64,000 nucleotides of DNA, from assembly GCA_950295325.1 (NCBI GenBank), contig OX485803.1, forward strand, positions 35,169,554 to 35,233,553, given 5' to 3'. Positions 1 to 64,000 of this stretch are shown piece after piece; the first letter of the stretch is position 1, and each line of letters opens with the position of its first letter. A program made the position numbers and the translations under genes. The DNA is from Polytrichum commune (lineage: Eukaryota > Streptophyta > Polytrichopsida > Polytrichales > Polytrichaceae). Below the pieces are notes generated by a model that was not told the DNA's origin, searched no databases, and saw nothing but the letters and a program-made list of their open reading frames with translations.

Positions 1-61
1 TAAACTCTTGTATGTGATTATATAGTAAGATATATATGCTACATCACATGTGTTGAGTATC

Positions 62-223
62 TTCTCTTTTTCTTTGAAACACTGGAGGTGCGTGACCACA
101 TGGCTAGTTTTTCTGTCAAATAAAGAGAAGACTTCACAACTGGAAATCGAACCGCCAGCCCACTCCATTCGGTTTTGGGTACCTCTCCACTATCATCTGG
201 TAGTCTAGGATCATTTCAGACCA
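62..223 (-). mobile_element. SINE copy 1, bounded by a 16-bp target-site duplication
   Basis: On the minus strand this matches the element at 15,864-16,062 along most of its length. Both have a similar 5' end, an internal polymerase III B-box-like block (GGTTCGATTTCC here, GGTTCAAATCC in copy 2) and an A-rich 3' tail, which appears here as the T/C-rich stretch near 62-78. The flanks carry an imperfect duplication with one mismatch: ACATGTGTTGAGTATC at 46-61 and ACATGTATTGAGTATC at 224-239. The B box and A-rich tail indicate a tRNA-derived SINE, moved by a LINE-encoded reverse transcriptase. The A box is not clear. This copy is shorter than copy 2 (162 versus 199 bp). Confidence 0.75.
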
Positions 224-239
224 ACATGTATTGAGTATC

Positions 240-2045
240 ATTGTTAGGGCTTGAGCTTCACGGTCTCTAGGTAGACTCATCCATTTGGAAGGTGGGAAAC
301 TCATTTTTTTGATAATATATTTCAGAGCCCAAAACTTTTATTTCATTTGAAGGTGATTTGGATTTTAAAAAATGGCTTCGAAATCTATGAATCGATCTAC
401 TGGGGTCCAATTGAAAGTAGTCAAGTTCGAGTCTTCAAGGAGTTTGTTTTGCTAGAGCCCGTGCATTCATTGATAAGTTTACCTAGTAGACACCATAAAG
501 CTCCACAGTCCACCCGAGTGTTTAAGGAATTGGAACAATCAACACATATGACATATAACTTAATCAAAGATAACAAGTCCAAGACTATGGACTTCACATA
601 GCATTTATTGTTTGAACTCTCTTAGCACTTAATTAGTAACTGTCTTATTGAGAAAGGAAGTAATTCATGCAGGTAAATGTGGTCTGGTTTCCACAGTCAA
701 TAATTATATTAATGCTACAAAAAATGGATGAAGTAACTTACACGCATCCTCCTTTTTGTTTTCTCCTTAAACTTATAGCCAACCTCCCAGCCAGTTACTG
801 TTCTTTTAGGCATGATTACTAAAAAATGATTGTATGCTTATTTTTAGAACTCAGAATTCTTAAAATTGTCAAACAATGTATATGTTGATTGAAAAACAAA
901 AGAACTAGAAAGAAATAATCAATCCTATTCATCAAATGAATGACAAGTGCCAATCCAACTAGCAACAATGTTCATTGTATGCACAATCAACTTCGTCTTT
1001 TGCAACATTATTTGACATGCTATGATCTTCTAGAGGGTGGGCATGCTAACATCCAAGTTGATGTCATCTCCATTGTAAAAATGTAGGAGACTTTTTTGAA
1101 GCTTGGATTTAACGCTGAAAAACATGGAAAGCTCAACCAAATGATGGCTATATTTTAGTGACAATAAATACCATTATGAATGTTTAATCAACTTCTAGCT
1201 TATAGTCAATATTACAAATTTCTCACTCCTAATACTAAGTTTCTCATATATGCATGCATATATGTATATAATTATATATAATTATCTAAAAAATTGTTTG
1301 GGCAAAAGCAATACAAGTGCAAGCATGGTAAAGTTGACAACTCTTGAGCTTTGCATAGGTTTAAGGGAAGTGATTTGAAACTGTGTACTAACTTTGAATT
1401 TTGTGAAAATAAATATTTTAAATATTTTAAAATCATATTGACCTACAAAGCCAAGCAATTTATGTTGATTAAAACAATCTTAAATGATTTACTATTTTAG
1501 AAGATCATGCAAGTGGCGTGCAAGTGGTGATGTTGAACATGTAATTGTCAATTTTTTGTTTTAAAATGAATCGATTAATTTATATTAATTATTTTATACA
1601 AAAATATTTGATGATGGTTTCAAATTCATAATGAATTTAAGGACTACAAAAACAAAAAGCAAGTCCAAAATAGTCAAAGTCATGTTGGCATACACTCTCT
1701 ATTTTTTTGTTTAAATAATATCCTTAGTAGGAGTTGAAACTGACAAAGCCCCTACCATCTTAGGGCCAAGAATGTAGCCTTCAGAAAATACAAGGTCCAC
1801 AAAGATTCCAAGTATTTTTAGGAGGTTGGTTAGTATTGAAATTCAAAAAAATTGCATACCACTATTGTTAGTTTGTGCTGCCCCAAATGAACAAGACACA
1901 TCACTCACACTTGGTGTATTAGGAGAATTTAAATAAGAAGAGTGACTAGCATACAAAAAACGGTACAACATCACTGATAATGTCATCTATCCCCTCATAT
2001 GGCCCTTCCAAGGCACTTCACAACATTGCCTCAAGATTCTTACTT
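240..2045. other. AT-rich stretch, nothing recognised
   Basis: ORFs here are 84 codons or shorter and match nothing I recognise. A dyad of TATATATGCATGCATATATG type lies near 1,245-1,290. I see no repeat shared with the rest of the window and no convincing exon. Confidence 0.5.
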
Positions 2046-2048
2046 CAA

Positions 2049-2147
2049 CACTCACAAAGATACAGACTCACTCGATCACTCAATCAATTCAACTTTAGCA
2101 CTCACAGAACACATAATCACTTGATCACTCAACCAATTCAACTTCAG
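2049..2147. repeat. Two-copy tandem repeat, unit about 50 bp
   Basis: Two adjacent units each start CACTCACA and end in a CAATTCAACTT(T/C)AG-like block. The first is 2,049-2,098 and the second 2,099-2,147. They differ by scattered substitutions, so the duplication is not recent. The telomere-like run follows directly. Confidence 0.65.
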
Positions 2148-2156
2148 CACTAAAAC

Positions 2157-2175
2157 AACCCTAAACCCTAAACCC
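2157..2175. repeat. Interstitial telomere-like repeat
   Basis: AACCCTAAACCCTAAACCC, just under three units of the plant-type CCCTAAA repeat on the plus strand. It is far too short to be a telomere and is an interstitial trace. Confidence 0.7.
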
Positions 2176-2179
2176 AGCA

Positions 2180-4445
2180 AGGCAACGTAACTCCAACTAT
2201 GCATAGTTTTAATTTTTTTTTTCCCCTAAAAAGTATATGTCCGGTCGGTTGCCCGCCGTGAAAAATGCCTTTCAATTGGTAATTTGCCATGAATACTCCT
2301 AGGGCAGCTTTAAAAAAAAATTAAATCGGTCCATTTCCAAAAACCTTGATTTTTCTTTCGCAACCCCTTCCTAAACATTTCTATTTGATTCGGAAATTCT
2401 CAAAATCAACCGGCTAGCTTGTAACTAACTGCCAGCACTCCCCGTTCATTGGTTGGAGGCATTATCATAGTTCTTCATGAGAATGAAGTTAGACTAAGTT
2501 GATTAGGTGTGAGACTTGCAGTGGTATTGAAATTGTTTATAATTTTTGGGTTGCATGCCATATTTCTCTAATAATTGCTATTGCGTGCAATATGGAGCAT
2601 AAGAATATAAGCCATGTCAACATAAAATACGGACTATTGCCACATTTTTTGATTTGACGTATATATGTTGATACAAATAATCATGACTAAAGGCTTAAGT
2701 TGTGAATCTGTGATTGATCAAAGTGCAGAGATAAGAGATTTAGAATTGTAAATGTGCATCAAGTGAGAGAGATTTATGAATGAGAGTAAGTGGTTGATAC
2801 TAAGAATGATTGATTTGAGGAACAAGATGGTGATACAAGAGGGTCGAAAGATTGAAACAAAAAGGTCAATACAAGTTGGGAAGATAGAGCAACTGCATAA
2901 AGAGATTAAGATATGATGCAAGTGATAGTTTGAGATAGATTAGAGAGAAGAAATAAGAGTCACCATAGAGAGAAGAGAGAGAATTAGAGTATGATATTCT
3001 AATAGCAATGCCAAAAAGCTTGGCGATACACATGTAAGCAACAAAGAGGTACTTGGAGGCAGTGTACTTAGAAACTACAACATTGTTCATTGTAGTAATC
3101 AAAGGAGATCATTGCCTCGTCACAATGTTGTGTAGACAATAGCTTTAGTGGCCAAAAAATTGCCAAGAGCATGTGAGAGGTGAGGTTAGGAAGAGACATA
3201 AGATGAGATTTTAGGTTAAAGCTTGGAAAGGTTGTGATGAAAGAGAGTGGAGTTGAATTCATGCTGAGTTGCCCATCCGTTGAGAGGACAAAAGTGCAAG
3301 AAGAGGGTCAAGGAGTTAGGGTGACGAGAGTTCTAGACTTGATAGGCTATAGCCCTAGAGCCAAAAGGTGGATTTATACAAAATAAATAAAATAGAAATG
3401 ATAATATACTCCTTTTTGAATGATGTGATGACTATTAGGCTAGTCATACTCTATGCTAACAAAGACTATAATCTATATGTATGTTTACTTTTGGGTGTTT
3501 GGAGGGATTGTAGCCTAAGATGCTATATGTGCATGTTGATTCATGAAGGAGATAATTTCTTATCAAGAACATAGAAGGAACTAATATAGGGTGTATGCTT
3601 TTAGCAATGAAATTTGGTTTATGACTGATGGCATTAAATAATCCTCTTCACTAAGGAAGAAGACATTAACCCCAATGAGATGAAGATTCTTTGAAAGATT
3701 GTGGCCATATGCGACAAAGACTATTGTTCAAGCTAGAAGAACTTCAAGGCAACCTTAGAAGCATGTTATTAGAGTTTTAGGATTCTTCATATAGGACAAA
3801 CTCACTCACAACTAAAATAAACACCATTTAATCCTAATAAGGAAAATAGCAAGTAAAGAACCATTTCAAATGAGATTCCAATAACTTAGAAATATAACTT
3901 ATATAAATTTTGAAACATAACTTAGAGTTTTGAAGGAAATTGTTGTTACTTACTATTCTTTTTGTAAAAGTGCATCATCATGCATTAGTCTCATCAGTAT
4001 ATTCATGTCCTTCACTTGGGTTGATCCCAACTTTAGATTGCTTATGGGATGCAACATTAATTTTAAATTATTGCATGTTTTCTTTAAAGTATAAAGGAGA
4101 CTCTTGAACATGATAAGATTGTTGGGTTCACACTCATGTCAGACCTTTGTGGAAAATCACCAATGTTCGTTAATCCTTTTCTTCTAAACTTTTCTTTTCA
4201 CGCATTTGTCAAAAGTGGGTGCACATGCTAGTTTCCCTAGTGCGCTCACATGTACTCACATGCATGCATGCTTTACATGGAGGAATTCAACACCTAATTA
4301 GTTTAGAGTCCCTCCCAACCATCCGCACTTTCATATCTTATGTGCCGAGTGGACTTTATACATAGTCCCAACCTTCTCAATTTAAAGGTACTGTTGGCCG
4401 CCTACATGAAATGTGTGATATCGTCCCTTGACCGATTTATGGAGT
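2180..4445. other. AT-rich stretch; purine-rich plus strand at 2,700-3,330
   Basis: No coding region is supported. From about 2,700 to 3,330 the plus strand is rich in A and G with many GAGAGA/AGAGAAG words. Overlapping minus-strand ORFs at 2,718-2,921, 2,866-3,102 and 3,068-3,262 (64-78 codons) arise there. Their proteins are rich in Leu, Ser and Tyr, as expected from that composition, and resemble nothing I know. Confidence 0.4.
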
Positions 4446-4450
4446 CTCGT

Positions 4451-4604
4451 CTACACTACAAGTGTACGAGTCTTGGGCAAATTGACCTACGTCACTGGAA
4501 ACTCGTCAGAATAAACTGCAAGTCTATCACACTAGTACACTGATTTGCATTGATTCTTCACTGACATAAAACGGTTGCTTAGGACTCATATGTTGATAGT
4601 GTAG
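4451..4604. mobile_element. MITE family M2, copy a
   Basis: A 154-bp foldback. The left end CTACACTACAAGTGTACGAG pairs imperfectly with the right end, which reads CTACACTATCAACATATGAG on the opposite strand. A GTCACTGGAAACT block near the left arm and a central dyad around a TGATTTGCATTG-like block are shared with copies b, c and d. There is no coding capacity. The superfamily cannot be assigned. Confidence 0.7.
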
Positions 4605-5200
4605 CAACATAAAACGAGCCATCGCCCTATTTTTGGAGTCAAGTAACCTAAAAAGATAACCTCCCAATGATGTCTATGTAAACTCTTTCCTTCTGGATAA
4701 AGGGGCTTTAGTAGAATCAAGGTTTGTGTAATATGTTGAAACTCTAAACTGTTTAGGCTACATGAATAGTTCACCACATTTTGGCTTTCCCAAATGCACG
4801 AGTTTACATAGACTCCACAAAAGCTCGAGCCCCATAAAATCGATTGCGCCATAAAACGTTGAGGTGCCGTGTAACTTACTACAACAGTTTTTTGGGTACT
4901 TTCGGTGTGTTCCTCTTGTTTCTTTCTTAGATGGTTCATTCTTAAGAGAGACAAGCCGTATGCTGCAAGACTATTTGCTGTGGCCGTCCTCGACCGTGTC
5001 ATGGAGATTTATTAAGCCACGGTTGTGTTGGCGAGCTTACGATTGGTACCTCCTTCAAAGCACACACATGTCTTGAATCAAGCAAAGCAAGCATGTGAAC
5101 TCCAAGCTACGAAATGAAATGTGGCGTAACTTACTTACTTCGAACCTTGAAAGAAACACTGCTACAGTAGGAACATCAAGATAGTGTTGCATGCCAGATT
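4605..5200. other. Anonymous stretch with a 138-codon minus-strand ORF
   Basis: The minus-strand ORF 4,586-5,002 overlaps the end of MITE M2 copy a, and a plus-strand ORF (4,864-5,076) overlaps it. The 138-residue product has no motif I recognise. Overlap with a MITE and lack of any family resemblance argue against a gene. Confidence 0.3.
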
Positions 5201-5204
5201 ATGG

Positions 5205-5265
5205 GTACTTCTCTACACCAAGCTTGAGTTTAGGGTTTAGGGTTAAGCTTGGTGTAGAGAAGTAC
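5205..5265. repeat. Perfect 21-bp inverted repeat around a telomere-like loop
   Basis: The arm at 5,205-5,225 is the exact reverse complement of 5,245-5,265 (right arm begins AAGCTTGGTGTAGAGAAGTA). The 19-nt spacer 5,226-5,244 contains GTTTAGGGTTTAGGGTT, two plant telomere units. No mismatch lies in either arm, so it is young or maintained. It is an oddity rather than a known element. Confidence 0.85.
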
Positions 5266-5282
5266 TTCCCCCTGACAAATTT

Positions 5283-5345
5283 GGCATAATTGGTTAAAAT
5301 CCCAGTGTCTCCAAGTCTAACCGGTTACATGTTTGTGATCTTTCA
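5283..5345 (-). repeat. Dispersed repeat R1, short diverged fragment
   Basis: The stretch from TTGGTTAAAATCCCAGTGTC through CTAACCGGTTACATGTTTGT matches the same part of R1 at 49,066-49,240 and 60,628-60,735. Only this end of R1 survives here. Confidence 0.55.
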
Positions 5346-5416
5346 GTTGAAATTTGCTCTCAACAAGTGAGTGCAATGATGTCCTATATAAGCCCATGGT
5401 GAGAGGGTTGGGGAGA

Positions 5417-5487
5417 ACCAACCTGTACACTGGTTCCTTGGAGGCAAGGGTTTAGGCATCCAACAAGGAACGAGTGTATGGGTTGGT
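5417..5487 (+). mobile_element. 71-bp miniature foldback, copy 1
   Basis: Arms ACCAACCTGTACACTGGTTC and, from the other end, ACCAACCCATACACTCGTTC flank a spacer containing GAGGCAAGGGTTTAGGCATC. The same 71 bp occurs as its reverse complement at 39,395-39,465. Both copies lie beside R1. Confidence 0.65.
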
Positions 5488-5489
5488 TT

Positions 5490-6790
5490 GTCCAAATCTG
5501 GTGAGAGTCACTAATCAATGATCACATGTGGTATTAGGTACAAAGAAAACATCAAGTTTAACGAATTACAATGACGGTGTAAGAAAGCTCTGGTTGAGGT
5601 GAAGTTCGAGTCACAATGCCTCATGAGGCTGAGCACAAATGAGATTTGATTGACAATTTGATTATTTTGCACATATGAACTCCTCCCACATTTGCTTGTC
5701 TATGTCATTTGTTGCGCATTTGAGAAGTCTGGAAACAAGGTGGATTTCTGGGTAAGGACCACATACCTTAAAAATTGAGTAGCTCTAGAGGTGTATAGTT
5801 GAATTAGAAAGAAAAAAATTTGGGGGGAAGGAACTTATTAAAGGAGAGCTTGACTAAAAATAGACTACCACTTGTATACAAACACGGTGATAGAGAAATG
5901 TGAGGGGGGTGGGGGGCATTCAATATAGCGTGTATGGTACCATGTGGGTGTACAAAAGGGTGTTTAATTGAAGTTTGGCTTTACAAAGTATACATTCGGG
6001 AGGGGTATCGCTCCATGTAGTTATGTACAAATAAGTAGGGTACTATAAATTTACTAGGGATAGGTAAGTATACTCCAAGGCCCCCGTAAGGTTTCCCACA
6101 AGAGGAATTTATTTCATCCATATGTACTTCAATGTCGTACTTCAATGACCTTCTCAATAGAAACGATTTATGAGCATATATCCAAGGAACGTAAAACATA
6201 TTCCCTATTGCTTATATCGTCTATATACGGTTGAGGCAATTTATTGTCGGAGTTCAAAATCTTCGTGTACATACGTGAGACTATTATGTAGTCTAAAAAT
6301 TGTATCTTGTCTATTCTCTTTTTGTGATCATGAAAATCTTGTATATATATAAGGGGTTCTAATAAAGGGTCCCACACACATAAGGCTTCCACTTTCAAAT
6401 TATAGTAACCGTCCCCTCCCCCAACCGCCCCTATGACAATGTGTACTCAAGCGTGTGTCAAAGCTCCGACCAAAAACGTGAAGGTGATGTGACACAAGAC
6501 CACACAATCAAAGCTTTGGAAAATTATTGAAGTTCAACTTTCAAGAGATCAAAAGCTTTAATGTATCGCCCATTGTTCACACCAAGATCATAGTAAGGGC
6601 TCACTTAATTTCAATAGAACCTCATTTTTTATTTGTTGAATGTGACCAAAAGACTAAAGAATAAACTAGTGTTTTACATATCTCAATATGCATACAAGGG
6701 AGAGGGTTTGTGTTTGTTCATTTATAAACCCAATATAAAGTCTAAATAAAGAAACTAGATCTTTGGTTGTGAGTTTCAAACGTTGTGTAT
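5490..6790. other. AT-rich stretch, no gene recognised
   Basis: Overlapping short ORFs on both strands (5,981-6,398) have no recognisable motif. Short G runs occur at 5,900-5,920 and a C-rich patch at about 6,410-6,432. No repeat shared with the rest of the window was noticed. Confidence 0.4.
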
Positions 6791-6794
6791 ACCT

Positions 6795-6935
6795 TTACTA
6801 AGCAGTGTGCATTTGTTCTATGGGCCATGAGAATATGATCATGAGATGCATAAATCTTGCATAAGAAGACTCATATTTGGACTAACCTCCCATCATTCCA
6901 TGGTTATATTCCCAGTTCCACAATTGCTTAGTAAT
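6795..6935. mobile_element. MITE family M3, copy a
   Basis: A 141-bp imperfect foldback. The left arm reads TTACTAAGCAGTGTG and the right arm, on the opposite strand, TTACTAAGCAATTGTGGAAC. Further in, both arms carry a TGGG..CATG block. It aligns with 23,584-23,716. No coding capacity. Confidence 0.6.
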
Positions 6936-6939
6936 GTTG

Positions 6940-8440
6940 TGTGGTATCCTGGAATCATGTCAAAGATGTGGTATCAGGTTACAATAATGTATTGGTGGAA
7001 ACTGGGAAAACATAAGTATTTTTTGTGTGAGTATCAACATACTTGATACCAATTGGGTTTACATAATCAACATTTTAAAAAAAGGAAATTTATCATTTGG
7101 GTGATGGGTATTTCAAGCAAAATGTTAGTTCTCTTGCAAGGTTAACGTACAACACAACAACCTTGGTACTTATGCCAAATTACACATGTATTGATATAGT
7201 ATATAGACCTAGCTATTGATGACTTCAATATCTTAGGTTTCATAAATGTGGTCATTACACACTCGATGGCACAAGCAACGCACAAATGCTCCATTATCAA
7301 CATGAAGATTATATCCAAAAAATCAAATTAGATATGTTCTACAGGACCTCATATTCATTATAATCCAATATGGCATATTCTATCCATCATATATTACCTC
7401 CAAAGAATTTCAATTTTGTTGGTACAAATAATAAAATACATCATTTCTTTTGTCACACCATTCCAACTAAAGTTTTCTAAGTCACCCCCCCCCCCCACGA
7501 GCGAGACCCTAGTATAAATCCACAAGTCCTTGGATCTTATCTGATCACTCTTCTCAATTAAACGCCTATATTTGGGTGGTATATTACAAGATTTGTAGTT
7601 AAGAAAAGACATTGACAAATAGAGATGTGTTACAATGACATTGGACTGTGTCCTCAAATATATCAACCATTCTAGGTTCAGATGTTAATGCCATTGGAAT
7701 AAGTTCTTTGAACCTCGCGGAACCAAACACAAATCACATATAAGTGTCCGATTAAGAAACGTTATCGAATAGCACCCTCATACCTTGTGATAAGTTAGCA
7801 GGTTGAGGCCACTCTCGAGTCCCAACGCATGTACTGCTTAGTCGATATAATTTGAGCGACTTTGAAGGTCGTATTAGGGCGGTGTGGGTTAGCTTGGCTT
7901 GCTTATGAGTGCGTGCACTAAGTTAAGCTAACTTATACGTAGCTAGAAATGCAACATCCTGTATGGTAGTAGTAGTAGTAGTGCTGCAGCAGGGCCAGGG
8001 TGCGGTGGCTGAGAAACTGACAAAGCTTTCCAATGATTCAGAACAAGACAAATTGGGTAATCCCCCGAAATTCTTCAAGCTTCAAGCTGGGCCATGGGGA
8101 TTCGGGAATTGTGCTTTCTGTTTAGCTGAAAATTATGTTAAGTAAGAAGTCTGAGTAAGAGCTGAGTCTGTGATGCAAATCACTACCATCATTACTGTCT
8201 CTGGATCTGGAGGAGGTAACTTAACTTCAGGAACAAATCACTGCAAAGCGGGATACTCGGCCCTTTTTATCAGAAAACCTGCTTTTATGGTGATCCCACT
8301 CTTTTAGTGTGGTCATTGGTGGCAACACTAAATCATGGTGTATTTAGTGTCACGAATTCTACATGTCTTGCTCAAGACCTCCTTTGGTCACTAGGAATGG
8401 GGAGCTCCATCCCAGAGGCGTTGCACCCACTAGATTTGTT
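6940..8440. other. AT-rich stretch with C12 run and (GTA)n; possible short exon-like ORF
   Basis: A run of 12 C lies at 7,485-7,496 and an AGT/GTA triplet repeat at about 7,965-7,982. From 7,984 to 8,145 one frame stays open and reads like ordinary protein (a segment with NPPKFFKLQAGPWGFGNCAF), but it begins in the triplet repeat and I cannot link it to a family. At 8,205-8,225 GGAGGAGGTAACTT could be a donor site. No gene is claimed. Confidence 0.3.
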
Positions 8441-9899
8441 GCCATGAGCAACAATTAGACCGACACTCATGTCACCACTTCATGGAGCTGCGCAAACAAT
8501 AGCAAGAGGAGCATCACCCACAAGCACACCGAAACCAAGAGACCAACAACGTGCACAAAACGAACCAGATGGAGGTTCAAATGCACAATCACCGGATTCA
8601 AGAGGAGGGACACCAATAGCAACACCGTGCACTCGAAGCAAGCATCGAATCCACATGACACATCCACCAAGAACCTTTACACGCCATAATCATCAGCCCA
8701 AAACTGCACAACTCCTACAAACTCAACCCCGATTATCATACTCAACGCCACAATCCTACACTCATCACCAAAAGAGACAACCAAAAGCTACATACACAAC
8801 ACAACAACAATCGCCGATCAAGCCACACCACACAAGACCAAAATCGGTGTGCCAAAACACCAAATACAAACATGTTGCAATCCGATGCACGTCAAACCTC
8901 CCACAATGAGCACCCTTACTACTTAACCATCACCAAAGAACCTTAATTGAAACCATCTCACACTCTTCAATTGTGGCAGCTACCAATGGCAAGGGGAGCA
9001 ACCAAGTCTGCAAATGCATGTCTCAAGACGAGCGACACAAAACCTTCAATAGTAGAGACTAGAGCTACAACCAAGACAGGAGGTGTCAAGGAGAACTAGA
9101 AGGCCAAGCTTCCCAACAAAAGCCGGGAAACTCCTAATTAGATGTGACCATGTAGGAGAGAAGGCCTAGAGAGGAGTCCAACAAGCCACACACAAAAATC
9201 ATCCATACTGAGGGAGGTAGCCAACACCGAAATCCCCAATGAAGCATATCAAGATCCCCATAATGATGTAGTACTTGGCATTGAACTCAAAGATGTCTCC
9301 CCATATCATGGAGGGAGCTCACTTCAAATTTCACGTCTCATGGGTACCAAGCCGGCGTTCAACTCCAAGCTGCCAATCTACATCCCATCATCCACCTAGT
9401 GGAGAGCACACCACCAACAATGCCATATAAGAGTGCAAGAGAGGAGGAGACACACAACACACCGCAACCTCAATTCTAAGCAAGCACCTTGAGGAAGAAG
9501 GCACTCAAAGTAGGACAAGGCACAAAGTACAAATACTAAGCATTGAATTGATCACCCAAATGTAGTTGGAATTCCCCATCCATGAAGCAATGGCAACTCA
9601 AAGAGGATCAAGGATCACCAAGGAGAAACATACGGACATAGACTCCTCACTGTAGGCACTTTGTTGAGTGAAGTCGAGGAGTTCCCCAATTGAGAAGAGC
9701 ATTTCCAACTTTCTAGAAATGACCCTATCCACACGAGTGCCCGGATGTGGTGTTAGGACATTACCTACACTTCACACAACTACCAAGACAAAAGAAGGTG
9801 AATCTCACAACCGGCCTATCGGAGGGCTTCCACGATACCATATTCAAGAGCATTAGTAGAAATGAAGCAAGAGGAGCAAGCATTGAGTGACTCCGGAAG

Positions 9900-11030
9900 A
9901 TGAACATCCCCCTTGGCACAAACTACTCAAATCCCATAATGGACATCAACCTCAATGCCATCACCCAAAATCCACCTCAACTACCCGCATATGGACAAAA
10001 TGGCACTCTCAAAGGGGGAAGCGCCTTGGTTATGGAGACGGATGATCGGGAGAGATTCATAGGTACATTTGAGAAGGGGTTTGAATTCATCGCCAATTTA
10101 AGAGACCTTCGCCTTCACCTCAAAGGAGACACCCTCCCAAACAACACCGTACACGATATCTTCAAGGAAGTACTGAAGGAAAGCTACTATGGGAGCAAGA
10201 AACATATATTCTTGACACTAAGCAAGCTTTAGTTGGAGAATGACTTCGCTTCCCTTACTCTCACCACCGAAGGCATACATGATGCCATCTTAGAGAGCTG
10301 ATTATCATAGAAGTACGAGAAACTAACAGTGAGCATCATCCGAGAACAAGAAGCTAGAAAACCCCTCCTAACTCCACATAAGCACGATACTAGTTTCCAA
10401 CAACCTCCCCAAGAAGGAATCCCAATCCACCATTCTCAATATCATCAAGAGGCATTTTAGAGAAGACAACACCATAGGGGTGTGTTTCGGCCATGCTTCC
10501 AAGAATGATAGGCAATCCATATTGTGCCACATCCAATGTCTAACCGCCGCGGTCTACACCGAATGGCTCAACAAATTTGCTCACATGCTAGGAAAGAGAA
10601 TCGACTTCATAGCGCACAAAGGGAGCATCGATAAATTGGAACCCAACAAAAATGATGTCCGTCTCACCCACACTCCCACAAGAGAGGCCATCACTCAATA
10701 ATTCAAGCTATGCACAACGCCACAACCTCCAACCTGCCAATGTTTGAGAAATACTTCAATTATACCATGCAAACATGGGAGGAGAAGCTCAACAACAAAT
10801 TTGCCATGATGGTATCCTCGATCAACCTCATCACCAACCGAAGCATGGAGGCAACATCCGACAAAATCCTCACTCAAGCGTCCAACATCCATGTACAATA
10901 TGGCAGCGGAATTCCAAATGTAAAACAAAAGGATGCACATCAAAGTTCAAAACCTCATTGCTTCGCACATTCAATCGGCAGCAAGCTCATCCATGCACAC
11001 CATCGCTCCACCACCTGGCTTCCCTAACAA
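9900..11030 (+). pseudogene. LINE ORF1-like protein remnant
   Basis: Three open segments in different frames (9,900-10,232; 10,480-10,701; 10,710-11,027) run on from one another once short frame changes and stops are allowed. The first starts MNIPLGTNYSNPIMDINLNA and holds a charged, possibly helical part near residues 45-95. The second has a CFGHASKNDRQSILCHIQCL block. The third has EEKLNNKFAMM. There is no CCHC knuckle. The assignment rests on position upstream of the LINE RNase H part and shared base composition, not on a recognised domain; it could be a gag-like protein of another element. The reading frame is broken at least twice. Confidence 0.45.
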
Positions 11031-11469
11031 ACCAATAACAAACTTCTCACACACCACCCATCAAGGCTACTACACATTCCATGGATAGAATACCCATAGT
11101 CAACCATCAATGGCTCATGATACTTGTTTTTTGTATTGCATGTTCTATCATAAATAAAGAATACAAGCTCTTTCCTTGGATTTTCTCATATTGCCTCAAT
11201 GTATCTCTCAACACATACACACAAGCCCTCACAAGTCAAAACAAACACACAAATCTCACTAAAAACACCATAAAACCTCACCCCTACCACACCACACAAC
11301 TCACCACCAATACAACAATCATCCTAGTCATATTGATAAGCAATGTCGCTACACTTAACAACACCCAACATGCAAAAACCCCAACCTCCTTGAATAATAC
11401 ACTCCCACACTCCCATACAAAGACACCAATTTCACAACTACATCCCTTATCATACCCTCACACATGCAC

Positions 11470-12620
11470 CACCCACACACACACACTAACCACATGCACC
11501 ACACACTCAAAACCAATACCCTAGGCCAAGCATATTTTTTTACACAGTCTAACAACACATCCCTACCATACTACCTCATCATAAAGCACATGCATAGTAG
11601 AACTATACGCTATACTATTAGCCATCCAAACCACAAAAACAATCTAACAAGACACATAGATTCTTACTAATAGTCTCAATAGCACATACCTCATCAACAT
11701 GCATATAAAACACCCATCATCACAACAACACCACCCAAACAAACTACTAATTAGAGACATTGTCCAAGAAATATCCTAGACCAACCATAATATAACCATC
11801 TAAAAAGTATGGGCACATACCTGAATAACTAGTAATGAAATAGCAGACAAACTAGCCAATGAAGGAGGAGCCCTAGACAAAGAAACCCTCACCCCATACA
11901 TCCATAACGCACACTTAATCCCAAACCAGTTGGCAAATACACTTTTTTGCCCCACATGATGGATCAATATGAAATTTCCACACATTCATCAACAATATCC
12001 ATAAAACACATGAAACCAACATAGCTAAAACTCCCATACATAGGAAAATGGTTATCCAATGAACAAAGTAAGCACAAACTATCCAAGGCCTTTTGGCATA
12101 TGCCAAATGTTACCAATGACCATATAACCCAAACACTTTAATTTCCCTATGCACAATACATGGGCAATCACTGGAAAAACGTACTTTGACCACTTACGCA
12201 CCCAAACTCCAACTGTACCCTATGCCCCAACGATGACAAAGACACATGGCCACACATCCTATCGCATTGCACAAACTAACACATAAAAGGCCTTGGAATA
12301 GCTAAGAAAAACAAGGCAGTCTACCTCATTATGTAAACATTACAAACCAACAAATCCACAAGACCCTTTGCTCTAGCCAATGCTGGAACCCTTTACAAGC
12401 AAACCCCGGACTCATCCCTACCTAATTGGCTACTCCCACAAACAACCTTAGAAACCAAACACCAAAAATGTGACCACGTGAAGACGCCCTCAAACAACAA
12501 AGTTGGAGCATGATTGCATTCATAATTATCACGGCAAGGGTACGTAGAGCCATTCACAAACACGCAATGGCAAATTTACAACACCTTAAAATCCCAAATC
12601 CTCTATCAAAAACCTAATGA
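11470..12620 (+). pseudogene. LINE ORF2 C-terminal remnant (RNase H and zinc-like C-terminal part)
   Basis: In frame from 11,807 the translation reads VWAHT, a stop, then ITSNEIADKLANEGG, the C-terminal signature of RNase H in LINE polyproteins (usual form RAHTG-IxGNExADxLA). The A-rich segment before it has a QAYFFTQS-like block that may hold an earlier RNase H motif. From about 12,145 the text reads AQYMGNHWKN, then C-T-L-C at 12,214-12,225 followed by W-P-H-I-L-S-H-C, the cysteine/histidine tail seen at the end of many plant LINEs. Next comes GIAKKNKAVYLI and, near 12,510, a SWSMIAFIITARVRRAIHK block. Several stops and frame changes make it non-functional. Copy 2 has equivalents in the same order. 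Confidence 0.75.
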
Positions 12621-12705
12621 AATCTATAAATCAAAATGCCATACAATACCTCACATACCTCATTCCAAAGTAACAAAAATTAGATTTTTTTTAAAAAAAA
12701 AAAAA

Positions 12706-14725
12706 AAGCCCGGTCATGCCACCACCATGACCCCCCACCAAACAACATATACTCCAATGCTACACACACCGGCCTGCTCTTTTTATTGGTTACTATTATT
12801 ATTGGAACCCAAAGAGCCCATCTTTCGAAAGAAAGGCCATGCCCCTTACCATGTAGATTGGTAAAAACATGACCATGATAAGGGTAATGGGCTCATATTC
12901 ACGTTGATAAAACAAGTTGACATTGTCTTTTCTTTCCTTTATGTGAATGCAAATTTTGTTGATGATTTAGGCAGAAATCCTTAGCATTGTAGACTAAAGT
13001 GTTGTGGCTCACATGTTTTCTGAGTGTTCCTTTGCGCAAAGGGTTTGGAGACACAAGGCCAACACCATTTAGAGCTTAGCACTCAACATGTTGTCGCTTA
13101 GAACTAACAAGGGTTTAAACGAAGGATTTTAGAAAATTTAACTGCAGTTTGTTTTACATGAGTAGATTCATTCTTTGCATTATTTGGAAGGAGAGGGATC
13201 ATCTTAATTTCAATTATCTTTAATGGTTCATGTGACTTGTTCATGAAAATTCCACAATCAACATTGAGTGAAAGTCACTCAAAATAACCCATTCATAGGT
13301 CTGGGAAGTTAAGGGATATAGCCCTAATGTAAGAGTCTCATTAAATAAACTGTTGGATCAACACTAATCTGCCTTAAGTAGTGCATTTTTGTGGCAGTCC
13401 AATTTTGTGAGATGAGCTCGACAGACACTTGTGCATGCAACATCTACATGACGGATGTCGCCATGTTGAAATCTAAGAGTTCACAAAAACTACCCTTTTG
13501 TTTAGGAGAATTTATAAAATATGCCCCAATTTAAAAGGGAAAAAAACCGAACATTGTCAACATGTAACCGGTTCATCTTGGAAACACTAGGAACTCAACC
13601 GATTATGCCCAAAAATCTCCTTGGACACTGTCTTAACCCCACCACCAAGGGTTGGGATTGCAACAGCATAGGCATACTCATAACCAACACATAACCTAAA
13701 ACCATGGCTGCTACGTACATGATAATGCATTTGAAGCCCTCATATATATATGACAACCTTGCTACATAGTTTTGGTTTTAGGTTAAACGTTGGGTTTGGG
13801 TACCTATACATACCTTCGACATAATAAACTATAATAAATCAATTGCTAAAATGTTTGGAAGCGTGACGGACTCCCAAATTTGTGTTAGGACTAGGGGTGC
13901 ATTTATTTGTGATTTAATTTAAAATAAAATTTAAAATACTCGGAAAATTTTGAGCCATTTTTTATGTTTTTAAATATAAATTCTCCACTACATTTAGTCC
14001 AAGCCAATATGGCAAATATAGACACACGCAACTTCGTCAATTGTTCCATATTACCATATAGCATTAGTACATTCAAACTCAAAAGCTGCGTTAAAGCCCT
14101 GAGCCCTACCACACGAATTGATCAATATCGGAAAACAAATTTCTCATCAAGGGACGATCCAAGCATGATTGGATCAATACTTGGGCGGAGAAGGGCTCGA
14201 AGAACTGATCTTGGATGAGGGGAGTGTTTCTGACAATAATTTGCCATAAAGGACCTCACGGATTGATGTCTTCAATGATTTTCGATAAATAAAAAAACAA
14301 AAAAACAATTTTAAATGGCCACCTCCGAACTCTAGAATAAAAAATGCAACACTAGTTAGGACGGAACATGTGAGATGTTTTATGGCCACTTGACGTATAT
14401 GTTCCCGGGTGTTCTTGAGATTGATTGCTTGGGGGTATTTTGAGGTGTCGTAATGCTTGAGCCCTCAAGCTCCATTGTTGAAGTGCCCCTCCTTATCGCG
14501 GTGTCCATCAAGTGGCCCAAGTTGCACATGCCGCGACCATGACCCTTGACGTGGGAGTACCACGAACTTAAGCCCCTCCCTCCCTCACAATGTCCTTTGT
14601 GGTGTCGGCTGGTCGAAGGTGTCATTCTAACTACTTTACTTGGCTCTCGCCTCGCCTTCAACTACCGGCCTCACTTGGGCTCCTAACTTAGGTAATACTT
14701 GTGGTACACTGACCGCTATCGCTGT
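12706..14725. other. AT-rich stretch; R1 fragment at 13,545-13,640
   Basis: An R1 fragment (AACCGAACATTGTCAACATG through AACCGATTATGCCCAAAAAT) lies at about 13,545-13,640 on the plus strand. A 93-codon minus-strand ORF at 14,380-14,661 is relatively G/C-rich but has no motif I know. Nothing else recognised. Confidence 0.4.
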
Positions 14726-14730
14726 GTGTG

Positions 14731-14763
14731 TGTTTGTTTGTTTGTTTGTTTGTTTGTTTGTTG
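14731..14763. repeat. (GTTT)n microsatellite
   Basis: About eight GTTT units following a short GTGTGT run. Confidence 0.9.
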
Positions 14764-14781
14764 TTCTCCACACCATTGCGA

Positions 14782-15260
14782 TTACACCCTAAACTCTGTA
14801 ATATCAACCTCCATAATGCCACTCACTCTCTAATATTCCGAAACCCTAGGGAACGGATATTCGTAGTTCAAATCTCACTCCTTATTGCCACATTTCTCTT
14901 TCTTATATCATCAATTTTGTCATTAATGCAAACCACTGAAGAAGTCAACCCACACCTTCACATTACGCCATGTGTCAATATGTGGAGTGTCACCTTCTTC
15001 TTCTTTTTCTTCTTCTTCTTATGCCACTTATTGAATATTGGTGCATGCATATGCCACACCGTCGGGAAGGTTAGGTGGAGTGGACCACACCACATCACAT
15101 CACACCACACCATTAAAATGTTGCATTTTGTGTTATTCCATAGTGTCACATGCTACACTAATTCTATAGTATCACGCATCCATATTAACACTGCAAAACT
15201 CCGTAATGTCACATGCACTTTGGTTGCCACCGGTGTGATACTACGGAGTTTAGAGTGTAC
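14782..15260. mobile_element. Possible foldback element, about 480 bp
   Basis: TTACACCCTAAACTCTGTAA at 14,782 faces a related inverted sequence at about 15,232-15,260, which on the opposite strand reads ACACTCTAAACTCCGTAGTA. Inside are several GTGTCACATGC-like words and a second CTCCGTAATGTCACATGC, plus a TTC-rich tract (14,994-15,020) and CACAT/CACAC repeats (15,084-15,110). No target-site duplication could be fixed. The 180-codon ORF across it (14,728-15,270) comes from simple repeats. Confidence 0.4.
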
Positions 15261-15852
15261 AAGATGGTGATGTGGAAATTACCAGACAGCGACTCCGGGT
15301 ACCGTGTAGGGGAGCTTAGGCAAAACCGTTGTTCCACACACAGTTTCGAAGGATGTGAAATTATTGCACTTGGTAGGTGAAAACCCCTTGGGAATGAATT
15401 GAAGAGGCTGGGAGCATCTAAGTTCTCGGAGCACGAAAGTGGACGCGTTTTGGGATGAATGTGGTGGCCCTATTGTGAACACCTCCAATTCCAAAGGACG
15501 ATTCATGGCATTTGCATCGGCTAGCTCATGCGGTTAGTGATACTCAAACCGTGAGGACATTGACATTTCGAGCTTCACGATCGGTATTGCGGTGCAAAGT
15601 GTAGGAGTCCAAATTGAAGGCTCTCACTTGCTTCACACGATCACATGGGCCCTCTCAATTGCGTTTGGTGTTGACCCTTGTCTACTAGTTCATATGTTCT
15701 GAAGACACGGTCCAATCTTGTTGTAGCACATGTCTTTTTTTGTGTTTGTTCTTGTTCTATAAGTCTTGTCATATCCTAACAATCAAATATAGGTGTCCTT
15801 TCCAAGAATGGTGACCACATATTAAGGCCTCACTTTGTAACACTGCCAAACC
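15261..15852. other. No gene recognised
   Basis: A 75-codon minus-strand ORF (15,279-15,506) has no recognisable motif. The stretch ends at the left target-site duplication of SINE copy 2. Confidence 0.4.
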
Positions 15853-15863
15853 CCACCTGCCAC

Positions 15864-16062
15864 TAGTCCGAGATGACCCTAAACTACCGGATGATGGTGG
15901 AGAGATACCCAAATCTCAAGGAAGAGGTTGGCGGTTCAAATCCTGGCTGTGAAATCTCCTCTCCACTTGATGGAAAACTTGTCAGGTGGTCAACTACTTC
16001 CTGTGCTTTGGTGCTGGCATGTCGGCCTTTTGTCTCAAAAAAAATTAAAAAAATTAAAAAAA
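15864..16062 (+). mobile_element. SINE copy 2, bounded by an 11-bp perfect target-site duplication
   Basis: It starts TAGTCCGAGATGACCCTAAA and carries the B-box-like GGTTCAAATCC near 15,931. It ends in an A-rich tail (AAAATTAAAA type) at about 16,037-16,062. The 11-bp CCACCTGCCAC is present on both sides (15,853-15,863 and 16,063-16,073). Together these mark a retroposed SINE of about 199 bp. SINE copy 1 at 62-223 has the same layout on the minus strand. Short ORFs on both strands through it are incidental. Confidence 0.85.
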
Positions 16063-16190
16063 CCACCTGCCACAACATACATCATGCATGAGAATAATTC
16101 GATCAAGGGCCGGGAACAAACAAGCTGCGATTCTCCAAAAAGACGATGGCTAGAGGAGTTTTGAGTGTTGCGACAACGTCCCCATGGAAC

Positions 16191-16215
16191 ATATATATAT
16201 ATATATATATATATA
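16191..16215. repeat. (AT)n microsatellite
   Basis: About 12 AT units following CCCATGGAAC. Confidence 0.9.
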
Positions 16216-16745
16216 ATCTCTTTCATTGAGAACGGGTGATGAGGAAGGGTGAGGCTTAATAACGTTATGTTGCCTTATAAGTATCATGTATTATACTCTT
16301 ACAGTTTGCACAGTTTGAACGGTGATTGAGCGTGAGCTTGATCACAGATACTCTGACACGGCCAGAAGGTGAGGTAGTTCACTCATCTTTTACGAGTCTC
16401 GAGAAGGGTATGTGTTTTGTAGTGGAGGGAATTGCATAAGTTACATGTGTGCTCATTGGGCTGCAAGTGCTGGAACTGTAACTTAACTTAAACTAAGTAC
16501 TGAAAGTAGGTCACTGAATGGGACGGACTTTCTTTCTTGCCACTCAAGTTTTGGCATTGGAATGCGAAAGGAAAAGAAAGGAAGAAAGGGTGGTAATATA
16601 TATATTAAATGACTTCACTGCAACGCTCGCTTGTTACAATTGATTCGGTGCAAGAGATTTGGCAAGTGCTTGAGCGACGAAGTCAACATTGACCTCATTT
16701 GTTAAACTGTAATCGGGGTGCTAATAGCTGTGAGCCTGGCAGATG

Positions 16746-16779
16746 GGAGGGGAGAGGAGAGGAGAGGAGAGGAGAGGAT
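16746..16779. repeat. (GGAGA)n short tandem repeat
   Basis: Pentanucleotide GGAGA/GAGAG repeated about six times after AGATGGGAGG. Confidence 0.85.
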
Positions 16780-16847
16780 ACGATGCTTGTGACTGAGTCC
16801 AATTGAGAATTTGAAAGGTTGAATGATGCGAGTGACACTGCCAGTCA

Positions 16848-16873
16848 CAGCAGCAGCAGCAGCAGCAGCAGCA
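16848..16873. repeat. (CAG)n microsatellite
   Basis: Eight to nine CAG units, then TGAGCAGCATGCGGCCGC. No long frame passes through it, so coding poly-Gln or poly-Ser is not supported. Confidence 0.9.
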
Positions 16874-16879
16874 TGAGCA

Positions 16880-19800
16880 GCATGCGGCCGCTTTTCATTC
16901 AGAAAATTTTATATTGCCCACATGGCACAAGAGTTAAAGCGATGGCACAAACCCCAATAGCAGCGTCCTGGTAATCCTGATCTTACAAATTAAAGGGAAG
17001 GTGATGAGGTAGCTTAATCAAGTGCGTCTGCCAAAGGAAGAGTTAAAATGGTTGTAAGCTAGTCGCGGTGCCTGGGACATTGTGCCAAAACAGTTTCATT
17101 CCAGAGCAGCAAGTACGAGGTGGGTGTGTCTGTGTGTGTGTGAATAAGTAGAGATGGGGTTGCCTGAGCAGCCAGCTCAACAAGGGCCTCCTCGATCTCT
17201 CTGCAACCAACACACAATACGGCTGATGAGAGCGAAACTGAAACGTAGTGACCTACTTTAAAACATGTCTTATCCGATTTGTCACCAGAGAATTAAGTCT
17301 GTCAAGTGACATCTAATTGGGCTGGAGTAATTGACCACACACTTTATCAGTGTATTGATGCAAAAACAACAAAAACAAAGCAAAGTTGGAAAGTTTCACA
17401 TCGACAAGAGTTGTTTTGATTTGAGGAGAAAGAGGAAGGCCACAGAGGTCTTTCCCCCGTCTCTCACTTCCGGCCAAGGCTAATTCACTTTCTAGTTAAG
17501 TGTAAGCTTGCAACCCAACTGCAACCAAGTCATTATAGTTTGTAGCAAAGCCAAGGTAAGTCAATCCTCCCTCCCTCCTTCCTTCTAAAATGTCCTTCCT
17601 TCCTACCTTATGCATTCAAATACATTCATGTTCATTGAAGCCCCGACAAGTTCAAAGATTATGAGTATATGTTTGGGGCGAACACTAGAGATATCAAGAA
17701 GTGGTGACATTATCAAGGAAAAAGACTACTTAATAGTCAAGCTACCATTATAATTGGTCCACAAAAGAAATACTCATGGTTATAGTTATCAACACCTTCA
17801 CTCTCAACAATCCATGAAAATACTCACTTCCATTACCACTTCACCTCTACCGAAACTTCCACTCCACTCTACAAGGATATGATACACAAAAATGATGACT
17901 TAAGCCTATGAGTCCTACTCTAGGTTGACCATTGCAAATTCAATGGTAAATGTAATGGTATTTTCCAACTACCTACTCACCCAACACTGACACCGGGCAC
18001 ATATTAGGATGATTTGCTTGGATGGATGGCCTTCATCCATTATGAATGAGTCCACATGAATCTAAGGAAAATGGGCCTTATGCGGACACTTTGATCACTG
18101 CAATTACGAGGATATGAAACAAGCAATTAATGTGAGGTGATTAGCAAATCCAAATCATGCTAGTAGCCAATTTCCTCATAATGTTTGGAGCTAGTATGAA
18201 TATCTTATGCATTATTAAAACGTAGATTCTTGTTGTTATTAGATGTTCATATAGGCCTCCACCCCCCCCCCCCCAAACTACAAATATGGTGTAATTATGT
18301 TGACTATTAAGCCTACACCGGTTATTGAATTTTAGAGCACATGCTCCAAAATTTTCTAAACACGTGTTTGTTTTAACGTTCGTCCTTAAATCCACACCTA
18401 ACTACACACCACTCAAATATAGGTGTCCATTTAGTATAAGCGACCAAATTAGGCTTGCTTACCTTACACAATGTGAAGGTTTGGTGATACACAAATGTCT
18501 AAAAATATGTATAAATTGGGAGAAATTGTCAAGTATAGTTACATGCAAGCATACCTCCCATCCATCCAATGGAGACACTGTCAACCATCTATATCCACTA
18601 TAGTGTAACTTTGCATGCAAGCTTGAGCCTATAAATAACAAAAAGTGATGAGATTAAGTTGGGATAAATTGACCCCTAAACATATGTGGTGCGTTTTTAC
18701 TAGACTCCTTAACATGGCTACCACAAATCCTAAGCTAGTCAATAGGAACCTAATTACATAGGTCATCTTACCTAACAAAGTAGACTTGGATTGCTTGCAA
18801 ATCTTGAAGTTATGAAAATAATAATGATAATAAAATCCCAAACCATCAACCTCGTAAAGTATGGTAGATACTCAATGTTAGTACATCACCTTCCAAGTTG
18901 AAGTAGTCTTTTTTTTTTCTTTATTCTTTCTTTGGGGGGGGGGGGTTCTAAAGACAAAGAAAAAGAAAAAGAAAACAATGTACTTATCACTATCTATAGT
19001 AATGTAAATGAAAACTTGAAACACCTACTGAAGGGTAGAATTAGAATTTGAAATAGCCATGTTAGGAGGGTCGAAAAAGAAGAAGAAGAAGAAGAAGAAG
19101 AAAGAGCCTATACTAGACATGTTTATGATTCATTTGTCCCAACCTAATCTCACTAGACTAACGCAAGGTCCCTAATGCTAATTCCAGGGTGAAATCAATC
19201 CCCAAAAGGCATTTTCTGAGCTACATGAGTTTGCAACATTTTCACTTTCAACTTACACAAACAGCCACAAATCCTTGGCCCGAGTATAACGTAGTGTCTA
19301 CCATACACAAAATTTCAGGCACCAGTGTAAGTTTACATGTATATGAATTGGGTATATGGAAACTTATACATATGTATAGAGATATAATGGACATCAGCAT
19401 GCTGCATTAAGTTAGTAGTAGTAGTATCATCTCAGGAACTCATAATTTCAGTACACGGCTGACCAAACTGCTGCCAAATTGCAATCAAAGGGAAAAGTAC
19501 TTACTTAGAAGTCAACTAATTGCTCCTGATTAAGTGTACTTTTCCAATGATAATCTAACTACTCTCTAGGTAGCACGTTGCTGGATGAACTTAATTAGGT
19601 CATGTCCATCAATGGTGTTATGGTAATGCGTGTCTAATTCAATCCGTTACCTAGCTTAAATGGATACGTATGGGTGAGTGGTGCGTGGCTAGGTCTGGAT
19701 CTAACTAAGAACAACCACCGAAAAGATACATGTTTCAAAACTATTGGAGTAGTGTGCTTAGGTGTTATTTTTAATCATTTTAGGTTCAATACTTAGCGTA

Positions 19801-21085
19801 ATTCGGGGAGACTTGTATATGTACTTTATGAGATAGAGAATTTTGAATTTGATAATGAATTAAGAAGATTCAAATGAAGAGTATTGGCTACATGCACGAT
19901 TTGGATTTGGTAATCATCTTGCAAATGTTGATTGATGTGTTCCAACTCCTACAAGAAATGGGTGCAAAGATAAAAGTGTCGGTTTCAAACCTACAACCCC
20001 ACCAATTGAGCAGGCCGGTGTTCTTTTTGCCTTTTGTTTTTTCTTTGTTATGTGATCTGGCAGACTGGCACTATTACATATGTGATAAAAAAGATGCTAT
20101 GGCCCACATTTTGGACGTGTTGTATGAATGGGGGAAGTTTCCTTCACAAAACTTGGCAATCAAATTTCACATAGAATCTTTGGCGAATAAATTTAGCTCC
20201 CATTATTTTCATTTCACTTATATGGATTTCCACATCATTAAATTTAGATCATAACCCCTGGTGTGCAACATATGCAATAGGTACATGCGATTCGATCGAC
20301 AGGCCATGACAAAGTGCATGAATTGAATTCAGGTCAACATATATGATTGAAAACAAGATCTTTCAATTCGATCATTCATCTCATGACGATCCTCCTCCTG
20401 CTTTTAAAACCGATCTTCAATCCTTCGGTGACTGGCACTTGTCAATCAAAAGATTCTTTATCATACGCATGGAAATCTAGTGGCCGTGTCGACAACCCTC
20501 CACACTCCAAGAAAACAAGCAGAATGTGGTCGGATGGCAACTCATGCTTACCTAGTGGTCCACTAGCTTCTAGATTAATCTAGTGGCCTACATGGAAACT
20601 CACCCTAAGTCGTCGTCGCCTTCTTCTGGTGTAAGTAGTCAACCTCATTCCTCACCTAATTCTTGTGCTGCTGTAGCAGAATATGTCACTTCTCAGCCAG
20701 CTTTGGTGTCAAGAATCAATCAGACCTGCTACGCTACTTCACTTTACTTTACTTTACTTACGACTGTATGATGTTTACGTTTTTGGGTGGCTCAGAATGA
20801 TCAACTTACATCTCTGATGCAAACCCAGGTTCAGAATTATGGTGTGAAGGTGGCTGTGACGATAGACTTGACTACAACTGCAGTGGTGTAAGTGAGCAAG
20901 GTACTTATAATAAGACTGGTGTGGCCCTGCCTGCCTGCCTGCATGTGTGATTTGTGATTTTCGGGCGACCCTTCAGACCCATCACGTGCAAATCCAAAGG
21001 TCCCTGTTCTTTCTTTAATTTTTGTTGATTTTTTTCCCCATTTTGTAATGTCCGGAACAAACAAAACCCGCGTCTCGTTCTTCTT
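16880..21085. other. Mixed non-coding stretch
   Basis: Contents: C13 at 18,262-18,274; G12 at 18,934-18,945; (AAG)n at about 19,078-19,103; (AGT)n at about 19,412-19,425; a TGCC tetranucleotide repeat near 20,930-20,942. The region 19,874-19,965 (GGCTACATGCACGATTTGGA and onward) resembles 27,866-27,935, so the 126-codon ORF starting there lies in a dispersed repeat. A block CCTACATGGAAACTCACCCT at about 20,586 recurs at about 59,937. No gene recognised. Confidence 0.45.
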
Positions 21086-21090
21086 ATGAC

Positions 21091-21315
21091 CGGGGAGAAC
21101 CGACCGACCGCTAGTTACAGATGAACTGGTTAAGTTTGAGGAATAACCAGGTGAAGTTCAAGACTTCAGGGAGAATTGCTCATGATTTTATAGGAGTCTA
21201 TGGGGTATGTTTCAGAATTAAAATGAAGGAAAACCGAAAGATCGCAACAGGTCACCAGTCGGACTTGGAAACACGAGGATTTTGACTGGTTGTGCCTGAA
21301 AACTTCCCGAACGTG
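21091..21315 (+). repeat. Dispersed repeat R1, plus-strand copy
   Basis: Runs from GGGGAGAACCGACCGACCGC to AACTTCCCGAACGTGAGAG. It matches 39,148-39,375 over its whole length and 49,066-49,238 in inverted orientation. R1 is rich in AACCGG/CCGGTT-type words. It has no open frame and no terminal repeats that I could define. Confidence 0.7.
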
Positions 21316-21330
21316 AGAGTTATGTGAAAA

Positions 21331-21735
21331 GTCTCTCAAAGAGGGACGGAATTGTGGGCTTGATCCTTCTTTTAGGATATTGTCTATGGAGAGTTTGTTA
21401 GTTCATCATGTATTGGAGCCTGTTTTGAAAGTGGGGTGCAATTTTTGGGACTTCCTCTTTGCAGCTCTCAAACTTTGAGAGAACAATGAGGTTTAAAAGA
21501 AGGTATACGCATGGTACATGTTGTCTTCAATCCTGGATTAGCCTATGCAAAGCTAGCTTGGCCCACTCATCCTTGTAAGACAACCTAAAAGGTTGATACT
21601 TAATAGCTCAACACCACCTTAAATGTATGATAATTTAAGCGTTAAGGAAACTTGCATGACTTTGTGTTGATTCTCATAAACTCGAAGTTTGGGAGTAAAC
21701 CCGTGGTTGGTTTCATCTGCTTCACTTTACAATTA
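21331..21735 (+). repeat. Dispersed repeat R2, plus-strand copy with empty insertion site
   Basis: Begins GTCTCTCAAAGAGGGACGG and runs through CTCAAACTTTGAGAGAACAA, a GCAAAGCTAGCTTGGCCCAC block and GATAATTTAAGCGTTAAGGA to about 21,735. It matches 36,641-37,035 (minus) and 49,366-50,525 (plus). The AAGCGTTAAGGAAACTT segment near 21,637 is the uninterrupted equivalent of the site that carries a 755-bp insertion in the 49-kb copy. Confidence 0.75.
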
Positions 21736-21792
21736 ACTCTCTACCGTCTCCTCCTTCCAAGTCCCAACGAACGGGCTAATGGGTGAGACTAA

Positions 21793-22284
21793 GGGCCACT
21801 TCACACACAAGACTGAGAGCCCGTGACAATTACACTCCAAGCACTCTCATTGGTGGAACAGGTGGAGCCGGTCCAAGTTCACTTCACACTATGCTTGAGG
21901 GACCAGCAGAGTAGGTGAATGCAAGATGGATGTGAAGTCTACATGGATTCCTACATGGCATCAAATGGATCATGTTTCATGGTCACTTCCAAAACCACAT
22001 CTTGAAGGTAGGCCTAACACGAAACCAAGAGACCATGGCACTCTGAACGCTCACAACTGTCGATTTATTCTATTTTATCATGTGTGAGGACTTGCATGAA
22101 TAGAAATTCATTGGAATAGCATTTGGTTGAGGACCCGGTCACATACGACTTCACACTACACTTGAGGGTCCGTGACTACACTACTACATGATTTTGGAGG
22201 TGAGTTGGGACGGCCTTTGAACACTTTCTTTTGGGCTCTCACAATTTCATGGGCACGGCTCTCGGCCCATGTGTGAAGTGGCCC
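21793..22284 (+). mobile_element. MITE family M1, copy A, complete
   Basis: A 492-bp element with imperfect terminal inverted repeats. The left end is GGGCCACTTCACACACAAGA; the right end, on the opposite strand, is GGGCCACTTCACACATGGGC. The target site TAA is duplicated exactly (21,790-21,792 and 22,285-22,287). The interior holds two CACACTACRCTTGAGGG words and a CTACATGGCATCAAATGGAT-like block common to the family. No transposase is encoded. TAA/TTA duplications and GGGCC termini are typical of PIF/Harbinger (Tourist-like) MITEs; that assignment is inference. Confidence 0.85.
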
Positions 22285-22289
22285 TAAAT

Positions 22290-23580
22290 AATATGCAGTG
22301 ACCCGCTTGCCAATGCTGCCCATCCATCGGAGTTGCAGCAAAGCAGACAATCCGTCAGCCCGGCAATGTGCATTACCTGGCATTTTAAACGTTACTTCTT
22401 ATTCCCAGGCTGCCAGCACTGAGCCATCTGCTAACTTATATATGTGGATGCAAAGGTAGCCGACCCTTTCCCGACCACTTTAAGCAGCTAAAAGTTTAGC
22501 ATATGTGCGGTTTAGGTATGATCAGGTACAAAAGTTTCACATGTAGGGAAACAGAAATACATAGAATCAATTCATGTTTTTTTTCCCCCATATTTATCCT
22601 CACAATAACTGAATTATTATGCATTTTTTAAGTGATAATAACCTATACTCGTGATATAGTGTACCTTCTTGCTGATCACCGATTGGTTAGGCAACCGAGA
22701 ACACTTGATTATCCATGATCGATGACTGTGGTGCTTGAATGTGCTTGCAATCTAAACCTAGTTGTCAACTTAGCCACTCACATTTGGCTAAGTTGGATTT
22801 TGATGATGACATGTCAACCTGATCAAGGATTGGTGTTGTGGTGTATGGAAATAGATTGGCCTAAGTTGCGAAAATGGGGTGGTGGTCGGGAATGAACTAG
22901 CTATGTTAAGGGTTGGTTCACATGGGGTTCCTAGTCCTACGTCCCAATTTGCGTGAGGTCAATCCATGCAATCTTCGCCATTGAGAACTTGAGAGCATAA
23001 AAGTTGAGACCTGCCACTTCACATGGGTTCCCAATTCCTATGTCCCAGGTATGACATGAATACCTAAACAACATCAGTTTTTGAGGTGACATGAGGTGAG
23101 GTGAAGAACTTGTGCTTAGGATTGGGTCAAGCAAAAAGCTAGACAACAAAGATCTCAACACAAATCCCAAGATCTTTTTGGTAGAATGAGATCCTATTCA
23201 TGGTGTGAAGTTGCTAAAACCCCTTTGCCAAAAAGATTGGTAGAATCACAATTGCCAAACCCCCTACAAGACATAACATTATTCAACCATCGCGGATTCC
23301 TTTGTGGGTCAAACATTGAAGTGCAAAATAACCCCGCAGCAATCCTGATTCTTGATAAATTCTTGTTAGTCGTTCAACTTATCAATCCAATGATCAAGGT
23401 GATTCAAAGCATGGACTAATATGATCGTGACCTAAACTTAGCAATCAAAGCCATACAATTAGCATTTCACCTTGTACTATGAATCACTCTAACTGTTACT
23501 TAATGCCCAAGTATTCAAGCATGAGGAAATTGTAAACTTCAAAACCTCCACTATTCATCTCTTTGATTGAATGACACCAT
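22290..23580. other. Anonymous stretch with a spaced direct repeat
   Basis: A block TTCACATGGGGTTCCTAGTC at about 22,917 is repeated in diverged form at about 23,017 (TTCACATGGGTTCCCAATTC), a spacing near 100 bp. Short ORFs 22,937-23,170 (minus) and 23,186-23,419 (plus) have no recognisable motif. Confidence 0.4.
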
Positions 23581-23583
23581 AAG

Positions 23584-23716
23584 ATTACTCAACAATGTGT
23601 TTCCGTTTTGTGGGTCATGGGAATACAACCATGGGATGTTGCGAGCTCTTCTTGAATTTGAATCATCCCATCCCATGGTCCAATGCCCACATGACGGAAG
23701 CACAATGTTGAGTAAT
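23584..23716. mobile_element. MITE family M3, copy b
   Basis: A 133-bp foldback. The left arm ATTACTCAACAATGTGTTTC pairs with the right arm, which reads ATTACTCAACATTGTGCTTC on the opposite strand. Pairing continues inward through TGTGGG..CATGG. The element at 6,795-6,935 has the same design. Confidence 0.7.
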
Positions 23717-23819
23717 TTTTATGACATAGATGATTTTTTATTTTAAAATGGAAAAATGTCACTGAAAATCATTGAACCATAATTCATCTATAGCATGTAA
23801 CTTAATGTTTTGCATCAAA

Positions 23820-25470
23820 CAAACAAAGACAGAATCAAAATAACTTAGCCACAATATGGAGATTAAAACTCAAGGAAGCCCATGAGCACTCCAAGAACCT
23901 CTAGTTTGTAAACACCTAGAAACCAAAATGCAGACCCTAACAAGAATGGACATGGCAGTCATTGATATTTATGATCATGTGACAATAATGTACGAAAACT
24001 TAAATTGGATGAAACTAACACATCTATCGTGAAGTTTTTCTCTAAACCTTAGGGCCCCTTTTTGTACATCTATCTTTAGTTCAGTTTTTTTAATAGTCTA
24101 TTTGGATGTACACACTAGAGAGAAACAATGCATGTCCCTTATGTATATTATGTACGCTAATGCCTCAAAAAATATCCCTTCTTACACTCAAGTTAGTTTG
24201 TACATAGTATGAAGAGTCCACCTCCCAAGGAAAGGGGGGCCTAAGATTCAGAGAAACAATATACAATAGATGTGGTAGTTTACTTAATTTATGTTTTCAT
24301 CCATTTAACATTGTCATATGGTAATAGTCTCCAATGATTATGGACATGTCCATACTTGTTAGAGTTTGCATATGGGTTCTAGGTTTTTCCCAAAGTGGAG
24401 GCTCTTGCAACGCTTGTTGGCTCTCTTGGGTTTTTGCTCCTTGGATTGTGACTAGATTATTGTGCTCTTGTCTATGTTGTTTAAATCAATTGTATTGATA
24501 CCATTGTGTCATAGGTGGGCAAAATATAGGAAACCTTTAAGCCTAATGATCCATCCTTTGCAGTTGGAGATAGGATTATATTGGTATCAAAACAAAAATG
24601 GGTCAAAGTGGGCTTATGCTTTAAAAGATCATACCATGATGAATTTAGATATTATTATTGCCTTAGATTCAATGAGGGTCCAACCATGCTAAGGTGTACC
24701 ACAAAGGACTAAATAAAATAGAGTCCTTAAATTCATAAGGAATCATGTTTGAGACAATATTCATGATTGAATTATAAAATCATCAATAAAATGTAATGAC
24801 AATACTTAAAACCATGCTAAGTTTGGACTATAAACCTATGCGAAATTTAGAGTAAAAGCTTGATAACTATGCACGGTACTATGTAAAGAAGGTGATGCGT
24901 GACACAATTTTGGTGCACCTTATCGTGGTTGGACCCATGACATGTGTTTTAAAATTAGATTATTACGAGGTACATCCTACAAATGACAAAAACGTTTAAT
25001 GACCTTCTCATTGCAAAGTGACAGTTACATGTGTATTAAATGCCTATTTACTTCATGATTTATATATATTTATATATATTGGAGGTATCTATCACATCGA
25101 AACATTGAGTTCACAAACATGAGCTTATCATTTGTTAGCATATACCCTTGGGGGTAGACTCTTCTTACCATGTATGAACTAACATGACTGTAGAAAGGGG
25201 TCGTATTGGAGGTACTAGCATACATGTCGTGTACATGAGGGACATTTCTTGTTTTTCTCTATTGTGTACATTCAAAATGCTACTAAGAAGTTTGAAGTAA
25301 AGGTAGATGTACAAAGGGGGCTTTAAGGCTTAAAGAAGAAGAAAAATGATTGACAATAAATGTGCTTCTTTCTTATAATTTGCACATCTTTATCCATTCT
25401 TTTCATATGGTAATGGTCCCCAAAGATTGCCACGTCCATTCTTGTAGGGTTTTGTAAATGCCACAAAGCT
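23820..25470. mobile_element. Large foldback element with arms of about 330 bp, partly nested
   Basis: The left arm (about 23,925-24,240) and right arm (about 25,140-25,470) are inverted copies. Matching landmarks are CCTAACAAGAATGGAC, TTGTACATCTATCTTTA and GTATGAAGAGTCCACC on the left, with their complements in reverse order on the right. A third, inverted arm piece lies at about 24,300-24,430. The centre has no recognised coding sequence; the ORF at 24,462-24,692 is anonymous. Related arms occur at 25,560-26,035, 26,761-26,990 and 37,470-37,855. Confidence 0.6.
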
Positions 25471-25559
25471 TTGTTTATTTCATGATTCATATCTTGTTTA
25501 TGTAGTGAAGGCATTTATCACAATAAATTGAAAATCTTAGTTTAAATAGATTAGCCTAT

Positions 25560-26035
25560 CTTCTACCCTTCCCTTAGTACACAAAAACCTAGAACACAAA
25601 AGCAAATCCTAACAAGAATGGATCAAGTACACTAAATATGATATTTAGTGTCAATATTTATTTAATATTATGCATTGATATAGATTTTGAATGTACATCT
25701 CAGTTTTTACCAACATAGATCGAATTGGTTGTTTGGACATTATAGAACATCAACATTTTTACTTTGTAAAAAGTTACATAAATAGTAGAAATATATATGA
25801 TTGTGTAACTTCGAACAATGAATGACACTAACATATCATATTTATTGTAGTCATTGAAAATAATCACACCAAATGATGATAATAGATGGAACTAACACAT
25901 TAACTTCCAATTCTTTTCTCTAAACCCAAAGCCCATTTTGTACATCCACCTCTACTTACGATTCGCTATAGCCTCTTTTTGGTATACACAAAAGAAAAAA
26001 TAAATATCACCCCCCCCCCTGTGTACACTACTAGC
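25560..26035 (+). mobile_element. Foldback family, fragmentary arm copies, with dispersed repeat R6
   Basis: AACCTAGAACACAAAAGCAA at about 25,588, followed by CCTAACAAGAATGGA, repeats the beginning of the left arm at 23,925. From 25,905 the text (TCTCTAAACCCAAAGCCCAT, then TTGTACATCCACCTCTACTT) repeats the arm equivalent to 24,040. Between them, 25,724-25,860 (AATTGGTTGTTTGGACATTA and onward) is a separate repeat, R6, that recurs at 46,203-46,350. A C10 run closes the stretch at 26,010-26,019. Confidence 0.5.
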
Positions 26036-26037
26036 TT

Positions 26038-26262
26038 GGGCATGTGCCGTCCCGCCCATTACACCCATGCAAATGAATTAATATTTCGGGTCAACCCAAC
26101 CCATACGTCCTTGTAACTATATGCCCCCATGCCCATGTGTGCCCATGCCCATATGCTCCCATGGTCGCACGTGCTCGCCATATGCATGTATGCCCATTAT
26201 ATTCATAAGCCCCCCATGACCTGCCACCATGCCATCATGCCTCATGCTCATGCCATGTCCGC
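26038..26262. repeat. Low-complexity GCCCATG-rich tract
   Basis: About 225 bp filled with irregular CATG, GCCCAT and CCCATG words (for example GCCCCCATGCCCATGTGTGC near 26,122). The minus-strand ORF 26,117-26,395 is Gly/His/Met-rich because of this composition and is not taken as a gene. Confidence 0.6.
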
Positions 26263-26760
26263 CACCTTCCCAGGTTTCCCCATCATACCCACCGTGTAGT
26301 CCCCACATTTTTCCACATTTGTCACCCCTTTCTTCTATCAGAAGATTGTATTGGGATAGAATCTTTGGCATGTGACCCTTTTTCTTTGAAAACATTTTGG
26401 TTCTTCAACAAGAACGGTAAGAAACGGTGGGGAACAATGAGGCGACGGCCTCACCACCACATCTTCCATGGTTTGAAGGTCCCCCACCCCCCTCAGGAGG
26501 TAACTATCCCCAAGCTCAAACAATTGTTTTACACAAGCATTGAGAAATTGTTATACATTCGTAAAAATTGTGTTGACATTGTCAGTTAGTTGGCAACCAG
26601 TGCTCCCTCAACACACTCTTACAATACACTCTCCAACTTGGGACACAAAACTCTACATGTGGCTTTCATTTCTCTCAGACCAAATGAGCTCCCATCATTT
26701 TCTTAAGCACCCAAAGACCCAAGCAAGGGCATCATGGCCAACTTCTATTTAGACTTCAAA

Positions 26761-26980
26761 TTAAAATCTCCACATCCACCCGTCCACACCATGAGACTCT
26801 TGAAGCACTCATGGGTTCCCTTGAGTTTTGCTCCACAGGTTAAGGCTAATTATTGTGCTCTTGTCTTCGTTTAAAATCTCCACATCCACCCGTCCACACC
26901 ATAAGACTCTTGAAGCGCTCATGGGTTCCCTTGAGTTTTGCTCCATAGGTTAAGGCTAATTTTTGTGCTCTTGTCTTCAT
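26761..26980. repeat. Recent tandem duplication, unit 110 bp
   Basis: Two adjacent 110-bp units (26,761-26,870 and 26,871-26,980), each beginning TTAAAATCTCCACATCCACC, differ at only a few positions. Part of the unit is the inverted outer arm of the foldback family (CTCATGGGTTCCCTTGAGTT). Confidence 0.85.
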
Positions 26981-27348
26981 TTGTTTGATGCAATCATTGA
27001 GTTACATACTATGAATGAAAAAAATGTTCAATAAAATTCTCATTGGAAAGTGAGTGTGGATTTTCTATGTAATGAAGGGCTTAGTTAAGTCATGATTGAT
27101 AATTTGTATACTTGGTGGAGGCATTTATCACATTAAAAGTTTTAAAAATCATAAAAATACATACGTCCATTTTCTAGCATGCCGTTAGTGCATATACATT
27201 TGTTTTTCTCTACAAACCTCTCGTATATAGGAGGTTTAATTTCATAGTGACCCATGCACGTCATTTAGGTTTCCAGTGAAGAGTCCACGCCCATGACACA
27301 TTCTTATCCATCCATACCTTATCATCACTCTTACTACACTAAATAATG

Positions 27349-27394
27349 TATTTAATGTCATATGGTATTTAATGTCATATGGTATTTAATGTCA
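27349..27394. repeat. Short tandem repeat, unit 17 bp
   Basis: TATTTAATGTCATATGG occurs twice with a third partial unit ending TATTTAATGTCA. Nearby TACACTAAATA words recur at 27,630 and 25,630. Confidence 0.8.
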
Positions 27395-27399
27395 ATGTA

Positions 27400-28080
27400 G
27401 TAACCATTCTAATGAAACTTCTTATGACTTAGTTTACAAGTATTATCACGGATAGTTTAAATTTAGATGAAAATTACTTAGTAAGTGATATAATTGCAAC
27501 ATTATAAGTCTTTAATGCCCACATTTTCTTACAAGGAATGACAAATACTGTTGGGTTTACATTTAGTGTTGGTGAGACTACATGGATGGTTTACAATTAG
27601 TATTGAGCAAGGCTAAAAGAATTGGTTACACTAAATACAATATTTAGTGCACTTAGTGTCCAAGAACCTCAAGGCACAAACATACATCGGTTCATTTGGT
27701 TGTTAAAGGCAGAGCATTAGATTGCTTGTAGTCATAGAAATGTGATACTAGAAGGAATAAGGTTGTAATAAGCCTGCAAGGCTCGTCCGTAGTTGGAGAT
27801 GAGTTATTACATATTGTTTGTAAGAACCAAGGTGAGAATGACTTTCCAAAATGCATGAGGAAAGTGGCTACAACCTTGATTTGGATCTTTTAACCATCTT
27901 GGACTATTAATGTGTTCACATCCTAAGAGAAGTGGGCTAGCAAAAAAAAACCCTTTAGGACCCATCTACCTCAATTCAGGGCATTTGATGCCAACTTCAC
28001 AATTAGATAAGGTAAGAATGATTTTTAATGCTTAAAAAATTGCTCAATGTCTTCTCATGACCTTCCTAAAGGACAAGTTT
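27400..28080. other. AT-rich stretch, no gene recognised
   Basis: The part at 27,866-27,935 (AGTGGCTACAACCTTGATTT and onward) resembles 19,874-19,965. Otherwise no repeat or coding signal. Confidence 0.4.
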
Positions 28081-28086
28081 ATCTAA

Positions 28087-28799
28087 GGGCATGTTTACAT
28101 GTAAGCCATTAGGCCATGGACTGTTGAGAATCCTTGAATTCTTATTATTTGAGAGTGTTGTGGTCCCCACTCCTGGTTGACATAAGAGCAGTTTCAGACC
28201 ATAGTCCATAACAATTTCATTGGTTTGGCAAATCTACATGGAATCCCATATGGCACTTATGCATAATGTGGGTTGGGATTTTTTTGGGATAGTCCTGAAG
28301 GTAGGTTGGGGGATGTGGAGCGGGCCTAGCGGACAACCCATGACAACTTATCAATGGAATGTGGTCCAACATTATCATGTTTAATTCGGAATGTGATGAT
28401 TGAAGCTATTGCTTTCTATTGTGCAATTTATTACTTCACTGTGTTTTTCCTACTATGCAATAGTTATTCTATTGTGTAATAAATTAAGCAAATTTTTCTA
28501 GTTCACACTCTATAAAGAGATCTTGAATGCTCAAAAATTGTTGAATTAACGTATGCAAATGCCAACACATGAATAAAGTTACAAACAACTTTGTTTCTTC
28601 TCTCCTCGATGATACATTCTCACATCTGGTTAAAACATCTTGAGATCTTTTCCACGATCCCATTTGGATGTACACTAAAGGCTTGTGACCTCCAAAACGC
28701 TTTGGGCTATGAACTTCTCTATGGTCTCATCTAAGAAGCAAGTCAATACCATGGTTCATTTCACACGCATGGCCTAACACCTTTAGTGTAAACAGGCCC
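28087..28799. mobile_element. Tourist/Harbinger-like element, 713 bp
   Basis: The left terminus GGGCATGTTTACATGTAAGC and the right terminus (opposite strand GGGCCTGTTTACACTAAAGG) form an imperfect inverted repeat of about 32 bp that ends in TTAGGCCATG on both arms. The flanks are TAA (28,084-28,086) and TAC (28,800-28,802), consistent with a mutated TAA duplication. GGGCCTGTTTA termini are characteristic of Tourist-type MITEs. The 63-codon minus-strand ORF inside resembles no transposase. Confidence 0.6.
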
Positions 28800-29446
28800 T
28801 ACAATACCATGACCTTAGCTCTAGTCGGTTGTGTCGGCAATGTACGTCTTTGTGGACACGCCCTCGACTCTTTATTCCTTTCCCTGCCTCCTGGCCCCTC
28901 GTCGGCTCCCACTGGCCATGCCCTTCAATAATATTACTCCTCACAGAAGACCTCATCGCAATTTACAACAACTCCTCCTCCTCCGGCACTGCTCCTACTT
29001 AGGATATATTACAGTACCCCTGCTGCCACAGTGAAGCTTTTTTGCAGTGTCAGGTTGTGTGGGCCATATTTGCTGCATGGATCAGCCAGCTCTACTGGCA
29101 AATGTGTAAGTATTCCCGGTATATTAGAGTACGATCTAGATAGATAGATAGACATATCTATGTAGTTTTATATATTTCTTTCATGTCATACTGATACGCC
29201 ACTCGAGTCCATGCCTAGTAATCATGGTCGGATTGATGGCCAAGTGAAGTTTGGAAGCTTCTCTTGTTAAGTTAATGAAGAAGAAGCCAAGACCGCACTC
29301 AATGAGGATCTATGGCATGGCTTTTGGAGTTGCTGCTGGCTCCCCTGGCCTGGACCAGCGAGATTCGCCCTATTCGCGCGAATTTTGAATTTACGACCTC
29401 ACATGCTTCAGCTCCCAATCATGTGATTATACAACGCATTTCCCGG

Positions 29447-30125
29447 ATCCTCCACAAGCCCACCGGCTTCCCAAAAGACAAAAATAAATAAAAATTCCTC
29501 GTCCCTTAATTAACTTGGTTAATCTGCCGAGTTTGCGAGCTGCTGATCATCACGCGAAATCCCCTTTTGGGATTCCTTGCAAAAACCTCACGGCATACCA
29601 GCTGCAATGATTTCATATTAATTAGGTCAACAAAAGATAATCATCCCAGGGCTGCCAAAACGCCCTGAAGATATTTTTACTCTGTTGCAGTGCAGTTTCG
29701 GCCTTTGGAGTGCAGCGATGGAGTTCAAGAGCATACAAGGTAAGTTAATGTCCAGCTTAGAAGTTAATAAACTCGTTCTTATAAAAATTCCTCACAGAGA
29801 TTGCCTCACACGTGTCAATCCACCATCGTGGCATCATCATATATACTATACCTTATATCGGATCTGGAGAAGCCCACCTGCTTCTGAAAAGACAAAGTTT
29901 CTTCTCCCATTTCTTCTCCCTGTAGTACGTTAATCTGTCAAAGTTTGTGTTGATAATTCAAATTATAATAAAAAAAAACCAAAAACCCTTGTTAGGATTC
30001 TTGCAAGACTCACAGCACACAGGCTGCAGTGATCTGTGTTAGGTCAACGTAATATATTCATCGCAGCTGCAAAACACCCTTAAGAAACTCACACTTTACT
30101 GCAGTACAGGTTTAGTCGTAGAGTT
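29447..30125 (+). repeat. Diverged tandem duplication, offset about 414 bp
   Basis: The stretch from AAGCCCACCGGCTTC (29,456) through GGGATTCCTTGCAAAAACCT and CAGCTGCAATGATTT to CAAAACGCCCTGAAG is repeated from AAGCCCACCTGCTTC (29,870) through AGGATTCTTGCAAGACTCAC and CAGGCTGCAGTGATC to CAAAACACCCTTAAG. Both copies are followed by TTTACT(C/G)...TTGCAGT or CTGCAGT, possible acceptor sites, so an exon/intron module may have been duplicated. Confidence 0.6.
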
Positions 30126-30858
30126 GATGGAAGAAAGACTGGATTTGTGATGTAGATTTGGAAATTAGAATTTAGAGACCTCGTTCCGGTTAATTATGAG
30201 CTGAGTGAGTGAAGGGCTCTCTCTTTGATTAATCTGAGCGGTGATTTGTCACAAGTTTGATGGACTTTCTCTCTGTTTCTGAAAGCTGCTAAGTTAAGTT
30301 AAGCAGGGTTTTTCTGGTACTGGAAAGTTTGTGGAAGCCCCTGGCATGGATTGAAGCAACTGATATTGAATCAACTTCTCTTGAAAGTTTCAGGTAAGCC
30401 TCCAAAAACCATCTGAGCAGGTAGTCCATGACCCATTCATGGTGCCGCAATGTGGGTGTCTGCATGTAGTGGCACATGATGATGATGATGCTTCGTAATA
30501 TAAGTTAAGTTAGTTACCGCACACACACGCCAAGGCCCGAAGCTGATGCCAGAGAACACATTCAGTTTGGGGACTTTGCTTGCTTGCTTGCATGCCATGC
30601 ACATGATGATGGCGGCATGATATATGATCATATTAATAATAAAATATGCGGGACGTTTTCTTTTTCCCTTGCTTTTCTGGTGACCCACCCTATCTGGGGG
30701 ATTGTGAGAAGGATTGGAGCGTCCTGCTCTCGGATTCATGAATTCTCCCAGGCTGAAGGCTATGGAGAAGGGGCAAAGGGAGAGGACAAAATGGGAAGAG
30801 GAGCGGTTAATTTGGCAAACAAACTTGGCTCACACATACGGGAGCTTGCTCAGCCTGC

Positions 30859-30876
30859 GGGGGGGGGGGGGGGGGG
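30859..30876. repeat. G18 homopolymer
   Basis: Eighteen consecutive G, the longest of nine C/G runs of ten or more in the window. Confidence 0.9.
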
Positions 30877-30969
30877 TAAAGAAAGCTGACTCAAGTTGAC
30901 CCCATGCACTTGGAGAGTAATTTTCTAAGTCTTGCTCTACTTTAGAGCATTTAATTGCATGGCTCTCTT

Positions 30970-31016
30970 AGAGCCACTTCACACATGAGCCAAGAGCCGT
31001 GACCATGAAATTGGTG
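30970..31016 (-). mobile_element. MITE family M1, copy C, terminal fragment
   Basis: GAGCCACTTCACACATGAGC followed by CAAGAGCCGTGACCATGAAA equals the right end of M1 on the opposite strand. TTA precedes it (30,967-30,969). The M1 text stops where the LTR-like block at 31,017 begins, as if cut or invaded there. Confidence 0.7.
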
Positions 31017-31520
31017 TGTGAGCCCAAAAGGGTGCCCACATGTCTTCTTAGCCTCTAAAACTGTGAGAATTTCGTAATTGTGTTGTGTGAGTAGTTAAAA
31101 GTGATAAAAGTTTAGATTTAGTTAAGTTTTGTGTGTTTTATGATCGATGGGATTTAGTCGAGTTAATTATGTGACTCGAGGTATTAAAAGTGAAAAGATT
31201 AAAAGCAAGCAATTAGTTCAATTTAGTTATGGACAATGCTTGAGTTCAAGCGACCTTTAGGCTTGGGTTATGGTTAGTTAGGCTTGAATGATTGTTTGTT
31301 TTAGGCTTGGGTTTGGTTAATTCAAGGAAGGGGGGTCGCCTTCGGAAAGAGATAAGGCAGTTGGATTTCCGTTAGGTCCAGGAGGGGTCCGGGAAGAGGG
31401 AAGCCTCTCTCTCTCTCTCAGTTCTCTCTCTTGGGTGTTGGGTTGTTGCCGAGGGTCGGTCACGGGTAGATCACTCCATTGTCAAGTTGAACACCACGTG
31501 CGACCAAAAAAAATCTTCTT
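31017..31520 (+). mobile_element. LTR-like fragment 1
   Basis: Begins TGTGAGCCCAAAAGGGTGCC, the block that also opens the fragments at 44,797 and 55,222. As in those, an AT-rich 5' part is followed by a CT-rich tract (about 31,405-31,432) and then a GTTGTTGCCGAGGGTC block that may be a decayed primer site. Length and 3' limit are uncertain and no internal polyprotein was found. A solo LTR or a diverged 5' LTR is the likeliest reading. Confidence 0.45.
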
Positions 31521-32600
31521 TTGGTAAGTTGCACCACCAAAATGGGTCAAAATTTTATCAATTTTTTTTCCATGAGTAGATATACACAGTACCTATGACA
31601 TAATTAAAAGTGGTAACTAAATTTGATGATTTTTTTTCTTTCATAAAACATACCGTTTCTAACTAGAATGACACAAAACTGAACTAAAACAATTACTAAA
31701 AAAAATAAAGATGACTAAAATTTATAAAAATTTATAAAAAAGATACTATCAATGGTTATGTATATGTAGAAAAAATATCATAAATTTTAAAATTATACAT
31801 GGCATGTAATATAGGGGTAGCAAACTTTGTCCGCACGTGGTGTCAACTTGACAATGAAGTGACCTCCCCGTGGGGTTGGTGGAGCAAAGAGGCAGGCTGC
31901 GACTGAGATCGCAGCTTTCTCTACAGCTGGGCTCCAGGGGATGGCTAGGCATTGAGCCGCAACATGAGAACATGGTAGTCGGCGGTCTCGAATGAGGCAG
32001 TGACAGGGTCTAGTGACGAACTGATTCCACAAGGCGGAGGTCTATGGGAGAGAGTAGAGAATACGGCTGCCTTGAGGCAGCCTGGGAGAAGGCCGCAAAA
32101 GACTCTGAGGTTCGGTAGATGAGGGATGGCTACAAATTCCGCGAGCGAGGGTTAAATCAGCTCCTACAGCAGAGGCGACTCACGGCTAAACCCATCTGGG
32201 CTTGGGAAGGAGCCATTGCTGCCGACGCGAGGGGATTCATTCGAGGTGAATCAGAGTTCAATTACGGCCAAAAATGGTTTGAGGGCAATCAACAATTTAT
32301 TTAGAGATTAGAACTAGGTGTTGTTGGAGTGTTGGTAGGGAATGTAGTAGTGGTGATTAGGTGAGTAGGGGATTAAGGAAATGAGTATTGGCAAGCCAAC
32401 ATTGTGGAGTGGTGTTGCCTCACTGCCTAGGAGATGAATTAGGTTAGTTGAGTGTTTTATTGATGTAGGCTAGAGACTGGTGATTGGGTGTGGCAATAAC
32501 TGAGAGGAAGATGTGATAGCAATTTTTAGTTTATCTTTTTGCAAATTAGAATTCAGTGTAAAAAGGGACAAAATCTGCACTGAAATCTTAAGATACTGTC
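31521..32600. other. AT-rich then G/C-richer stretch, no product assigned
   Basis: From 31,840 to 32,300 the sequence is clearly richer in G and C. Overlapping ORFs (31,749-31,973 and 31,793-32,032 minus; 32,119-32,304 plus) have no motif I recognise. Being downstream of an LTR-like piece, this could be remnant internal retroelement sequence; that is a guess. Confidence 0.3.
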
Positions 32601-32609
32601 CATGTGAAC

Positions 32610-34010
32610 AGACTATAGTCTTCAGATTCTGAAAAGCATAACTTCCAAGGCTATAGTCTGATATGAAAGGATGTAAGACTGAAGAGGACTCCCCACACAA
32701 TATAAAGGAAGGGGGAGGTAAGAGAGAAGTTAGTCATCTCTGGGATAGAGATTGAACTCCATTGTTTTTAGACCTTTTGAAGTATAGTCTGCAAATTGAT
32801 GCACTTTGGTTGTGCATGACGATAGTCTTTTGATGTAACATTGATCAATATTAAGTAATTACTTATATGGGAGTGAATCCTGAATTATTTCATTATGAGA
32901 GATTTATCTTGTTTCTGTTGTTGTGTCTATTGGATATTAATTGTGAATTCAGGCTATAGTCTGATATTGGGATGGAAGACTGATTTGAAGTGATTGTCAG
33001 GGCTATAGTCTGTGGTTGTTGTAAGTACACCTTGCAGGGATTGCAAAGTGTAGGAATTACTGTTGTTAGAATTGTTTCTACCTTGCTACAGTGATTACAG
33101 TTCATGGCCTTGTGTGTTGTGTGTAATTGATTGCAAGACCACTTGAATCAATAGAATTGAGTAAACTCAATTACATGATCAGGCCATAGTCTAAATTTAT
33201 CATTATATAATGATTCAGAGAAAATGTACACGGCCAGGCAATGGTCTGCATTAATAACTGAGATCATCTCTCATCATAGTTTAAGGCAATAGTCTGGGAA
33301 GTTACCTTCCTGTGGGAAGGGAAGATGAGATTTCATTCTCAATTACCTTGAGTGAAGGCTATCGTCTTCGTGATTGACTAGGGAATTTCCCGGAGGGATT
33401 GGGGTAGACCCAATTAAGGCAAGACTATAGTCTTGGTAATCAAGAGGAATTCTGAGAGAGGAATTGTCATGGTGTAATCAAATGTAAATCTGAGAGCTTC
33501 ATGTCAATGGAGTAAGAATGTGAAATTAATAAAGTAAGTGATGACATAAGCTAATAAGATGATTAAATGAAATCAAGGAATCTGTACTAGCCCAATGAGT
33601 GTGTGTGTGTGTGTGTGTTTGTAATCCTAAGTATAAGTAACTTAATGGATTGAGAAGGCAATAGTCATGTTGGGAGACGAAAGGGCCTAGTGGAAAGACT
33701 ATAGCCTTGAACAGTTACCTTGGTGAGAAACCGAAAGGACAACGCAGTCATTGGCTGAATGTTTCCTATTCCAGGAAGGGGTAATCCTAATCTCGTTGTT
33801 TTGTAATTGATTAATAATTGAATGTATGCGCTCTTATCCTACATATGGTTTTGTTGGATTTATGATTCATAATGCATAAAGACTATATTAAAGGCTATAA
33901 TCAAATGTGTATTATGCTAATATGAATCTAAAGACTATAGCAAAGATCAAAGTGCCCTTGGCTTTGATTATTAAGACACAATGATGATACTTATGCAAAG
34001 ACTATAGTCG
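32610..34010. repeat. Cluster of about 17 near-palindromic CTATAGTC motifs
   Basis: A short motif with consensus A-R-G-R-C-T-A-T-A-G-T-C-T recurs about every 85 bp at irregular spacing. Approximate starts: 32,610; 32,649; 32,780; 32,819; 32,951; 33,001; 33,181; 33,236; 33,283; 33,354; 33,421; 33,656; 33,696; 33,878; 33,891; 33,931; 33,998. The form AGACTATAGTCT (32,610 and 33,422) is a perfect 12-bp palindrome. The 17-mer AGGCTATAGTCTGATAT is present exactly twice (32,648 and 32,951), each followed by AAGACTGA about 10 bp later. Spacings are not multiples of three, so coding repeats are unlikely. No ORF over 76 codons lies here. Confidence 0.75.
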
Positions 34011-34504
34011 ATGACTGTGCCTATGCTTGTGCACCGCACTTGGTCCTAATAAAAAGAATTCACTGCCAGACGATTGCCATGAAAAGTAAAGTGAGGTGAG
34101 AGACTGTCACTCTTGCATGTACTGGAAAAGAGGGGTCTTTTAGATGTTTTTTACCCCTTACCTTTAAATGAATTGTCACACCAAAGATGAAGTAAAGTGT
34201 TATACCTTTGTGTTTATCCTAACAAAACCTTGTCTAAGACACCTAGATGATATAAGAATCACCTTTTAAGTCTTCCCTGACTTGTTCCCTGGGTTTGTTT
34301 GTAACCAAACAGCTAACTACAGAAGCAAAGTATTTTTAAATGCTTGTTGCCTCGCACTCTTTGAATAAAAAGCTGTGTGTTTAGTGTTCATGTGTTGGAG
34401 TATTGGAGTATTGGGAGTTGGATTCCAAGGCTAAGGAAGTCAAGCAAGTACATGTGAGTTATAGGCTCTCACCTGAATTACGACGCATAAGGGTGGGAGT
34501 TTTT
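34011..34504. other. No gene recognised
   Basis: AT-rich sequence between the CTATAGTC cluster and MITE M1 copy B, with no shared repeat noticed. Confidence 0.4.
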
Positions 34505-34970
34505 GGCTGACATGGTGACAACCCAAAAGAAAGTGTCCCAAGACACCTTCACAACCATGTAGTAGGTAGGGTGGTCACGGACCCACGAGTGTAGTGTGAA
34601 GTCACATGTGACCGGGCCCTCAACCAAATACTATTTCAATGAATGTCTACTCATGCGGGTCCTCACACATGATCAAATTGAGAAAATCAATGGTTGTGAG
34701 CGTTCGGAGTGCTGTGGTCTCCCGGGTTTGTGTTAGGCCTACTTCCAAGAGGTGATTTTTGAAAATAGTCGAAGTGACCATGAAACATGATCCATTTGAT
34801 GCCATGTAGGAATCCATGTAGACTTTACATCCATCTTGCATTCACTTACTCCGTTGGTCCCTCAAGTGTAGTGTGAAGTAACGAACTTGGACCAGCTCTG
34901 CCTTTTCGACCAATGAGAGTGCTTGAAGTGCAATGGTCACGAGCTCTCAGTCTCATGTGTGAAGTGGCCC
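34505..34970 (-). mobile_element. MITE family M1, copy B, minus strand, left end decayed
   Basis: On the minus strand this matches copy A almost throughout. It ends at 34,970 with GAAGTGGCCC and TTA follows (34,971-34,973), the expected target triplet. The opposite end, near 34,505, has lost its GGGCCACTTC terminus and begins in diverged form (GGCTGACATGGTGACAACCC). Both CACACTAC...TTGAGGG words are present. Confidence 0.8.
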
Positions 34971-34973
34971 TTA

Positions 34974-36640
34974 GTGAACAGATGGATTATTCACCGTGTA
35001 TTTATAGAAGTAACTTCGATTTCTCAATTGCAATCGATACTGCATAAAGTAGCCCACTGTTTAACAAAAGTTCACTACACTGTGACAAAATTTTAGGACC
35101 TGGTGGCTCATCAAAGGAGCTTAAAAACCCATACGCAACCTTATAGCGAGCACGTTGGGCAGTCGGGCACATGCATCTACACATGACCATGACCGTGGCC
35201 ATGGCTTATGCAAATAATAAGAAAAGTATATTACATCATCGAGTTGTTCAATTTTCCGTCAGTTGAAGCATGGCAGGCTATATTCGAAGGCTGGCACACC
35301 CGTGTTTTTCTCCTTGTTGTGAGAAAAATGAGAGTGGATGGGGAGTGGATGAAAGTCTTTCTACAATAACTCATGTTTGCATCACTGGTTATTACCATGA
35401 GTGTGGATAGGAACGTACTTTGAACACTTTTGGATGTAAGGGCTAGGGCTTTGTGTCATCTTGATAAACTCATCCGTTGTGGATTGAAGGGGCTATAATG
35501 AAAAAACATGGCCTTTATTAGATTCAATGCATTGGGACCTCACTAGACTACTTCGAGGTATTTGATGTCAATTCTGAATCTAACCAACTAGAAATTTTAA
35601 AAAATGAGACTATGACATGCTCGCTGTAATTTCGGTTTTTGTAGTAGACATCTAGAAGTTCTCATGAGCTACATACACACATGTACCTACACTACTTACA
35701 TAAATTCTTTACCAACACTAGAGTACAAATATGTAATTCAACCGTCCACTCCAAGGTACATTTTGAAGCAGAGGAGAGGAAGAATAGATGCATGCATGAG
35801 AGATGAAAATAAAGTTTAGAGGAAGTTGCATACATATGAGAAGTTTTCAACAGTTTAGAAACTATTTCACAGGGTGAATTGGCCACCCGTGGTCCGAAAC
35901 TGGCACTGTAGCATACGTCTGCTTTTTGCATTACTAAAATGATTACTAAAATGGCATCATTGGATATATCGCCTTCATAACATTACTCAGCTAATGAGTT
36001 TGTGCTCAACTATCATGTGTGTAGAGTTAGTCTGAAGCACTAGGATTCCGGCATTTGAAGGATTTATTCTCGAATCTACTACAAGGTTCGTGAACATAAC
36101 TCATCGGTTGAGTAATGTTATGTTAGCGTATTGATTGTGCATTCCAATTTATCAAGTAGGAGTTATAATTAAGGATGTTTTTGTGTCAAGATTAGAAAAG
36201 AGATTGAGTTGTGACTTAGGATGCTTACATGTCCAGCCCATAAAAGGGGAGAGTTTTAACCCTCCCCCCCTATGAACTTTCAGGGGAAGGGATCTCTGCA
36301 TGGATAGGGTTTGGGGGCCGCGGTCTGGCACCCTAATTAGCCCCCCCCCCCCAAAAAAAAAACTTCCATTTTTTGTTTATCGCGATTGATACTGCCCATC
36401 CCGCCTGACTTCAAAGAAAAAATCATCCTTGCATTCTTGATGGTTGCTTGTCCACAAAACTCATATTGAGTGCACTTCACCTTCAAGGTCCAAAATGCAA
36501 TATATATGTTCCCTTCCTCTAGGTAAATATGCAATTGACTAGGATTTCATTCCCGAAGTGAAATCATCAATAAAGCATGCAACTAAGTTGGAAGTTTAAA
36601 ATATTACAAAATGGTCATTTGCATTAGAGTTATTTGTAAA
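34974..36640. other. AT-rich stretch; C12-A10 junction
   Basis: Twelve C followed directly by ten A at 36,341-36,362. Short ORFs at 35,002-35,202, 35,692-35,931 and 36,337-36,534 (minus) have no recognisable motif, and the last starts in the homopolymer. Nothing else recognised. Confidence 0.4.
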
Positions 36641-37035
36641 GTAAAGTGAACAAAACCATGGGTTTAGTCCCAAACCACGAGTTTATGAGAATCAACACAA
36701 AGTCACCCAAGTTTGCTTAATGCTTAAATTATCATCCACAAGGAGTGGTGCTAGGCTATTAAAAACCAACCTCCTAGCTTGTCCTACTAGAATGGGTGGG
36801 CCAAGCTAGCCTTGCATAGGCCAATCCGGGATGTCGGACAACGGATCCCATGCGCATACTCTTATTGAAATCCTTAAATTCTCTCAAAGCTTGAGTGGTG
36901 AGAAGAGGAGATCCCAAAATTTGCACCCAACTTTCAAAATAGGCTCCAAAACATGATGAGCTAGAGACCTATTGATAGAAAGCTTCCTCAAAGAACGATC
37001 AAACTTACAACGTGTCCCTATTTGAGAGACTTTGC
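36641..37035 (-). repeat. Dispersed repeat R2, minus-strand copy with empty insertion site
   Basis: Reverse complement of the R2 copies at 21,331 and 49,366. Landmarks are GCTTGAGTGGTGAGAAGAGG, GGCCAAGCTAGCCTTGCATA and TGCTTAATGCTTAAATTATC. On the R2 strand the last reads GATAATTTAAGCATTAAGCA without interruption, the empty counterpart of the 49,679-50,433 insertion. Confidence 0.75.
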
Positions 37036-37149
37036 AAATGACTATGTGGAGGTTAAGTTTTTGTGACTTACCATTTGATAAGGCCTTTGTCATTCTAAAA
37101 CAAAACCTAGATTCTATGTGAAATATTTAGTATGTACATTTTATAATAG

Positions 37150-37460
37150 TTCAGTTAATGTCTTCTATTTTCACAAGTATTCATACACATGCAAAGTGAT
37201 TATGCGTGATTAAATGTAATTGAGCGTAAATAACCATAATTGAATGTAATTCAGCGCAAGGCCTGAGTTTCTAAAAGTATTTATAAACATTCAAACTAAT
37301 TGAGCCTGATTAAGTGCAAGTAAACATACTTAAGTGTAATGAAACCTAAAGGAGTATAATTAAGCACATGGATTCTTATACCTGGATACCATAATAACAA
37401 TTTATTCAAGTAAGCGTATTTTAGATTTAATTAGGCTTACTTAATTGCATTGTAACTAAA
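37150..37460. repeat. Degenerate short-phrase repeat (TAATTRAGCRTAA-like)
   Basis: About ten loosely related words of 10-13 bp (for example GTAATTGAGCGTAA, GTAATTCAGCGCAA, CTAATTGAGCCTGA, ATAATTAAGCACAT) are scattered over 300 bp. Too diverged to define a unit length. Confidence 0.4.
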
Positions 37461-37469
37461 CGATTGTAT

Positions 37470-37855
37470 CAACAAACAAAGACAACATCGCAATAACTTA
37501 ATGACAATCTAGAGAGAAAAATTGAAGGCAACCTATGAGAGCTCCAAGGAGCCTCTATCCACGACAAACATGGTAGTCATTGATGACTATGGCCATATGA
37601 CAACAATGGTAGAAAACATCAAGTGGATGAAATTAACACATCTATTGTCAGTTTGTTTTTTAAACCTTAGCCCCCTGCCCCTTATACATCTACATTTATT
37701 TCAAAAATATATAATAGCCTTTCTAGATGTACACACTAACGAAAAATCGTACCTCTCCCTAGTGTAAACTATGTACACTAATGCCTCAAATAACACCCCT
37801 TCTTGCACTTGTGTTAGTTGATGCATGGTATGAAGAGTCCACCCCTCCCAGGTGA
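37470..37855 (+). mobile_element. Foldback family, single left-arm copy
   Basis: From CAACAAACAAAGACAACATC to GTATGAAGAGTCCACCCCTC this follows the left arm at 23,817-24,240 in order and spacing. The landmarks GTAGTCATTGATGACTATGG, AAACCTTAGCCCCC and TATACATCTACATTTATTTC match. No matching right arm was found, so it is truncated. The 81-codon ORF 37,522-37,767 lies within it and is incidental. Confidence 0.65.
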
Positions 37856-37859
37856 GGAT

Positions 37860-39145
37860 ATCTTAGATTTATCCAATTTAAAAGGCTTGAAATAGTATGC
37901 AGTCTAGAGGTTACTTTCTTTAGTTGATTTGACACATGAATTAGTTCTAGAAACCCCGGGTTAGTGTACTCAAGATCATTTGAGATGAATTAGCAACAAA
38001 TCCATAGGGGGTCAAGTTTTAATGTTGGATGGATGAGAGGTATGCTTGTATATGATAATTCCCTCTCTTCGACTAGACCGGAGTGAGCCTATCTGAGGGG
38101 TTGATCACACCAGCCAACCCTGACATCATTTGTCAGCATCTCTGGATGTAGTGGTGTGAAAACTGGTGTGAAAATTTGTGGATCATCGGTTTCTCAACAT
38201 CATCCCCATCGATTTCACATCTGGAACCGGACGAAAATTTTGATGTGATCGGGGCATGAGTGGGAGAACATTTTGGTTGAATCAAACTTGAATCGCACGG
38301 GCTACCAATCCTTGCGTGACTATGAATTATTGGGTGCAGTGGCAGAGAAAGAGAAGAATATATATGCACCCGTGGTGTGAACAGTTGACGATTACAAAGC
38401 ATGGGCTTCATCGGATGACTGGGACTGGACAGCCCACAAGAAGTTGTTTTCCAGGTACATATAGTATACCCACCAACCCCGTGTAGAAAAAACAGAAAAC
38501 CAAAAAAAAAAACATAATATGCCCGTCCACATTGTCAGCTTCTTCTACTTCCTATAAGTACACTGCCCTAGCGGCCAGCAGCGCTTGTTGATATCCTTTC
38601 AACCTCCAGCTCAGCAGCCAAAATAGAGCTCATCAATACGATATTTTCCTTGTAATTTTTTAACATAACATCACGACACCAGTCTCGGACTCGACCTTGA
38701 CACTGGTATGTGTGCACAAATACCAGAAAATTATTTTCGCCCTCCATACTTCCATGTTGAAAGATAGATAGATATAGAACAATCAACTTGATTATTAACT
38801 GTTGGGTACCAATTGGGTGTCAGGCAGGCAGGCAGCCAGGCAGCCAACTTACACATGATGTAATATGTCCATGGCAATGTGATAATCGTATATCTTGGCT
38901 TGAATGTGGAAATTTTGTTTTGAATCCCAACATGTGTGGATTCGAATGGACCGTGTATCAGTGCCAAGGGATTCAAGGTCAGCACGATGTCGGTGGTTGC
39001 ACATGGAGCCTCCTGGCTTAAAGAAGTGGCATTACGCATTTCGATAAGTGAGCCCTGTGTGTACTAAGGAATGATATTATACTTGTGACCGGGAATATCG
39101 CTCCTCATCTATGGGAGTAGTGTGTGTGTGTGAGACTTGACATCT
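37860..39145. other. No gene recognised
   Basis: A CAGG/CAGC tetranucleotide repeat lies at about 38,820-38,845 and a short GATA run near 38,763. ORFs 38,133-38,411, 38,568-38,786, 38,731-39,039 (minus) and 38,788-39,021 (plus) overlap on both strands and have no recognised motif. Confidence 0.4.
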
Positions 39146-39147
39146 AT

Positions 39148-39375
39148 GTCTGGGAAGAACCGACGGTTAGTTGCACATGAACCAGTGGAGTTCAAGACAT
39201 AACCGGTTGAAGTTGGAGACTTTGGGAAATTTACCAATCGTTTTAGAGGAATCTATAGAATGCACCTCGAATGAATGAAAGCAAAACCGGAGGATGATGT
39301 CAACATGTAGCTGGCTGGATTTAGAATCATTGGGATCTTGACCGAGTATGCCCAAAAACTTCCCGAACACTGCTT
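39148..39375 (+). repeat. Dispersed repeat R1, best-preserved copy
   Basis: Runs from TGTCTGGGAAGAACCGACGG to ATGCCCAAAAACTTCCCGAA. It aligns with 21,091-21,315 on the same strand and in inverted orientation with 49,066-49,238 and 60,628-60,735. A 67-codon minus-strand ORF in it is incidental. Confidence 0.7.
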
Positions 39376-39394
39376 GAAATTATGATTTGGGCGA

Positions 39395-39465
39395 ACCAAC
39401 CCATACACTCGTTCCTTGTTGGATGTCTAAACCCTTGCCTCCAAGGAACCAGTGTACAGGTTGTT
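39395..39465 (-). mobile_element. 71-bp miniature foldback, copy 2
   Basis: Reverse complement of 5,417-5,487, with the loop in opposite orientation (GGATGTCTAAACCCTTGCCT here). It lies 20 bp past R1, as the first copy also lies near R1. Confidence 0.65.
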
Positions 39466-39522
39466 TCCTCCCAGCCTTAAAATCATGGTGGTTGCTCTTA
39501 CGTTTTATCCGTGGCTTGGAAC

Positions 39523-39678
39523 CACTACAAGCATATGAGTCCTAGAAAAATTCACTGACATCATTGGAAAACTTGGCCTATGTAACTAAATTTCTATTGC
39601 AAATCTAGCATGATGGTAGATTTGTGTTGCTCTTTCATTGAAGTGGGATGATTGCGTAGGACTTGTATGCTAGTAGTG
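39523..39678. mobile_element. MITE family M2, copy b
   Basis: A 156-bp foldback. The left end is CACTACAAGCATATGAGTCC; the right end on the opposite strand is CACTACTAGCATACAAGTCC. The centre has GCAAATCTA facing TAGATTTG. It aligns with copies at 4,451, 60,888 and 61,464. Confidence 0.8.
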
Positions 39679-39679
39679 A

Positions 39680-41170
39680 ACAAACTTCAATGTAGGTCAT
39701 TTCACTTAAAGAGATCCCTCTAGTTTTCAAAATGCTCGTTGTAGGATTAAGAAGAAGAAGAAGAAGAAGTCTGGTCTCCGGAGGATGTTGTAGGATTACA
39801 TATAGGTTTAAGACCTACAAAATTATTAAGCAACATCATAATTTACAGCGATGGCAACATTGAAGTCATCGTGAATCTCTTTCATTACTCTTAGAGACAG
39901 TGAGAGGGAATGCCTCTCATTCATCAAACATAAAAGTCATGAAATAATATCTAGTCTAGATTTTAAAAAAAAATTTAACAGTTGATTTGACAAATTTGGA
40001 ATTGGTTTCAAAGATTCCGAGTTAGTCTTGGCAAAAGTCCCTCTCCGCCGTAGAGACTATAGTCAATTGAACCTCCAGTCATTGAGTGCAAGAAAATCGT
40101 AGTTTGTAAGTATGGTTTGCCATCAAAAAAATAATGATAATTCGTATGGCTTGCGTTACATGTTGACAGATAAAAAGATATTACATGGTTTAGAATTAAT
40201 GTATTCAAATTAGGTATGCAGGTGTGAGAGAAACTTATGAAACATGAGCTTACTTTTCTATCACGCAGTGAAGACACTCTTAAATTGGAGATTTTATTTA
40301 TTTATTTTCAGTGGATTTGATCCCAAATCAGTTTAGTGAGGTACACTTTGAGATGAATTAACGACACACATATTGGAGACAAATTTCTAACATGAATGGA
40401 CGAGACATATCCTCTTACACAACAGTTCCCTCTAGCTCGTATGTTTAGATATTAAACGTGGTTTGGAACCAAACATTTGACCTCTCATAGTTGGTGTATG
40501 ATGAAGATGTGTTCATTCCATTGAGAAATATTTTACGCAAGATATGAATCACTGTCATTGGATTTTTTTTTTTGTTGGACTATGTAATTCTCAAAATATA
40601 TCAGATGTCATTTGTTGCAAAACTTATTTGGTGCCATAAATTGTAAAAGCTCTCTTAATATCAAACCTCTTTTGCCTCTCCCATTGCAAAACCGATTGAA
40701 CCATGTCAGTGGATAATGTAGGTTTTAAAACATGTCTTTTGGGGACTTTGAAGTCCATGTTCATTCTAATATTTTTTCCATGATGTAAACCAAAGTGGTC
40801 CCGGGACGAGTTCAACAGCCAATGAAGACCCAATTTTACAATATCTTGGGACGACTTCATGGTCCATAGTGTAAAAAGCCCCTAATAATCCTTATTTTGC
40901 AGCCTTCATCCAATAATATGGACTTCAATGCCTGAACTCTCTTGAGAAGATTGGATTCTGCATTCCCTCTAAAAATGACAAACTAAATTAATAAAAATTC
41001 CCCAATTACATCTGTAATGAGAAATCGTTAATTGAACTAACTGCTCTCGGCCAGACTTGTAGCAGGTTCCCCTGTCACACAACCTGCAATTCCAAATCAA
41101 TAAAGCTGACAAGGTACAAAAAATCTTGGGAAGAAGTTTGGGGAAAGGAAATTTTGGAGCCAGATGTACT
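39680..41170. other. AT-rich stretch, no gene recognised
   Basis: (AAG)n at about 39,750-39,768. ORFs at 40,008-40,277, 40,624-40,860 and 40,969-41,256 (minus) have no recognised motif, and the last runs into MITE M1 copy D. Confidence 0.4.
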
Positions 41171-41172
41171 TT

Positions 41173-41671
41173 GGGCCACTTCACACATGAGACTGAGGGC
41201 CCGTGACCACTACATTTCAAGCACTCACATTGGTGGAAAAGGCGGAGCCCATTCAAGTTTGCTTTACACTACGCTTGAGGGACCAACGAAGTAAGTGAAT
41301 GCAAGGTGGATGTAAAGAATACATGGATTCCTACATGGCATCAAATGGATCATGCTTCATGGTCACTTGGACTATTTTCAAAAAAACTTCCTCTTGGAGG
41401 TGGACCTAATACGAAACCTGGAGATCATGGCATTCTCAAATCTCACAACCATTATTATTATATTTTATCATGTTTGAGGATCCCGAATGAATAGAAATTC
41501 ATTGAAATATCATTTGGTTGAGAATCCGACATATATGACTTCAAGCTACACTTTGAGGGCCCATGATTACACTACATGATTTTGCAAGTGTCATGGGACA
41601 GCCTTTGGACACTTCTTTTGGGCTCTCACAATTCCGTGGTCACGACTCTTGGCTTGTGTGTGAAGTGGCTC
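41173..41671 (+). mobile_element. MITE family M1, copy D, complete
   Basis: 499 bp from GGGCCACTTCACACATGAGA to a right end that on the opposite strand reads GAGCCACTTCACACACAAGC. Flanks are TTT on the left and TTA on the right, an imperfect target triplet. The interior CTACATGGCATCAAATGGAT and the two CACTAC/CTACAC..TTTGAGGG or CTTGAGGG words match copy A. Confidence 0.85.
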
Positions 41672-41939
41672 TTAGGAGGGTTACAGTGAACTACTTGTGG
41701 CCCCTAGCATCTCTTCTGGACTACAATAATAAATATTTTTGTATATTGTCACTTCAAGCAACCCTAAACAACCTCCAAGATTAACATGGTAATCTCCATA
41801 CCCATCCCAATGCCATCTCTACAGTTATCCATCAAACCCGATAACTCTTTTTCCGAAGGCATGCCCCCTCTATGCCTTGACACCACATATCACCCGCTCT
41901 CCTATGTACTTGTGCAATTCGCAATTATCCATGGCTTAT

Positions 41940-42960
41940 CCCCAATGGTTTCATCCTCAAAAATAGATGCCCGTCCCCTTCCCCTCATCAACATCCAATT
42001 CACTTTCCCTTTCTACGATATGTGCCTTAAACACCTTTCCAAGGCAAAAACCTGAGGCCCAGATTCCATTCCTAATGATATGCTTAAATCCTATTTATTT
42101 ATTTATTTTAAACAATGCTACTTGCAAACATCCATCCGAACTCTTGAACACATACCACCACCATTCTCTTGTTCAAAAATGATGACCTCAACTTCATTAC
42201 AAACTACATGCCTATAACCTTAAATTGTATAATTAGCAAACTTTTAACAAGCACTCTCACATCCCTTCTAATATCTCACGTTCAAAAAGACCAAATACTA
42301 AACCATGGTCATGAAGGCTTTCACCCTATGTGCAACACAACACGCCAATTCCAAGTCACTATTGCATCACTACAAGATGCCAAATTCACAACCAGAGACA
42401 TCTATATTACCTATGTCAACTTCCAAAATGCATTTGGTTCGATTGATCATGCTCACCTACTAGCCACCATGCTTGACCTTGGCTACCCACCGGACGTCAT
42501 CCAACTCATTGGAAATATCTACTCTCACTCCACCACCTCCTTCCAAGGAACACACTTCACAAAAACATCCCCCATCCTTATTAGCCGCAGCACAATACAA
42601 GGAGACATTGTTCGCCCCTAACTATTTTATCATCTTTCTACAACCTTTCCTCTATTGGCTAGTCCATGGCCTCCAAGGGTACAACTTTAACACCTCCTTC
42701 ACCCAAATTACCACCATTGCATATGCAGATACCTTGCTAGTCTCACTCACAACATATCACATATCACATATCCAACTACAACTAACAAAACAACAACATT
42801 TCTCACACTAGGCTCATATGGACTTGGGAATCTCCAAATGTGCAACTATTGGATGCCCCAATAAATCTAAATTGCAACCATTAGCCTTCACCACCAAGAT
42901 AAACCTTATGTTCGCCTTGCTCTCCACATCCATCACCTTACATTATCAACTAAAAATGCA
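41940..42960 (+). pseudogene. LINE reverse transcriptase remnant
   Basis: The first RT block reads LSKAKT, a stop, GPDSIPNDMLK (42,040-42,090), the counterpart of the usual PGPDGIPNE. The next is NYMPITLNCIISKLL (from about 42,205), then YITYVNFQNAFGSIDH near 42,410, where Asn replaces the catalytic Asp of the usual YVDFxKAFDSVDH. STIQGDI at 42,590 is the polymerase GxxQGxxLSP block. A frame change there puts NYFIIFLQPFLYWL and the AYADTLLVSLT block (42,718-42,750) in another frame, and the second Asp of the YADD box is replaced by Thr. MDLGISKCATIG follows at about 42,820. With both Asp changes, a stop and a frameshift it cannot be active. Confidence 0.85.
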
Positions 42961-43249
42961 ACCCAAATAAAGATGTCATCACCACCCAGATACATGATCA
43001 TACATGAGCCATACCATACATCCATCCCTCTTGACCACCTTTTTGGGTTATGGGAGAGTTTCTCTTGTTTCATACCCTCTAAACCTCTACTCTACAACTA
43101 CCCCCACAAGATTTTGCCACCGAACTACTCGTGATTCCAAGATATACCACCACACTGCCTTGCCATCGACATCTTCATACACACTAATAACCTTACTAGT
43201 AATTACCTTCTCCATAATTATATAAACCACCCATCCTCCCAACACAAAC

Positions 43250-44160
43250 ACCTAGATAAGCTTCAAATAGCCACTATAATTTTCAATATCCAACATTCAA
43301 CAAGAAGTTTGTGCGCACAACAATATTTTTGGTAATGATAAAGCCGACAAACTTGCCAAACAAAGGGTCAAATGTGACCCTATATCCATAACTCTCGCCC
43401 CATTCCACCTCATAGGCCACCAAATACCTTACTAGCCCACCAATACCTACTTCCACCCAACACGATGGCTCAATTCAAAATATTAAATGATATATAAAAA
43501 ATGAACATCATAGTTCACAAATCTCGTATGCATGCCTCACCTTCCCCTTTGTTTCTAAATGGTTACATAACACAAACAAACATCAACTACGGTCCAACCT
43601 TTTTTGGAATTCAAAAGCTAACCTCCAATTCTCAAAGCACTCGAGTCCTTAAATTCCGCTATGGCCTATACATGGGTAACCAATGCAAACAACAAATCTT
43701 CAACATGTTGCTCCCCTCCCTTTGTACCCTTTGTCGCCTTAGGCAAAATGATACCGTAATACCTTTAGCAATTTGGCTATTTATAGATAAAAGTGTTATT
43801 TCTACTTCTAGATTCGGAAATTTTGGATCTGAAGGGAATAATCCATATTGTTTTTTTAGAATTATAAAATAAAATTTCCAAAAAATTGGTTTTCCTAAAA
43901 ACATTTTTATAAGTGCTCAAGTGGTAAAGGTACTACGGTACATGCACACATCTCCTTTCATGTTATACAAACAAACATATTAACAACCTTTGTCCCAACA
44001 TACATAACAAAGTTGTTCATGCACTAGCTGACACCCTCCTTTCCTACTCCGTATTGCGTCACTACACTCTTATACATGCCGGCACTCACAATAACCGTAA
44101 CCTATATACACACAACTCTCTTGGTTATTTCCTTGCACATTTTCACTCCCCCATTGCAAA
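43250..44160 (+). pseudogene. LINE RNase H and C-terminal remnant, copy 2
   Basis: From 43,307 the frame reads VCAHNNIFGNDKADKLAKQR, the RNase H C-terminal signature. The open segment 43,501-43,872 contains VLKFRYGLYMGN and then S-L-C-T-L-C near 43,715, followed by QNDT, matching the C-T-L-C...T-W-P-H tail of copy 1. Past an unmatched stretch, HINNLCPNIHNKVVHALADT (from about 43,980) and HAGTHNNRN correspond to the GIAKKNKAVYLI and NAGTLYKQ blocks of copy 1. Several stops and frame changes are present. Confidence 0.75.
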
Positions 44161-44796
44161 TGTCTAGCCCATTTTTGATCATATATCTTATGCATTGAAG
44201 GTAAGTCACCCACCGATAACCCACCATTCCTCCCCTCCCCAAATGTCACTAAGCAATTTATTGAATTTACATATTACAATGGCTAATACTCTGAAATTGC
44301 CATCACTCAGAAACATGACAAAGTTGATATCCTCATCCCCACCTTCAACGCTTGGGGTTTGACTACCCTTCCTCCCATTATTATCACCACTGGCATTAGA
44401 GGTACCATTCACAAACCGTCAATCAAACACCTCCTTCATATGGAGACTCATACTAGAATCAAAACTCACATGGAAACCATCTCTCTAAATGCCATTATGC
44501 ACCTAACATGCATAGTATTCAACAAGCAAACTAAAGAAACACCAAACCCTTATTCCCTTGTAATTTAAAACCCCCACTACTCCTGCCCCCCAAGGGTCCA
44601 CCTATTGGGGAATAGACAGGACCCCATCTTCCTCTCATATCACCTTATGGAAAAAATTACAAAGATGGCTAACAGACCAACTTTACATTGGTCACTTGAC
44701 GTTATTTTTTTCTCTTTCCCTCTCTATTCATTGTCACTTACTATTTAGAATTACATAATGCTACATCTATTTCTAGTATATCCCATGTTTTGCCAA

Positions 44797-45640
44797 TGTG
44801 AGCCCAAAATGGTGCCCACATGTGGTGATTAACCCCTCGAAACCAATTTTAGTTTGACTTTGAGGTATTATGATTATTCACAAAACATAAAAAGAGTGAA
44901 GTGTGGTGTGGATTTAACTTTAGGCATTAGGTGGTGTTGTGTGATTATTTCAAGGTTTGATTTCAATAGGAGAATGCTTGATTATGTGAGTAAGGGGTAA
45001 GGTGAGGCAAGGCAAGCTCCGCGGGTTAAATGCCCACTTTTGGATCCACCTTGTTAGTTTAGGAAGAAGGAAGCTTGGTGGAAGGGGATTAGTCCCTACT
45101 TTAGGGGTGAAGGTTAAGGGATTATGATTGGAGGTGCTAATCCTCTCACCCTATCCTCACCTCTCTCTCCCTCTCTCCCTCTCTCCCTCTTTGCTACTTA
45201 AGGTGGTTTCTCTCTCATTTTCCTCTCTCTCCATCAAGCGCTCTCAAGGGAGCAAGCTCTTAAGAGCTTGAGCCACGTGTGTGGGTTATTAGTTTTTAGT
45301 GAAGTTAGTTAGTTAAGCTCTCTCTCAAGTTCCCTCAATGGAGATGAGCCCTTGGAGCTTGGGTCCACGTGTGTGGATTAGTTAGTGATGTTAGGTAATT
45401 AGTTAGCTTATTAGCCGAAGAATAAAAGAGTTAGCAATTGTCCGATTAAGCATCTTGAGGGATTACATTTAAGAGTGTAGCTAAAGGCTCGCATGTGGGC
45501 CTTTGAGCAATTAGTTGCTTAGGTGGTTATGGTGAAATTTAGTTAGGTGGCTAACCGACTGCTGGACCTTGGACGAGGTGGCTAAGCCGACTGCTGGACC
45601 CTGGGACGAGGTGGCTAAGCCTCGGAGTTGCCCGGAAGAG
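44797..45640 (+). mobile_element. LTR-like fragment 2 with internal tandem repeats
   Basis: Opens TGTGAGCCCAAAATGGTGCC and shares a second block (TATGATTATTCACAAAA... AAAAAGAGTGAAGT, from about 44,867) with the fragment at 55,222. A CT-rich tract lies at about 45,160-45,191. Two units of about 92 bp follow, each with a CCACGTGTGTGG block (CACGTG at 45,274 and 45,366). Then come three GGTGGCTAA words 31-33 bp apart (45,546; 45,577; 45,610), ending near a GTTGCCCGGAAGAGG block that may be a decayed primer site. No polyprotein follows. The 3' limit is uncertain. Confidence 0.45.
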
Positions 45641-47325
45641 GATTGATGTGAGAAGCATTAGTTTATCTACACATCAACTTAACATAGAAGCTAGTCAAGG
45701 CTAGTCCTAAACAACCTTACATTAGTACTTCTATAAACCATTACATTAGGTGTTTAGATTTTGTAGTGCAAGCCAAGTAGTTAAAGCATTAGTTTATCTA
45801 GAATTCCGTGTGGCCTCAAAGGCAATTGTACTTGTGATCAACCATTGAGGGAGTGTTTTTTTAACACTTATGTCCTTTTTGGGAGATTCAATCGCTTATA
45901 AGAAATGGATAAAATGGAGGACTCTAGCAAGGGCAAGTTGAAGGAAAGGATAATCAAAGGCCAAAGGAGAATATCCTTGAGAGTTTGTGTTGCCAAGGCC
46001 GCCGGTTGGACCCTAGAAAAGGCCAACGTGACCACGAGCCAAGAGGCTACTTCTAAATAAACAAAGTAATTCAAAATGACATGAATGCTTAATGATGTGA
46101 AGAGATCAATTTTCATGCTACATACACTACATGTGATTCCCAAGACCATCACCCGGACTAGGACGCTCAAGGGTGGTGGGTTTGGCCTCACAACCAACAA
46201 ATGTCAAATTGGTTGTTTGGATATTATAGAACTTAACAACTTAAGTTGTTGAAAAATTACATCAATAGTAAAAATATATAGTTGCAGTGTAAAACTCCAC
46301 ATCATAAGTAACACGAAATGTCATATTTAGCGTAGTAGACTTCAAAGAAGTTAGGTATCCGCACATCATCTCATCAGGATGGCTCATTAGGTTTGCTACT
46401 TACTACCTATGCAATACACGAGCATTGCATGTAATCAATGGGGCACAAAAACTTGTTTAAAACCAATGTTGGAAGGGTATACAAATGAATGCATGGTACC
46501 AATAATCAACAAAACTAATGGTAGCAAAGGATCTACATGTGGATATTAGAATTGTAATAGGTTGAGTCAAATATTGATATTTGATGGGTGTCTCAAGGTG
46601 GGAGAATCTTTGTATACTCAAGTTATTATTTGAGTCGATACCATTCTAAACCATATTGATACTCACATAATTTAAATCATGTATGAAGATTCTTTCACAC
46701 CTAGTATATACACATATATGATATTTAAGATTTGTAGATTCTCAAATATCCATACCCTACTAGTTTAAAAAAATGATACCCTCATTATAGATACTTGAAC
46801 AATATTAAACAAAACATGATGTTGGCTTGGTATTGTTTTGTTTTGTGTCATTCGGATATCTATGATGAGAAATACATATTTTGTGATACTAGTAGATTAA
46901 GGATGTTTGACTTGGGTGAGACTTGGATATATTTTTTTCTCTTTGATATCATTCAAATTTATAAACCATGCAAGAACCTTCATGTGTAGATAAAAATCGC
47001 CTGAATAGCAATATGATTTAAAATGGTATTAGCCAAATAATAATAACTTGGGTTAACAAATATTCTCTCAGCTTGAGATACCCACCAAATAACAATATCC
47101 GACTAGACTTATTACAAATTTGGTATGCACCGGTAGGCTCTTTGATAACCATAATTATTGTTGTTGAGTATTGAGACCATGCTTTCTCCTATATAGCCAT
47201 CCACCATAGGTTGCAACCCAATTACTAAGTTGCATGGGTGTACATGTCAAGTGAAGACCCAATTCCCTCTGCATAATATTGGCTGCCAGTGCCACCTATC
47301 GTGACAACTTGATAACAACTTGATA
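45641..47325. other. AT-rich stretch; dispersed repeat R6 at 46,203-46,350
   Basis: 46,203-46,350 (AATTGGTTGTTTGGATATTA and onward) matches 25,724-25,860 on the same strand. The 110-codon minus-strand ORF 45,868-46,200 and the plus-strand ORF 46,795-46,989 have no recognised motif. Confidence 0.45.
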
Positions 47326-47328
47326 CAA

Positions 47329-47830
47329 GGGCCACTTTACACACGAGAGTGAGGGCCCGTGACCAATGCACTAAAAGCGCTGTCATTGATGGAAAAGGCG
47401 GATCCGGTCCAAGTTCGCTTCACACTACGCTTGAGGGACCAACATAGTAGGTGAATGCAAGATGGATGTAAAGTCGACACGGATTCCTACATGGCATGAA
47501 ATGGGTCATGTTTCATCGTCACTTGGATTATTTTCAAAAGCCATCTCTTGGAGGTAGGCCTCACACAAAACCGGGAGACCATGGCACTTTGAACGCTCAC
47601 AACCGTTGATTTATTCTATTTTGTCATGTGTGAGGGCCCCCACGAATAGAAAGTCACTGAAATAGCATTTGGTTGAGGCCCGATCACATATGACTTCACA
47701 CTACACTTGAGGGTGCGTGATCACACTACTACATGATTTTGGAGGTGTGTTGGGACAGCCGTCGGACACTTTCCTTCTGGGCTCTCACGGTTTCATGGTC
47801 ACGGCTCTCGGCTCGTGTATGAAGTGGCCC
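47329..47830 (+). mobile_element. MITE family M1, copy E, complete
   Basis: 502 bp. The left end is GGGCCACTTTACACACGAGA; the right end, opposite strand, GGGCCACTTCATACACGAGC. Flanks CAA and TAA differ by one base. All interior family blocks are present. It lies about 690 bp from copy F in the same orientation. Confidence 0.85.
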
Positions 47831-47839
47831 TAAGTTCTA

Positions 47840-48515
47840 TTGTACCCTGTGGCGGACATCCGAGGTAAAGTTGCTGCTGCTGCTGCTGCTGAGTGCTGCT
47901 GGATCATGTTATTGATTCTAATTCCTGGTCGCTCAGTCAGTCTCAAACGGTCCAAGGCCCTCAATAAACTTTTGACCAACTTTTGGAGACCCTTAATATA
48001 TTATACAATTAACAAGCGACGCCTACATGGCATAATTCCACCTTGAAGCCAGCCCTTGTGCTGCAGAAAGCCAGCCAGCCAGCCAGCTGCTGCAAAAACA
48101 CCCTTCCCGATGGGGCACCATGACCCATAACTGGGCTGCACTAGCCTGAGGAAGCTCTCTCTCTACGGACACTCCCCACCCCGATTGAATTAAGGACTCG
48201 CTCGGTCTCGTCACTGGGCCGGGTCCTCGGTGGCCACGACGCTCGTATAATTAATAAACACCATAAGAGGGTATCTTATTATGCCTTAGCCCATCCCTCC
48301 CCCGTCAATTAACTCCAGAGCATGCGGTGCATGTGGGAAGGGAAGGGCCCCGGCCACGAGGGAGCCACCCACCCACCCACCCACTCTCTTGCTCACCAAT
48401 TAAGTGCCCTAGTTGACGCCCAGCTCACTCCCACAAATGACAAGTTGAAGGCGACAGAAATGAATCCACCGCCAAGCTCACCGCCCCCGGCCCGGGGAAG
48501 GGTTTGAGGGCACGA
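47840..48515. other. G/C-richer island between two M1 copies
   Basis: Contains (TGC)n at about 47,872-47,890, an AGCC tetranucleotide run near 48,068-48,087 and (CCCA)n at about 48,366-48,384. ORFs 47,840-48,046, 48,023-48,214 (minus) and 48,322-48,507 are shaped by those repeats. No product recognised. Confidence 0.35.
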
Positions 48516-48518
48516 TAA

Positions 48519-49049
48519 GGGGCCACTTCACACACGAGACTGAGTGCCCGTGACCGTTACATGGTCTCGAGCACTCTCGTTGGTGGAACAGGCGGAGCCG
48601 GTCCCAGTTCGCTGCGTCACACTACGCTTGAGGGACCGATGGAGTATGTGAATGCAAGATGGGATGTGAAGTCGACAAGGATGGATTCCTACATGGCATC
48701 GGATGGATCATGCTTCGTGGTCACTTGGACTATTGTTCAAAAAAATTGCCTCTTGGAGGTGGGATTAACACGAAACCGGGAGACCATGGCACTCTGGACG
48801 CTCACAACCGCTGGTTTATTTTATTTTATTTTATCATGTGTGAAGAGGACCCGCGTGATTAGGAATTCATTGAAATAGCATTTGGTTGAGGGCCCAGTCA
48901 CATAGGGCTTCACACTACACTTGAGGGCGCGTGATCACACACACTACTACATGATTTTGGAGGTGTGTTGGGACGGCCCTTGGACACTTTTTCTTTTGGG
49001 CTCTCACAATTTCATGGTCACGGCTCTTGGCTCATGTGCAAAGTGGCCC
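48519..49049 (+). mobile_element. MITE family M1, copy F, complete
   Basis: About 531 bp, the longest copy. The left end is GGGGCCACTTCACACACGAG after TAA; the right end, opposite strand, GGGCCACTTTGCACATGAGC, followed by AAA. It carries small insertions relative to copy A, including an extra TTTTATT repeat in the interior. ORFs 48,561-48,878 and 48,659-48,862 fall inside the MITE and are incidental. Confidence 0.85.
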
Positions 49050-49065
49050 AAAGTCAAGATCCTAG

Positions 49066-49238
49066 TGTTTCCAAGCCCCAGCCGGTTACATGTTGGCATC
49101 TTGCGGGTTTCCTTTATTAATTTGGGGTGTGATCTGTGGGTTCCTCAAAAATGATGGGTAATTATCCTGAAGTCTTGAACTTCAACCAGTTGTTCCTCAA
49201 ACTCAACCGGTTCATCTGCAACCAGTGGTCGGTTCTCC
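49066..49238 (-). repeat. Dispersed repeat R1, minus-strand copy
   Basis: The reverse complement aligns with 39,148-39,375 and 21,091-21,315. Landmarks are CCCCAGCCGGTTACATGTTG, TTGAACTTCAACCAGTTGTT and CCAGTGGTCGGTTCTCCC. It starts about 16 bp past MITE M1 copy F. Confidence 0.65.
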
Positions 49239-49365
49239 CGAGTCCCCAATGCATTGCCACAGCCTGCTCCCATTCAAGGATTTGCTTTGTAGGCAGGTAT
49301 ATAATGTATACCCAACACCGACACCTACTAGCCTCAAATCAACTCCTACAAATCTTACACAATAG

Positions 49366-50525
49366 AGTTATCCGCAAAATCTCTCAAAGAGGGATGAAAC
49401 CGCAGGCTTATCCTCCTTCAAGAACACTTTCTATCAAGAGCTCGTTATCTTGTTGTGTATCGGAGCTGTGGAAATTTTGGGACCTCCTCTTTCCACCTCT
49501 CAAATTTTGAGAGAATTTTAGGATTTAAAACAAGGTATGTGCTTAGGACCCGTTGTCCCGTATTCCATATCAACCTATGCAAGGCTAGCTTGGCCCACCC
49601 ATCCTAGTAGGACAAGCTAGAAAGCCAATTTTAATAGCTTGACACCACTCTTTGTGTATTATGATAATTTAAGCATCAGGGGCCATTCACGGTTGGGGTA
49701 CTACTTTTGGCCGTCTAACGGAAAACGGGCTTTTTTGGATAACTTCACATGCTTGGTATGCTTAGATTTGTATTGTGAAGCATATTTTGGATCATACCTA
49801 CATTTCATACTCCATATCGTGTACACTGACAAAGTTAATTTAGAAGGAATAGGGTCATCTAAGATATCCTTTTGATTCCTTAAAGGACATTCAGGAGTGT
49901 TGTCTTAATTGTTCACCTTAGGATCAAGGAATAAAAAGGACAACAAGAATCAATCGAAAAGATCCCAAATTTTTTCCTCACACTCATCGTTCAAATGTGT
50001 ACCAATAGAACCAAATATGTATTGAATAGCAATTGCGCCCAACTTTACATGTGGCACCAAACATGTCCAAATATACATATACTCATGGCCACACGTAAAA
50101 GGAACGTCTAGTATTAGAATTGGACAAAAAAAATTATATGAATGGACACATGACACTTTTACCAAGGTACCAAGATACATAACAAGAAATAATTGACCAC
50201 CAATGCACACCTAAATAGCAAAAAAATGCCACTGATGTGGCCTAGGGTTTAGGGTTTAGGGTGATTATTAAATAATAATAAAAATCTTTCTTGATAAAGC
50301 TTATGAACTATCTACTTATTTATGTAAAATTTATTGCTCAAATAATAGTAAATCATGATAAAAACCGAGATCAATGCGAGAAAGTCCTTAAGTCCTTTGT
50401 CCCAAAAGTAGTACCCCAACCGTGAATGGCCCCATCACGAAAACTTGGGCGACTTTGAATTAAGTCTCGTGAATACATGGATTGGAACTAAACCCATGGT
50501 TTCATCTACATTAGTTTACAAATAA
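49366..50525 (+). repeat. Dispersed repeat R2 copy, interrupted by a 755-bp element
   Basis: R2 runs from ATCTCTCAAAGAGGGATGAA to GATAATTTAAGCATCA at 49,678. It resumes at 50,434 with ATCACGAAAACTTGGGCGAC and continues to ACATTAGTTTACAAATAACT. The outer parts match the uninterrupted copies at 21,331-21,735 and 36,641-37,035 on both sides of the break. Confidence 0.75.
49679..50433. mobile_element. DNA transposon-like element with 32-bp perfect terminal inverted repeats
   Basis: 755 bp. The first 32 bp (starting GGGGCCATTCACGGTTGGGG) and the last 32 bp are perfect reverse complements. ATCA is present on both sides (49,675-49,678 and 50,434-50,437), a probable 3-4-bp target duplication. Two other R2 copies show the unoccupied site. 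The interior has a 78-codon plus-strand ORF (beginning upstream of the element) and an 86-codon minus-strand ORF (49,950-50,210), neither transposase-like, and a telomere-like AGGGTTTAGGGTTTAGGGT at 50,244-50,262. It is a non-autonomous element. The superfamily is uncertain because TCA/ATCA is not the canonical TWA. Confidence 0.85.
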
Positions 50526-50529
50526 CTAG

Positions 50530-52440
50530 ACTAATATGTGCATGCTGATGGTGAGCATGTACATATTCAAATTCTCTAATATAGGTGTTGGTATTAGGTC
50601 ACCTAAAAATGCAACTTTATGACTTTTGATGTGTTTTTTAATGCATTGGAATCCTTTTAATCTTGCAAACAAGGGAATGTTCACCCTCAATTATTATATC
50701 AATAGAAACTATGCTCATGGTGCTTCTTATGTCAATTTTAGGTGTGTTGACCTTATGTCTTCCTGAAGGGTTATATGTTGCAACTTTGGTGCAAGTAAGC
50801 TTAAAGCGGTCGTGATAGCCTACTACGAATTTGCAAAACAAATGACCAATCTCCAAATATTTTCCAAGGTTTGAGTTACTAAATATGGACAGAGAATTTG
50901 TTAAAAAAATAAAATGCATATGGGAGTATAGTTTAAGATGTAAAACAAAGAATTGAGAGAAGAAAACTAGAAGTATATGATGGAAACCCTAATCAATCAA
51001 AAAGACGTTGGAAAGCATTGCAATTGAAACGTCACTGTAACTGTGTATTTCTCACAAATGACACAATACAGATGTAACAAAATGTGTTTACAAAAAAAAT
51101 TAAGACCAAACCTGCCCATGATTCGTCAAACGATGTGAAGAGGTTACTTCCTGTGGTCACTCCATAGAAATACATCGGTTTCTTACCAATGTGTCTGGAC
51201 AAGCCATGTAAAAACAAACAATGCTAAAAACATCCCAAGAAGCGGCCGTACCTACCTTATGTATGTAAGTGCACGATCTACTTTGCCTGCTCCCATTTAT
51301 GTCGTAAGATCAGCCAATAGAACATGTAGAAATAAGTAATTCCGAGTTTAAACCAACTTTAATCTTTGCTTGAAGTGGCTAAACTTGCAACTCATCAACA
51401 CAGATTGATGATCTCTTGATAATAAGGTTGTGTGTATAATGGAAGAAGCCTCACATCCCACTTCGTAGAGAGATTCATTTTGGTATCTGAGATTGCCAAT
51501 TTGATGCAGGTCCACTCAAAGCTTAAGAAAGGTGACCCAGTTAGCAACGAACGTGAGCTCCCACCCGCCCGCCTGCCCCCATCATCGCATCTACAACAGT
51601 AGTGAATGATGAAGCTCATCATGTGCTGCCTTCAAGTTGGTCAAGAGTCCACAAATCTGCCAAACTGTGGTGAGCCTGGTATTGTCCTCGTGGGGGTCTG
51701 GCCAGGAGAAAGAAATTTATTATAGTTTATGGGATCTCACCACCCACCGGTGTCCCCACACACAGGCACCTCAGTTAACTTGGGACATGAGCGAGCACAT
51801 GCGACAACAGGTGTTTTTTAAATTGCCTAGCAGAAACGTTTGCATTCTTCTGTGGACCTACAATCTAACTACCCAAAGAGAAAATTATAGAGAGCAAGAG
51901 TAGTTTTTTGTTTGTTTGCCCCATGGCCCATCCGATCCGGGTCGGGTCTTCCTTCGCTAATGCACAATCTCCAGTCCAAAGGCCCACATTTGCCAACATC
52001 ACATGCCTAGGGGGTATCCTCTTTAACATGCTTAGGGTTCGTAGAATTGGGCGAAGCTGGCCTTCAATGTTGCTGATGGATCTCCACATTGTAATTTTGT
52101 TTGGTAGCAAGTGATTGGTTTCTTAGGTTTGCAGTTGACTGGTTGAATTTTTGGCATTTCTTGCTTATACTCGATGGATATTTGGGCAATTGGATGTGTT
52201 CAATGCTAGCAAGGACGGGAGACTTGTGATTTGATGCCGGTTTTGGCACTAATGTAGAGTCTAATGAGCTCAATTTCCTTAATCCAAGTATGAATTTTCC
52301 TGTATCCTAGACTTTGTGCAAATGTTGTGTACATTAGGAATGCTCCGCCTCATTCTCACTCCCATCTCTTTCTTCATTGCTTGGCTTAGGGTTTTTTCAC
52401 ATGGCGGCCTTGTTGGAACAATAGATGTGAGGCATACCAA
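50530..52440. other. Anonymous stretch with a possible minus-strand exon near 51,030-51,220
   Basis: On the minus strand 51,032-51,217 reads as ordinary protein (segment KKPMYFYGVTTGSNLFTSFD), and GTAAGAAACC near 51,190 could be a donor site. I know no family match. ORFs at 50,638-50,919, 51,395-51,622, 51,637-51,903 and 51,865-52,114 are equally anonymous and overlap on both strands. Confidence 0.3.
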
Positions 52441-52443
52441 AAA

Positions 52444-52603
52444 CACCATATTCGAAATTTTGGGAGATTTCCAGTCTCCCAATTTGATGACAGTTTAGGT
52501 GGAGTCGACCTAAAATGTACCCAGTGGGTACATTTTAGGTCGACTCAACCTAAACTGTATTTTCCCAAAATCATGGAATTTTCCCAAAATTTCGAATATG
52601 GTG
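52444..52603. repeat. 160-bp two-stem hairpin with a 1-nt loop
   Basis: The outer arms (52,444-52,465 and 52,582-52,603) are perfect 22-bp inverted repeats beginning CACCATATTCGAAATTTTGG. The inner arms (52,490-52,523 and 52,525-52,558) are 34-bp inverted repeats with one mismatch, centred on a single G at 52,524, with GTCGACCTAAAATGTACCCA at the top of the left arm. The two stems are separated by unequal spacers. It lies about 350 bp upstream of the hAT-like remnant. It could be a small foldback transposon or a hairpin RNA precursor; the sequence alone does not decide. Confidence 0.8.
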
Positions 52604-52944
52604 TTCAAAGTTGAGTTTGATCTCAATCTTGGAATTTGTGATGCTGATCATCAATCTAGTGCTAGGCTTTGCCGTGGGTTGTTGTTTCTCCCGAATTGGT
52701 GGCTTGGGTGGTTTGGTTGTGTAACCTTTGGTTAGATTGTCCAACCCTTGGCTTGTGCATTTCAAGTGTTCACATGGTTCCTAGTCTTGTTGTCTCAAAG
52801 GGTTTCCCTACAAGGCCTTGTTTGGCTCATCTTTGCATGTTGTTGAAGAGGTTGTTGTTATTTCACCAGATGATATGAATGTGGGCAATCGAGAGGGATG
52901 TGAAGGTCAACTTGCAATGCATTGATGTAATCTCAGGTTGAGGG

Positions 52945-55060
52945 CAAAGGAATATGATTAAAATTGACACTTTCAGGATGTATGGAGCAAGGTTCTCTTG
53001 GCTAGAGTTAGTTGTGGGAGAAAATGGAGAAATCACTCGTGTCAAATGTATAGTCTACAATAGGATTGAAGGGAGAGAAAATTTGTTGGCCCCCAATATC
53101 GATTTCCTCCTAATACATGCACAAAGGAGGAAGGCCACACATGAAGGGCATGGTGTGCATGTGGGTCAACTTTTCCAAAATAATGATTGTCAACATATGA
53201 AAAATGAGAGGTTGTACACAATGAAGCACATAAACATAGTTTTGAATCAATTTGTTGCAAGTTCTATTGTGGAATCCAACATGAAAAATGCAATTTTTTG
53301 TGTTGTTTCACTTGCTAACCATGAGGAAACCCATTACTGATTATGTGAACATGAGAATGTTGTTTGAGTACACGAAGATCAAGAATCTACATGTGTTCCA
53401 CTGGTCAGATTCCTTTGCCTAGAAATTGGTAGAGACCATGGAGAGGGTCATCCTACATGCAACCAGGTATGCCATGAGCGAGGACAAAGTCTTGTCTTTA
53501 AGGTGTGATGAGGTGAAACATCTTGTGACAATCGGAAATGGGTCTTTGTCACTGGATACATCGTGCAAGATTGGGGTAGGGTGCCCATCTACTTGCACTT
53601 GAGTGTGTGATGGAAGGAGCATCATTAGATCATCTAACCAATGTGTTGACTAAACACAATGGAGACCATTGGTGATATGAAGGAAGATATAATATGTCAA
53701 CGCTTCATTAGCTTTGGTGTTGATGGAGCAAGCACCCTCCAAGGTTGTTGAAATGGGGTTTTAGTCCAACTATAGGAGAAATATGCTCCTCACATAGTGG
53801 GTGTGCAGTGCTTTGCACGCCCCACCAATTTACTAGTGCAAGCCATGTCAAAGCAATCGATACTAGTAAAGATTGAGGATTTGTTTGGGGGCCTCTATTC
53901 TTTCTTTGCTCACATGCCCAAACAACATTTGGAATTCACACAACTTGCACAAACCTTGGACTCTAAGGTATTTAAGATACTTTGAAATTTTAAAACTAGA
54001 TGAGTATCTATGTTATTTCCTTGAAATGAGTACTAGATGAGTACCAAGCTTTTGTTGAGAAGATGGCTTTGAAGAAGGATGACTTGCCATCAATAGCTGC
54101 TAATTTTGAGAGGAGGTCTTCCTTGGGTTCTCAAGAATGGTCCCCCTCTTGGAGGCAATATGTATCCTCAATAAGTGTGTCTAGGCAAGAGATTGCTATG
54201 TTGTAGACTTCATCACTAATGTCGGTCTTTGCAAAGGTGACTTGCACAAGATGTATGTTGATATGCACACAATGTATGAAGGCCCATAGGTTGAGGTTTT
54301 TTAGAATGTTAATTTGGGCGATTATGATGTGGTCCAGCAAGTGTGAATGCCAAACTTGGAAAGTGTTGATGAGCATTTGGCTTTTAGAATGGGCGATCAG
54401 GTACACCACATGAAAACCTACCATATCCATATTGGAATGTGAATAAATGTGATTAAGGGGAATTTCATCTATGTCCAAATGCATGTGCACCATGAGTGCT
54501 TAGTGGCGGCCCAGTTTTTGATAACCGAGCTCACTATACGGTTCCCAAACTTTGAGATATTGTCAGCCCTTGGCATCTTCTGTCCAAGCTATTGGGATAG
54601 TGATACCTTTGTGTGCACATTTCCACATGACCTCAATACTCTATGGAAAACCAAAGATATTCAAACCTCTTGATAATGAGAGGTGAAGTATTCTAGTGTT
54701 GGACACTCGCAAACTAGATGCACATGCATCATACTTCAAACTAACCATGACCAACAATGCAAAGTGGGCATTGGAGCTACCTATCTTGGAGAAATCCTTG
54801 TCTAAACATGAACTGTGTCATTGTTGATCGTTGCTTCAAGTATCTGAAAGTGGCCAACATTGCAATAATACATGTTCTTGGGATCATTGAGGATGAGAGA
54901 ACATCCTTTACCTTGGATTTCTTGAAGTCGAAGTTGCGCAACAAGCTAACCCCCCATGTGGACATGTGTGTGAGAACGTTTGCCCAATAGTGGCACTTGA
55001 AATCTGAACAATATAAATAGTGGTGGGCCCATATCACTTGGCATCTATAGCAATTTTTTG
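52945..55060 (+). pseudogene. hAT-like transposase-derived pseudogene (plant ZMYM/ZNF862-like type)
   Basis: Blocks occur in the order of a plant hAT-related transposase but in shifting frames. N-terminal zinc-finger-like block (52,954-53,330): MYGARFSWLELVVGENG, then HAQRRKATHEG and HMKNERLY. Next, a C-D-E-V box near 53,505 and DNRKWVFVTGYIVQDWGRVP near 53,530, the start of the RNase H-like fold. FGVDGASTLQG follows near 53,715, then ARPTNLLVQ and KQHLEFTQLAQ (53,797-53,985). RDCYVVDFITNVGLCKGDLH lies near 54,190, and TELTIRFPNFEILSALGIF (54,449-54,673). The hAT C-terminal dimerisation block (54,757-54,990) has EDERTSFTLDFLKSKLRNKL. Stops (for example TAG at 53,420) and several frameshifts make it non-coding. 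No terminal repeats or 8-bp duplication were found. Minus-strand ORFs at 54,131-54,493 and 54,777-55,259 are shadows. Confidence 0.85.
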
Positions 55061-55221
55061 GGATGCTAGACATATTTATGGTTGTGACATTGTTCACTTG
55101 TATGTGGTAGATTTTGATGTCTTGAGTGCAAAGAAACCACTTCAAATGTGTTGCATGGTGAGGGCGTAGCCCATGTGGAGGTGTAACTGTCATTTTAGTA
55201 GGAGTAATTGTTATTATAACA

Positions 55222-55905
55222 TGTGAGCCCAAATTGATGCCCACATGTGTTGTTAACACTTGTAAAACATTACAAATGGTGTTTTGTTGATTTATGATTA
55301 TTCACAAAAATATAAAAAGAGTGAAGTTTGAAGAAAGCTAAGTTTGAAGCATTAGGCTTGTGTGGAGTGGATTTAAGTAGTTTGAGGACATACCTTGGTA
55401 AAGTGTGGTAGGTAGAAAACCAAGGTTAGTTAAATGTTTGAATTAGGATTTTTTTTTATCATTTGAGGGAGGAAAGCTTAGGAGATAAGATGAGAGCCTA
55501 CAAAGTAGGAGGATATTTCGAAGGCTTATCGTGAGCCTTGAGGGTGCTCACCCCCTCAAATTCACTATATAATTCCTCATTCTTCCTTCACTTATCCTCT
55601 CTTTTCTTTGTGCTCCTTGGCACCCCACGTGTATAAGTGTGGGTGTATGGAAGCAAGATAGGAGTACATGTGTGTGCATGGTTTTGAAGTTAGGAGCCAA
55701 TGCTAGTTAGCCTTGAAGAAGGTTTGACCTCTTGTTAGTATTAGTTTGGATGTGAATGATTTTAAGATAATTTATGGCTTCAAGTTGTAGTATTTGAGTT
55801 CATATTTCTTGGGTATATGTGTTTGCTAAGTGTCATCATAACTATTCCACTCGGGCTAGGAGGAAATCGAAGGGTGGAGTACTTTTGGTGACACGTTGCC
55901 GGAAC
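55222..55905 (+). mobile_element. LTR-like fragment 3 with TATA-like and primer-site-like sequences
   Basis: Opens TGTGAGCCCAAATTGATGCC and shares TATGATTATTCACAAAA... AAAAAGAGTGAAGT (about 55,292) with the 44,797 fragment. A CTATATAATTCC TATA-like block lies at 55,565-55,575, before a CT-rich tract and CCCACGTGTATAAGTGTGGG. At 55,886-55,905, TGGTGACACGTTGCCGGAAC resembles the tRNA-Asp-type primer site of plant Ty3/gypsy elements (usual form TGGCGCCGTTGCCGGGGA). An LTR of roughly 660 bp with the primer site behind it fits, but no CA end or 5-bp target duplication was fixed. Confidence 0.5.
55566..55572 (+). promoter_or_regulatory. TATA-like box of the LTR-like fragment
   Basis: TATATAA at 55,566 is followed 20-50 bp later by a CT-rich tract, the usual layout of an LTR promoter. 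Call made from position and motif only. Confidence 0.3.
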
Positions 55906-56727
55906 ACGAGTTGGTAAATGAGAGGGTCCTTTGAGTAGTCTAGGTTGTAAGGGACATAACTTCCGAGCAGAAGAAGATACTTCGTTGAAATTTAGAGGGT
56001 TAGTAAACAACTTGTTTATATGAACATGGTCAAAATCTGAGGATGTTTGGAGTATTAAAGCAGTAGTTATGATATTCTGAACTTTGCCTACATTTTTGAG
56101 CTGAAATGGGCATAACTCCTGGAAAGAGGCTTGGAAATGCATGAAATTTTGAGGGATGCTTTGTTCTTAGGTTTCCTAGTTGTGGTACAAATTTCAAGTC
56201 ATTCCAAGTAGATGAGAAGGAGATATATCATTCTGTAGTGTTTTCAAGAGTTGCAGACTAAAAAGGCCATAACGTTTTGGAAGAAAATGAAAATAGTTTG
56301 AAATTTCAGGGAGTCATAAAAAATTAGTTTTTGTGATTGCTCCCAAAATTTGAAGTTCTTTGGAGCCCGTGAAAAGAAGTTATGATATTCTGAAATATGG
56401 GTAGACTGACACACTAAAATGGTCATAACTGTCGGACAGAAAATGGGATAGGCTCACAAATTGGTGAGATGTTTTTTGCTTTGTCTCCCTAGTTACAAAT
56501 AAAATTTTAGGACATTCCGAGAAGTAATGGGAAAGTTACACTATTCTGAAATTTGTTCTGGATGTAGCCTTGGGGGTTAAATCATAAGTCATTAACGTTA
56601 TGTATATTCCAAAGGCATATTGGAATGATACATTGAGTTACTAAGGAAGGAGTTTGCTAAGTGTCATCAATACTATTCTACTCGGACTAGGACGAAATCG
56701 AAGGGTGGAGTACTTTTGGTGACATAG
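55822..56727. repeat. Pair of 75-bp direct repeats about 830 bp apart
   Basis: GTTTGCTAAGTGTCATCA near 55,822 through GAAGGGTGGAGTACTTTTGG and TGACAC at 55,893 recurs at 56,652-56,727 with few changes. The pair flanks the 156-bp tandem array. Confidence 0.75.
55951..56650. repeat. Tandem array, unit 156-157 bp, about 4.5 units
   Basis: The word CATAAC opens each unit at 55,955, 56,111, 56,268 and 56,424 (steps 156, 157, 156), with a fifth partial unit near 56,581. Other words recur at matching offsets: GAAATTT/GAAATTTC soon after the start, a TTT(G/C)(A/T)(A/T)GT block in the middle, and ATATCATTCTG, ATGATATTCTGAA or ACTATTCTGAA near the end. Units are strongly diverged but phase is kept. 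Such arrays occur next to the 5' LTR in some plant Ty3/gypsy elements. Confidence 0.75.
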
Positions 56728-56729
56728 CA

Positions 56730-58585
56730 CCATACAGTTCATGGTGAGGTTTTCGGTCTTTGCTTTGCTTGAATACAACAAACTTTGTACTTGAACATTG
56801 ACCACCATTTTGGAATGAATGGGACGATATAATGTTATGAACTATGAGTTAAGCTCATCTGTAGTCTTCCCACTTGTGTTTTTTGTAACCTGCTTTATAG
56901 GATGGAGGCTTTGGTATACAATATGCAAAGAGACAAAGCTCTTGTTGCAACTTTCATGCCTTTCTCATGCTTATCAAGGTTCTAACATGCTGATGTGGAT
57001 TGGTTTTGGTGTTTGTTTGCTTGTTGTGCAGGTCATTGGATGCTACAATGGGCAAAGTCTGCTTGCAGATTAGGCTTCAATTTTCCCGTCCAACCTTCAA
57101 TCACGTTTCAGTGCGACAGATGGATTGGACGTTTGAACAAGTCGCTTGCAATTAAAATTTAAAATGTGTATTTTAGCTTTCCATGTTAGCTCCAGATTCA
57201 TGTATATAATTGCCACAATTGCCCATTTTAACGTTTGCATATCGTCATATATGCCTACTGCACTTTTTTTGTGACTTACCAAAAGGCCCATTGCAATATT
57301 TGATTGCGCCACATATGCATGTTGTCTATACTTCTAAATCACCATTCTTTTGCTTCCATGAAGTCTTCCATGGAGCCAATCCTTTGACCTCTTGCCAACT
57401 CAATTCCCCACCTCTTTCCACATGTTGTTCCGCTTTGTAGCCACTTAGGTTTATCTCAATCGCCACAAAGGCATGCACAAGCATGCCCAAAAAAAATCCG
57501 TTGCTCTTGGGCTACCTAATCTAGAGCATTTCCACCGGTGCACCACCACCATCATATCTCTTTCTAACATTATGTCGTATCTTGGGATTATGATGGAGTC
57601 GAACCACCTATACCCAATTAGGACCCATCGGGAATTTATAGGGTACCGGAATTTCGATCAAATGGGGGACTGATTTTGGTGATTTTTTTTCGCGGGTGCT
57701 TAAAATAAGGTTCCACATTTCATGACTTGGGCTTTTTGCATAGTAGGACATGGTTGCAGCTATCACATTAATCATAGCACACGTTAGTGAGAATGTCAAA
57801 GTTTTCATAACTAACCATAAGCAAATATTTCGAGAAAGCAGGGGTTTGTGTAGCTCGGGGGGGGGGGGGCACTCCCTTGTATATTTTGCATACACCTGCA
57901 ATAATGACCTATTAAAATGGGGGCTATTTACCTATGAGAAAGGATTATAAGGGATGCTAATTTTTGAAATAATGGTAAATTGTTGTGATTATTTGCACCC
58001 TATTGGTAATTATAAATTCTTGGATGGTTGATTTTATGGTACCCTATATTACTTATATGTATTTTTTTCCCCTGATTGCCCCCATTCCTTAAAGTGTATG
58101 ATACAGTAGAACTCTCGTTAGAAGCACATGTACAGAGTAAGAGAAACAAACATTTACTAGGGTTTAGGGTTCAGGGTCACACTGAAGTCCGGGCAAAGCA
58201 AAACACTGAACAATAACAACAAAAGATGCAATTACATGTCATTAAGCAACACGAGCCAACGAATAAAATTTGTGTTGGATAACACAATTAGAAACCTTGA
58301 GGTCTTAGGGAACAGGCCAGCCACATGTGTCTCAAAGTCACATTTACAAGGTTTGCAGAATCCCTACAATTGATGCCTTGATCTTCCAATCCTACACATT
58401 GGAGGAAAATCCCACGCCATGCAAGCAAAATCCACCTAAACTAGCTAGGCTACCATTTACACATGTGGGAGATATGAGGGTACTCGAACTGAAATGACTA
58501 CTACAAATTTCAAGGTATACTAATGACCATTCAACCCTTTTTCCAAATTATATCTCCACATGTGTGAGATAGTACAAATTTAGCA
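56730..58585. other. No gene recognised; G13 run and telomere-like run
   Basis: G13 at 57,857-57,869. AGGGTTTAGGGTTCAGGGT at 58,159-58,178 is a short, mutated telomere-like run. ORFs at 56,819-57,073, 57,097-57,312, 57,210-57,440, 57,473-57,673, 57,608-57,901 and 57,750-57,950 overlap on both strands and carry no motif I recognise. Confidence 0.4.
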
Positions 58586-58589
58586 GGTT

Positions 58590-58934
58590 TTATTTTTTAT
58601 TTGAACTAAACTCACTCAATGAGTTTGCATCTACCTCATCTAAGGTGTAGATTTTGCTAGTTGATTCATACAGTAGAGACACAGTTGAGATAATAGCATC
58701 CACATCAACCCACACATAGTCACTCTCAACATACTTATATTTGTTGAGACCCGGCTGTTTTTTGAACCAATGGAGGTAAGCCATAGCAGTTGGGAAGAGC
58801 GTTTCTCTATTTCCGTTCTGGACTGCACGTTTCATCAAGTCAATGGGTTGCCAACAATTGCCCCACTTAGTACCAACCTTCACCCTTATCTTTTGAACCC
58901 TTCCTATATTGAACATGCCATATTTTGGTGGCAA
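58590..58934 (-). CDS. Unidentified ORF, 114 codons
   Basis: I do not recognise this protein. It starts MPPKYGMFNIGRVQKIRVKV and has a mixed, ordinary composition with a GTKWGNCWQPIDL segment and a tyrosine-rich NKYKYVESDYVWVDVDAI segment around residues 65-85. A DEVDANSLSEFSSN acidic tail precedes the stop. There is no low-complexity run, signal peptide or clear membrane segment. Minus-strand ORFs at 59,321-59,521 and 59,663-59,884 lie upstream and could be further exons (segment PPIIDHLRDYVPDLEKCKAV in the latter), but no splice structure was demonstrated. It could be a gene fragment, a retroelement piece or chance. Confidence 0.25.
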   Translation of the reverse strand: MPPKYGMFNIGRVQKIRVKVGTKWGNCWQPIDLMKRAVQNGNRETLFPTAMAYLHWFKKQPGLNKYKYVESDYVWVDVDAIISTVSLLYESTSKIYTLDEVDANSLSEFSSNKK

Positions 58935-58939
58935 AGTAT

Positions 58940-60625
58940 TTAATTTTTGAAACTATCGCTTTTTCTCCATGCTATTTTATATGTACCACTTAGGTAATTT
59001 AATCACGTTTTGTCAAATGCTATATTACATATAATCATGTTTCACAATCCCAAAGCACCCTATACTACATCTAATAATTTACAAATTTTACGCCAAATTT
59101 TTATACAAGACCCTATATTTTATCGCACGTAGTTCCTACGTTTTTCGCCAGTGCCCCCCCCCCCGAGTTGTGTAATCATAATCTAGACCCTAGGAAGGTA
59201 TTTATTTTCACTTATACAAAGTGTTTGACATATGTTTACAATCCAAAGCAACTCCAAAAGGATGTTTAGAACTTACAACTCTTTTAGGCTCAGTTTCAAA
59301 ATTCCAAATAGTTGCAGGTGCTACAGAGAGGAAGACGAATTGCATATGTTTTTCAAGGTTGAAGAAGAAAGCTTACAATCTAGTGACAAATGGAAGCAAT
59401 TTTTGATGATGATCGACACCAATGCACACCCTTCCTGCCAACTTGGACACCAACAATTTTTGGTTTCAAAGTCTCCGACTTCGGTTATGATATCACCATG
59501 AAATCGATAGTGCCATGGCACATGTCTTGGTTTTGAGTGCTGAGTGAGGAGAAATTCATCTCAAAACTAGTTGTTATGGCATACTCTAGACATTGGTAAT
59601 TTGTTTGGGCCAACTTTTGGCTTAGAAAATTCACGGTAATTTTAATTTAAGAAACAAAATTATCAAAAAAGTGCAACCCTCTTGATTTGTACTGCCTTAC
59701 ACTTCTCCAAATCTGGCACATAATCTCTTAAGTGATCGATTATGGGTGGCTCTACCTTACTACGAACCGAGTAGACTTTCATGTGCCCACTAAACACTTG
59801 AAATAGCAATAGTTGGTAGACACATACGAACATTAAACACTTGAAATAGGCATAGTTGGTTGGCACATACGAACACCACCCCACTAGATTCCATCTACAT
59901 TTTTCCTTAATCCCACTAGAATTTGGTTGGCAAGCAACCTACATGGAAACTCACCCTAAGACTACTCCACCACCACCTCTTCTGTTGATAAAGATAGAGA
60001 ATCGTTCTTTACTCAGGTCAAAACCTCTTTCTATGCTAGAAAATGTTGTATCCTTAACTTTGGAAAAGGGTGGGGGCACTTTGGGATCACTATGATTAGT
60101 CTTAGAATTATGGGTGAGTCCAAACATATAGTGCCATTTGATGCATGCAGTTTTAAAAAGTAAGGTAGTATAAATAGCAAAGGGTCCGAAAATCATATAA
60201 GAAAACACTTTTGTTACAATAGTTATAATTGTTACAAAATTTACAACATACTTTTAAAATGTATCTATTTTAATGGGATTACTATAACCCCCTAAATTAA
60301 AAATCCTTCAGACACACATGGCTCCCAAAACATACAAAGTGGAGATCCAAATAAGAATACGTGACCTCCAAATAACTTTCGGCTATAGTCTATGAATTTT
60401 TTTATGTTCCCATTCAAAAAAAGGGGGTGTCATGGTCATTTAAGAGCCAATGCCTTTACTATAAACAAGCTCATAACTTCTAAATAACTCTTAGGTAGAA
60501 TTTGTCATGGACTTGGGGCTCTGTACACTGTTATCATTCATTTTACTAAAGAAACCTTCACAAGACCCAAAATTCATTTGGATGGTGGCATATGGGCACC
60601 ATGGTCCCGGGAAGTTTTTGAGCAT
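58940..60625. other. AT-rich stretch with C11 run and a short dispersed block
   Basis: C11 at 59,154-59,164. CCTACATGGAAACTCACCCT near 59,937 recurs near 20,586. Two diverged direct copies of ACTTGAAATAG(C/G)(A/C)ATAGTTGGT lie near 59,797 and 59,840. Minus-strand ORFs 59,321-59,521 and 59,663-59,884 are noted with the 58,590-58,934 ORF. Confidence 0.4.
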
Positions 60626-60627
60626 AT

Positions 60628-60735
60628 TAGTCGGTTAAGATCCTAATGATTCTAAATCCGGCCGGTTGCATGTTGACATCTTCCGGTTTTTCTTTATTCA
60701 TTTGAGGTATATTCTCTACAGATTCCTCTTAAATG
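60628..60735 (-). repeat. Dispersed repeat R1, partial minus-strand copy
   Basis: TAGTCGGTTAAGATCCTAAT through CCGGCCGGTTGCATGTTGAC and TTTATTCATTTGAGGTATAT aligns with the matching end of R1 at 49,066 and, inverted, 39,250-39,375. The rest of R1 is absent. Confidence 0.6.
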
Positions 60736-60887
60736 ATCCGATCTACACTTAATAAAAACGGTTTTATATCTTACTTCTGATTAATTGGTTCATTAGCAGA
60801 TTATAGACTGTAAAATCTGCACAGCAATTAACACTGAAGCTCAAATGTGTCCATTTTCTTGCTTATTTTATAGCTTAGAATTGAAGA

Positions 60888-61039
60888 CACTACGAGCATA
60901 AGAGTCCTAGGCAAGTGAGTCGCATCACTAGAAACTTGTCCTATGGAATTGGAATATTTTCAAATCTAGTAAAGTGGTAGATTTGCATTCTTCTTTCATT
61001 GACGTGGGATGATTACATGTGACTTGTATGCGAGTAGTG
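60888..61039. mobile_element. MITE family M2, copy c
   Basis: 152-bp foldback with left end CACTACGAGCATAAGAGTCC and right end, opposite strand, CACTACTCGCATACAAGTCA. The centre has CAAATCTA facing TAGATTTG. It is closest in sequence to copy b. Confidence 0.75.
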
Positions 61040-61463
61040 AGAACACTTGTTTTGAAGAAACCTTGCCAATGATCATTAATATGTAATAATAATAATAATT
61101 TGAGGGACACAACATTACCAAGCATGCAAATGATGGTCTCCTTCCAAAGAAAGAGGCTACAATTAAGAAAACTTTGATAAATTATAGATGTTTGTCGAGA
61201 ATTCTGCAATACATAGCCTGAGTGCATCCCATTAATGGGCAATACCTAAACTAAAGGAGAGTCATGCTCGTCCGATACCTAGTCCCATGGAACGCAATCA
61301 AGGAGTTGAGTAACGTTGTGGAGTCACCTAAGTCCCATGATAGTTTTGTACAATTTACACAAGAACAATAAATTAGTTCCACCAAAAGGTGCCGAATCAC
61401 AAATGGTTGAAGAGTCCAACCTTGTTAGGAGCTACTGAGGGGGGGGGGGGATGACCCTTGAAG
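61040..61463. other. No gene recognised; (AAT)n and G12
   Basis: (AAT)n at about 61,084-61,099 and G12 at 61,439-61,450. The minus-strand ORF 60,928-61,242 runs out of MITE M2 copy c and is incidental. Confidence 0.45.
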
Positions 61464-61621
61464 CACTACATGCATATGAAACTTGGGTAATTGTCATGCG
61501 TCACTGAAAACTTGTACAGTGTCACTAGGAGATCTACAAATTTATCATTATGTAAATTTGCATTGTTTTTTCTTCACCAGTGCATGACAATTGCCTCGGC
61601 AGGACTCATACGTTGGTAGTA
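61464..61621. mobile_element. MITE family M2, copy d
   Basis: 158-bp foldback with left end CACTACATGCATATGAAACT and right end, opposite strand, ACTACCAACGTATGAGTCCT. The arms continue through TAATTGTCATGCGTCACTG on the left and CCAGTGCATGACAATTGCCT on the right, the best-preserved arm pairing of the family. Confidence 0.75.
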
Positions 61622-61639
61622 AAGTGCCACCCAAGTTTG

Positions 61640-63490
61640 CGATTTTACTCTCCACTATAGCTTAGATTTGATGAACATTTGGATCCTACTCTTGTGTAAG
61701 GGAAACTTGAGGATCACCGGTGTGTGATAAAAACACCGTTTTTAGGAATTCACATGTTAAGTGCCAGCATATCCACTTCCGCACGAAGCCAACAATTGTT
61801 ACAAAGAAGTTCCATCAAAAAGTGTTGAGGCCACAACACTCAGTGGGGGGACCAGGCCAGGCCTGGAGCAAGTGAGGGGGCATGACCCCTTGAAGTGCGT
61901 GGCCCTTACTTATACGGACATAGAGTTAGGTGCACATGGAGTCTATGGTGACTCTGTGTTGCCAAAATAAGTTAATGTATGGACTCCTGCTGGGATGGGC
62001 GTTCAAGGAGCTGGGCAGAAGAAACCAGGACACGACGACCAGCGGCATTATTAGCCTTGGACCATTATTCTGGAAGAAATAAGTTAGTAGCAAGGCTTGT
62101 AAGTTGTGGTCCTTCACAGTGTATTGGGAAGTGCCCAGGCCAAGTACTTTGTAACAGTAAGTTGCATGATTACGAGAAAATCTCAGAACAACGTATCGAG
62201 TGTTTCTGCCCGACTTAGTTGAGATCAGGAGTCTATAACTGTGAGCATAATATGCGGCAATGAAACCGTAGTTTGCTGCTGGAATGGTACCTGCCCTAAT
62301 GGTGTCGCATGCCACAACATGAACAACAATTAACCAACTCTCAACTTACAGTTTTATCTCCCCCACCCCACAAACTAACAAACCCTTGAAATGCAGCTTA
62401 TCTACTTACCCAATGGAAGTGGCATTGATTGTTGTGAAATCAGCTTTGGTAATGACAGTACATAGCTATTATATAAGCAGGTCCGAGCTGCTTCGTCTGA
62501 GCTCAAGGTTGGTTTGAAAAAGCTGGAGAAAACCTTCCCGATTTGTACCTGTGATTTCGAGGGCGACTCTTTGGGGATGCACCATATATAGCTAGGGTTA
62601 CGATTTTCCCCAGCCCAACAATTTGCAGCAAAACTTTCCATGCTAGGTGCTCTCTCCCCCCTTGCCTGACAGTCCTCCAAACTTCAAGGTATTGCACGAT
62701 GCACTTTTTATAATACGATTGTATTGATATCCTTAGTGGTTGCAGGAGGTGCATTGAACTTATCACTTTCTTGTACATTTTCCCTGCCAGGAAAAAGAAT
62801 TCAAAATCTGCATTATTGTTTCGAGTTACACGACAGGGTCAATGAGGAAGCCGGTTCATCTCAGCTCCTTGTGCAGTTGGTGGCCCATCTCAATTCATTC
62901 AGCCCATGCTTCTGGGTAAGGTATCACCTGTGCAACATGGGTACGAACGAATTTGTCCCCCATACAACACGGATCATAGGGTATGCGACCATTGCCTCCT
63001 GTGTTTTTTTGGGTTGAATGCACAGAAAAGGGAGCAGCTTCCTCATCATTTCAATATCTGGTCAAGTATTGCAGCATGGCCATGCCATGCAAATGACGGA
63101 TCTCGTACCTTGCAGATAGATCGAATGATGAAATTAGCTCACTGCTCGCTGCGTCGCTCTTCTTCTCATCAGTTCATGGATCCAAGCAGCCAACATATAA
63201 CGGTGTTATCCACTGAGCCCCACACAGGCTGGAAAGTGAAAGAGGTAAAAAAAAAGAAAAGAAAAGGAAGTCGGGAGGGGCCGGGGTGAAAGGTCTGGAG
63301 TGTAAGGAAGGTTGGAATGGGATCGTAGATTGATGGGCAGAGAGAGAGAGAGAGAGAGATAAAGATAAAGATAAAGAGTGTTTAGAGGCAGCCTGCAGGA
63401 GGCCGAGTGACAGTGGAGGGTACAAAAGTGCGATTGCTTCACTAGTAATGACAGAAGGCTACCGTAATCAATACTGCATTCTTCTCTTGA
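61640..63490. other. G/C-richer island with several ORFs, no product assigned
   Basis: Less AT-rich than average. ORFs 61,926-62,315 (minus, 129 codons), 62,402-62,680 (minus, 92) and 62,906-63,289 (plus, 127) read as mixed-composition protein but none has a motif I know. A segment of the middle one is SQVQIGKVFSSFFKPTLSSD. A (GA)n run at about 63,339-63,359 followed by AAAGAT repeats shapes the Ser/Leu-rich minus-strand ORFs at 63,174-63,541. Exons or a promoter of a gene extending beyond the window are possible. Confidence 0.3.
63339..63376. repeat. (GA)n and (AAAGAT)n microsatellite
   Basis: About ten GA units followed by three AAAGAT units. Confidence 0.9.
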
Positions 63491-63494
63491 GAAG

Positions 63495-64000
63495 CATGCC
63501 AAGCTGCAACCCACAATCTCATCGTCGATTTTGCAGGCCAAGGACAGATTATTGGTGCTTATCAGAGCCCCTTCAACTGGCTATACCGTAGAGGGCGCTC
63601 TATTTCATCTTTGCTAGTGCAGGAATGTACTATCCACGTGAGGTTCAAGTGGTCTCCACCAATATAGGCATGACACGTGGCACATGCCAAGCTGCAAGCC
63701 ACAATCTCGTCTTTGATTTTGCACGCCAAGGACATCTCTCGTTGGCGCTAACAAGGCACATGACTGGTGCTTGTCGGCCCCTTCAATTGGCTATACCGTA
63801 GAAGGCTCTCTATTTCATCTCTACTAGTGCTCAAATGTACTAACCCACGTGGGATTCAAGTGATCTCGACCAATGTAGTAATAACACATGGCACATGTCA
63901 AGTTGCTACCCACAATCTCATCGTCGATTTTGTAGAGGCAAGGACGTCTCTTGTTGACACTTACGAGACAGATTCATGGTGCATGTTGCCCCTTCGACTG
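63495..64000. repeat. Tandem repeat, unit about 188-211 bp, open at the window edge
   Basis: CATGCCAAGCTGCAACCCAC, CATGCCAAGCTGCAAGCCAC and CATGTCAAGTTGCTACCCAC open units at 63,495, 63,683 and 63,894. Shared later landmarks are CCCCTTCAACTGGCTATACC, TCTATTTCATCT and a CCACGTG(A/G)G block. The second unit is longer by about 23 bp (a GTTGGCGCTAACAAGGCACA segment). The third is cut by the window end, so the array probably continues. Confidence 0.8.

What the first reader, a model, noticed from the sequence alone, without database searches (positions are those of the whole stretch)
32610..34010. Cluster of about 17 near-palindromic CTATAGTC motifs with no known explanation
The motif (A-R-G-R-C-T-A-T-A-G-T-C-T; palindromic form AGACTATAGTCT) recurs roughly every 85 bp over 1.4 kb, with irregular, non-codon spacing and otherwise mostly unrelated sequence between copies. 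Its sharp restriction to this block, and one 17-bp version occurring exactly twice, go beyond AT-rich noise. A dimeric DNA-binding protein, an array of element-encoded binding sites as in transposon subterminal repeats, or decay of a minisatellite would each fit. I know no named element with this signature.
Basis: partly seen in the sequence, partly recalled or inferred. Interest (0 to 1): 0.75.

Follow-up and report, generated by a model that had tools for sequence, protein, structure and literature searches.

The report
Palindrome array in a retrotransposon LTR
The 17 repeated short palindromes sit in the control region of a leftover end (solo LTR) of a plant-type jumping gene, where they look like conserved docking sites for a paired DNA-binding protein that would switch the element on or keep it from being silenced.

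Summary
In detail: 17 sites (AGACTATAGTCT, up to 3 mismatches) lie between 32610 and 34010, well above chance. The block is the upstream part of a solo LTR (32512-34321) of a Ty3/gypsy retrotransposon; at least 31 copies in this genome cover the 1,511-bp query. In complete elements the LTRs start about 14 kb apart (two pairs, 99.9-100% identical), with a tRNA-Asp primer site, gag-pol, a 2.2-kb linker and an extra ORF of about 900 aa: an Athila-like layout. The palindromes also fill the linker upstream of the extra ORF. Across 21 LTR copies motif columns vary less than spacers, below all 1,510 shifted controls. In 10 relatives, non-coding DNA that no longer aligns still holds 164 GRCNATNGYC sites (28 expected). 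The array looks selected. Best reading: binding sites for a dimeric regulator of the LTR and linker; whether the binder is the extra ORF's product or a host factor is open. Against a strict link, six loci keep the ORF with a weak or absent array. Closest known: the palindromic boxes of Ty1/copia Sireviruses and the VANC-VANDAL system. New variant of a known kind.

The parts
32512..34321 (+). Solo LTR (about 1,810 bp) of an Athila-like Ty3/gypsy retrotransposon, TGTGATAG...CTAACTACA
   Evidence: Boundaries from alignment to two LTR pairs about 14 kb apart; at least 31 copies that cover the 1,511-bp query, this one included; no second LTR in window 29001-39000 (self-comparison)
32507..32511 (.). 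5' target-site copy, GAAGA
   Evidence: Read; pairs with 34322-34326 at 4 of 5 bases
34322..34326 (.). 3' target-site copy, GAAGC
32610..34010 (.). Array of 17 palindromic sites AGACTATAGTCT (up to 3 mismatches) starting at 32610, 32648, 32779, 32817, 32951, 33000, 33181, 33236, 33284, 33356, 33422, 33656, 33696, 33880, 33892, 33932, 33999
   Evidence: motif-column diversity 0.112 against 0.194 in spacers over 21 LTR copies
32648..32681 (+). Composite block: motif followed by GATATGAAAGGATGTAAGACTG, parts of it invariant among the 21 copies
   Evidence: Lowest-diversity 12-mers start at 32659-32662
32951..32983 (+). Second composite block: motif followed by GATATTGGGATGGAAGACTGA, parts of it invariant
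   Evidence: Lowest-diversity 12-mers start at 32956-32968
33930..34321 (+). The part of the LTR that still aligns (78-81%) to 5 of 10 more distant relatives; holds the last two motif sites (33932, 33999; diversity 0.02 and 0.00) and presumably the core promoter, R and U5
   Evidence: the assignment to promoter, R and U5 is inferred
34047..34055 (+). TATA-like TAATAAAAA, starting 37 bp after the end of the last motif site
   Evidence: Read by eye; inferred only

Best explanation
Shown: the block is the upstream part of a solo LTR of a Ty3/gypsy retrotransposon with an Athila-like layout, and the palindromes form an array in the LTR and again in the linker between pol and an extra 3' ORF. Indicated by statistics: the sites are kept by selection across copies and persist or re-form in relatives whose spacers have been replaced. 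Inferred: each 10-12 bp palindrome (general form GRCNATNGYC) is bound by a dimeric, sequence-specific protein, one half-site per subunit. Occupancy of many sites upstream of the LTR promoter, and of the linker upstream of the extra ORF, sets transcription of the element, by activation or by keeping the region free of silent chromatin. My lean for the binder is the element's own extra-ORF protein, which has no obvious membrane helix and, in some members, a heptad-rich middle stretch (about 0.45); a host transcription factor is nearly as likely (about 0.40).
For: LTR identity: end-to-end repeat family; two LTR pairs 99.945% and 100% identical, about 14 kb apart; primer site TGGCGCCGCTGCCGGGGA 3 bases after the 5' LTR complementary to the 3' end of tRNA genes (22 genomic matches to the tRNA pattern; 3 of 3 fetched are tRNA-Asp); gag, protease, RT, RNase H and integrase by Pfam. 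Second array: 28 CTATAGTC-like matches in the 3' internal piece L006 (3.7 expected), 19 of them in the linker, against 4 (3.4 expected) in the 5' piece L005; in the linker alone 17 palindromes with up to 3 mismatches (1.7 expected). Constraint: motif columns below all 1,510 circular shifts. A scan of all 1,024 ten-base palindromes at gaps 0-3 returns GRCTATAGYC as the top one in the window LTR, in L006 and in 7 of the 18 relatives (L007-L013); GACCA or GGCCA centres are top in L014, L016 and L017. Turnover: 164 sites against 28.3 expected (mononucleotide shuffles) in non-coding DNA that does not align to the window's clade, 10 loci. Extra ORF under purifying selection: dN well below dS in the pairs where dS is finite.
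Against: No binding, expression or methylation data. No known DNA-binding domain in the extra ORF. In the 6 loci of the 42-46% clades the extra ORF is kept but the array is weak or absent (8, 5, 7, 1, 12 and 8 sites against 2.4-3.8 expected), so the link between ORF and array is not strict. The core motif changes little while the ORF falls to about 40% identity, which also suits a conserved host binder. In the unalignable DNA two of 20 pieces (L018 downstream 2 sites, L015 downstream 4) do not exceed their shuffles, and the ten loci are partly related to each other, so the 164 sites are not independent. Control stretches of the window gave unrelated palindromes with z up to 7.1, so the top word of L017 (z 6.0) is weak by itself; 30 kb of window without the LTR gave 34 GRCNATNGYC sites against 24.6, reached by 0 of 30 shuffles. 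A crude heptad count finds the coiled-coil sign at the expected place in only 6 of 11 members.
Confidence: 0.75

Rival explanations
1. The sites bind a host transcription factor: an ordinary LTR enhancer array, with the linker sites serving an internal promoter for the extra ORF.
For: The core GRCNATNGYC persists while the extra ORF diverges to about 40%; the two sites next to the putative core promoter are among the most conserved. LTRs commonly recruit host factors, e.g. ONSEN (PMC12786077, passages).
Against: The array is dense in this lineage but not in the one locus tested of the abundant 53%-integrase family (6 sites, 6.3 expected; that its LTR lies in the 6 kb read was not checked), and it is repeated upstream of the extra ORF. 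No host factor with this site is known to me (recall).
Confidence: 0.4
2. VANC-like anti-silencing: the extra-ORF protein binds the arrays and strips silent chromatin from copies of its own family.
For: Architecture like VANDAL21: motif arrays in non-coding parts, a fast-evolving extra protein beside a conserved pol (integrase 94%, over 225 codons, and extra ORF 51% identical for L006 and L013), motif drift between subfamilies. VANC21 binds YAGTATTAY arrays (PMC5735166, Results).
Against: VANCs belong to Mutator-like DNA transposons; no DUF1985 or DUF287 is listed for the extra ORF. The 42-46% clades keep the ORF with a weak or absent array.
Confidence: 0.25
3. Decayed minisatellite or chance clustering.
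For: Short AT-centred palindrome; several degenerate copies; 4 of 17 sites are no better conserved than their flanks.
Against: No tandem structure, irregular spacing, conservation of the sites taken together, persistence in unalignable relatives.
Confidence: 0.02
4. Subterminal repeats of a DNA transposon, bound by a transposase.
For: Dense short motifs near element ends resemble Spm/CACTA subterminal repeats (recalled).
Against: The unit is an LTR with TG...CA ends, tRNA primer site and gag-pol.
Confidence: 0.01

Closest known systems
Sirevirus repeated motifs (Ty1/copia; Osr10, Inga, HOPIE, OPIE-2)
   Same: Palindromic boxes in high copy in the upper half of the LTR, upstream of the TATA box, and in ENV-bearing members again in the linker upstream of ENV (PMC2829016, abstract and sections 9 and 19)
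   Different: Here a Ty3/gypsy element; motif GRCTATAGYC without the CGG-CCG core; 17 sites in one LTR, where the paper's table lists at most 14 per 3' LTR
VANC21 and VANDAL21 (Arabidopsis)
   Same: Short motif arrays in non-coding parts of an element that also encodes a fast-evolving extra protein; motif differs between subfamilies (PMC5735166, Results)
   Different: DNA transposon; motif non-palindromic, arrayed in one orientation, often in tandem repeats; binding shown there, not here
Athila lineage of Ty3/gypsy elements
   Same: No second RNase H and no chromodomain found; sense extra ORF between pol and 3' LTR with weak PF20167, which was also found in a sunflower Athila extra ORF predicted nuclear (PMC11728184, passages); recombination between distant families (PMC2410132, abstract)
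   Different: I saw no palindromic LTR array reported for Athila in the listings (9 of 9 papers listed; 12 of 61; 10 of 33), which is not a full search; no obvious transmembrane helix in the extra ORF here
Retand elements with TRP28 antisense ORFs
   Same: Long pol-to-3'LTR region with an extra ORF suggested to bind DNA; about half have tandem repeats there (PMC11963269, abstract and passages)
   Different: ORF antisense there, sense here; tandem repeats rather than dispersed palindromes

Membership tests
LTR retrotransposon, Ty3/gypsy | Two LTRs with TG...CA ends and a short target-site duplication | tested here: met
   two pairs 99.945% and 100% identical; AGTCC/AGTCC duplication in the C1 element. 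In the window and the C3 element only 4 of 5 bases agree (GAAGA/GAAGC, GGCCA/GGCCC)
LTR retrotransposon, Ty3/gypsy | Pol order protease, RT, RNase H, integrase | tested here: met
   C3 element
Athila lineage | No chromodomain and no second (additional) RNase H | tested here: met
   Pfam at E up to 1 lists neither in the ORFs of the C3 element; one element only
Athila lineage | tRNA-Asp primer site (that Athila uses it is recalled) | tested here: met
Athila lineage | Sense 3' extra ORF of the Athila type (PF03078/PF20167) | tested here: inconclusive
   PF20167 in 9 of 11 members, best E 2.1e-6; for member 1 the score is 19.9 bits against a 45-bit cut-off; PF03078 not listed
Athila lineage | Position in an RT tree with reference lineages | not tested
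   No reference plant RT set was at hand
Sirevirus | Ty1/copia polyprotein order | tested here: not met
   Integrase follows RT and RNase H
VANDAL/VANC | Mutator-like transposase and VANC domains DUF1985/DUF287 | tested here: not met
   None listed by Pfam in the element's ORFs
VANDAL/VANC | Extra protein binds the repeated motif and removes silencing | not testable with these tools
   Needs biochemistry or methylomes

The most novel reading that the evidence does not exclude
An Athila-like retrotransposon carries its own sequence-specific control system: the 900-aa extra-ORF protein, of a kind usually filed as envelope-like or unknown, is a nuclear dimer that reads GRCNATNGYC palindromes in the LTRs and linker and relieves host silencing of its own family, a retrotransposon counterpart of VANC evolved independently and swapped between lineages as a 3' module.
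Probability: 0.27. Interest if true: 0.82.

Novelty: new variant of a known kind. Interest (0 to 1): 0.52.

Why it matters
The functions of the extra ORFs of plant LTR retrotransposons are described as unknown (PMC11728184, passage). Finding that such an element carries a conserved palindromic array in its LTR and again just upstream of its extra ORF gives that ORF a concrete, testable job. The layout matches the Sirevirus boxes in the other superfamily, which suggests that two distant retrotransposon groups arrived at one control design. If the ORF protein binds the array, it would be a retrotransposon example of sequence-specific self-activation or anti-silencing.

Tried and rejected
Chance or AT-rich noise: rejected. 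Minisatellite: no tandem array in the block. RNA family: no Rfam match in the window at the gathering threshold. tRNA: none in the window.

A different motif in the 43% clade (GTNACNNGTNAC) looked like a motif switch in L019 and L021 (11 and 9 sites, about 1.1 expected; L020 3), but the positions show a local heptamer tandem repeat of about 100 bp in the LTR region. I dropped that claim.

Solved structures: 13 distinct sequences at E up to 1, chiefly coiled-coil chains; the best (E 7e-4, NDUA8 type) covers profile positions 289-416, the coiled-coil-like stretch, so I give it no weight. Three forms of the motif string are not in the paper library as whole words (0 papers).

Enrichment inside the extra ORF I do not count: a conserved codon run for DYGL can resemble the motif by itself (inference).

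Genome-wide, AAGRCTATAGTCT has 143 + 159 matches against 7 + 8 for the reversed control. The listing showed 100 rows, all on C1 and C2; I merged 11 opposite-strand duplicates to 89 places. Of these 53 lie near family members listed do not (29 clusters); those 36 were not identified.

The 12-mer palindrome scan hit its time limit; 16 of 17 loci had printed, L010 was not reached. In it the top gap-0 palindromes of L043, L045 and L046 have GCTA or ACTA centres again, but for L045 the score barely exceeds the shuffled maximum (6.6 against 5.8) and a gapped word scores slightly higher (6.8).

L044 (one of 5 loci fetched below related integrases) shows no long ORF like the extra ORF in 8 kb and a mild excess of sites (16 against 7.3); I draw nothing from it.

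Full report
Observation. The window holds 47 places that match AGACTATAGTCT with up to 3 mismatches (26.6 expected, largest of 100 shuffles 38); 17 of them fall between 32610 and 34010. CTATAGTC with up to 1 mismatch gives 66 matches (38.3 expected), of which I count 24 in the block. The exact 17-bp pair at 32648 and 32951 is real. No tandem array was reported in the block.

What it is. The block aligns end to end to a repeat family in the same genome (408 Mb, 64 contigs, unnamed). One search lists 42 matches; I count 31 that cover nearly the whole 1,511-bp query (the window's own included) at 73-100% identity, and 11 partial ones. Only 40 of 215 candidates were scored, so this is a lower bound. 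Several copies come in same-strand pairs whose starts are about 14 kb apart (one pair 16.6 kb). The two pairs I fetched match each other at 99.945% over 1,813 bp and 100% over 1,791 bp, and stop sharply at TGTGATAG...CTAACTACA. These are LTRs, so a whole element is about 15.8 kb. In window 29001-39000 there is one LTR only, 32512-34321, flanked by GAAGA and GAAGC: a solo LTR. One fetched element has a perfect AGTCC duplication. The window copy and the C3 element agree at 4 of 5 bases, both with A against C at the last base, so a 4-bp duplication with an LTR that begins with A is also possible.

The full element. Three bases after the 5' LTR comes TGGCGCCGCTGCCGGGGA, complementary to the 3' end of a tRNA; the pattern has 22 genomic matches, and 3 of 3 fetched are tRNA-Asp. 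The internal part of the C3 copy, read as two pieces (L005, L006), has gag with zinc knuckles, aspartic protease, RT, RNase H and integrase, and no chromodomain or second RNase H listed. Then come about 2.2 kb without a long sense ORF and a 909-codon open frame that ends shortly before the 3' LTR. This is the Athila-type layout: non-chromovirus elements without additional RNase H, many with extra ORFs and large non-coding regions (PMC6317226, passages). The extra ORF has only a weak PF20167 match (9 of 11 members; best E 2.1e-6; member 1 at 19.9 bits against a cut-off of 45). PF20167 was also reported in a sunflower Athila extra ORF predicted to be nuclear (PMC11728184, passages). No transmembrane stretch stands out (highest 19-residue hydropathy 1.13-1.67 over 11 members), and a crude heptad count places a coiled-coil-like stretch near residues 240-390 in 6 of 11 members.

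A second array. L005 has 4 CTATAGTC-like matches (3.4 expected) and L006 has 28 (3.7 expected): 2 in the pol end, 19 in the linker, 7 in the extra ORF (my count). In the linker alone there are 17 palindromes with up to 3 mismatches (1.7 expected). So the palindromes sit upstream of two genes: in the LTR upstream of gag-pol, and in the linker upstream of the extra ORF.

Selection. I aligned 21 LTR copies: the window, L001, L007 and 18 further copies that I chose from the 42 matches (fetched). Motif columns have mean pairwise diversity 0.112 against 0.194 in spacers; none of 1,510 circular shifts of the site mask is as low. Sites 33932 and 33999, next to the putative core promoter, are the most conserved (0.02, 0.00). 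Not all sites are conserved: 32779, 32817, 33181 and 33880 are no better than their flanks. Two sites are part of longer conserved blocks (32648-32681, 32951-32983).

Turnover and breadth. A search with the extra ORF listed 54 matches, the long ones down to about 42% identity; I fetched 18 regions around them and 5 regions below related integrases. Scanning all 1,024 ten-base palindromes at gaps 0-3, without prior choice, returned GRCTATAGYC as the top one in the window LTR, in L006 and in L007-L013 (7 of 18 loci), and centres GACCA or GGCCA in L014, L016 and L017. L015 gave an AT repeat, L018 GTTCA with GGCCA second, and of L019-L024 only L023 had GACTA as its top gap-0 word (z 5.1). Two control stretches of the window gave other words with z up to 7.1, so the lowest of these values (L017, 6.0) is weak by itself. 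The general form GRCNATNGYC with up to 1 mismatch is enriched in the 13 loci with extra-ORF identity of 49% or more (L006-L018, L006 taken with the window LTR; 11-44 sites against 2.4-3.7 expected), and in L043, L045 and L046, whose integrases are 78-81% identical (17, 25 and 17 sites against 3.8-4.2). It is weak or absent in the six loci of the 42-46% clades (8, 5, 7, 1, 12, 8 against 2.4-3.8) and absent in the one locus of the 53%-integrase family (6 against 6.3). A 30-kb window stretch without the LTR gave 34 against 24.6, reached by 0 of 30 shuffles, which shows how far background can drift. In 10 loci I removed everything that aligned to the window's clade; the rest still held 164 sites against 28.3 expected from mononucleotide shuffles. 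Eighteen of the 20 pieces exceed the largest of their 50 shuffles; L015 downstream and L018 downstream do not. The loci are partly related to each other, so the sites are not independent. In the 5 loci that still aligned to the window LTR the aligned stretch lies within 33930-34321. Spacers have been replaced while the array persisted or re-formed.

Modular evolution. Integrase (partial, 160-225 codons compared) and extra ORF tell different histories: L020 and L021 share integrase (dS 0.018) but differ in the extra ORF (dS 2.27), and L006 and L009 have dS 0.45 against 2.67. L019 and L021 go the other way (0.44 against 0.27). The extra ORF has dN far below dS in each pair where dS is finite. 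Recombination among distant Athila families is known in Arabidopsis (PMC2410132, abstract).

How it most likely works. Dyad-symmetric sites of 10-12 bp, many per control region, conserved as a set and regenerated, are what a dimeric DNA-binding protein needs. I infer that occupancy of the LTR array drives or protects transcription of the genomic RNA, and that the linker array does the same for the extra ORF. The binder is not shown. For the element's own protein speak the position of the second array, the lack of both array and extra ORF in the one 53%-family locus (6 kb read), and the parallels below. For a host factor speak the stability of the core motif and the clades that keep the ORF with a weak or absent array.

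Comparison. Sireviruses (Ty1/copia) carry palindromic boxes in the upper LTR and, only in ENV-bearing members, boxes in the linker, mostly upstream of ENV; their function was left open (PMC2829016, abstract and sections 9 and 19). VANC21 of the VANDAL21 DNA transposon binds short motif arrays in non-coding parts and removes silencing; related VANCs use different motifs (PMC5735166, Results; PMC10398659, abstract). The element here is a member of neither group. I saw no report of such an array in a Ty3/gypsy element in the searches; these were read as listings, searches showed 12 of 61 and 10 of 33 papers, and most subscription papers are not in that library.

Verdict. Real, apparently selected, and explained as to what it is; the binder and effect are open. 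New variant of a known kind.

Noticed in passing
42148-42621 (+): Fragment of a reverse transcriptase (PF00078, E 4.8e-5, below the curated cut-off), by eye of the non-LTR type, in a strongly C-rich stretch (GC skew -0.45 at 42001-44000).
   Followed up: partly
L020 and L021 (G000 C4 and C2): Two elements with nearly identical integrase (170 codons, dS 0.018) but extra ORFs at dS 2.27: the 3' module seems to have been exchanged between lineages.
   Followed up: partly
L019 about 6898-7004, L021 about 7071-7177 (oriented to the extra ORF): Local heptamer tandem repeat (GTTACTG-like) in the LTR region of the 43% clade, in L019 directly beside GACTATGGCC-type sites.
   Followed up: yes
L005 285-671 (+): A separate 128-codon open stretch with a zinc knuckle (PF00098, E 7.8e-5) lies upstream of gag in the C3 element.
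   Followed up: no
3463-3474 and 40054-40065: Isolated one-mismatch copies of the palindrome outside the LTR; not identified.
   Followed up: no
26761-26982: Two-copy 110-bp tandem duplication, 95% matches.
   Followed up: no
G000 C1 and C2: 36 of 89 listed genome places of AAGRCTATAGTCT (29 clusters) are not near any family member listed here; decayed copies or another element carrying the motif.
   Followed up: partly
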